Positions 1 through 40,040 of a DNA stretch of 40,040 nt are shown here, in pieces. The notes under the pieces are model-generated. The model had not been told where the DNA came from and made no database searches. It saw nothing but the letters and a program-made list of their open reading frames with translations. Origin of the DNA: Bacteroides sp. (lineage in GTDB: Bacteria > Bacteroidota > Bacteroidia > Bacteroidales > Muribaculaceae); NCBI GenBank assembly GCA_014801235.1, contig JAAVEM010000017.1:16963-57002 (forward strand), written 5' to 3'. The position numbers and the translations under genes were made by a program. Position 1 is the first letter of the stretch. Every line of letters starts with the position of its first letter.

Positions 1-1310
1 ATGGTGAAAATGTCGGCGAGCACGTCGGTGTCGTCAAGAGCTGCCCAAGAGTTGTCGGGGTTCAATCGACCTACAACCACTCCGAGATTAGCCATGAGCT
101 TGAGATAATCAGCCTGTCGGTAGATGTCGCCGCCATAGATGAAGAATGTCTCCTGATCATTTGAGTCGCCAAGGGTGTAGTAGCCTTTCACGAGCACCGA
201 GATAAGAGCGGCGCTTGTGTTGACACCGTCATAACCGCCATTGTAATAGTTGCTGTGGATAGTGTTTTCAACTACATAAGCATCATCCTTGCCAATCTCT
301 CTGGTGAGGTTGTTGTAAGAACGGTAGGTGAAAGTGTACTGGTCAGCGTTAGATTGCCAGTTTCCGTTGGTGTCCTGGAAGCGCACGTCGTCGGAAACAT
401 CGGGGAACTTATTGGTGGTTGTAGAGTTGTAGAAGGGTGAGATTGCCCAGTAAGAACGGTATCTCAGATAGTCGTTCCAGAGGAAAGAGTTGAAGTCGGC
501 GTTCATGTCGGCAAAAGTCTTGCCGATGAAGCGCTTGGAAAGATAGCAGCTTTTTGCAAGCGCGTTCACACCCCAGCCGGTCACGTGGAATGTAAGTTTG
601 GTCTTGTTGGTTTCGCCGTTTCCGATTTCACCTGCCTGGTCGTCGACGTTGGCAGCCATTTTCAGTGACACCTTAGCGGCAAGGCGGTCAAGGTAAACGT
701 CAACAGCCTGGTGGTTGGCAGCTTCCTCTTCAGTCTGATAGAAGTCAGCCTGCGACACGGTAACAGCGCGCTGAAGATCGCCAGTCTCGCTATAGTAAAC
801 CGAGTTGTTCATTGCGAACAGACCGTTACCTCCTCTATAAGTGCCTCTTGTGCGGTTGGCGATAGCGTCAAGGCTTGAAGTGGTGATGTCGTCGATGTTA
901 ACCGGGTTGGCGAACACCATCATGTAGGAGGGGAATTTTCCGTCGGGGAGAGCGACTTTAGCCTCCACGGTCTTCACTGCGTCGACATTGCTGTTGGGGT
1001 TTGAAGTAACGTCGGTAATCTTGGAGTTATCGACAGTTACGGCTGACATCAGGTTGCCACGAGCGTCGTAGAAGACGAGGGTGGCGTTGTTGATTTCGCT
1101 TTCGTTGGCAAGTCCGTGAGCGAATTGGTCGTCGGATGCGGTCACGTCATCGTCGTCAGCGCGGCTTCCTGAAGAAGTGGTTGAAAGGATGTTGACGCGG
1201 ATGTAAGCCGACTCGTTGTTGTCGGTGGTCTTGCTTCCGTCTTTGTCATCGGAGCACGCTGAGAGAGCGAGCAGCGCGAAAGCTCCGTAGAGAAGTTTTG
1301 TTGCTTTCAT
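1..1310 (-). CDS. Mfa1-like major fimbrial subunit lipoprotein, 3' end truncated by the window edge
   Basis: Absent from the ORF track because no stop lies in the window. Reverse-strand frame opens at 1310: MKATKLLYGAFALLALSACSDDKDGSKTTDNNESAYIRVNILSTTSSGSRADD..., a lipobox followed by a fimbrillin-like sequence. It lies downstream of DUF3575 and DUF3868 genes, the usual Bacteroidales fimbrial order. Confidence 0.8.
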   Translation of the reverse strand, partial: MKATKLLYGAFALLALSACSDDKDGSKTTDNNESAYIRVNILSTTSSGSRADDDDVTASDDQFAHGLANESEINNATLVFYDARGNLMSAVTVDNSKITDVTSNPNSNVDAVKTVEAKVALPDGKFPSYMMVFANPVNIDDITTSSLDAIANRTRGTYRGGNGLFAMNNSVYYSETGDLQRAVTVSQADFYQTEEEAANHQAVDVYLDRLAAKVSLKMAANVDDQAGEIGNGETNKTKLTFHVTGWGVNALAKSCYLSKRFIGKTFADMNADFNSFLWNDYLRYRSYWAISPFYNSTTTNKFPDVSDDVRFQDTNGNWQSNADQYTFTYRSYNNLTREIGKDDAYVVENTIHSNYYNGGYDGVNTSAALISVLVKGYYTLGDSNDQETFFIYGGDIYRQADYLKLMANLGVVVGRLNPDNSWAALDDTDVLADIFT

Positions 1311-1377
1311 TGTGTAGAAGAGTTGTATTAATTTTTTAGGTTATTATTGACTGATAATGAATTGGCGTAATGATTGA

Positions 1378-2823
1378 TCAGCGGGAGTGACGAATGATTT
1401 CGTTGAGCTGGTCGAGGGCATCGGCGGCGGGAGCCACTCCGGCGTCGGCAGCTTTCTTCATGAGTGTAGCCGCAGCCTTTAGGTCGCCGCGCTTGGCGGT
1501 GAGGATGGCGCGTGAGTAGACAGCTTCGGGAGAGTCGCCGGCGCGGTCGAGATAGCGGGTGGCGCGGTCAAGGTCGCCAGCCTGAAGGGCGGGAACGGCG
1601 GCGTTGAGGTTTGCTTCGGGCGAGTCGGGATATAGGCGCGCTGCGGTCTCAAACACGTCGATGAACTCGGGCGAGCCGGGCTCCATGGAGATGGCGAGTT
1701 TGTAGAGCTCGTTGAGCGACAGTTTTCCGGGGTTCTGTGTCCATGCACGGCGAAGTTCTTCGACAGTGGTGTAGGACTTGACGGTGTAGCGCACGGTGTA
1801 GTCGGTGTGACGCAGCCCGGGGTATACCTCGGCGAGGAGGAAGCGGTACTGGTCGGGGTAGGTTGATTTGAGTTTCCACTCCCTGCCGTCGGGGTTGTTG
1901 TCGTAGACGGGATTTGTAGCGATTTCGATTATAGCCTCGCGGTTGGGGAGGTCGCAGTCGCGCAGATAGGCGATGAGCCCCTGCCAGTCTTCAGCTTCCC
2001 ATGATGAGTGGAGAATCGAGGCGGGGAAGGCGTAGAGGTTGCGGATGTATTGGCGCAGAGCTTCGGTTCGACCCTGGGCGAGGCGCTCGTTGTTGGCATA
2101 GGAGCCTTCGGGCGACGCGTAGCCTTTGAGCGAGAGTGAAGTGATGGTGTAGTCGGGGTCGTTTTTGATGAGCGAGATGGTGTCGCGGATGTTTGCGAGC
2201 TCGACGGGGTTGCGGCGGTAGTTGGGATAGATTTCGGTTTTGTTGACCGGGAAGTCGATGAAGGCGTGTCCGTCAGCGTGGCGAATCTTTTCGACCTCGG
2301 CAACCGGAGTGATGTAGACAAACTCGGGCTCGAATAGGCGCGGACGCATATCGAATGTTGCTATAAGGCAGTCGGAAGTGTCGGCAGGGCGGCAGTTGCA
2401 GCCTGAAAGGGTGTCGGTGACAACAAGGCTTGCCTCGAGCATCCAGGGTTCGTAGGGGAGACGCACTTCCACGGGGAGCGAGTCGGCGGTTCCTGAACGG
2501 AACAGGGTGTAGCCCTGGGGGTTGAATCCCTCGCGGAGGTTGCGGATGTGGCGGTTGCGCCCTTCGACGATTGCTCCGGGAAGGGTGACGCGGTTGGCGC
2601 TGTCGAGCAGCACGGGGGTGATGACCGCCTGTTCCTCGCTCTTGACTTTGAGCTTGGAGAGGTCGAGGGTGAATCGGAGATAGAAGTTGTCGTCGGTGCG
2701 CTCGACATTGAGGTTCCGCGCCGGCGCGGGGCATCCGTCAACGCCGGATGCCGGGATTATCTGAGCCTTAGCCGAAATGGTTGCGGCAAGAAGGATGATT
2801 GCGGTTATGATTGACTTCTTCAT
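1378..2823 (-). CDS. DUF3868/OmpA-like outer membrane protein of a fimbrial locus
   Basis: ORF 1378..2850; start refined to MKKSIITAIILLAATISAKAQ (signal peptide). OmpA-like segment (SLKGYASPEGSYANNERLAQGRTEALRQYI) and TPR-like C-terminus. Confidence 0.75.
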   Translation of the reverse strand: MKKSIITAIILLAATISAKAQIIPASGVDGCPAPARNLNVERTDDNFYLRFTLDLSKLKVKSEEQAVITPVLLDSANRVTLPGAIVEGRNRHIRNLREGFNPQGYTLFRSGTADSLPVEVRLPYEPWMLEASLVVTDTLSGCNCRPADTSDCLIATFDMRPRLFEPEFVYITPVAEVEKIRHADGHAFIDFPVNKTEIYPNYRRNPVELANIRDTISLIKNDPDYTITSLSLKGYASPEGSYANNERLAQGRTEALRQYIRNLYAFPASILHSSWEAEDWQGLIAYLRDCDLPNREAIIEIATNPVYDNNPDGREWKLKSTYPDQYRFLLAEVYPGLRHTDYTVRYTVKSYTTVEELRRAWTQNPGKLSLNELYKLAISMEPGSPEFIDVFETAARLYPDSPEANLNAAVPALQAGDLDRATRYLDRAGDSPEAVYSRAILTAKRGDLKAAATLMKKAADAGVAPAADALDQLNEIIRHSR

Positions 2824-2839
2824 GATGGCAAAGGGAGGA

Positions 2840-3445
2840 TTAGAATACATAGACGAGGTTTATTGCCGCTTTGGTGGGGCCGATGTAGTTGCGGTGGCGG
2901 TCGGTGTCGACTTTTTTGCCGCATCCGGCGCACTCGTAGACATCATATTTGGTGTAAACGTAGCCGACTGCGATTTCAGCCTCGAGGTTCCAGTGCTTGC
3001 CGAGAAGCCATGAGTAGCCGTAGCCTATACCCCCTCCGGCAAACCATCCCTGGTGGCGGTAGTCTTTGAACTCCTTGAAGTTGCTTCCGAGGAAGCTGAG
3101 GAAGTCGAGGTTGACGTGGCCCACGTTGTACTGTCCGCCCAGAGCGTGGAGGGCGAGGAAGTGTCCGCCCATGGCGCGGCAGAACCAGTAGCGCGCTTCG
3201 GGCTGTATCATCCACTGTTTCCATCGCTTTCCGTTGGAGAAGCTCCAGAAGTTCATGTTGCCCGAGAGGTCGAATGACCATTTGGGGGCAAGTCTTGCCT
3301 CGGCTCCGATGTTGACCGTCGTTGTGAGGTCGTAAAGGAGGTTGGTTTTTGCTGCAAAATTCTGCGCGTCGCTTTTGCTCGGGAATATGAGAATGAACAA
3401 TGCGATGATCAGAAATATCAAATTTGTATGTTTCCTTTCCATCAT
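2840..3445 (-). CDS. DUF3575 domain-containing protein
   Basis: 201 aa; signal peptide, then AKTNLLYDLTTTVNIGAEARLAPKWSFDLSGNMNFW..., typical of DUF3575 proteins beside Mfa-type fimbrial genes. Confidence 0.8.
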   Translation of the reverse strand: MMERKHTNLIFLIIALFILIFPSKSDAQNFAAKTNLLYDLTTTVNIGAEARLAPKWSFDLSGNMNFWSFSNGKRWKQWMIQPEARYWFCRAMGGHFLALHALGGQYNVGHVNLDFLSFLGSNFKEFKDYRHQGWFAGGGIGYGYSWLLGKHWNLEAEIAVGYVYTKYDVYECAGCGKKVDTDRHRNYIGPTKAAINLVYVF

Positions 3446-3516
3446 TTTGGAGGGTTTAAATGCCGCAAGTTTAGTGTGATAGAATGTTTGTTTTAGTCTC
3501 CAGATTAAGTGTGGGG

Positions 3517-3524
3517 CAAAGATA
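3517..3524 (-). promoter_or_regulatory. Candidate -7 element TATCTTTG for the fimbrial operon
   Basis: CAAAGATA on + reads TATCTTTG on -, matching Bacteroidales TAnnTTTG, about 70 nt upstream of the DUF3575 start. No clear -33 box seen. Confidence 0.45.
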
Positions 3525-3592
3525 TAAGATTTTTATTGATATTTTAATATAAGTAATCTTAAAAATACGCTTTGTAACCATATTGTAATAAT

Positions 3593-3603
3593 GGGGGGGG
3601 GGG
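3593..3603. repeat. 11-nt G/C homopolymer (C11 on the fimbrial coding strand)
   Basis: Direct count: eight G at 3593-3600 plus three G at 3601-3603. Confidence 0.95.
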
Positions 3604-3663
3604 TAAAAGACGTGGTTTTAAGCGGTTTAGTGAGGTTACGAATTGAAAGCGTTTGCCTATAAT

Positions 3664-3706
3664 CGCCGTTGCGTCGAAGGGAGAATCTCCCATCGACGCA
3701 ACGGCG
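3664..3706. repeat. Long hairpin with 14-bp outer stem and 6-bp inner stem
   Basis: CGCCGTTGCGTCGA-A-GGGAGA-A-TCTCCC-A-TCGACGCAACGGCG. Confidence 0.9.
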
Positions 3707-3744
3707 AAATTTGTGTGTGTGGGAGTTCAGGAGTGATTTAGGGG

Positions 3745-3845
3745 GCGCTCTTTGCAGAGCGCGTGCCCTGAGTGAACCGTTAACCGGGCAGAGCGAGCGT
3801 TCGCTCACTCTACCCGGCTATCCGTAGGGCAAGCCTTTCAGGCTT
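3745..3845. repeat. Hairpin cassette ABC, copy 1
   Basis: A 3745-3762 GCGCTCTTTGCAGAGCGC; B 3784-3817 ccgggcagagcgagcgttcgctcactctacccgg; C 3831-3845 AAGCCTTTCAGGCTT. Gaps 21 and 13 nt. Confidence 0.85.
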
Positions 3846-3865
3846 GTCCCCATGGTGTGCGTGGG

Positions 3866-3965
3866 AAAACATCGGAGATGTTTTGTATGAGAAACCCCAT
3901 GTAAAAACGCCGTTTTTACATGGGGAGTAGCAGGTTTATCCAACTTGCCATCCTCGGAGAGGATG
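3866..3965. repeat. Hairpin cassette DEF, copy 1
   Basis: D 3866-3884 AAAACATC-GGA-GATGTTTT; E 3895-3925 CCCCATGTAAAAACG-C-CGTTTTTACATGGGG; F 3949-3965 CATCCTC-GGA-GAGGATG. Confidence 0.85.
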
Positions 3966-4008
3966 AATTTACATATATAAATATATGTGTGGAGGGGAAG
4001 GCAGCGGA

Positions 4009-4662
4009 TTAGTCTTTGGTGCCGTAGGCGAGGTCGCCGGCGTCGCCGAGCCCGGGGACGATGTAGCTGTGCTCGTTGATTTCGGGGTCGATTGCCGCTA
4101 CCCACAGGGTGGTTTTGTCGGCGGGGAAGTGGGCTTTTACGTAGTCGACGGCTTTTTGCGAGGCTATTACCGAGGCAATGTGGATGCGCTCGGGGGTGCC
4201 TTTGGTGAGGAGGGCGCGGTAGCTGAGCTCCATGGAGGCGCCGGTGGCGAGCATCGGGTCGACGAGGATGAGTGTTTTGCCGTCGAGGCGGGGCGAGGCG
4301 ATATACTCGATGAAGACATCGAAGTTTTCTTTCTCCTTATATTTACGGTAAGCCGAAACGAAGGCGTTTTCGCTGCGGTCGAGGATGTTGAGGAAGCCCT
4401 GATGGAAGGGAACGCCGGCGCGGAAGATGGTGCCGAGAACGATCGGGTCGGCGATGACATCGCACTTCGCCGGGGCGAGCGGGGTGGTGATTTTCTCCGC
4501 GCGGTAGTTGAATGTGTGGCTTATTTCGTAGGCGATGATTTCGCCGATGCGCTCGAGATTGCGGCGAAAACGCAGGGGGTCGTTCTGGATTTCGACATTA
4601 CGCAGCTCCATCATGTATTGGTTGATGACTGATGGAAATTCGGCAAAGTTTATTATTTTCAT
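4009..4662 (-). CDS. upp: Uracil phosphoribosyltransferase
   Basis: 217 aa; PRPP-binding loop LILVDPMLATGAS and C-terminal YIVPGLGDAGDLAYGTKD. Confidence 0.93.
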   Translation of the reverse strand: MKIINFAEFPSVINQYMMELRNVEIQNDPLRFRRNLERIGEIIAYEISHTFNYRAEKITTPLAPAKCDVIADPIVLGTIFRAGVPFHQGFLNILDRSENAFVSAYRKYKEKENFDVFIEYIASPRLDGKTLILVDPMLATGASMELSYRALLTKGTPERIHIASVIASQKAVDYVKAHFPADKTTLWVAAIDPEINEHSYIVPGLGDAGDLAYGTKD

Positions 4663-4666
4663 TGGT

Positions 4667-5278
4667 TCAGTCGATTATTGGTATTTTGTAGAATTCGGTT
4701 CCGGGTGGCACGTGGGCGCCCTTGAATCCAAGGGCGATGGCGGCGTTGACGTTGGCGCGCGAGTCGTCGAAGAAGAGCGTTTCGTCGGGGTCGATGTCGA
4801 GTGTCTTCTCGGCGTAGCGGAATATGGCGGGGTCGGGCTTGTAGCATTTCGCCTCGAATGATGTGACCATTCCGTCGAAGTAGTCTTCGCGGGTGAGTCC
4901 CTCCTGGCGGAACTCGTCGGCGATCTTGGAGTTCCACATGATGGGGTTGGTGTTGGACAGCATATAGACGCGGTAGCGGCGGCGGAGCTGACGCAGCATT
5001 TCAAGGCGCTTCACGGGGATGCCGATGAGAAAGCGGTTGAACGCGGCGTCGATCTCGGCGTCGGTGACGGGGCGGGGTATGTGGCGGCGCAGCTCGTCGC
5101 GGAATTGCGGGGGTTCGATGGCGCCCTCTTCGAGCGCGGCGAAGGGTCCGGTCTGTCCGTAGTCGCCGAGGAAGTCGCCGATGTCAGCCATGCCTAAGGC
5201 GCGAAACGCGTCTTCGCAGTTTTGGCGGCGGATGTCCATGATGACTCCGCCGAGATCGAAAAGAAGATTTTTTATCAT
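4667..5278 (-). CDS. HAD-family hydrolase (subfamily IA)
   Basis: Start refined to MIKNLLFDLGGVIMD; motifs SNTNP and ETLFFDDSRANVNAA. Confidence 0.85.
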   Translation of the reverse strand: MIKNLLFDLGGVIMDIRRQNCEDAFRALGMADIGDFLGDYGQTGPFAALEEGAIEPPQFRDELRRHIPRPVTDAEIDAAFNRFLIGIPVKRLEMLRQLRRRYRVYMLSNTNPIMWNSKIADEFRQEGLTREDYFDGMVTSFEAKCYKPDPAIFRYAEKTLDIDPDETLFFDDSRANVNAAIALGFKGAHVPPGTEFYKIPIID

Positions 5279-5313
5279 AGATGCAAAAGTAGTAATTTTT
5301 TTTGAAACTACCG

Positions 5314-5895
5314 TCACGGCTTGGCGGGGGAGAGGGTTTTGGCGGCACGGAGGAGGTCGGCGTAGATGGCGGCGAGCGCGGGCGCGTTTGCCTCGATGTC
5401 GGGCGTGGAGAACTCGGCGACACCCGAGAGGATGAACCGGGCGCTGTCGGTGGCGATGATGTGGAGGGGGGTGACGGCTGCCGCCGGGGTAAGCATGAGC
5501 AGCGATGTGACTCCGGCGGGCGATGTCAATTCGATTAGCTCGGTGGTGTTGCCGCCGATATCGAGCGACGCGCGCTGACGGCGATTGTCGATGGCGCGGC
5601 GAAGCGAGTCGCCCGAAAGTGACTGGAGAGTGAGCCTGACGGTGGCGTTGTAGCGTGGATATGAGATGTTTATCCAGTGGGTGCCGCTTGATTTTTCATC
5701 GACCGATACCGACGCCGAGGAGTTGATGGCAAGGTTGACGGGGAGGTTCGGCGCGGAGACATAGGCGGTGTCGTAGAGGTTGACGCGCGGATAGGCGTCG
5801 CGGCGGGGCACGGCGGTTGAACTGTCGCCCGAGCCTGAGCATGACACCGCAGCAGCGGCGATGACGGCGGCGATGGCGGCAAGGGCAGGATTCAT
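5314..5895 (-). CDS. gldD: GldD-like gliding motility-associated lipoprotein
   Basis: Lipoprotein signal AAAAVSCSGSG; YPRVNLYDTAY and HWINISYPRYNATVRLTL are GldD-like; immediately downstream of gldE. Confidence 0.7.
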   Translation of the reverse strand: MNPALAAIAAVIAAAAVSCSGSGDSSTAVPRRDAYPRVNLYDTAYVSAPNLPVNLAINSSASVSVDEKSSGTHWINISYPRYNATVRLTLQSLSGDSLRRAIDNRRQRASLDIGGNTTELIELTSPAGVTSLLMLTPAAAVTPLHIIATDSARFILSGVAEFSTPDIEANAPALAAIYADLLRAAKTLSPAKP

Positions 5896-5910
5896 GAGGG
5901 GGCGGATGTT

Positions 5911-7263
5911 TTAGGATTCTGCCTCTTCGGGCATTACTTTTACGCGCACGTCGGCGATGCGGTGGCGCTCGATAGTTAGCACGAGGAATCGGAAACGGCG
6001 GTAGACGATGGACTCTTTCGCCTTGGGGAAGTCGCCTTTGATGGCGAGGAGCATTCCGGCGAGGGTGTCGCAGTCTTCAGAAACGTCGGCGTAGTCCTCC
6101 TCGTTGACGTCGGTGATGCGGAAGAAGTCGGTGAGAAGCGTTTTTCCGTCAAAAATATAGGTGTCGTCGGGGAGTCGCTTGTAGGTGACTTCTTCTTCGT
6201 CATACTCGTCGTTGATGTCGCCGACAATCTCTTCGAGCACGTCTTCAAGGGTGACTATTCCCTGGGTTCCGCCAAACTCGTCGATGACGATAGCCATGTG
6301 GATGTGGCGACGGCGGAAGTCCTCGAGAAGGTCGTCGATCATACGCGACTCGGGAACGAAATAGGGCTCGCGCAGCAGGGAGGTCCACTTGAAGTCGGGG
6401 TCCTTTGAGCCGATGTAGGGGAGCAGGTCGCGGCTGTAAAGCACTCCCTTGATGTTGTCGTCGGTGCCTTCGTAGACGGGGAGTCGGGAGAATCCGCTAT
6501 CGATCACGATTTTCATCACGTCGTCAAACGATGAGGTGATGTCGATGTCGGTCATGTCGATGCGCGGGGTCATTATCTCGGAGGCGGTGGTGTCGCCAAA
6601 CTCAAGGATGCCTTCGAGCATCTCCTTGTCGTCGGCTACCGACTTCATGTCGGTTATCTCGAGCGCCTGCGAGAGGTCGTCGACCGAAATGTTGTCGGCT
6701 TTTTTGGTGACGACGCGGTTGACGATTCCGGTGCTCTTGACCAGCATCGACGAGATGGGGAAGAAGAGTCGTATCGCCGCGGTGATTCCCGGCACCGCCA
6801 TCTTAGCCCATTTCACGGTGTAGGTGTTGGCATAGAGCTTGGGTAGTATCTCGCCGAAAAGGAGGATGAGGAATGTGAGTGCGACACTCTGGAAAATGAA
6901 GTCGACAACTCCGCTGTGGAAGGTGAAAATCTGGTTGAAGGCGAAGTTGCAGAGGATTACAATCGTGACGTTGACAAGATTGTTGGCGATGAGGATGGTG
7001 GCGAGCAGGCGTTCAGGCTCTTCAAGAAAACGGTTGATGGCGGGTCCTGAAGGGCTGTCGGAAAGCTCTTCGCGCTGGGCGGGGGTGAGAGAGAAATAAC
7101 ATATCTCACTTCCTGAAACGAATCCGGAAATGAGCAACGCGAATGCTGCCGTGACGAGCGCGATGATGCTGCCGATTGTCGGCGGCTCCACGGTGAATAA
7201 TTGATTGACAGCCAGAATTATTCCTAATGCCGGATTAGTGGCTGGTAAAGGGTCAGTGTCCAA
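5911..7263 (-). CDS. gldE: GldE-like CNNM/CBS-domain membrane protein
   Basis: 450 aa; membrane domain (SGFVSGSEICYFSLTP), CBS pair and CorC_HlyC-like C-terminus; paired with gldD. Confidence 0.8.
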   Translation of the reverse strand: MDTDPLPATNPALGIILAVNQLFTVEPPTIGSIIALVTAAFALLISGFVSGSEICYFSLTPAQREELSDSPSGPAINRFLEEPERLLATILIANNLVNVTIVILCNFAFNQIFTFHSGVVDFIFQSVALTFLILLFGEILPKLYANTYTVKWAKMAVPGITAAIRLFFPISSMLVKSTGIVNRVVTKKADNISVDDLSQALEITDMKSVADDKEMLEGILEFGDTTASEIMTPRIDMTDIDITSSFDDVMKIVIDSGFSRLPVYEGTDDNIKGVLYSRDLLPYIGSKDPDFKWTSLLREPYFVPESRMIDDLLEDFRRRHIHMAIVIDEFGGTQGIVTLEDVLEEIVGDINDEYDEEEVTYKRLPDDTYIFDGKTLLTDFFRITDVNEEDYADVSEDCDTLAGMLLAIKGDFPKAKESIVYRRFRFLVLTIERHRIADVRVKVMPEEAES

Positions 7264-7419
7264 GTATTGGTAAAATTAGTTAGACAATAAAATCGTCGCA
7301 TGACGATGGCGCTAATCGTTTAGCAGGTGCAAAATTAACTTCTTTGCGGCAAATAAACAAATGATTTCTTGCCGCAAGATGAAGAATGAGGGGCGAAATT
7401 TCGGGAGAATGCGATTTTT

Positions 7420-7433
7420 ATGTTTAAAAACAT
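7420..7433. promoter_or_regulatory. Inverted repeat ATGTTT-AA-AAACAT upstream of the arabinose operon; candidate operator
   Basis: Perfect 6+2+6 palindrome 75 nt upstream of galM; no other use apparent. Confidence 0.3.
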
Positions 7434-7508
7434 ACTATTTTATTTGGAGAGGGGGCATGATGAGTGTTAAATTTACACCCATTAATTAATCCATTAAATT
7501 TAAGCACC

Positions 7509-8666
7509 ATGCATTACTCAAAAATCATCGCCGCCGCAGCTGTCGCAGTCACCGCTTTAGGTTCTTGCGGCAATGGCGACAAAGCTGCAAACGTCACCGC
7601 TTCGGGACTCGACCCCGATAAATTCATCGCCGAGGTCGACGGGAAAAATACCGGACTCTACACGCTTAAAAACGCGTCGGGCATGGAGGTGTGCATCACC
7701 AACTATGGCGGACGCATCGTTTCGATATCGGTGCCTGACCGCGACGGAGAGCTGCGCGACGTGGTGCTGGGTTTTGACAGCATCCAGGCTTATTTCCCTG
7801 AAAACAACGCGACCGACTTTGGCGCGGCGATAGGACGATATGCCAACCGCATAGGGCACGGCATCATAGTTGTGGACGGCGACACGGTGAAACTGCCGGT
7901 GAACAACTTCGGACACACTCTGCACGGCGGTCCACAGGGATGGCAATACAAGGTCTATGACGTGAAAGAGGCGACCGACTCGACACTCACTCTGGCGATG
8001 CTCTCGCCCGACGGCGACAACGGTTTTCCCGGCACGGTGAACGCCGAGGTGACCTACCGCCTCACCGCCGACAATGCGATAGACATCTCTTACAAGGCGC
8101 AGACCGACAAGAAGACGCCTATCAACTTGACCAACCACTCTTATTTCAATCTCAGCGGCGACGCGTCGCGCGACGTGCTTGGACACATTATTTATATAAA
8201 CGCCGACAGTTTCACTCCTGTCGACTCGACGTTCATGACCACCGGCGAGATTCTTCCCGTGAAGGGAACGGCGATGGACTTCACGACAGCGCGGGCTATC
8301 GGCGAGGGGTATACCGACTCGGTGACCGACACGCAGGTGATCTATGGCGGAGGTTATGACCACAACTGGGTGCTCAACACCGCAGGCGACATCAACACCG
8401 CCGCCGTGGAAATGTATTCGCCCGAGAGCGGCATAGCCTTGACGGTCTACACCGACGAGCCGGGCGTTCAGTTCTATGCCGGCAACTTCCTCGACGGAAG
8501 CGTGAAGGGAAAGGGCGGCGTGGCTTATGAACGCAACACGGGAGTGGCTCTCGAGACGCAGCACTATCCCGACAGCCCCAACAAGCCTGAATGGCCGTCG
8601 GCATGGCTTGAGCCGGGAGCGACCTACACAAGCCACTGTATTTATAAATTCAGCGTGAAAGAGTAA
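7509..8666 (+). CDS. Aldose 1-epimerase (mutarotase), lipoprotein
   Basis: Start refined to MHYSKIIAAAAVAVTALGSCGNGD (lipobox). Motifs NYGGRIVSISVPDRDG, NRIGHG, NLTNHSYFNLSG. Confidence 0.88.
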   Translation: MHYSKIIAAAAVAVTALGSCGNGDKAANVTASGLDPDKFIAEVDGKNTGLYTLKNASGMEVCITNYGGRIVSISVPDRDGELRDVVLGFDSIQAYFPENNATDFGAAIGRYANRIGHGIIVVDGDTVKLPVNNFGHTLHGGPQGWQYKVYDVKEATDSTLTLAMLSPDGDNGFPGTVNAEVTYRLTADNAIDISYKAQTDKKTPINLTNHSYFNLSGDASRDVLGHIIYINADSFTPVDSTFMTTGEILPVKGTAMDFTTARAIGEGYTDSVTDTQVIYGGGYDHNWVLNTAGDINTAAVEMYSPESGIALTVYTDEPGVQFYAGNFLDGSVKGKGGVAYERNTGVALETQHYPDSPNKPEWPSAWLEPGATYTSHCIYKFSVKE

Positions 8667-8694
8667 TAACCAAATCAAATATATCACATAAACA

Positions 8695-10377
8695 ATGCAA
8701 TTACTTGACTGGATTGTCATCGGGCTGTTTTTCGTAGCCCTGATAGGCATTATCGTTTGGGTTCTGCGCCAGAAGCAGAACAATGCCGCCGACTACTTCC
8801 TGGGCGGCAAGGACGCCACATGGATTGCCATCGGCGCCTCGATTTTCGCTTCAAACATCGGTTCGGAGCATCTCATTGGTCTTGCCGGCGCCGGCGCTTC
8901 GAGCGGAATGGCGATGGCTCACTGGGAGATTCAGGGTTGGATGATTCTTATACTCGGCTGGGTGTTTGTTCCGTTCTACACGCGCAGTATGGTCTACACG
9001 ATGCCTGAGTTCCTTGAACGGCGCTATAACTCGGCTTCGCGCACGATTCTGTCGCTTATCTCGCTTATCAGCTATGTGCTCACGAAGGTTGCCGTGACGG
9101 TCTATGCCGGCGGTCTCGTGTTCCAGCAAGTGTTTGGCATCGACACCCTGTGGGGAATAGACTTTTTCTGGATCGCCGCGATAGGGCTCGTGCTGCTGAC
9201 GGCTCTCTACACGATTGTGGGCGGTATGAAATCGGTGCTTTACACCTCGGTGTTGCAGACTCCCATATTGCTTCTCGGGTCGCTCATCATTCTCGTTCTG
9301 GGGCTCAAGGCTCTTGGCGGCTGGGATGAGATGATCGCCACCTGCTCGCAAGTGGTGGTGAACGACTATGGCGACACGATGACAAATCTTATACGCGATA
9401 ACCGTGACCTTCAGTATCCCTGGCTGGGCGCCCTCATAGGGTCGGCTGTGATCGGTTTCTGGTACTGGTGTACCGACCAGTTCATCGTTCAGCGCGTTCT
9501 TTCGGGAAAGGATGAGAGGGAGGCTCGCCGAGGCACTATATTCGGCGCTTATCTTAAGCTCCTTCCGGTGTTCCTGTTCCTCATTCCGGGAATGATCGCC
9601 TTCGCGCTTCACACCCGCGGAATCGAGGTGAACGGCGAAGTGTTTAAACTCTCTACTCCCGACGCCGCTTTCCCGGTGCTCGTGGCAAAACTTCTTCCCG
9701 CCGGAGTGAAGGGTCTTATCGTGTGTGGCATTCTTGCGGCGCTGATGAGCTCGCTCGCGTCGCTGTTCAACTCGTCGGCGGCTCTTTTCACAATCGACTT
9801 CTACCAACGCTACAAGCCTGACACCGACCCGAAGAAACTGGTGCGCATCGGTCAGGCTGCGACAGTCGTTATCGTTATTCTCGGAGTGCTCTGGATTCCG
9901 GTGATGCGCTCGATAGGCGACGTGCTCTACAATTATCTCCAGGACGTGCAGTCGGTTCTCGCTCCGGGTATCGCCGCGGCGTTCCTGATGGGTGTGTGCT
10001 GGAAGCGCGCCACAGCCAAGGGGGGCATGTGGGGACTTATCGCCGGTCTTGTTATCGGCATCACCCGTCTCTGCTCGAAAATCTATTACAGCAACGTCGC
10101 CGAGCTTCCCGGCAACCAGAACTGGTTCAAGTGGATGTTCTATGATTCCAACTGGCTCTTCTTCTGCGGCTGGATGCTCGTGTTCTGTATTCTTGTAGTG
10201 GTTGTGGTGAGCCTCTTCACAAAGGCTCCGGAGGAGGAGAAGATCAGGGGGCTTGTGTTTGGCACCTCTACCGCCGAGCAGAAGGCAGCCACCCGCGCGA
10301 GCTGGAATGTATGGGATGTGATCCACACCGTCATCATTCTCGGCATAACCGTGGCGTTCTATTGGTATTTCTGGTAG
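8695..10377 (+). CDS. Sodium:solute symporter family (SSS) transporter, probable sugar import
   Basis: 560 aa; ADYFLGGKDATWIAIGASIFASNIGSEHLIGLAGAGASSG signature and multiple TM helices. Confidence 0.9.
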   Translation: MQLLDWIVIGLFFVALIGIIVWVLRQKQNNAADYFLGGKDATWIAIGASIFASNIGSEHLIGLAGAGASSGMAMAHWEIQGWMILILGWVFVPFYTRSMVYTMPEFLERRYNSASRTILSLISLISYVLTKVAVTVYAGGLVFQQVFGIDTLWGIDFFWIAAIGLVLLTALYTIVGGMKSVLYTSVLQTPILLLGSLIILVLGLKALGGWDEMIATCSQVVVNDYGDTMTNLIRDNRDLQYPWLGALIGSAVIGFWYWCTDQFIVQRVLSGKDEREARRGTIFGAYLKLLPVFLFLIPGMIAFALHTRGIEVNGEVFKLSTPDAAFPVLVAKLLPAGVKGLIVCGILAALMSSLASLFNSSAALFTIDFYQRYKPDTDPKKLVRIGQAATVVIVILGVLWIPVMRSIGDVLYNYLQDVQSVLAPGIAAAFLMGVCWKRATAKGGMWGLIAGLVIGITRLCSKIYYSNVAELPGNQNWFKWMFYDSNWLFFCGWMLVFCILVVVVVSLFTKAPEEEKIRGLVFGTSTAEQKAATRASWNVWDVIHTVIILGITVAFYWYFW

Positions 10378-10381
10378 CGGC

Positions 10382-11083
10382 ATGGATGAAACTTTCGACT
10401 TGGGCGCAGGCTCTTATTACTCGGTCCATGACCGCTATCCGGTCAGTGTCGACTGTATTCTGTTCAGCCTTCACGGAGGGGAGCTCAGCGTGCTTCTGGC
10501 TCCCCGCAAGTTTGAGCCTCACCGCGGTGTGCCGTCGCTGATGGGCGGTTTTGTCAAGCACGATGAAACGCTTGACGAGGCTGCGGCGCGGGTGCTGTGG
10601 GAGCTGACCGGACTTGACGACGTCTACATGGAGCAGGTGGGGGCGTTTGGAGCCCTTGACCGCGACCCGGGCGAAAGGGTGATTTCGGTGGCTTATTTCG
10701 CTTTGATAAAGAGCGACGGGGTGATCGACGCGCGAGTCGGAAAATATGATGCCGAATGGGTGAGCGTTGGGCGGCTGCCCGAACTGAAATTTGACCATCC
10801 GCTCATGATTGAGCGCGCGCTCGACGCGTTGCACCGCAAAGTGGCGCGTGAGCCGGTGGCGTTCAATCTGCTTCCCGAGCTGTTCACGCTTACGCAGGCT
10901 CAGATGCTTTATGAGCGTATTCTGGGCAGGAGCGTTGACAAGCGCAATTTCCGCCGCCAGCTGCTTGACAACAAGTGCATAGAGCTGACCGACAAAATAG
11001 ACAAACTCAACTCGCGGCGCGGGGCGGCGATGTATCGCTTCAACCGGGAGTCATATAAGGAAACATTAAAATTTAAGATATAG
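10382..11083 (+). CDS. araR: Nudix-related (NrtR/AraR-type) transcriptional regulator of arabinose utilisation
   Basis: N-terminal Nudix-like domain ([26 protein letters not shown]) and C-terminal winged-helix ([26 protein letters not shown]); lies in an ara cluster. Confidence 0.75.
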
Positions 11084-11091
11084 AAGTTATC

Positions 11092-11784
11092 ATGCTTGAA
11101 AAACTGAAAGAAGAGGTGTTCCGTGCCAATCTCGACCTGGTAAAACACGGACTTGTCATCTTTACCTGGGGAAATGTGTCGGGAATTGACCGCGAATCGG
11201 GATTGGTGGTCATAAAGCCGAGCGGAGTGGATTATGACGAGATGAAGGCATCAGACATGGTTGTGGTCGACCTTGACGGCAATGTGGTGGAAGGCTCGTT
11301 GCGCCCGTCGTCGGACACGCCGACCCATCTCGTTCTTTACAAGGCTTTTCCCGAGATAGGGGGCGTGGTCCACACTCATTCCACTTATGCCACGGCATGG
11401 TCTCAGGCGGGCGTCGACCTGCCCAACATAGGCACTACCCATGCCGACTATTTCCACAACGCCATCCCATGCACTCCCGACATGACGAAGGAGGAGGTGG
11501 AAGGCGACTATGAGCTTGAAACTGGCAACGTGATAGTGAAGCGTTTCGAAGGGATGAATCCCATGCACACTCCGGGCGTTCTCGTCAAGAACCATGGACC
11601 GTTTGCCTGGGGCAAGAATCCTCATGACGCAGTTCACAACGCCGTGGTGATGGAGCAGGTGGCAAAGATGGCGAGTATCGCCTATACGGTAAATCCGGGG
11701 TTGACCATGAACCCGCTGCTTGTGGAGAAACATTTCAACCGCAAGCATGGTCCTAACGCTTATTACGGACAGGCTAAGAAGTGA
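11092..11784 (+). CDS. araD: L-ribulose-5-phosphate 4-epimerase
   Basis: 230 aa; class II aldolase fold motifs [48 protein letters not shown]. Confidence 0.93.
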
Positions 11785-11834
11785 AATTTGGATAAAAGAT
11801 AATCTAAGAATAATACAAAAAAAAGAAAATAATC

Positions 11835-13370
11835 ATGAGCAAAGTTTTTGACAATCTTGAAGTGTGGTGGGTGACAGGCGCCCAGCTTTTGTATGGCGGC
11901 GATGCCGTGAAAGTGGTGGATTCTCATTCAAAGGAGATGGTTGCCGGGCTGAATGACTCGGGCAATCTGCCTATCAAAATAGTGTATAAGGGCACTGCAA
12001 ACTCGTCGAAAGAGGTTGAGGCTGTGATGAAGGCAGCAAGCGGCGACGAGAAATGCGTGGGCGTGATCACATGGATGCACACTTTCTCACCGGCGAAGAT
12101 GTGGATTCACGGACTTCAGCAGCTGCGCAAGCCGCTGTTGCATCTCCACACTCAGTATAATGCCGAGATTCCCTGGGAGACCATGGACATGGATTTCATG
12201 AACCTAAACCAGTCGGCTCACGGCGACCGTGAATTCGGCCACATCTGCGCGCGCTTGAACGTGCGCCGCAAGGTGGTGGTGGGTCATTGGAGCGATCCCG
12301 CCACTCAGTCGAAGATCGCGGTGTGGTCGCGCGTTGCCGCCGCATGGGCTGACGCTCAGGACATGCTCATCGTGCGTTTCGGCGATCAGATGAACAACGT
12401 GGCTGTCACCGACGGCGACAAGGTGGCTGCCGAGATGCAGCTCGGCTATCATGTGGACTATTGCCCCGTGAGCGAGCTGATGGAATATTATAAAAAGGTG
12501 AACGAGGATGATGTGACCGAGTTGATGAAGACCTACTTCTCGCTGTATGCCTATGACGCAGAACTCGCCAAGGAGGGAACCGCAGGCTATAACTCGGTGC
12601 GCAACGCTGCAAGAGCCGAACTCGCCATCCGCAGCTGTCTTGAGGCTAAGGGGGCTAAAGGCTTCACCACCAATTTCGACGACCTCGGCACTGATGATAT
12701 CAACGACCCGCATTTCGTGGGATTTGACCAGATTCCCGGACTTGCGTCGCAGCGTCTTATGGAGGAGGGCTACGGTTTCGGCGCCGAAGGCGACTGGAAG
12801 TCGGCAGCTCTTTACCGCACCGTGTGGTATATGACTCAGGGTCTTAAGGGCGGCTGCTCATTCCTTGAGGACTACACGCTCAACTTCAACGGAGCGCAGA
12901 GCTCTATCCTGCAAGCCCACATGCTCGAGGTGTGCCCGCTTATCGCCGAGGAGAAACCGCGTCTTGAGGTGCATCATCTCGGAATCGGAATACGCAAGGC
13001 TCAGACCGCGCGCCTGGTGTTCACCTCCAAGCCCGGAGCCGGCATAACCGCCACCGTGATAGATATGGGCAACCGCTTCCGCTTGATCGTCAACGACGTG
13101 GAATGCATCAAGTCCAAGCCGCTGCCGAGCCTTCCCGTGGCATCGGCTCTATGGATTCCCATGCCCAATTTTGAAATCGGCGCCGCAGCGTGGATTCTTG
13201 CCGGCGGCACCCACCATTCATGTTTCTCCTATGACATCACTCCCGAGTATTGGGAAGATTATGCCGAGATTGCGGGAATAGAGATGGTGAGAATCGACAA
13301 GGACACCACTATCAGCAATTTCAAGAAGGAGCTGCGTTACAACGAAGTGTATTACATGCTTAAAAAATAA
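11835..13370 (+). CDS. araA: L-arabinose isomerase
   Basis: 511 aa; VWWVTGAQLLYG, GVITWMHTFSPAKMWIHGLQQLRKPLLHLHTQYN, GGTHHSCFSYD. Confidence 0.96.
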   Translation: MSKVFDNLEVWWVTGAQLLYGGDAVKVVDSHSKEMVAGLNDSGNLPIKIVYKGTANSSKEVEAVMKAASGDEKCVGVITWMHTFSPAKMWIHGLQQLRKPLLHLHTQYNAEIPWETMDMDFMNLNQSAHGDREFGHICARLNVRRKVVVGHWSDPATQSKIAVWSRVAAAWADAQDMLIVRFGDQMNNVAVTDGDKVAAEMQLGYHVDYCPVSELMEYYKKVNEDDVTELMKTYFSLYAYDAELAKEGTAGYNSVRNAARAELAIRSCLEAKGAKGFTTNFDDLGTDDINDPHFVGFDQIPGLASQRLMEEGYGFGAEGDWKSAALYRTVWYMTQGLKGGCSFLEDYTLNFNGAQSSILQAHMLEVCPLIAEEKPRLEVHHLGIGIRKAQTARLVFTSKPGAGITATVIDMGNRFRLIVNDVECIKSKPLPSLPVASALWIPMPNFEIGAAAWILAGGTHHSCFSYDITPEYWEDYAEIAGIEMVRIDKDTTISNFKKELRYNEVYYMLKK

Positions 13371-13373
13371 GCG

Positions 13374-14969
13374 ATGGATGCAAAATCGACAATAGAGGCA
13401 GGTAAAGCCATTCTCGGAATCGAGTTTGGCTCTACCCGCATTAAAGCGGTGCTTATCGACGAGGACAACCGTCCCATAGCCCAGGGGTGCCATGAATGGG
13501 AGAATCAGCTTGTGGACGGATTGTGGTCCTACAGCGTCGAGGCTGTGTGGTTCGGACTTCAGGACTGTTACCGCGACTTGCGAGCTAATGTCAAGGAGCT
13601 GTATGGCGTGGAGATAGAGCGCCTTGCCTCGATAGGTGTGAGCGCGATGATGCACGGATATATGGCATTTGATAAGAACGGGAAGATATTGACCCCGTTC
13701 CGCACGTGGCGAAACACCAATACCGGACGTGCCGCCGCCGAGCTGTCGGAGCTGTTCGTGTTCAACATTCCGCTGCGCTGGAGCATCTCTCACCTGTATC
13801 AGGCTATTCTTGACAACGAGGAGCACGTGAAGGAGATCGATTTCCTCACCACGCTCGCGGGATACATTCATTGGCAGATAACCGGAGAAAGAGTGCTCGG
13901 TATCGGCGACGCTTCGGGAATGCTCCCCATCGATCCGTCGACTAAGGATTATTCGATGGAGATGGTTGATAAGTTTGACCGTCTCATCTCGGATAAGGGA
14001 TATAAATGGACGCTCACCGACATCTTGCCCAAGGTGCTTGTGGCTGGCGAGAGCGGAGGATTTCTCACGCCCGCCGGCGCTAAGAGCATCGACATCTCAG
14101 GACATCTTCAGCCGGGTATTCCGGTGTGTCCTCCCGAGGGTGATGCCGGAACCGGCATGACGGCGACCAATGCGGTCAAGAAATGCACGGGCAATGTTTC
14201 GGCGGGCACCTCTTCATTCTCGATGATTGTGCTTGAAAAGGACCTGTCGAAGCCCTATGAAGTGATAGACATCGTGACCACTCCCGACGGCAGCCCCGTG
14301 GCGATGGTTCATTGCAACAATTGCACGTCGGACCTTAATGCCTGGGTGAATATCTTCAGGGAGTACAGCGAACTGATGGGGTATAAGGTGGATATGAACG
14401 AGATTTACGGACGCTTGTATAACAACGCTCTTACGGGCGACGCAGATTGCGGTGGACTGATGTCCTACAATTATTTCTCGGGCGAACCGGTGACCGGATT
14501 GACCGAAGGACGCCCGCTGCTGGTGCGTTCGGTGGATGACAAGTTCAGTCTCGCCAATTTCATGCGCGCCAATCTCTATGCCTCGGTCAGCGTTTTGAAA
14601 ATCGGCAATGACATTCTGTTTAATGATGAAAAAATCAAGGTCGACAGGATAACCGGTCATGGCGGACTGTTCAAGACTCCCGGAGTGGGGCAGCGTGTGC
14701 TTGCCGCCGCGCTTAATTCGCCGATTTCGGTGATGGAGACCGCCGGAGAGGGCGGCGCGTGGGGCATGGCTCTGCTTGCGTCATATCTTGTCAACAACAA
14801 AGAGGGAAGTGATCTCTCTGAGTTCCTTGACAAGAAAGTGTTTGCCGGCGATATCGGTTTTGAGATAATCCCCACGGCTGAGGATGTGGAGGGATTCAAC
14901 CGCTATATAAAGAATTATGTGGATTGTCTTCCCATCGAGCAAGCAGCTGTAGAATATAAAAAACAGTAA
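13374..14969 (+). CDS. FGGY-family carbohydrate kinase, probable L-ribulokinase
   Basis: 531 aa; GIEFGSTRIKAVLIDEDNRPIAQG, SIGVSAMMHGYMAFD, GNVSAGTSS; follows araA. Confidence 0.85.
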   Translation: MDAKSTIEAGKAILGIEFGSTRIKAVLIDEDNRPIAQGCHEWENQLVDGLWSYSVEAVWFGLQDCYRDLRANVKELYGVEIERLASIGVSAMMHGYMAFDKNGKILTPFRTWRNTNTGRAAAELSELFVFNIPLRWSISHLYQAILDNEEHVKEIDFLTTLAGYIHWQITGERVLGIGDASGMLPIDPSTKDYSMEMVDKFDRLISDKGYKWTLTDILPKVLVAGESGGFLTPAGAKSIDISGHLQPGIPVCPPEGDAGTGMTATNAVKKCTGNVSAGTSSFSMIVLEKDLSKPYEVIDIVTTPDGSPVAMVHCNNCTSDLNAWVNIFREYSELMGYKVDMNEIYGRLYNNALTGDADCGGLMSYNYFSGEPVTGLTEGRPLLVRSVDDKFSLANFMRANLYASVSVLKIGNDILFNDEKIKVDRITGHGGLFKTPGVGQRVLAAALNSPISVMETAGEGGAWGMALLASYLVNNKEGSDLSEFLDKKVFAGDIGFEIIPTAEDVEGFNRYIKNYVDCLPIEQAAVEYKKQ

Positions 14970-15038
14970 TTGTAAACATAGCGCGAAGGTGGGCGGCGGT
15001 TTGACCCGATTGCTGCTTGCGGGTTCGAAATTTTTGCG

Positions 15039-15046
15039 TACCTTTG
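15039..15046 (+). promoter_or_regulatory. -7 element TACCTTTG upstream of GH43
   Basis: TACCTTTG with a TTG at about 15017-15019, consistent with TTTG-N19-21-TAnnTTTG. Confidence 0.55.
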
Positions 15047-15074
15047 CGAATATTAAAAACTTAAATAATACCTA

Positions 15075-16712
15075 ATGAACAAGAGACTTTCTTCACTTGT
15101 GCTTGCCGCTGCGTCGCTGATGTCGGTGTGTGTGGCTCTTCCGGCACAAAGCGCTCAGAAAACTTATACCAATCCGGTTTTGAATCTTGATTACAGCGAC
15201 CCCGACGTGGTTGCTGTGGGCGATGATTTCTATATGACCGCCTCGAGCTTCGTAAACGCTCCGGCACTCCCGATTCTTCATTCGAAAGACCTCGTGAACT
15301 GGACCATCGTTAATTATGCTCTTCCGGCAGTGGAACCGCTTGATCATTATGCCACCCCTCAGCACGGTTGCGGTGTGTGGGCTCCTTCGATCCGTTATCA
15401 TAACGGCGAGTTCTACATTTATTGGGGCGATCCCGACTATGGCGTTTTCATGGTTAAGACCAAGGATCCTCTCGGCGAATGGGAAAAACCGGTGCTTGTC
15501 TATCCCGCAAAGGGAATTATCGACACCACTCCGCTTTGGGATGAGGATGGCAAGGCTTATCTGGTGAACGGATGGGCAGCGAGCCGCTCGGGTCTTAACG
15601 CTATTATCACAGTGAGCGAGATGGCTCCCGACGGAAAGTCGCTGCTTGAAGACCCTGTGCTGGTGTATGACGGAACTTATCACGGCGACTTCACTATCGA
15701 AGGTCCGAAATTTTATAAGCGTAACGGATATTATTACATCCTCGCTCCCGCCGGCGGCGTTCCTACCGGCTGGCAGGTGGCTCTCCGTTCAAAATCGCCC
15801 TACGGTCCCTATGAGAACAAAATCGTGATGGCTCAGGGTGACACTGACATCAACGGTCCTCACCAGGGCGGTTGGGTTGAGACTCCCGACGGCGAATCAT
15901 GGTTCCTCAATTTCCAGGATCGTGACTACATGGGTCGAGTGGTTCATCTGAACCCCATGAAGTGGGTGAACGATTGGCCTGTTATCGGCGTAGACAAGGA
16001 TGGCGACGGTTGCGGCGAGCCAGTTCGCACTTACCGTATGCCTGTCGAGGGTCAGCCGAAATACGAGATGCAGGTTGACGACGATTTCAATACCCGTGAC
16101 CTTGGACTTCAGTGGCAGTGGAACTGCAACTATGACATGACTTTCGGTCTTCCTTCCGACCTCGGTTATTATCGCATCTACGGTCATAAACTGACCGGCG
16201 ACGAGGCTAACTTGTGGAAGGTTCCCAATATGTTGACCCAGAAATTCATGGCTGACGACTTTACCGCAACCGCCAAAGTGAAAGTGGTGGCAAATGCCGA
16301 CGGTCAGGAATCGGGACTTATCATCATGGGTCGTGACTATGGCGCGATCACTATTCAGCGCGAAGGCGACAACTTCCTTTTGAAGCAGCTTGAGTGCAAG
16401 GCAGCCGACAAGGGTAAACCTCAGACAACTGAAACTCTCGCCACTCTCAAGCCGACAAAGGCATATCAGTCGGGCGGAAGATTTGTGGAAGAGATGGACA
16501 TATGGTTGCGCGTTCACGTGGCTCCCGGCGGCGAGTGCAAGTTCTCTTACTCGCTTGACGGAAAGAAATTCATTCCTTGCGGCAAGCCGTTCACGGCTCG
16601 TGAAGGAACCTGGATCGGCGCGCGCGTTGGATTCATTTCGGTTCAGCCCGCAGGAAAGGAACGCGGCTGGATGGACCTTGACGACTTTAAGGTGACTATT
16701 AACAAGAAATAA
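15075..16712 (+). CDS. Glycoside hydrolase family 43 (beta-xylosidase/alpha-L-arabinofuranosidase-like), secreted
   Basis: Signal peptide; NPVLNLDYSDPDVVAVGDDFYMTASSF, GVWAPSIRYHNGEFYIYWGD, IEGPKFYKRNGYYYILAPAGG. Confidence 0.9.
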   Translation: MNKRLSSLVLAAASLMSVCVALPAQSAQKTYTNPVLNLDYSDPDVVAVGDDFYMTASSFVNAPALPILHSKDLVNWTIVNYALPAVEPLDHYATPQHGCGVWAPSIRYHNGEFYIYWGDPDYGVFMVKTKDPLGEWEKPVLVYPAKGIIDTTPLWDEDGKAYLVNGWAASRSGLNAIITVSEMAPDGKSLLEDPVLVYDGTYHGDFTIEGPKFYKRNGYYYILAPAGGVPTGWQVALRSKSPYGPYENKIVMAQGDTDINGPHQGGWVETPDGESWFLNFQDRDYMGRVVHLNPMKWVNDWPVIGVDKDGDGCGEPVRTYRMPVEGQPKYEMQVDDDFNTRDLGLQWQWNCNYDMTFGLPSDLGYYRIYGHKLTGDEANLWKVPNMLTQKFMADDFTATAKVKVVANADGQESGLIIMGRDYGAITIQREGDNFLLKQLECKAADKGKPQTTETLATLKPTKAYQSGGRFVEEMDIWLRVHVAPGGECKFSYSLDGKKFIPCGKPFTAREGTWIGARVGFISVQPAGKERGWMDLDDFKVTINKK

Positions 16713-16729
16713 ACAAAAGTTCAGCTATC

Positions 16730-16783
16730 ACAGTGCCACGGGAAACATCGGAGTAGGACGCTTCAGGTTTCTCGTGGCACTGT
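16730..16783. terminator. 17-bp stem hairpin with 20-nt loop between GH43 and the next gene
   Basis: ACAGTGCCACGGGAAAC...GTTTCTCGTGGCACTGT, one G.U position; no immediate U-tract, so the terminator call is tentative. Confidence 0.45.
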
Positions 16784-16822
16784 TGGTTTAAAATTGGTTT
16801 TTGAAAATCTAATATATAATAT

Positions 16823-18100
16823 ATGGACAGAACTGAGCTTGATGAAATAATCTCCCTTATCAAGAGGGAGGTGGTTCCGGCTATAGGTTGCACCGAGCCT
16901 GTGGCAGTGGCGCTTTGTGTGGCTAAGGCTTCGGAGCTTCTTGGCAAGACTCCTGAATTGATAGAGGCGCGATTGAGCAGCAATATTCTGAAGAATGCCA
17001 TGGGGGTGGGAATCCCCGGAACCGGCATGATAGGGCTTCCGATAGCAATAGCCTTGGGGGCTTTGATAGGGAAGTCGGAATATGGGCTTGAGGTGCTTCG
17101 CGACGTGACCGCCGACTCGGTTGAGAAGGGTCGCGCCTATATCGCCGAAGGGAGGATAAAGATTGGTCTTGAAAAGGAGGCTCCGTCCAATCTTCACATC
17201 GACGTGACTGTATCGGCGGGCGATGAGACTGCTCGCGCTGTCATCTCGCGTGAACACACAGGCTTCATTTATCTGAGTCGGGGGAACGAGGTGCTGCTTG
17301 ATAAAGCGGGACTAAGCGAAAATAGCACTGAAAGCGACGATGTGGAGCTTAATCTTGCCAAGGTTTATGAATTTGCCACTACCGCTCCGCTGGAGGATAT
17401 TTCATTTATTCTGGAAGCCAAGCGCCTTAACATGGCAGCCGCCAGGGTGGCGCTTGAAGGTGATTACGGACATTCGCTCGGCTCCACTATAAGGAATTGC
17501 GGAATGAAATATTTCGGCGACACTCCGGTGGAGCACATGATTTCCTATACGTCGGCGGCGTGTGACGCGCGCATGGGCGGCGCTCCTATTGCCGTGATGT
17601 CAAATTCGGGCAGCGGCAATCAGGGCATAACAGCCACGATGCCGGTGGTGAGTTTTGCCGAGGATATAAAAGCGACGGAGGAACAAACCATAAGAGCGTT
17701 GGTGTTGAGCCATCTCACGAGCATTTATATCAAGCAGAGCCTGGGACGGCTTTCGGCATTGTGTGGCTGCGTGGTGGCGTCGACAGGCGCTTCGGCGGCT
17801 TTGGTCTATCTTATGGGCGGGGAATATCCGCAGGTGTGCTCGGCTGTGAAAAACATGATAGCCAATCTTACCGGCATGATATGTGACGGAGCGAAGCCGT
17901 CATGCTCGATGAAGATTTCTTCGGGAGTGTCGACGGCGATGATGTCGGCGATGCTTGCCATGAACGATAAGTGTGTGACATCGGTGGAAGGGATTGTCAG
18001 CGACGACGTGGATGCCACGATACATAACTTGACTTCCATAGGCCGCGAGGCGATGGTGGAAACCGATCATCTTGTGCTTAACATCATGACTTCAAAGTAA
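16823..18100 (+). CDS. L-cysteine desulfidase/UPF0597 family (serine dehydratase alpha-like)
   Basis: 425 aa; VVPAIGCTEPVAVALCVAKA, SNSGSGNQGITATMPV, CDGAKPSCSMKISSGVSTA. Confidence 0.85.
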   Translation: MDRTELDEIISLIKREVVPAIGCTEPVAVALCVAKASELLGKTPELIEARLSSNILKNAMGVGIPGTGMIGLPIAIALGALIGKSEYGLEVLRDVTADSVEKGRAYIAEGRIKIGLEKEAPSNLHIDVTVSAGDETARAVISREHTGFIYLSRGNEVLLDKAGLSENSTESDDVELNLAKVYEFATTAPLEDISFILEAKRLNMAAARVALEGDYGHSLGSTIRNCGMKYFGDTPVEHMISYTSAACDARMGGAPIAVMSNSGSGNQGITATMPVVSFAEDIKATEEQTIRALVLSHLTSIYIKQSLGRLSALCGCVVASTGASAALVYLMGGEYPQVCSAVKNMIANLTGMICDGAKPSCSMKISSGVSTAMMSAMLAMNDKCVTSVEGIVSDDVDATIHNLTSIGREAMVETDHLVLNIMTSK

Positions 18101-18234
18101 AGAGGGCGGGCTCGGGAGAAAACCAATGGTGTCCCCACCCGCTTGTTGACATGGCGCTCCATGTCGCTGCTATTAACCGAGACTCACATTTTGCATTGGC
18201 AAAGAAGATGCAGCGAATTAGCGCATAAGTAGAT

Positions 18235-18283
18235 AAAAAAAAATAATGTGCCGGAGCAATGCTCCGGCACATTATTTTTTTTT
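18235..18283. terminator. Bidirectional intrinsic terminator
   Basis: Poly-A, AATAATGTGCCGGAGC-AAT-GCTCCGGCACATTATT, poly-T, between convergent genes. Confidence 0.9.
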
Positions 18284-18297
18284 GGATGTCTATTGGA

Positions 18298-20373
18298 TTA
18301 GTCGTTGTAGAATTTCAGGGTGTTGTTCTTGATGTCGGTTTTCTCCATCATGATGTCGAAGAAATTCTGAAGCACAGCCTGATTTCCAAACTGCTGGTTG
18401 TAGCGGGCTGCGTTTTCAAGATATTCGTAGGGACGAGATTCATTGTCTACGTCATAAACTACATATACATACACACCGTTGTTGCCTTTCACGGGACCGG
18501 TCACAACGCCTTTGGCAGTGACGGGCACCTGACCGAGCAACTGTGATTCCATCGCGCCGATGCCGGGGATGAACATCTGTCCGAAGGTGACGTCGGTTGA
18601 GTCAACATTGCTCTTCATGAGCTGAGCGTAGCCTGCAACGTCCTTAGCTTTGCCGGCGAACTGCTCGATGAGAGCCGCGCCCTTCTTCTCGTTGCGAACT
18701 TTCTCGGTGAGATCGTTACGAACGTCAGCGTCGGTTGCGGGGATATAGCCGGGTTTGAGGATGTCTTCAAGAGCAACGACAACGAGCAGGTCGTTCTGTC
18801 CGTCTTCGAGGATGGGTGAAATCTGTCCTTTCTTAGCGTCCATAGTCCACTTGACAGCGTTGCGGGTGTAGGGGAGGTTGCCGAGGTTGGCGCTGCTTGC
18901 AGTAACCATTGCGGGCTGAAGAGTGTAGCCGGCGCTGAGAGCCTTGGCGAAAGTGAGAGAATCAACCGATGAAACCGAACCGATGAAAGAAGCGAGATCG
19001 TCGTTGAGCTTGGCGATAGTCGCATCGGAAGGATATACCTGGTAAGAAATGGTTGCGTAGTCATAAAGGGTGACAGGCGCGCGCTTGGTGTTCACACGGA
19101 TAATGCGAGCGTTGTTTGCAGCGCTGTCGGCGATGAAGTATCCGTTTCCGGCTTCAAGGATGCGGGTCTTGATTTCATTGTCGGGAGCAGCTGCGAGTTC
19201 CTGCCAGAGGTCGGCTTGTCCACCCTGAACGCCATTCATTGCGAGCACTTCTTCAAATGATTTTCCTGAGTTGAGGGCGGTCATCACTGAATCAAGTCCG
19301 GCGGCGTCGCCCTGATAGTCGAGCATGTCGATGTTGATTGAGTCGACGGCGGTTTTCTTGCCGAGGAGCTTGGCGATGGTGTACTCGTCGTTGATGAATG
19401 AAATCATTTTAACGCTTCCGGCAACGCTGTCGGTCACGAATGATTTGATCTGAGGATTGGTTATTTTTGAAGATGCTTCAGTTACACGGTTCACGCCGAA
19501 GTTGCTGTCGCCGTTCACGGCATCAAGCTCGGGGGTGTTGGCAAGGCGCACGATAGTGGTGTCGACAAGGGTGCGGGCGGCAGCGATGTCTTCCTGAGAA
19601 GGAGCTACGTTTACAGAGATGTATTTAACTCGACGCACTTCGTCTTTCAGCTTGTAGAGCTCTTTGTCTTTATTGTACTGAGCCTTTATTTCGCTGTCGC
19701 TGACGGGATATTCGTCATTGGGCAGCTCGGCATAGCTTTTGTGGGCGTAGGCGATGTGGCTTGTAGAAGCGTTGCCGTCATAGTAAGCGCGGGCGTCGAG
19801 GTCGTTTGCCACAAGCGCTCCCATGAGCATTGACTGGAATTTCTGCTGCTTCAGCAATTTTTCCATCTGCTGCTCCTGATTGAGCCAGAGAGCCTGAGCC
19901 TGCTGCACGTATTCAGCGGGAACGTCGCCGAATTTTGCGGGATTGTAGGCGAGGTCATATATGTCGCGGGGTGACTGGAAGCCCATCTGCTGAGCAAATT
20001 GAAGCATTGCGTAGTGAGGACGGCTTCCCAACATAGCCTCGGTTAGCTCGCTGTTGGTAACCTCGATTCCGAGGGCTTCCATCTCGTCGTTTACGATTTG
20101 TTCCTGAATCATGCCATAGAGCACGCTCTGTTGCAATTGCGCCGGGTCAATCTTTGCGTTTTGCTGCTGATATTGCTGGTTGGCGCTTTCATAGCGGCGC
20201 TGGAATTCCTGAATGTCGATTTTGTGGTTGCCTACTTTGGCGATGGTGGTTCCGTCGCCGAACAGAGTGCGGCCAGAAGTGAAGAAGTCACCGATGATGA
20301 ATGCCAAAAGTGCAAGACCAACAACGATGAGAAGCAGAGTCGATCTCTTGCGGATTTTTTCAAGTGTTGCCAT
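18298..20373 (-). CDS. PpiD-like peptidylprolyl isomerase (SurA N-terminal domain)
   Basis: 691 aa; MATLEKIRKRSTLLLIVVGLALLAFIIGDF anchor, SurA_N-like region, PPIase-like domains. Confidence 0.85.
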   Translation of the reverse strand: MATLEKIRKRSTLLLIVVGLALLAFIIGDFFTSGRTLFGDGTTIAKVGNHKIDIQEFQRRYESANQQYQQQNAKIDPAQLQQSVLYGMIQEQIVNDEMEALGIEVTNSELTEAMLGSRPHYAMLQFAQQMGFQSPRDIYDLAYNPAKFGDVPAEYVQQAQALWLNQEQQMEKLLKQQKFQSMLMGALVANDLDARAYYDGNASTSHIAYAHKSYAELPNDEYPVSDSEIKAQYNKDKELYKLKDEVRRVKYISVNVAPSQEDIAAARTLVDTTIVRLANTPELDAVNGDSNFGVNRVTEASSKITNPQIKSFVTDSVAGSVKMISFINDEYTIAKLLGKKTAVDSINIDMLDYQGDAAGLDSVMTALNSGKSFEEVLAMNGVQGGQADLWQELAAAPDNEIKTRILEAGNGYFIADSAANNARIIRVNTKRAPVTLYDYATISYQVYPSDATIAKLNDDLASFIGSVSSVDSLTFAKALSAGYTLQPAMVTASSANLGNLPYTRNAVKWTMDAKKGQISPILEDGQNDLLVVVALEDILKPGYIPATDADVRNDLTEKVRNEKKGAALIEQFAGKAKDVAGYAQLMKSNVDSTDVTFGQMFIPGIGAMESQLLGQVPVTAKGVVTGPVKGNNGVYVYVVYDVDNESRPYEYLENAARYNQQFGNQAVLQNFFDIMMEKTDIKNNTLKFYND

Positions 20374-20593
20374 TTATTGCTTTGTGTTTTTAATTTTGTT
20401 TTCTGGTAATTAACGAGTTACGGCAATGCGAACAGGCACATTGCGGTAAAGTCGCACAAAGATACAAAATTATTTGTAAATAATCATTGTCAATCAAGTA
20501 TTTTAAACGGTGTTACAATGATAAATATTTGCAATGAGGGTGGAAAATTTTGGCTTTGTTGCTCGGATTGAAGTTTATGCCACGGATTTTGGT

Positions 20594-20601
20594 TATCTTT
20601 G
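20594..20601 (+). promoter_or_regulatory. -7 element TATCTTTG upstream of sdaA
   Basis: Matches TAnnTTTG; start codon about 28 nt downstream. Confidence 0.55.
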
Positions 20602-20628
20602 CCGCAAGGCATTTTTATATCAAGGAAA

Positions 20629-21837
20629 ATGAAGTCAATAAAAGAGCTCTTCCGCATAGGCAGAGGTCCGTCGAGCAGTCATACGATGGGACCGAGAATC
20701 GCCTCGGAAATGTTTCAGAAGCGTCATCCCGACGCTGCAAAATTTGAGGTGACCCTTTATGGCAGTCTTGCCGCTACCGGGAAGGGGCACTTGACCGACG
20801 TGGCGATAACCGAGACGTTGGAGCCTCACGGCGAGGTGAATATTTTGTGGCAGCCTCATGTGTTTCTGCCCTATCATCCTAACGGAATGAACTTTAAGGC
20901 TTATGACCGGGAGGGGATATTGCTTGAGGACTGGACGGTGTATAGCGTGGGCGGCGGCGCTCTTGCCGAGGAGGGGTCGAAAGTGCTTGAAACGCCTGAC
21001 CTGTATGAAATGACCCACCTGACTGAGATTCTGTCGTGGTGTGAGAAGACGGGGCGTAGCTACTGGGAGTATGTGCTTCAGTGCGAGGGTCCCGACTTGT
21101 GGGATTTCCTTGCCGAGGTGTGGAAAACGATGCGCGAAGCCGTGGAGCGCGGTCTTGACGAGGAGGGGGTGCTTCCCGGTCCGCTCAATCTTAGACGCAA
21201 GGCTTCGGAATATTATATCAAGGCACGCGGATTCAGGGACAATGTGCGTTCACGCGGGCTGGTGTTTGCCTATGCGCTCGCAGTGAGCGAGGTCAACGCC
21301 TCGGGAGGCTGTATAGTGACGGCGCCCACTTGTGGTTCCTGCGGGGTGCTTCCCGCGGTGCTCTATCATTTGCAGAAGAGCCGGGAGTTCAGCGATATGC
21401 GCGTGCTCAGGGCGCTTGCCACCGCCGGGCTAATCGGGAATATCGTGAAGCAAAATGCTTCTATATCGGGCGCCGAGGCGGGATGTCAGGCTGAAATCGG
21501 GGTGGCGTGTTCGATGGCTGCTGCGGCAGCCTCGCAGTTGTTTGGCGGGAGTCCCGCCCAGATTGAATATGCCGCCGAGATGGGACTTGAGCATCATCTG
21601 GGGATGACGTGTGACCCGGTTTGCGGCATGGTGCAGATTCCGTGCATAGAGCGAAATGCTTATGCGGCGGCGCGAGCTCTTGACTCAAACACTTATGCGG
21701 CGTTTACCGACGGCACTCACCGGGTGTCGTTTGACAGAGTGGTGGAGGTTATGAAGCAGACGGGGCATGACCTGCCTTCGCTGTATAAAGAGACGAGCGA
21801 GGGAGGACTTGCCAAGAATTACAGGCAGATGGAGTGA
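20629..21837 (+). CDS. sdaA: L-serine ammonia-lyase
   Basis: MKSIKELFRIGRGPSSSHTMGP..., ASGGCIVTAPTCGSCGVLPAVLYHL, GAEAGCQAEIGVACSMAAAA. Confidence 0.93.
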   Translation: MKSIKELFRIGRGPSSSHTMGPRIASEMFQKRHPDAAKFEVTLYGSLAATGKGHLTDVAITETLEPHGEVNILWQPHVFLPYHPNGMNFKAYDREGILLEDWTVYSVGGGALAEEGSKVLETPDLYEMTHLTEILSWCEKTGRSYWEYVLQCEGPDLWDFLAEVWKTMREAVERGLDEEGVLPGPLNLRRKASEYYIKARGFRDNVRSRGLVFAYALAVSEVNASGGCIVTAPTCGSCGVLPAVLYHLQKSREFSDMRVLRALATAGLIGNIVKQNASISGAEAGCQAEIGVACSMAAAAASQLFGGSPAQIEYAAEMGLEHHLGMTCDPVCGMVQIPCIERNAYAAARALDSNTYAAFTDGTHRVSFDRVVEVMKQTGHDLPSLYKETSEGGLAKNYRQME

Positions 21838-21848
21838 GCCGTTCCCGG

Positions 21849-22085
21849 CTATTCGCCGGCATAGGAAAGCACAACGGGGCTTTCGACGTCAACGCCAAAT
21901 TCTTTTGCTTTGGTGAGGATTGCTTTAGCGAGTTTCGGTTTCAGCTCCTCGGGGCAATAGCGGAAGTAGGCTTCGGCGGCGCGCACATGGGCGGCGTCGG
22001 GCATGGGGTATTCACGTCTTTCGGGCAGCCCGAACACTGAATCGGGGAGCTCTTTCTTTTCTTGATAGGTGAGTCGATCGTTCAT
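21849..22085 (-). CDS. Small conserved hypothetical protein
   Basis: 78 aa, MNDRLTYQEKKELPDSVFGLPERREYPMPDAAHVRAAEAYFRYCPEELKPKLAKAILTKAKEFG; coherent soluble sequence, resembles DUF6582-type proteins. Confidence 0.65.
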   Translation of the reverse strand: MNDRLTYQEKKELPDSVFGLPERREYPMPDAAHVRAAEAYFRYCPEELKPKLAKAILTKAKEFGVDVESPVVLSYAGE

Positions 22086-22204
22086 AATATTAAGATTTGA
22101 AAAAAAATGTGTGTGTCATCTTACAAATAAACAAGCTGCGACGGGCTAATGTTTTTGCTGAAAATTATTATCTTTGCGTTTATATTAACAATGAAAAAGT
22201 GCTT

Positions 22205-22756
22205 ATGGACCATATAAAGCAAGTTGCCAGCAGGCTTAGAGGACTCCGCGACGCTCTTGAGATAACAGTCGAAGAAATGAGTGAAAAATGTGGGGTTGAC
22301 GTTTCAACTTTCGAGAAGTATGAGAAAGGGGAGGTTGATATCCCGGTGAGTCTGCTCTATAAAATAGCGGCTGAATATGGGGTGGAGATGACGGCGCTTC
22401 TCTTTGGCGAGGAACCGAAGATGTCGGCTTATTACGTCACCCGCTCAGGCAAGGGAGTGAAGGTTGAACGAACCAAGGCTTACAGCTATCAGGACATAGC
22501 CGCCGGTTTCCGCAACCGCAACATGGCACCGTTTATTGTGACAGTAGAACCCTCGGGCGAGGAGAGCCATATCGTGTTCAACACTCATGAGGGTCAGGAA
22601 TTCAATTATATGCTTGAGGGGGAGCTTGAAATTTCGGTAGGCGGCAAGTCGACGCGACTCCATGCGGGCGACAGCATAATGTTTGACTCTCGATTGCCCC
22701 ACGGTTTCCGCGCGCTGGGTGACAAAGCCGCCCGATTCATAGCCATAATCTCCTAA
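22205..22756 (+). CDS. XRE-family regulator with C-terminal cupin domain
   Basis: Start refined to MDHIKQVASRLRGLRDAL; HTH region plus cupin_2 (LEGELEISVGGKSTRLHAGDSIMFDSRLPHGFRA). Confidence 0.85.
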   Translation: MDHIKQVASRLRGLRDALEITVEEMSEKCGVDVSTFEKYEKGEVDIPVSLLYKIAAEYGVEMTALLFGEEPKMSAYYVTRSGKGVKVERTKAYSYQDIAAGFRNRNMAPFIVTVEPSGEESHIVFNTHEGQEFNYMLEGELEISVGGKSTRLHAGDSIMFDSRLPHGFRALGDKAARFIAIIS

Positions 22757-22783
22757 TCCCTAACTTCTACAGTCTATAACAAT

Positions 22784-24466
22784 ATGCTTGAAAGATTTCT
22801 TGATAAAACCGTTTTCGATTCCTATGAGGATTTCATGGAGAACTTCCATGTGAATGTTCCTGAAAATTTTAATTTCGGATATGACGTGGTTGACGCATGG
22901 GCAGCTGAGGCTCCCGACAAGCCTGCGTTGCTGTGGACCAATGACAAGGGTGAGAAAATCCAGTTCACATTTGCCGACATTAAGAGGGAGAGTGACAAGA
23001 CGGCGTCGTTCCTGAGTTCGCTCGGCATCGGCAAGGGCGACATGGTGATGCTGATTCTGAAACGCCACTATCAATTCTGGTTTTCAATCATAGCGCTGCA
23101 CAAGCTCGGCGCCACCGTTATTCCCGCCACCCACCTGCTGACGGAAAAGGATATCATCTATCGCTGCAAGATGGCTGGAATAAAGGCTATCATCGCTACG
23201 GGCGACAAGGTGGTGGTCGATCATATAGAGAAGGCTCTTCCGTCGTGTCCCACTCTGAAGGCTTTGATTTCGACGGGACCGCTTATTCCTGACGGATGGT
23301 ATGATTTCAACAAGTCGATAGAAGAAGCCGAGCCTTGGGAGAGACCTGCCGAGGTCAACACCAACGAGGATGTGTCGCTGCTCTATTTTACGTCAGGCAC
23401 TACAGGCGAGCCTAAGATGGTGGCTCATGACTTCACTTATCCGTTGGGGCATATCATCACTGCGTCATATTGGCATAATCTGCACGAGGACAGCCTGCAC
23501 CTCACTCTTGCCGACACCGGCTGGGGCAAAGCGGTGTGGGGCAAACTGTATGGGCAGTGGATTGCCGGCGCCAACGTGTTTGTTTATGATTTCGAGAAAT
23601 TCGAGCCGGTCGACGTGCTCCACATGATTCATAACTATGGCATCACGTCGTTTTGCGCTCCTCCCACGGTGTTCCGTTTCCTGATTCGCGAGGATCTGTC
23701 GAAGTTTGACCTGTCGACGCTTAAATATTGCACCATAGCCGGCGAGGCTCTCAACCCGAGCGTGTATGAGGAGTGGCTGAAGCTTACCGGAATAAAACTG
23801 ATGGAGGGTTTCGGGCAGACTGAAACCACACTTACAATCGCAACTTATCCGTGGCTTGAGCCGAAGCCCGGGTCGATGGGCAAGAAGGGTCCCGAGTATG
23901 ACATTGACCTTATAGCTCCCGACGGCAGACCGGTTGAGGATGGCGAGCAGGGGGAAATTGTGGTTCATCTCGACGGCAAGAAACGTCCGCTCGGGTTGTT
24001 TAAAGAGTATCTCCATGACGAGCGTCTCACTCACCAGGCTTGCCATGACGGACTGTATCACACGGGCGATGTCGCCTGGCGCGATGAGGACGGCTATTTC
24101 TGGTTTGTGGGCAGAACTGACGATGTTATAAAATCATCGGGCTACCGCATCGGTCCGTTTGAGGTGGAGAGCGCGCTGATGACTCATCCTGCCGTGGTCG
24201 AGTGCGCCATTACCGGTGTCCCCGACGATATCCGCGGTCAGGTAGTTAAGGCGACTATCGTGCTCGCCAAGGATTACGAGAAACGCGCTGAGGATGACGC
24301 CGCTGTTCTGATTAAAGAGATTCAGGATCATGTGAAGCGAGTGACCGCTCCTTATAAATATCCGCGCATAGTGGAGTTTGTGAAGGAATTGCCTAAGACG
24401 ATAAGCGGTAAGATTCGCCGTGTGGCAATCAGAAATAACGGCGAGGACAGTAACGAAAAGAAGTGA
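22784..24466 (+). CDS. AMP-binding acyl-CoA synthetase (acetyl/medium-chain type)
   Basis: 560 aa; YFTSGTTGEPKMV, MEGFGQTETT, YFWFVGRTDDVIKSSGYRIGPFEVE, PKTISGKIRR. Confidence 0.9.
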   Translation: MLERFLDKTVFDSYEDFMENFHVNVPENFNFGYDVVDAWAAEAPDKPALLWTNDKGEKIQFTFADIKRESDKTASFLSSLGIGKGDMVMLILKRHYQFWFSIIALHKLGATVIPATHLLTEKDIIYRCKMAGIKAIIATGDKVVVDHIEKALPSCPTLKALISTGPLIPDGWYDFNKSIEEAEPWERPAEVNTNEDVSLLYFTSGTTGEPKMVAHDFTYPLGHIITASYWHNLHEDSLHLTLADTGWGKAVWGKLYGQWIAGANVFVYDFEKFEPVDVLHMIHNYGITSFCAPPTVFRFLIREDLSKFDLSTLKYCTIAGEALNPSVYEEWLKLTGIKLMEGFGQTETTLTIATYPWLEPKPGSMGKKGPEYDIDLIAPDGRPVEDGEQGEIVVHLDGKKRPLGLFKEYLHDERLTHQACHDGLYHTGDVAWRDEDGYFWFVGRTDDVIKSSGYRIGPFEVESALMTHPAVVECAITGVPDDIRGQVVKATIVLAKDYEKRAEDDAAVLIKEIQDHVKRVTAPYKYPRIVEFVKELPKTISGKIRRVAIRNNGEDSNEKK

Positions 24467-24469
24467 ACG

Positions 24470-25561
24470 ATGGGTATGCTAAGATATAGCCGCGTGGCGA
24501 TAAAGATAGGTTCCAATGTGCTTACCCGCACTGACGGCTCGCTCGATTTCACCCGCATGTCGGCTATTGTCGATCAGGTGGCTGATTTGCGACGTCAGGG
24601 CGTGAAGGTGATAATGATTTCATCGGGCGCCGTAGCGTCGGGGCGCAGCGAACTGCGTCTTACGCAAAATCTTGACTCGGTTTCTGCCCGTCAGCTTTAT
24701 TCTGCCGTGGGACAGGCAAAGCTCATCAATCGATATTTTGAGCTTTTTCGTGAGCATGGCATGGCTTGCGGACAGATTCTGACCACGAAGGAGAATTTCT
24801 CCACGCGCCGCCACTATCTCAACCAGCGCCATTGCATGGAGGTGATGCTTGACAATGACGTGATTCCGATTGTGAATGAGAATGACACGGTGTCGGTCAC
24901 CGAGCTGATGTTTACCGACAATGATGAATTGTCGGGGCTCATAGCGTCGATGATGGACATGCAGGCGCTGATTATATTGAGCAATATCGACGGGGTTTAT
25001 ACGGGCGATCCAAAACTGCCCGACTCGAAGCTGATTACTGACATAAGGCGTTCTTCCGACGCTGAACAATATATATCGGAGTCGCGCTCATCTTTGGGCA
25101 GGGGCGGAATGATAACCAAATACCGCATAGCGACGAAGGTTGCCGAAGAGGGTATCGCAGTGATGATTGCCAACGGCAAGCGGCCGAATATTCTCGTCGA
25201 CCTTTTGCTGGGCGATGATGAGAACTCGGTTCCCCACACATTGTTTCATCCGGCGCCTGAAGCGGCTTCGGGCATGAAGAAGTGGATAGCCCACAGCGAG
25301 GACTTCGCCAAGGGAACTGTTGTCATAAATGACGGGGCGGTGGAGGCTCTGCGCTCTCCGTCGCGCGCAAGCCTGCTTCCCGTAGGAGTTATCGCCGTCG
25401 AGGGGAATTTTGACGAGGGCGACATCGTGAGGGTCTGTGACAGCCGCGGCGAGTCGGTTGCTTGGGGACGCGCGGGCTATAATTCGGCAACCGCAGTCTC
25501 GCTTATAGGGCAACGTGATTCAAAACCGTTGATTCACACTGACTATCTGTATATTGATTAA
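24470..25561 (+). CDS. proB: Glutamate 5-kinase with PUA domain
   Basis: 363 aa; VAIKIGSNVLTR, VIMISSGAVASGR, PIVNENDTVSV, GRGGMITKYRIA. Confidence 0.94.
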   Translation: MGMLRYSRVAIKIGSNVLTRTDGSLDFTRMSAIVDQVADLRRQGVKVIMISSGAVASGRSELRLTQNLDSVSARQLYSAVGQAKLINRYFELFREHGMACGQILTTKENFSTRRHYLNQRHCMEVMLDNDVIPIVNENDTVSVTELMFTDNDELSGLIASMMDMQALIILSNIDGVYTGDPKLPDSKLITDIRRSSDAEQYISESRSSLGRGGMITKYRIATKVAEEGIAVMIANGKRPNILVDLLLGDDENSVPHTLFHPAPEAASGMKKWIAHSEDFAKGTVVINDGAVEALRSPSRASLLPVGVIAVEGNFDEGDIVRVCDSRGESVAWGRAGYNSATAVSLIGQRDSKPLIHTDYLYID

Positions 25562-25577
25562 TATTGAAAAAACTATA

Positions 25578-26123
25578 ATGATGAAACGATTTACAATTCT
25601 ATTTGCGTTGGCGTTGTTTGTTGTCAGCGCTATCGGCGCTGCCGAGAAACTTACCGGCGCTAATAATGTGAAATTCGGCTGGAAGTCGGCTCGATGCATC
25701 GAGGCTATAGGTGATGTTCCCAGAAAGAAAACTGTTGATGAGGGACTTGAAAAGAAGTTTTCTTATTCTCCCGCCCGCTGGGGCCGCATTGACTGGGACA
25801 GCTCGGTGCTCAACTTTTATAAGGACCGACTTTATCAAATAGGATTTTATAAGAAAACCGCCAATAATGACATGACTTCGTTTGAACAAGTCAAGGTGAT
25901 TCTGTCGGCAGCCTATGGCAAGGCTGTCGCTTTGAAAACAAAGGATTGCTTCATGTGGCGCTCGTCAAACGGAAATATCGCTATTCTCCAATATGCCGCT
26001 GAAGAGTCGGCAGGAAAAGTGACCGGCTATGCGACTTATCTCTATTTCATCGACAATAAGGAGGTCGAGAAGAAGGCTAAGGCGGTGGAAAAAGAGATGC
26101 ACGATATCATTAACGGAAAATGA
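25578..26123 (+). CDS. Hypothetical secreted protein between proB and proA
   Basis: Signal peptide MMKRFTILFALALFVVSAIGA; no family recognised; stop overlaps proA start (ATGA). Confidence 0.75.
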   Translation: MMKRFTILFALALFVVSAIGAAEKLTGANNVKFGWKSARCIEAIGDVPRKKTVDEGLEKKFSYSPARWGRIDWDSSVLNFYKDRLYQIGFYKKTANNDMTSFEQVKVILSAAYGKAVALKTKDCFMWRSSNGNIAILQYAAEESAGKVTGYATYLYFIDNKEVEKKAKAVEKEMHDIINGK

Positions 26124-27367
26124 TCATGGAGTCGATAAAGCCGGTTTTTCAATCGGCGCGGATGGCATCGCGTAGACTTGCGTTGCGTTCCGACGAGGAG
26201 ATATGCGGCATTATAAATGCGGTGGCTGACGCGACACTTGATAATATTTCAGGGATTCTTGCGGCAAACAGTTCAGACATGGACCGCATGGAGCCTGAGA
26301 ATCCGAAACGTGACCGATTGCTGCTGACCGAGGAGCGTATACGCGACATTGTGAGCGATATGCGGGCGGTGGCTTCGCTCCCTTCTCCGCTTGGCATCAC
26401 GCTGATGTCGAGCGAGCGTCCCAACGGATTGCGCATTGACAAGATCACAGTTCCGTTCGGGGTTATCGGCATCGTTTATGAAGCGCGTCCTAACGTGACC
26501 TTCGATGTGTTTTCTCTTTGCTTGAAAGCCGGAAGCGCATGCGTGCTGAAAGGGGGCTCCGACGCGTCGGCTACCAACGGTTTTGTGGTGTCGATGATGC
26601 GCGATGTCCTTGAGAAAAATGGCTGGGACTGTAATTGCGTTAATCTGCTTGACGGAGGGCATGAGGCTACCGGAGCGTTGCTTGGCGCGGTGGGTCTCGT
26701 GGATTTGATTATTCCGCGCGGATCAAAGGGGCTTATAGACTATGTGAGGGACAATGCGAAAGTTCCGGTGATTGAGACCGGAGCCGGAGTGTGTCACACG
26801 TATGTCCACGAGTCAGCCGACACGGCGATGGCTCGTGATATAGTTTTCAACGCCAAGACCCGAAGGGTTAGCGTGTGCAACGCGCTTGACTGTCTTGTGG
26901 TGGATCGCAGCCGGTTGGAGTCGCTTCCCGAGATATGCGGCAAACTCGCAGAAAAGCGTGTGATGATATTTGCCGACGAAGATTCATATGCTGCATTGGA
27001 AGGACGATATCCTTATCTGAATCATGCGGTGGACGAAGACTTCGGGCGTGAATGGCTCGACTATAAGATGTCGATAGCCACAGTCGACGGCTTGCGTGAC
27101 GGAATAGAATTCGTGAGCAACCACACTTCTCATCACAGCGAAGCTATCATTGCCGAAGATGAGGCGGCGCAGAACGCTTTCCTTAAGGAGATCGACGCGG
27201 CGTGTGTCTATGTGAACGCATCCACTGCATTTACCGACGGCGGACAGTTTGGGTTTGGAGCCGAGATAGGCATTTCGACTCAGAAGCTGCATGCCCGCGG
27301 ACCGATGGCACTCCCTGAAATCACTACCTATAAATATGTGGTGAGGGGGAACGGTCAGGTCAGATAA
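26120..27367 (+). CDS. proA: Glutamate-5-semialdehyde dehydrogenase
   Basis: 415 aa; GVIGIVYEARPNVTFDVFSLCLKAGSACVLKGGSDA, IPRGSKGLIDYV, IGISTQKLHARGPMAL. Confidence 0.95.
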   Translation: MIMESIKPVFQSARMASRRLALRSDEEICGIINAVADATLDNISGILAANSSDMDRMEPENPKRDRLLLTEERIRDIVSDMRAVASLPSPLGITLMSSERPNGLRIDKITVPFGVIGIVYEARPNVTFDVFSLCLKAGSACVLKGGSDASATNGFVVSMMRDVLEKNGWDCNCVNLLDGGHEATGALLGAVGLVDLIIPRGSKGLIDYVRDNAKVPVIETGAGVCHTYVHESADTAMARDIVFNAKTRRVSVCNALDCLVVDRSRLESLPEICGKLAEKRVMIFADEDSYAALEGRYPYLNHAVDEDFGREWLDYKMSIATVDGLRDGIEFVSNHTSHHSEAIIAEDEAAQNAFLKEIDAACVYVNASTAFTDGGQFGFGAEIGISTQKLHARGPMALPEITTYKYVVRGNGQVR

Positions 27368-28703
27368 TGTCGGGAGCCGTTTCGGGAAGATGGGCTGAAA
27401 GGATTCTCCAGTTCTGGGGGTAAAGATTGTTGGCTCGGTTGCCGAGATTCTTTACAAATCCAAGCGGCATTCCTTTATATTGAAGAAGTACAAATCCTCG
27501 GGGCGCGTCCTCGAGGATTATTGTTTCCCGACGCAGGTAGGCGATTGCTGTCGGATAGTCGACCTCGGCGACGGGAAATGCTTCGGGATTTAGCTCGGTG
27601 GATAGAGCCAACGCCTGTGAGGGGATGAAGTCGCGCCCTTTCAATGTCGCTATCTCGATAGCCGAGTAGACAATGTCGCAGGCTGATTTTATCGCGTCGG
27701 CTTCTTGCGACGGGATTGTGGCGATGACTTTGTCGTCGTTCAGTGAAAAAGAGAAACGGTCGGGGTTCAGGACATAGTTCCTGACTTCCTGAGGAATCTT
27801 AGTCTCTTTCTTCTGTGATTTTTTCTTGCCCTGCTTGGCGGCGAGTCTTGAGCCTGCCGACTCTCCCTCTTTTTTGAAAATAGCCACGGTCAACCCTTCG
27901 CCTCTGATTTTGCCGGGAAGAAAGTGGTGGCAATTTTCGCGTGTCACGATATTCCATTCTTCAGGGAAAGCGGGGTCGACGGCTTGGGCATCGAAGTTCT
28001 CAAGTATAAATTTGGCGATATCCTCGTTTTCAGCTCGGTTGAATGTGCACGTGGAGTAGATGAAATAGCCTCCGGGGCGCAGAGCTCCCCACAGGTTTTC
28101 GATGATTTCCCGCTGTCGCGCGGCGCATTCGTTCACTAATGCCGGGCTCCATTGGGCGACAGCCTCGGGGTCTTTTCTGAACATACCCTCGCCGGAACAG
28201 GGAACGTCGGCGGCGATTATGTCGAAAATCGCCCCGGTCTTGCGGAAACGCGCCGTGTCGCCGCGGGTGACGATTGCGCGTGGGTAGCCCCATTTGATGA
28301 TGTTTTCAGCAAGGATTTCCGCGCGCTGGAAAACATATTCGTTAGCCACCACAAGCGAGCCCTCGGGGAGCGAGTCGATTGCTGCGGTGGTTTTGCCGCC
28401 GGGAGCCGCGCAAGCGTCAAGGTAGTTGACGGGGGTGTCGCCGGCAAGCGACGCAACGATGTGGGAGTAGATCATCGACGATGCGTCCTGCACATAGTAT
28501 AGCCCCTGATGCATCGCCGGGTCAAAAGTGAATTGGCGGCGCTCGTCAAGATACATGCCCTGAGGGCACCATGGGACGGTGTCGGCGTTGTCGCGCGGAA
28601 GAATTTTTTTCTGCCGATTGAGCCTGACGCTGACCGATGGAGGGGACTGAAGCCCTTCTTTCAGTTCGTCAAATTCATAAGTGAAGCCTTCGGGTAGTTG
28701 CAT
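27360..28703 (-). CDS. RsmB/NOP-family rRNA (cytosine-C5) methyltransferase
   Basis: 447 aa; YLDACAAPGGKTTAAID, DVPCSGEGMFRKDP, YSTCTFNRAENE. Confidence 0.9.
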   Translation of the reverse strand: MQLPEGFTYEFDELKEGLQSPPSVSVRLNRQKKILPRDNADTVPWCPQGMYLDERRQFTFDPAMHQGLYYVQDASSMIYSHIVASLAGDTPVNYLDACAAPGGKTTAAIDSLPEGSLVVANEYVFQRAEILAENIIKWGYPRAIVTRGDTARFRKTGAIFDIIAADVPCSGEGMFRKDPEAVAQWSPALVNECAARQREIIENLWGALRPGGYFIYSTCTFNRAENEDIAKFILENFDAQAVDPAFPEEWNIVTRENCHHFLPGKIRGEGLTVAIFKKEGESAGSRLAAKQGKKKSQKKETKIPQEVRNYVLNPDRFSFSLNDDKVIATIPSQEADAIKSACDIVYSAIEIATLKGRDFIPSQALALSTELNPEAFPVAEVDYPTAIAYLRRETIILEDAPRGFVLLQYKGMPLGFVKNLGNRANNLYPQNWRILSAHLPETAPDII

Positions 28704-28730
28704 CGCCTGTTGTTTTTAGAGCCGGTTCCG

Positions 28731-29591
28731 TTAGAATATCCTTACTCTCAACCACGCTTCAAGCTCGCCGGTCCATTGGCGTTTGTAGATGAAGCTGTCG
28801 CGGAATCCCCATCCGTGGCCTCCGGTGGGATAGACGTGGAGGGAGAAGGGAATGCCTTTTTCCGAGAGGGCTTGCGCATAACGCAGGCTGTTGGCGACGG
28901 GCACGGCTCGGTCATCAGCCGATACCATGATGAATGCTTGCGGAGTGCGGTCGGTGACACGTTTTTCAAGGCTGTAGAGAGCCGCCATTTCCTCAGTGGC
29001 TTCTTTTCCGATGAGGTTGTCGCGGGAGCCTTGGTGGGTCACGCCTTTTTCCATTGTGATGACGGGGTAGAACAGAATCTGGAAATCGGGACGCGATTCA
29101 TTGTCGGGAAACATTGTTGCCGCCGATGCTGCAAGATGTCCACCTGCCGATGCGCCCATAATTCCTATTTTTCCGGGGCTCACGCCAAGTTCTTCGGCAT
29201 GGCTGCGAATGTATTTTATTGCTTGAGCTGCATCAGACAATGGGATTGTCGAGTGGGCGTTGGGCATGCGGTATTGCAGAACGGCATAGGTGATGCCCAT
29301 GGCGTTCATCCATGAAGCCATGTCCTTCCCCTCATGGGCGAGGGCGAGATGGGAATATCCGCCTCCGGGGCAGGCGATGATTGCGGTGCCGTTGGGTTTA
29401 GCCGGCTTGTATAGAGTGAGCGTCGCTTCGGTGGTTGCCGACGCGCGCGATTCGGTCACGACCATTTTGGCGGGGTCAAGTCCATTGGATTCCGGCGCCC
29501 CGTTTTGCCATAATTGTATTACTTCGGGCTTATTCTGAGCTGACATTACTGCTGATACTAATGCGAAAAGAGCAAGGAGAACTTTTTTCAT
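28731..29591 (-). CDS. Secreted alpha/beta hydrolase (esterase-like)
   Basis: Signal peptide; AIIACPGGGYSHLALAHEG, GIMGASAGGHLAA. Confidence 0.88.
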   Translation of the reverse strand: MKKVLLALFALVSAVMSAQNKPEVIQLWQNGAPESNGLDPAKMVVTESRASATTEATLTLYKPAKPNGTAIIACPGGGYSHLALAHEGKDMASWMNAMGITYAVLQYRMPNAHSTIPLSDAAQAIKYIRSHAEELGVSPGKIGIMGASAGGHLAASAATMFPDNESRPDFQILFYPVITMEKGVTHQGSRDNLIGKEATEEMAALYSLEKRVTDRTPQAFIMVSADDRAVPVANSLRYAQALSEKGIPFSLHVYPTGGHGWGFRDSFIYKRQWTGELEAWLRVRIF

Positions 29592-29609
29592 GGGGAATTG
29601 AATTTTGGG

Positions 29610-30509
29610 TTATCGGGTAATGTAATGAATCAATTGTCTTACTGACGGGTCTTTGAGAAGCACCTTGTTGTCGGGACCGAGGAAATAGATGGTGGGCATG
29701 TGACGCAGCACGTATAGCTCGCTCTCCTCGATTTCATCGCCGGGCGAGAACGCATTGGTCCATTCGGCGGGGAGCGCATTCTTCGAGTTGTTCCAAACCT
29801 CGGCATCACCTTCGGCATAGACGGCAAGGACAGCGATTTCTCCCGATTGGATTTTTTCGGCAATTGAACGGGTTTCTTTCAATGTGTTGAGCACGTCGTG
29901 ACAGTGGTCGCAGTCGGGATCATAGAAAAGAAGGATGAGCGAGCGCTTGCCGTCGGATAAACCGTGGAGAGTGTTGCGGTTGCCTTCCGAATCGATAAAA
30001 TTGAAGTCGGCAGCCGTTGAGCCTTTGCGGTTTTTAGCGGCGTCGGAAAACTCATATTCAAAACGGGCACGGCGGGCTTCATCCATGAATTTGCCGGCGA
30101 GAATTGTTTCAAGGAATGAGATGTAGGATTCTTCGTCGAGCATGGGCGACTCGGCATCATAAAGATACTGGTCGGCAAGGTCGGCGATCATATTATAGGC
30201 GATTGTGTCGACTTCGGCACGTTTCATCAACCTTGGCACCTCGACTTTGATAGTGTCGTCGGGGGTGTGGGGAAACAGGCTCAGATAATTGACGAAGTTC
30301 TGTTCCATGAAATCGCGGTTGTGGCTTCTTGTGGTGTCGGCGAAGTCCATGTTATCCCAAAAGTGAGCCACAATATATGACGCGCGTTTCGCCGGAGTTC
30401 TCAGAGAATCGGGCACGACGGGGAGTGGCAGCTCCATGTCGACTTCGTTGGCATGGATGGAGAACGCGGCGAGAGCCATTGCTAAAGCACAGCAGATGAG
30501 GTGTTTCAT
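29610..30509 (-). CDS. DUF5106/thioredoxin-like protein
   Basis: 299 aa; signal peptide; LILLFYDPDCDHCHDVLNTLKE (CxxC). Confidence 0.75.
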   Translation of the reverse strand: MKHLICCALAMALAAFSIHANEVDMELPLPVVPDSLRTPAKRASYIVAHFWDNMDFADTTRSHNRDFMEQNFVNYLSLFPHTPDDTIKVEVPRLMKRAEVDTIAYNMIADLADQYLYDAESPMLDEESYISFLETILAGKFMDEARRARFEYEFSDAAKNRKGSTAADFNFIDSEGNRNTLHGLSDGKRSLILLFYDPDCDHCHDVLNTLKETRSIAEKIQSGEIAVLAVYAEGDAEVWNNSKNALPAEWTNAFSPGDEIEESELYVLRHMPTIYFLGPDNKVLLKDPSVRQLIHYITR

Positions 30510-31069
30510 TTCTCGGCAGTTTCAGGGTCGGTTAGCCCGGGACGGAACAAAGAGAAGTTGACCGAACCGTAGACGCGATGTTCGAAAAATCCCGGAAGAT
30601 TGGAGAAGTCATAGTTTTTCGAGTGCTCGACGATCACGATGGTATCGGGTTTGAGCATCGCCGAGTTCAAAATGAGCTCCGGAATTTCTCCAAAGTTTTT
30701 TAAATCATAAGGGGGATCGGCGAAGATTATGTCAAACTTTTCAGAGCAGGTTTCCACAAATTTGAACACATCACCTTTTATAAGCGTCATGTTGACGTCT
30801 CCAAGACGCTCCACCACGCTCTTGATGAACCGATATTGAACGGCAGCTTTCTCCACCGCCGTCACCTTGGCGCACTCGCGCGACAGAAATTCAAGCGAGA
30901 TTGCTCCGGTGCCCGCAAAAAGGTCGAGAGCGGTTTTGCCTTCAAAATCGATGAGATTTTCAAGCACGTTGAAGATGTTTTCGCGGGCAAAATCGGTTGT
31001 GGGGCGCGCCGATATGTTGCTTGGCACGTCGAAACGCCTTCGCCCATATTTTCCTCTTATTATTCGCAT
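30506..31069 (-). CDS. rsmD: 16S rRNA (guanine(966)-N(2))-methyltransferase
   Basis: MRIIRGKYGRRRFDVP..RPTTDFARENIFNVL, ALDLFAGTGAISLEFLSR, IIFADPPYDL. Confidence 0.92.
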   Translation of the reverse strand: MRIIRGKYGRRRFDVPSNISARPTTDFARENIFNVLENLIDFEGKTALDLFAGTGAISLEFLSRECAKVTAVEKAAVQYRFIKSVVERLGDVNMTLIKGDVFKFVETCSEKFDIIFADPPYDLKNFGEIPELILNSAMLKPDTIVIVEHSKNYDFSNLPGFFEHRVYGSVNFSLFRPGLTDPETAEK

Positions 31070-31896
31070 AGTGGCAATACAATTAAATCAAACGGAGCCT
31101 TCATGGTGTCCTTCGCCGCCTTAAACATTGTCGACGGGAAGATGACGGGCATGACATAGCCCACATATTTGCGTAATACAGGTGTTATTTCGTCACGTAT
31201 TTCCGAGTTGCCGGCAATCAGGATTTCGTGATCCTCGCCGTCTTCCTTCAATAGCTCGCGACACGCCAGGATATAATAGACGGCGTCCATTTTGTCGCGG
31301 AAATTAAATGTGTTGACCAGTTTCGGACCTTCGCCGCCAAATGATATTATGTCGAGAGAATCACTTCTGAGATTGACGAATATCTTGCCTGCCGCGCCGA
31401 GCTTCTCGGTGTTGTGGAAATATTTTATCAATGGCGCGACATGGTGAAGTATGACGGGATTGTTGAATGTGCGCCTCAGGAATGCGAGAAGTCTCACTTC
31501 GGGTTTGAGCAACACGGCTACTCCCGATTCGGGGATGTTCACGGTGAGCAGTTCAGTGTCGGCGTCGTCATTCACAATCAGTTTATCGGCGACGGCGGTT
31601 TCAAGGCTGTCGTCGTCAGCGACCCATTCGGGAACGATGGCATAGTCGGTCGATGCAAGGATGACCGTTATGCGGTTGAAATCGCCGAGCAAAACCGGAT
31701 TTTCATAGACGGCTTCTTCCAATGCCGCAATCTGCGACGGAGCCGAGTCGAGTTTTATGCTTCGATAGATGAGGGAGTCGTCATCTTCTCCGCCGCTGTA
31801 TATCATCACGTCAAGACGCAACGGCTCTATCCTCAGAATGAGGTTGTAGAGCCTTGGGTTGGCTATTAGCGAACTGTCAAGTGGTTGCTGTGTCAT
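31060..31896 (-). CDS. DUF3822 family protein
   Basis: 278 aa; ASKHA-like pattern, directly upstream of and overlapping rsmD, as in Bacteroidota. Confidence 0.75.
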   Translation of the reverse strand: MTQQPLDSSLIANPRLYNLILRIEPLRLDVMIYSGGEDDDSLIYRSIKLDSAPSQIAALEEAVYENPVLLGDFNRITVILASTDYAIVPEWVADDDSLETAVADKLIVNDDADTELLTVNIPESGVAVLLKPEVRLLAFLRRTFNNPVILHHVAPLIKYFHNTEKLGAAGKIFVNLRSDSLDIISFGGEGPKLVNTFNFRDKMDAVYYILACRELLKEDGEDHEILIAGNSEIRDEITPVLRKYVGYVMPVIFPSTMFKAAKDTMKAPFDLIVLPLCE

Positions 31897-31901
31897 CGTG
31901 A

Positions 31902-33977
31902 TTAATATCTGGTGTTCATGTTGCCTGAGCCAAAGTTTCGTTTTCCGCTGGAGGAGCCGGGACCAAAGAAATTCTCGTCATTGAAGTCGTCATCTTCCTC
32001 CTCGTCGATTATTTCTTTGCCGTTTTCGTCGACGTATGTTCCGTCTTTGTTGCGGCGGCGTTTCTTAGCCTTGGGCTTGTTTTTCACAATTTCGGTAGGC
32101 TTCTGTAGGTCGATTGGGGTTTCATATATGTCCCAGCGCTGTTCCACTTCCCAATTCTTTTTCAGCACTATCTTTTTGGGGCAATAAAACATTTCTTCGG
32201 GCTGAATGCTGTCGAGAATGCCGGTGTCATATTCGCCGTTGTTGTTGCGGTCGATATATAGACGAGCATAGTATTCGCCGGCTTGCATATAGGGGAAGAC
32301 CGCCTCTCCGTTTACCACGGGCGCCGATGCCAGTGGCTTGTCATTTTTGTCGAGGACTTCTACTATCGCCGAGTCGGTCACTCCGGTTATGGCGAAATAG
32401 AGGGGAGAGTAGTCTTCGTTTTGTTTTACGGTCAACTCGTGGTTGAAGCGACGGTTGGTGTTGTTATAGATGTCGACGACAGCGCCTGAGTCGGCGGTGA
32501 AACGGTATTTTCCTCCCGGTTCCCAGGTGAAGTCCATCTTGTAGTTCATGAGCGAGAAAGAGTCGACAAGCTCAATCGGCGGCAGCGCGATGGTGTCCCA
32601 CAAGGTGTCGACCTGGTGCTCCAGATGGATTTTGTCGAGATATATTGTGTCGAGGGGATACACGAATTTGAAACGCAGCGGGGCATACACATCTTGGGTT
32701 GTGCCGCCTTGAACGGATATTTTCAGCGCGTTCTTTTTTGCCTCTTCGGCTTCCATCTCGGCTTTTATCGAGTCGATATCCTCGCCTTTTTTCTCGGCGC
32801 GTTTCACTCGCTTTTCCCATTCTTTTTCAGCCTGCTCCTTTTTGCGAGCTTCCTCGCGTGCTCCTTTGAAAAGAATTCTCAGGGTGTCGACGCCCCATAT
32901 GAGCTGCTGATTGGCATCGGTGCGGTTGTAGCCCATGGCGATCATCAGCGTGTCCTGCTTGATGAGGGTGGTGTCGGTTATGAAGTATTCAAGAGTGTCA
33001 AGAGTGGGCACCGTGTTCAGCTTAGCCCATGTCGAGATGTCCATGTCGGGCTGAGCTCCGTTGAGGAGGGTGATTTTGGGGAGCGAGTCAGCTTTTGTAG
33101 CCATCTGTATTTTCATGCGGTTGCGGTCGGGGCGCTCATAATCTTTCAGATATTGGGCGAAATTGCCTTCGTTGAACCACGTGAGCAGAATGTCGTTGGG
33201 GAGATATTCCGTTTCGGTGTGCCTTATGACTGAGTCGGCTCCGTTTTCAAGGCGTATTGTGTCATTATGTGAATCGGAGCTTATCGACGGCGACAGGGTG
33301 ACATCATAGAACGCCACGTCTTCCGACGGGTCCCAATGGTAGTCTCGGTTCACGTCGTTTATGGCATAAATGCGATATTGTCCGGGGTGGAGCCCGCGTA
33401 TGGTGAATTGCCCCATTTGATTGGTGCGGGCTATTCGTTCAAGCGGCAGTGTTCTGATCGCCGTGTCGGAAAGATTGCTGTAAACTCCCACGAGCATTCC
33501 CTGGGCGGGTTCGAGGGTGCGCGCTTCAAACACCATGCCCGACACTTGCAGCGAATCGATGGAGTCGCCGGTTGAGAAAGCGATGGAAAATCCGTCGAGT
33601 TCGTTTGCTTCGTTCAGGTCCTGGATGGCATCGGAAAAGTCGATTGTATAGGTCATGTCGGGAATCATTGTATCGCGAATCTCGACTGTGACTTTTTTGC
33701 CGTTGGCGGTTACTGAAGGAATGTTTTTTTGAGCCGGCGACACCACGACTTTGTTCATCACGTCTTGCAGCTGAACGTTTTCGTCAAAGGTGAGCGTTAT
33801 CTTGTTTCCTTTGAAATTGGTGCTTCCTATTGCCGGATTGCTGCTGACGAATACCGGCGGGTCGATGTCGTAGTCACCTCCGGTGGGACGGCCTATGGAG
33901 GCGCATGCCGCCAATAGCATTGCGACAGGAGCAGCAACGAGCCATCTCATTTTTCCCGATTCATTCCATTTGTTCAT
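31902..33977 (-). CDS. Ig-like (SbsA-type) domain lipoprotein
   Basis: 691 aa; lipobox LLAACASIGRPTGGDYDIDPP, NKITLTFDENVQL. M10 (MRWLVAAPVAMLLAAC) is a plausible true start. Confidence 0.85.
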   Translation of the reverse strand: MNKWNESGKMRWLVAAPVAMLLAACASIGRPTGGDYDIDPPVFVSSNPAIGSTNFKGNKITLTFDENVQLQDVMNKVVVSPAQKNIPSVTANGKKVTVEIRDTMIPDMTYTIDFSDAIQDLNEANELDGFSIAFSTGDSIDSLQVSGMVFEARTLEPAQGMLVGVYSNLSDTAIRTLPLERIARTNQMGQFTIRGLHPGQYRIYAINDVNRDYHWDPSEDVAFYDVTLSPSISSDSHNDTIRLENGADSVIRHTETEYLPNDILLTWFNEGNFAQYLKDYERPDRNRMKIQMATKADSLPKITLLNGAQPDMDISTWAKLNTVPTLDTLEYFITDTTLIKQDTLMIAMGYNRTDANQQLIWGVDTLRILFKGAREEARKKEQAEKEWEKRVKRAEKKGEDIDSIKAEMEAEEAKKNALKISVQGGTTQDVYAPLRFKFVYPLDTIYLDKIHLEHQVDTLWDTIALPPIELVDSFSLMNYKMDFTWEPGGKYRFTADSGAVVDIYNNTNRRFNHELTVKQNEDYSPLYFAITGVTDSAIVEVLDKNDKPLASAPVVNGEAVFPYMQAGEYYARLYIDRNNNGEYDTGILDSIQPEEMFYCPKKIVLKKNWEVEQRWDIYETPIDLQKPTEIVKNKPKAKKRRRNKDGTYVDENGKEIIDEEEDDDFNDENFFGPGSSSGKRNFGSGNMNTRY

Positions 33978-34080
33978 ATTACCGCAAAGTTACGCTTTTC
34001 CATAAAATCGGCAAAACGCTGCGGCAAAATATGTTTGCTTTTAATGGATTGCCGCATGGGATATTTAAGGATTTATTTGT

Positions 34081-34088
34081 TATATTTG
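34081..34088 (+). promoter_or_regulatory. -7 element TATATTTG four nt upstream of the 34093 ATG
   Basis: TATATTTG-CGAG-ATG; matches TAnnTTTG. Confidence 0.45.
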
Positions 34089-34092
34089 CGAG

Positions 34093-34971
34093 ATGAAAAA
34101 GACTGTTTTATGTGGCGCCTTGATGAGTGTGGCGCTTATTGCAAATTCTCAAGTTATTAACAAAGATTCGGATATGTCAAACTCACAGAACCCTACAAAG
34201 TTGACCGAGAAGCCGACGGAGATGCACCAGACCGCCGGTAGGCAGCAGCTTGGCGATTTCGCGCCGAAATTTGCCGAGCTTAACGACGATGTGCTTTTCG
34301 GAGAAGTGTGGAGCCGCACCGACAAGCTCGCTTTGCGCGACCGCAGTATTGTCACTGTCACCGCTCTCGTGAGCAGCGGAATCATCGACTCGTCGTTGAA
34401 ATTCCACCTCATGGAGGCTAAAAAGAATGGCGTGACCCGCACGGAGATTGCCGAGATACTTACCCAGATAGCTTTTTATGCCGGCTGGCCAAAGGCATGG
34501 GGCGCTTTCCGGCTTGCCACCGAGGTGTGGAATGATTCAAGCGACAAAGCCGATGCCCGCGAGAAGTTTGAGCAGGAGATGATTTTCCCCATTGGCGATC
34601 CAAACGATGCTTATGCTCAGTATTTTATCGGACAGAGTTATCTTGCTCCGGTGTCGACCGAGCAGATGAACATAGCCAATGTGACTTTCGAGCCCGGTTG
34701 TCGCAATAACTGGCACGTGCATCATGCCACTAAAGGCGGAGGGCAGTTGCTCATATGCGTTGCCGGAACAGGATGGTATCAGGAATGGGGGAAACCCGCG
34801 CGCAAGCTCCGTCCCGGTGACGTGGTTAATATACCTGCCAACGTGAAACACTGGCACGGCGCGGCTAAAGACAGCTGGTTTGCCCATCTGGCTATGGCTC
34901 CCGATGGCGAAAACACGTCAAATGAGTGGCTTGAGCCGGTGAGCGACGAAGAATATGGCAAGCTCGAATAA
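34093..34971 (+). CDS. Carboxymuconolactone decarboxylase-like/cupin fusion protein
   Basis: CMD region (RDRSIVTVTALVSSGIIDSSLKFHLMEAKKNGVTRTEIAEILTQIAFYAGWP) plus cupin (VTFEPGCRNNWHVHHATKGGGQLLICVAGTGWYQEWG). Confidence 0.88.
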   Translation: MKKTVLCGALMSVALIANSQVINKDSDMSNSQNPTKLTEKPTEMHQTAGRQQLGDFAPKFAELNDDVLFGEVWSRTDKLALRDRSIVTVTALVSSGIIDSSLKFHLMEAKKNGVTRTEIAEILTQIAFYAGWPKAWGAFRLATEVWNDSSDKADAREKFEQEMIFPIGDPNDAYAQYFIGQSYLAPVSTEQMNIANVTFEPGCRNNWHVHHATKGGGQLLICVAGTGWYQEWGKPARKLRPGDVVNIPANVKHWHGAAKDSWFAHLAMAPDGENTSNEWLEPVSDEEYGKLE

Positions 34972-35022
34972 CGCATGCCGAATTTTGCCGATGGCGTAAC
35001 ATAACGTCGGCGATTACAGTAA

Positions 35023-35065
35023 TCCCCGGAACGATGTCGCCCGAGAGGCAACATTGTTCCGGGGA
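35023..35065. terminator. Intrinsic terminator between convergent genes
   Basis: TCCCCGGAACGATGTCGCC-CGAGA-GGCAACATTGTTCCGGGGA followed by A2T6. Confidence 0.85.
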
Positions 35066-35091
35066 ATTTTTTCTTGAAGGATGGCTGAGGG

Positions 35092-36270
35092 CTATTTCAG
35101 CGTCACGGTCAGAGGCGTTGCGGTGGCTCTGTCGCTGAGGTGCTTGCCCCATTCTTCCATGCCGGGAATATTCTCTTTGTCCCATGAGAATCCGTAGAAA
35201 TATTCCAGGGTGTCGGCGGGTTGAATCACGGTATAGCCGAGAACATGTCCGTGAGCCACGTTGACGCTGTCGGTTCCGCCGGGGAAGAGCACTCCGAGTT
35301 GAGCCCTTCCGTTGCCTTCGCGCTGGAGCGGGTCGGAGTAAGCCACCCATCCCTCCTGAGCGTTCATCAACGGTTGCATTTCATCGCGCAGCGGCAAGCC
35401 GGCGACGATGGTGTAGGGGCGGGTCAATCCGTCGTAGCTCACTTTGCAATTGTTGAGGAACGATCCTGCATCGAGCGTGATGAGGCGATGCTCGATAACG
35501 GCGGTGTCGCTGCCGATTGTGGCAGGGGTGAAGGTGAGATTGGCGGTGAAGCGCAGCGGTCCGTTGTCAAGAATCTCTACTGTGTCCCAGCACCAGGGGT
35601 AGAAAATCGAATCGTTTTCCATCAGAGCGGCTGTGCCGGCTCCGAGAGTGGGTCCCACCGCATAGCAATCCATTCCGAGTCCGTTGTCCCAATGATAGGA
35701 GATGGAGTGGCTGAATTCGGTAGCCTTTTCCGGATCGGTCTTTTTCAGAGAGTCGAGAATCACCTTGTTGGCGGGATCGAGGTGGGTGGTGATGATTTCC
35801 TCTATTATGGGTCTGCCCACGTCGTGCTTAAGGAAGATGTCGTAGCCAAACCCTCGTTCTCCTTTCCGTTGAGTGGCAGGTCCGTAGGCTCGGAATCCGG
35901 CTTTGTCGTTTTCCCATGAGAGGTCGTCGGCGCGTTCGGGATAAACGCGTCCGGTGGTGACGGTGGGGTAAACGCGCATTGTGTCGCTCGGGAAAACGGT
36001 GTAGGATGCGGTTTCGCCGGCTGCTACTGTCGCCGGGAAAATCAGAAAGCCGTCGTAGGTGATCTGTGAGGGGAGCTCGTTGCCTGATGCGTCGGTGACG
36101 TAGAAATATTCAGCTCCGAGCCTGTCGGCGAGCGACTTGGCTGATACTTGGACAATCTCTCCGCTTCGGTCGAGAGTTGACCCGTTTTCTACGGTAACAT
36201 TCACTGAATTGTGTGATGAACAGGCTGCTGTCAGCATAATCAAGCCTGAATAAAATAGAAAATTTTTCAT
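35092..36270 (-). CDS. DUF4861 domain-containing lipoprotein
   Basis: Start refined to MKNFLFYSGLIMLTAACSSHN; DUF4861-like (WENDKAGFRAYGPA..GFGYDIFLKHDV). Confidence 0.8.
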   Translation of the reverse strand: MKNFLFYSGLIMLTAACSSHNSVNVTVENGSTLDRSGEIVQVSAKSLADRLGAEYFYVTDASGNELPSQITYDGFLIFPATVAAGETASYTVFPSDTMRVYPTVTTGRVYPERADDLSWENDKAGFRAYGPATQRKGERGFGYDIFLKHDVGRPIIEEIITTHLDPANKVILDSLKKTDPEKATEFSHSISYHWDNGLGMDCYAVGPTLGAGTAALMENDSIFYPWCWDTVEILDNGPLRFTANLTFTPATIGSDTAVIEHRLITLDAGSFLNNCKVSYDGLTRPYTIVAGLPLRDEMQPLMNAQEGWVAYSDPLQREGNGRAQLGVLFPGGTDSVNVAHGHVLGYTVIQPADTLEYFYGFSWDKENIPGMEEWGKHLSDRATATPLTVTLK

Positions 36271-36369
36271 TTGCATTTGTGATGATTGTATTATACAAGT
36301 TGTGTTGATGAAATTCAGCCGCAAAGATAGACAAAAAAATAGTAACTTTGCGCGGTAAAACATATATGT

Positions 36370-37581
36370 ATGGAAAAAGAGGATTCACGTCAGGCGGAAA
36401 AAACCGCCTTTATGGTGCTTTTTGCTATCAGTCTCGCCCACATGCTCAATGACGCCGTCCAGTCGGTGGTGCCGTCGATCTATCCCATAATTAAAGAGGA
36501 TTTCGGGTTGTCGTTTGCCCAGATTGGTATTGTGACGCTGGTGTTTCAGATGACCTCTTCCATCCTTCAGCCGTTCGTGGGGCGTTATGCCGACAAGCAT
36601 CCGAGCCCCTACGCCCTTACGCTCGGGATGTGCTTCACGCTGTGCGGACTTCTTTTGCTGGCGTTTTCCTCCAATTTTATGATGATTATATTCTCGGTGT
36701 CGGTCATCGGCATGGGGTCGTCGATATTCCATCCCGAAGCGTCGAGAGTGGCTCAGCTTGCGGCAGGGCGCAAGAAAGGGTTGGCGCAGTCCATCTTTCA
36801 GGTGGGAGGCAACGGCGGAGGCGCCATCGGTCCGCTCCTTGCGGCTATAATCGTTCTGCCCCATGGACAGCGTTCAATCATCTGGTTCAGCATAGCTGCC
36901 GTTATTGGAGGCATCGTGGTGACTCGCGTCGGGAAGTGGTACAGCAACAGGATTGCTTCAAAAATGACCGGCGAACTGAAAAAAGCTAAGTCGGTTCTCT
37001 CATTGTCGCCCCGCCAGGTGAAGCGAGCCATGATAGTGCTCGTTGTCCTCACTTTTTCCAAGCAGTTCTATCTGGCGAGTATGACGAGCTACTTCACCTT
37101 TTTCCTGATTGATAAATTCGGCATGTCGATTCAGCACTCCCAGCTGTGTCTTTTCGCTTTTCTCGCGGCATCGGCAGTGGGAATAATCTGCGGCGGAGTG
37201 ATTGGCGATAAAATAGGACGAAAGTATGTTATATGGGGTTCCATCCTCGGAGCGGCGCCGTTCACGCTTCTGCTTCCCTACGTAGGGATGTGGGCAACGA
37301 TAATCCTTGCCGTGATAATAGGGCTTGTCATTTCATCGGCATTTTCGGCGATACTTGTGTTTGCCACTGAATTGAAGCCGGGAAATGTGGGCACTATTGC
37401 CGGGATCTTCTTCGGGCTTTCATTCGGGCTCGGCGGACTCGGTGCGGCTTTCTTCGGATGGCTCGCCGACAAGACAAGCGTTGAGTTCATTTTCCAGATA
37501 AGCACCTGGCTGCCGCTGCTCGGGGTGGTGGCGGCTCTGTTGCCTGACATGAAGAAGATCGACAAGGCTGTAAATAATTAG
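36370..37581 (+). CDS. MFS transporter (fosmidomycin-resistance-like)
   Basis: 403 aa; multiple TM helices; HMLNDAVQSVVPSIYPIIKEDFGLSFAQIGIVTLVFQ, GRYADKHPSPYAL. Confidence 0.88.
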   Translation: MEKEDSRQAEKTAFMVLFAISLAHMLNDAVQSVVPSIYPIIKEDFGLSFAQIGIVTLVFQMTSSILQPFVGRYADKHPSPYALTLGMCFTLCGLLLLAFSSNFMMIIFSVSVIGMGSSIFHPEASRVAQLAAGRKKGLAQSIFQVGGNGGGAIGPLLAAIIVLPHGQRSIIWFSIAAVIGGIVVTRVGKWYSNRIASKMTGELKKAKSVLSLSPRQVKRAMIVLVVLTFSKQFYLASMTSYFTFFLIDKFGMSIQHSQLCLFAFLAASAVGIICGGVIGDKIGRKYVIWGSILGAAPFTLLLPYVGMWATIILAVIIGLVISSAFSAILVFATELKPGNVGTIAGIFFGLSFGLGGLGAAFFGWLADKTSVEFIFQISTWLPLLGVVAALLPDMKKIDKAVNN

Positions 37582-37602
37582 TAATAGATTAAATTCAGTG
37601 CT

Positions 37603-38964
37603 ATGAAATATCGGTTTATTAGAGTGCTTGGGGTTGTTGTCGCTTTGGCAGGTTGCCTTAACATGAGGGCGGCTATGGCTTCAGATGACAATGCCCGGCA
37701 CCGCATACTTGTAAGTTCTGACATCGGTGGCACCGACCCCGATGATAATCAGTCAATGATACATCTCTTGATGTATGCCAACGAGTTTGATATCGAAGGT
37801 CTCGTTTCTTCACCCTCTTTCGGCGAAGGGTCAAAAGAGGAAATCTCGCGTATGGTGGCTATGTATGCCCGTGACTTGCCCAAGCTCGAATGCGGCTTGA
37901 AGAGTGAACACGGCGACTCCCGTGGTGCGTATCCCTCGCCTGAATATCTTGCTTCGATAACGAAGCAGGGACGGAAAGGGGCGGCGCCGTTGTGTGGATA
38001 TGGCGAATCGACCGAGGGCTCTGACTGGATTGTGAAGTGTGCCCGCAAGGAGGATTCGCGCCCCCTTTGGGTGTTGGTGTGGGGCGCCCTCGAGGATGTG
38101 GCTCAGGCGTTGCATGACGCGCCCGACATTGCCGACAAGATTCGCGTCTACTGGATTGGCGGTCCCAATAAGAAGTGGGGATGTAACGCCTACTCTTACA
38201 TAGCCCGCAATTTTCCCTCGCTGTGGTTTATTGAAAACAATGCCTCTTACAGGGGCTTTATCGGTCGGTCAAGCGACGGGTCAATGTATCAGGGAGGTTT
38301 CTGGAAAACATTTATGAAAGATGCCGGGGTGATGGGCAACGATTTCATCAACTATTATGGCGGCAACGTGAAGATGGGCGACACCCCCTCGCTTCTCTAT
38401 CTGATGAGCGGCGATGCCGACACCCCCGATTCCGACCACTGGGGAGGAAAATTCGAGCCCATGAGCAGCTCGTCGTGCTATGCCGTTACCGGGCAGTTGT
38501 GTGCCGCCGACACCGTTCCTTGCTACTCTCTCATGGAGTGGCGGCTTGAGGGTCCGGTTGTGGATGTGGCTGCCGATAGCGTGTGCTTCACCCTTACTGT
38601 CGACAAGCAGCAGTGGGCAGGCTATCACATAGGCGATGGGGTCTACATGGTGCGTTATGCCCCTAAGGCTCCGGCGGTGCTTCCTTATGTCATCGCTTCT
38701 GAGATAGAGGGATTTCCCGTTCATGAGGGATGCTTTACGGTGGGCGAAAAGTGGAATTCTGAAAATCAGTATGGCTTTAGCAGCGGAAATCTCGTGCCGA
38801 TGTCTATCGACCTCAGCGTAGTCAACGAATCGGGAAACAAAACCACGTCATGGTGGACCGATGTTCAGGATTATACCACATCATGGCAAGGGAGTGCCAC
38901 CATATCCAAATGGCGCCAAGACATAATGGAGGATTGGAGCAAGCGATTTAAGTGGCTTAAATAA
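37603..38964 (+). CDS. DUF1593 domain-containing secreted protein (nucleoside hydrolase-like)
   Basis: 453 aa; HRILVSSDIGGTDPDDNQSMIHLLMYANEFDIEGLVSSPSFG. Confidence 0.88.
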   Translation: MKYRFIRVLGVVVALAGCLNMRAAMASDDNARHRILVSSDIGGTDPDDNQSMIHLLMYANEFDIEGLVSSPSFGEGSKEEISRMVAMYARDLPKLECGLKSEHGDSRGAYPSPEYLASITKQGRKGAAPLCGYGESTEGSDWIVKCARKEDSRPLWVLVWGALEDVAQALHDAPDIADKIRVYWIGGPNKKWGCNAYSYIARNFPSLWFIENNASYRGFIGRSSDGSMYQGGFWKTFMKDAGVMGNDFINYYGGNVKMGDTPSLLYLMSGDADTPDSDHWGGKFEPMSSSSCYAVTGQLCAADTVPCYSLMEWRLEGPVVDVAADSVCFTLTVDKQQWAGYHIGDGVYMVRYAPKAPAVLPYVIASEIEGFPVHEGCFTVGEKWNSENQYGFSSGNLVPMSIDLSVVNESGNKTTSWWTDVQDYTTSWQGSATISKWRQDIMEDWSKRFKWLK

Positions 38965-38973
38965 AAGATTTTT

Positions 38974-39004
38974 TTTGATGTTTAAGAAATATATCGTATC
39001 TTTG
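38974..39004 (+). promoter_or_regulatory. Promoter TTTG-N19-TATCTTTG for tRNA-Pro
   Basis: TTTG 38974-38977 and TATCTTTG 38997-39004; tRNA begins 18 nt downstream. Confidence 0.75.
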
Positions 39005-39021
39005 CATCCGAAAATCGCGCT

Positions 39022-39094
39022 CGGGGTGTAGCACAGTTGGCAGCGCGCCACGTTCGGGACGTGGAGGTCGGAAGTTCGAGTCTTCTCACCCCGA
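39022..39094 (+). tRNA. tRNA-Pro(CGG)
   Basis: Acceptor CGGGGTG/CACCCCG, anticodon arm CCACG-TTCGGGA-CGTGG (anticodon CGG), T-loop TTCGAGT, discriminator A. Confidence 0.93.
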
Positions 39095-39095
39095 C

Positions 39096-39134
39096 AAAAA
39101 AAGATGGCAACTCAATGAGTTGCCATCTTTTTTT
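39096..39134 (+). terminator. Intrinsic terminator after tRNA-Pro
   Basis: A7-GATGGCAACTC-AAT-GAGTTGCCATC-T7. Confidence 0.92.
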
Positions 39135-39143
39135 ATGTTTATT

Positions 39144-39246
39144 CAACATCTCCGATGTTGTCGACGGTTGAGTTGTTATTGACCCTATGTTGTTGACGCA
39201 CGCGTCAACAACATAGGGTTTCGCATATTATAGCTCTCCGAGCTAT
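39144..39246. repeat. Hairpin cassette DEF, copy 2 (inverted)
   Basis: F' 39144-39160 CAACATC-TCC-GATGTTG; E' 39183-39218 CCCTATGTTGTTGACG-CACG-CGTCAACAACATAGGG; D' 39230-39246 ATAGCTC-TCC-GAGCTAT. Confidence 0.8.
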
Positions 39247-39297
39247 CCCTGCGGCATCGGACATATTGTGAAATCGCAGCCCCCTCCTCGGAAATGT

Positions 39298-39354
39298 CGC
39301 CGTCCCGGGGGGATGTGTAAAGTGAGGGAGGGTTCCCCCGTGCCCCTCCCTCAC
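39298..39354. repeat. Module G, copy 1, with GTGAGGGAGGG...CCCTCCCTCAC hairpin
   Basis: CGCCGTCCCGGGGGGATGTG...GGGTTCCCC, related to the segment at 39945-39988; hairpin at 39322-39354. Confidence 0.65.
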
Positions 39355-39387
39355 ACTATAGTGAACCATTGCGAGTTCCAACACAAG

Positions 39388-39489
39388 CAACGTCGGAGAC
39401 GTTGAAATGTGTGAAACCCCATGTTGGCGCGTTAGACGCCAACATGGGGCGAGGGACTATATTGGTTTTTGCCATCCTCGGAGAGGATG
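39388..39489. repeat. Hairpin cassette DEF, copy 3
   Basis: D 39388-39404 CAACGTC-GGA-GACGTTG; E 39417-39449 CCCCATGTTGGCG-CGTTAGA-CGCCAACATGGGG; F 39473-39489 CATCCTC-GGA-GAGGATG. Confidence 0.85.
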
Positions 39490-39571
39490 AATAAAAATAT
39501 CCCACAAAAAATGAATGCATACGTAGGTATTCCCGCCAACGCATCCCCCGAGATGGACGCATTCGCAAACC

Positions 39572-39671
39572 AAGCCTGTAAAGGCTTGCCTTATGGGTAG
39601 CCGGGTACGGCGAATGAAGTGAGCCGTGCCCGGAAACACGCACAACAATCAATCGCACTCTGAAAGAGTGC
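39572..39671. repeat. Hairpin cassette ABC, copy 2 (inverted)
   Basis: C' 39572-39587 AAGCCTGTAAAGGCTT; B' 39601-39633 CCGGGTACGGC...GCCGTGCCCGG; A' 39655-39671 GCACTCTGAAAGAGTGC. Gaps 13 and 21. Confidence 0.85.
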
Positions 39672-39716
39672 CCCCTAAGACACTCTTGCGATTTGTCAGC
39701 CATTTTGATTCAGGGG

Positions 39717-39817
39717 GCACTCTTTGCAGAGTGCCAATCCATCACAAACCCATAACCGGGCAGAGTTCGCATCCGCTCACTCTACCCGGCTATCCGTAGG
39801 GCAAGCCTTTCAGGCTT
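39717..39817. repeat. Hairpin cassette ABC, copy 3
   Basis: A 39717-39734 GCACTCTTTGCAGAGTGC; B 39756-39789 CCGGG...CCCGG; C 39803-39817 AAGCCTTTCAGGCTT. Gaps 21 and 13. Confidence 0.88.
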
Positions 39818-39840
39818 GTTTCGCAAACCAAATTCCCAAA

Positions 39841-39910
39841 GTCACCGTAGGCGGCACATCCGTAGGGCAAGCCTTTCAAGCTTGTCACGCATTGTCGCCG
39901 TAGGCGGCAT
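39841..39910. repeat. H-C-H hairpin run
   Basis: GTCACCGTAGGCGGCAC (39841-39857), AAGCCTTTCAAGCTT (39869-39883), GTCGCC-GTA-GGCGGC within TTGTCGCCGTAGGCGGCA (39893-39910). Confidence 0.7.
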
Positions 39911-39944
39911 TAATGTTAGACCCGGGGCGGGGTCCTCGTAGAGG

Positions 39945-39988
39945 GCGCCGTCCCGGGGAATGTGCAGAGCAAAGAAGGGTTCCCCGTA
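39945..39988. repeat. Module G, copy 2
   Basis: GCGCCGTCCCGGGGAATGTG...GGGTTCCCCGT, related to 39298-39342. Confidence 0.6.
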
Positions 39989-40040
39989 GGGGGACTTCAA
40001 ACGGTTGTAAAGCCCCCTCACAGGGAGCGGTCGTCTTCCT

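Follow-up and report, generated by a model that had tools for sequence, protein, structure and literature searches.

Inverted three-hairpin modules in a Muribaculaceae genome as probable ends of a Y1 transposon lacking its transposase gene

The window (i.e. the whole 40,040-nt stretch of Bacteroides sp. DNA analysed here) contains an inverted pair of three-hairpin modules. These are probably the two ends of a single-strand-acting HUH-Y1 transposon minus its transposase gene, which would make the pair a non-autonomous mobile repeat. Repeats of this sort belong to an already known kind, the Y1-associated palindromic repeats. What is new is that Y1 genes of subclass 1.2, filed so far as end-less, mostly have inverted repeats in the host's family. 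These often form tripartite hairpins whose long member carries an NTAR tag at its foot.

Anatomy, fold and copies of the element

Six hairpins occupy positions 39571-39818 of the window in the order C'B'A'-spacer-ABC, mirror-symmetric about 39694.5, with an exact 12-mer on each side. The inverted ABC pair centred at ∼39694.5 and the 12-mer at both positions had been recognised in the initial annotation and are confirmed; the element measures 248 bp rather than the 246 bp given there, and C' shares 3 nt with the left 12-mer, where the annotation had counted 2 nt. On the plus strand, the left half consists of a short hairpin C' (39571-39588; CAAGCCTGTAAAGGCTTG), a GTAG tag at the foot of the long hairpin (39597-39600; identified from the sequence, alignment A2 and the tag statistics), the long hairpin B' that it precedes (39601-39633; CCGGGTACGGC...GCCGTGCCCGG) and a short hairpin A' plus tail (39655-39678, of which 39655-39671 is the hairpin; GCACTCTGAAAGAGTGC, tail CCCCCTAA). 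A non-coding spacer of ∼30 nt follows (39679-39709), at the position where a copy in the congener G004 has a Y1 gene. The inverted half, on the minus strand, consists of the short hairpin A with its tail (39710-39734, hairpin 39717-39734), the long hairpin B (39756-39789), an ATAG tag (39790-39793) and the short hairpin C (39802-39818). The long inverted arms of the element span 28 nt (89%), and the inner stems of B and B' differ on both sides while both still pair.

Folded as single-stranded DNA, the whole element reaches -72.7 kcal/mol, compared to -35.6 +/- 3.8 kcal/mol for dinucleotide shuffles (z -9.8; 0/200 shuffles equally stable), and the single halves folded separately give z values of -6.4 and -4.8. 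An iterated profile search collected 90 distinct full modules. RNAalifold, applied to 27 varied modules (alignment A2), recovered exactly hairpins C, B and A. In this alignment, 96.6% of the pairing cells are paired, compared to 86.9% when shuffled and 25-44% when slid, and 12/24 base pairs carry two-sided changes; this covariation supports all three hairpins. The conserved unpaired part of the module is the tag at the foot of B, which reads GTAG, ATAG or ATAA among the family copies.

The element belongs to a dispersed family. In the host genome (G000, a 59% complete MAG in 50 contigs), the window pair has 51 BLAST matches at ∼23 distinct places, some complete as pairs, some reduced to solo halves and some truncated where a contig ends; one solo ABC half lies in the window itself (3734-3847, minus strand). 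The other copies share about 73-95% identity with the window copy, and these values give no sign of very recent movement. A close relative of the host (G006, 65% complete) has a similar set of copies and the congeners G004 and G008 contain divergent copies of the module family, while a search of ten other congeners found no family copies at the thresholds used. ORFs of 200 or more codons occupy 62% of the loci, yet 100/104 module hits fall outside them, and 28/37 neighbouring module pairs within 100 nt are oriented C'B'A'->ABC. The family thus fits the description of MITEs in the general sense, i.e. short, non-coding units with inverted ends and dispersed copies of uniform size.

Strong, intergenic hairpins that are symmetrical on both strands would also be expected of non-mobile structured RNA repeats (e.g. 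terminators or mRNA 3' stabilisers) whose sole means of spreading would be duplication and recombination. We consider this explanation highly improbable because it accounts neither for the fixed-size pairs nor for the presence of such inverted modules on both sides of Y1 genes throughout the host's family (see below), and Rfam matched nothing in the window except the tRNA.

Two further observations concern the copies. The ends of host contigs C16, C35, C44, C47 and C42 fall inside the element, so that the repeat family fragments the assembly and may hide a Y1-bearing copy. Two loci of G004 (L147 in contig C45 and L148 in contig C30) contain head-to-tail module runs with ∼30 nt spacing, unlike the usual inverted pairs.

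Y1 genes between the modules and the ends of subclass 1.2

A Y1_Tnp (PF01797) gene is present in nine of thirteen congeners. The initial annotation had named Y1/RAYT-type transposases as a place to look: this proved right for the congener G004, and no PF01797 Y1 gene was found in the host or in G006, whose assemblies are 59% and 65% complete. The G004 gene (C11:245807-246148, locus L061) is flanked by C'B'A' and ABC modules of the family, with arms of 130 nt that are 92% complementary. The parts are arranged and ordered as in the window element, except that the gene replaces the spacer. The same genome contains nine gene-less pairs of 209-216 bp, compared to one Y1-bearing unit of 722 bp. An autonomous relative with the same ends is thus present at one locus for this module family; G008 has modules of the family as well, and its one detected Y1 gene (L044) has different ends. 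Since the G004 gene lies between the same modules, beside gene-less versions, the window element is most likely a non-autonomous, Y1-mobilised, REPIN/MITE-like unit, its transposition being deduced from sequence comparison. The earlier reading as a MITE-like, non-autonomous element is upheld by this locus and by the dispersed, fixed-size inverted pairs that lack an ORF. As a side observation, the right side of the G004 unit adjoins a tandem array of ∼47-bp units (L061 1970-2397), and a matching inverted stretch occurs on its left.

The L061 protein is an intact HUH-Y1 transposase of 148 aa (DHVH, Y113 and Q117), and is related to the TnpA proteins of IS608 and ISDra2. The Y1 proteins pass the NCBIfam IS200 model (61-78 bits, cut-off 55) and score 26-36 bits with the NCBIfam RAYT model (cut-off 80), which did not match the fourth protein; L061 Y1 falls far below the RAYT cut-off. 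Y...Q..HH, which defines Y1 subclass 1.2 (Quentin et al. 2018, PMC6006769), is present in L061 Y1 and in the majority of the genus's Y1 proteins that were found. This motif and the sub-cut-off RAYT score place the associated Y1 outside RAYT (TnpAREP, class 2). Based on Y...Q..HH, a length of ∼148 aa and the HUH motif, 82/86 proteins fit subclass 1.2.

Subclass 1.2 has been described as generally without typical terminal secondary structures, REPs or IS properties (PMC6006769). This description fails in the host's family (judged by its relatives, a family of Bacteroidales, probably Muribaculaceae), where such a Y1 gene is present in 98/197 genomes: among the better-scoring matches, which were examined instead of a random draw, 68/85 Y1 genes with enough flank have inverted repeats on both sides whose score exceeds the 99th percentile obtained with mispaired flanks. 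The distance between repeat and gene is typically about 20-100 nt on the ATG side and 0-60 nt on the stop-codon side, and many arms fold short-long-short. Tripartite hairpins are found in 36/83 upstream and 39/81 downstream flanks, compared to 3/820 shuffles and to 1/76 when other ORFs were taken; a stricter first detector, relaxed under the same controls, had given 7/83 and 9/82, compared to 0/825 shuffles. NTAR lies at most 2 nt from the foot of the long hairpin in 72/122 cases, compared to 13.5% at random positions, and the core (i.e. short hairpin, NTAR and hairpin) occurs on the expected strand in 29/84 and 36/84 cases, compared to 6/84 and 5/84 on the opposite strand.

Among genomes sampled across the class, mostly from other orders, 123/247 have a Y1 gene. 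Long inverted repeats were found at only 5/29 loci of these other orders, and we rejected them as a class-wide rule; the hairpin-NTAR-hairpin core is still enriched there (10/30 and 8/30, compared to 6/300 shuffles). Because the core alone is enriched outside it, the strong statement is limited to the host's family and the wider pattern serves as a lead. We tentatively suggest, with confidence a little short of even, that Bacteroidia contain a third kind of Y1-repeat system, in which each subclass 1.2 gene would have its own tripartite NTAR-tagged ends, and gene-less six-hairpin derivatives, still mobile in trans, would account for a large part of the intergenic repeats in such genomes.

Proposed mechanism and relation to known systems

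By analogy with the known chemistry of HUH-Y1 proteins (IS608, ISDra2 and TnpAREP; PMC2806898, PMC8266576), movement may proceed as follows: (i) the DNA would become single-stranded during replication or repair; (ii) a subclass 1.2 Y1 protein, supplied in trans, would bind the tagged long hairpin, with the two short hairpins serving as further contacts; (iii) its tyrosine would cut beside the tagged long hairpin; and (iv) the unit would be transferred to another single-stranded site. The weak points of this proposal are that the cognate pairing of gene and modules occurs at one locus, that the incomplete host genome has yielded no Y1 gene and that no orthologous junction could be read.

The closest counterparts are REPINs/BIMEs with RAYT (TnpAREP) and REPtrons, which are likewise inverted pairs of tagged palindromes, intergenic and dispersed, and in which the same palindromes flank the Y1 gene and a GTAG-like tag stands at the hairpin foot (PMC8266576, PMC3116915). 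The window element is an inverted pair of tagged palindromes, as a REPIN is. However, its ends comprise three hairpins over ∼110 nt instead of one of 20-50 nt, its tag is NTAR rather than GTAG, and the associated Y1 is an IS200-like subclass 1.2 protein (Y...Q..HH) rather than a RAYT.

This likeness raises the alternative of a domesticated REPtron, in which the Y1 protein would no longer transpose and the modules would be kept for a host function (e.g. at mRNA ends or in DNA topology), with Y1-dependent cutting, followed or accompanied by recombination and gene conversion, as the means of copying them, as proposed for TnpAREP/REP. The few Y1 copies per genome, the NTAR/GTAG-like tag, the intergenic placement of the modules and the mosaic composites with a second module family (see below) all agree with it. 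A mobile unit, however, explains the fixed length of the pairs and the existence of a bounded, Y1-bearing unit with their layout no less well, and we regard domestication as rather unlikely. The mobile, non-autonomous unit, which we prefer, also resembles other systems. It shares HUH-Y1 chemistry, subterminal hairpins and protein similarity with the IS200/IS605 elements (IS608, ISDra2) and their non-autonomous derivatives. The ends of IS200/IS605 elements are single hairpins on the same strand, without long inverted repeats. Their left end carries a target motif (PMC2806898). The Y1 genes themselves agree with subclass 1.2 as described in Y...Q..HH, length (about 148 aa), occurrence in Bacteroidetes and low copy number, and differ from that description (PMC6006769) in that most of them in one Bacteroidales family have inverted, often tripartite ends and that gene-less derivatives exist. 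TIRtrons/TIRYT (Di Nocera et al. 2013) also have long inverted repeats around a Y1 gene, some with self-complementary tracts and dispersed family members; the tripartite tagged layout and a link to subclass 1.2 or Bacteroidales are absent from the available parts of that account (PMC3733652). The BrickBuilt MITE of Porphyromonas gingivalis is MITE-like and from Bacteroidales as well, and as far as the accessible text of its description goes, it has a minisatellite core and a three-hairpin inverted pair is not part of it (PMC4596501). No earlier description was found in the open-access literature on REPIN/RAYT, Bacteroidales REPs and Muribaculaceae palindromes.

Subclass 1.2 Y1 genes are widespread in the class and have so far been filed as without ends and IS behaviour. 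The inverted, tagged three-hairpin ends and their gene-less derivatives are candidate DNA substrates for these proteins, whose activity is directly testable, and they offer an origin for hairpin repeats that break gut Bacteroidales assemblies.

Flanking repeats, insertion sites and a second repeat family

A second tripartite family, composed of a short CGGAG-type hairpin, a GCGAAACCCC-tagged long hairpin and a CATCCTCGGAGAGGATG hairpin, is present in the window at 39384-39492, 39143-39224 and 3866-3968, and has matches at about ten places in the host genome. The module at 39384-39492 lies directly left of the element, and the same order is found in several other composites.

The 12-mer TTCGCAAACCAA is exact at 39562-39573 and 39820-39831 (both plus strand) and has no further occurrence in the window at up to one mismatch. 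The initial annotation had compared it to a target-site duplication. As a property of the family this does not hold: a long flanking repeat is present in 1/14 complete pairs (i.e. the window copy only), and the direct repeats of the 13 other complete copies reach at most 7 exact or 9/12 bases, as in mispaired flanks. Copies without flanking duplications were one of the outcomes that the initial annotation had named as contradicting its reading. Both 12-mers, moreover, match repeat-family flanks. The left one is a common flank of the neighbouring second family and lies within the sequence following it (CACCCATTCGCAAACCAA in C23, shortened in C25). The right one is similar to TYCCGCAAMCCMAATTTCC, the right-hand flank of several members of the first family. 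We therefore rejected the 12-mer as a family-wide signature of target-site duplication. IS200/IS605-type Y1 transposases are not known to produce target-site duplications.

A single 12-mer occurs at a third exact site in the host genome (C23:34443) and at C11:45185 in G006. At both places a second-family module lies upstream, and the 12-mer is preceded by CACCCA/AACCCA and followed by TTTCCC. In these regions (G000:C23:34308-34460, L272; G006:C11:45070-45220, L273), the second-family module is followed by one TTCGCAAACCAATTTCCC without a first-family element. This looks like a related (paralogous) empty-like site, or like a deletion between two repeats. Since the single 12-mer stands between similar flanks, the window copy or an ancestor of it may have undergone a duplication, which nevertheless does not characterise the movement of the family. 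Together with the exact repeat at both ends, this locus is what a classical DDE-type MITE, mobilised by an unseen IS transposase with 12-bp target-site duplication, would have in its favour. Such an origin is very doubtful, because 0/13 other complete copies have a direct repeat above background, the ends are tagged hairpins and the gene between the same ends encodes a Y1 rather than a DDE transposase.

We compared insertion sites among relatives. For the window locus, an orthologous site in congeners was sought by means of its upstream gene and of tRNA-Pro; the matches covered only the tRNA and a short region upstream of it, or a gene fragment, and yielded no usable empty site. G006, which is 65% complete, lacks the locus. 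Five other copies were examined for empty sites, and synteny often breaks within ∼100 nt of the copy. One of them is the half-element at C2:36653, where the orthologous intergenic region of G008 is 83 nt long, compared to 338 nt, and lacks the element, but its DNA has diverged too far for the junction to be read. A clean orthologous empty site with resolved junctions was found for none of the copies compared. Next to the C25 copy, G006 differs by 2.7 kb, and this stretch contains a BspA-like leucine-rich-repeat gene rather than a Y1 gene.

Three minor features deserve mention. A BspA-like leucine-rich-repeat gene lies beside an element in G006 (contig C14; L220 1318-3141) and is absent there in the host. 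The solo half-element at G000:C2:36595-36830 (L022 2095-2330) has a direct repeat of ∼55 bp on either side, which includes a short hairpin of the second family. Elsewhere in the window, a perfect inverted repeat of 24 bp that ends in A and T tracts (18235-18283) is likely a bidirectional terminator.
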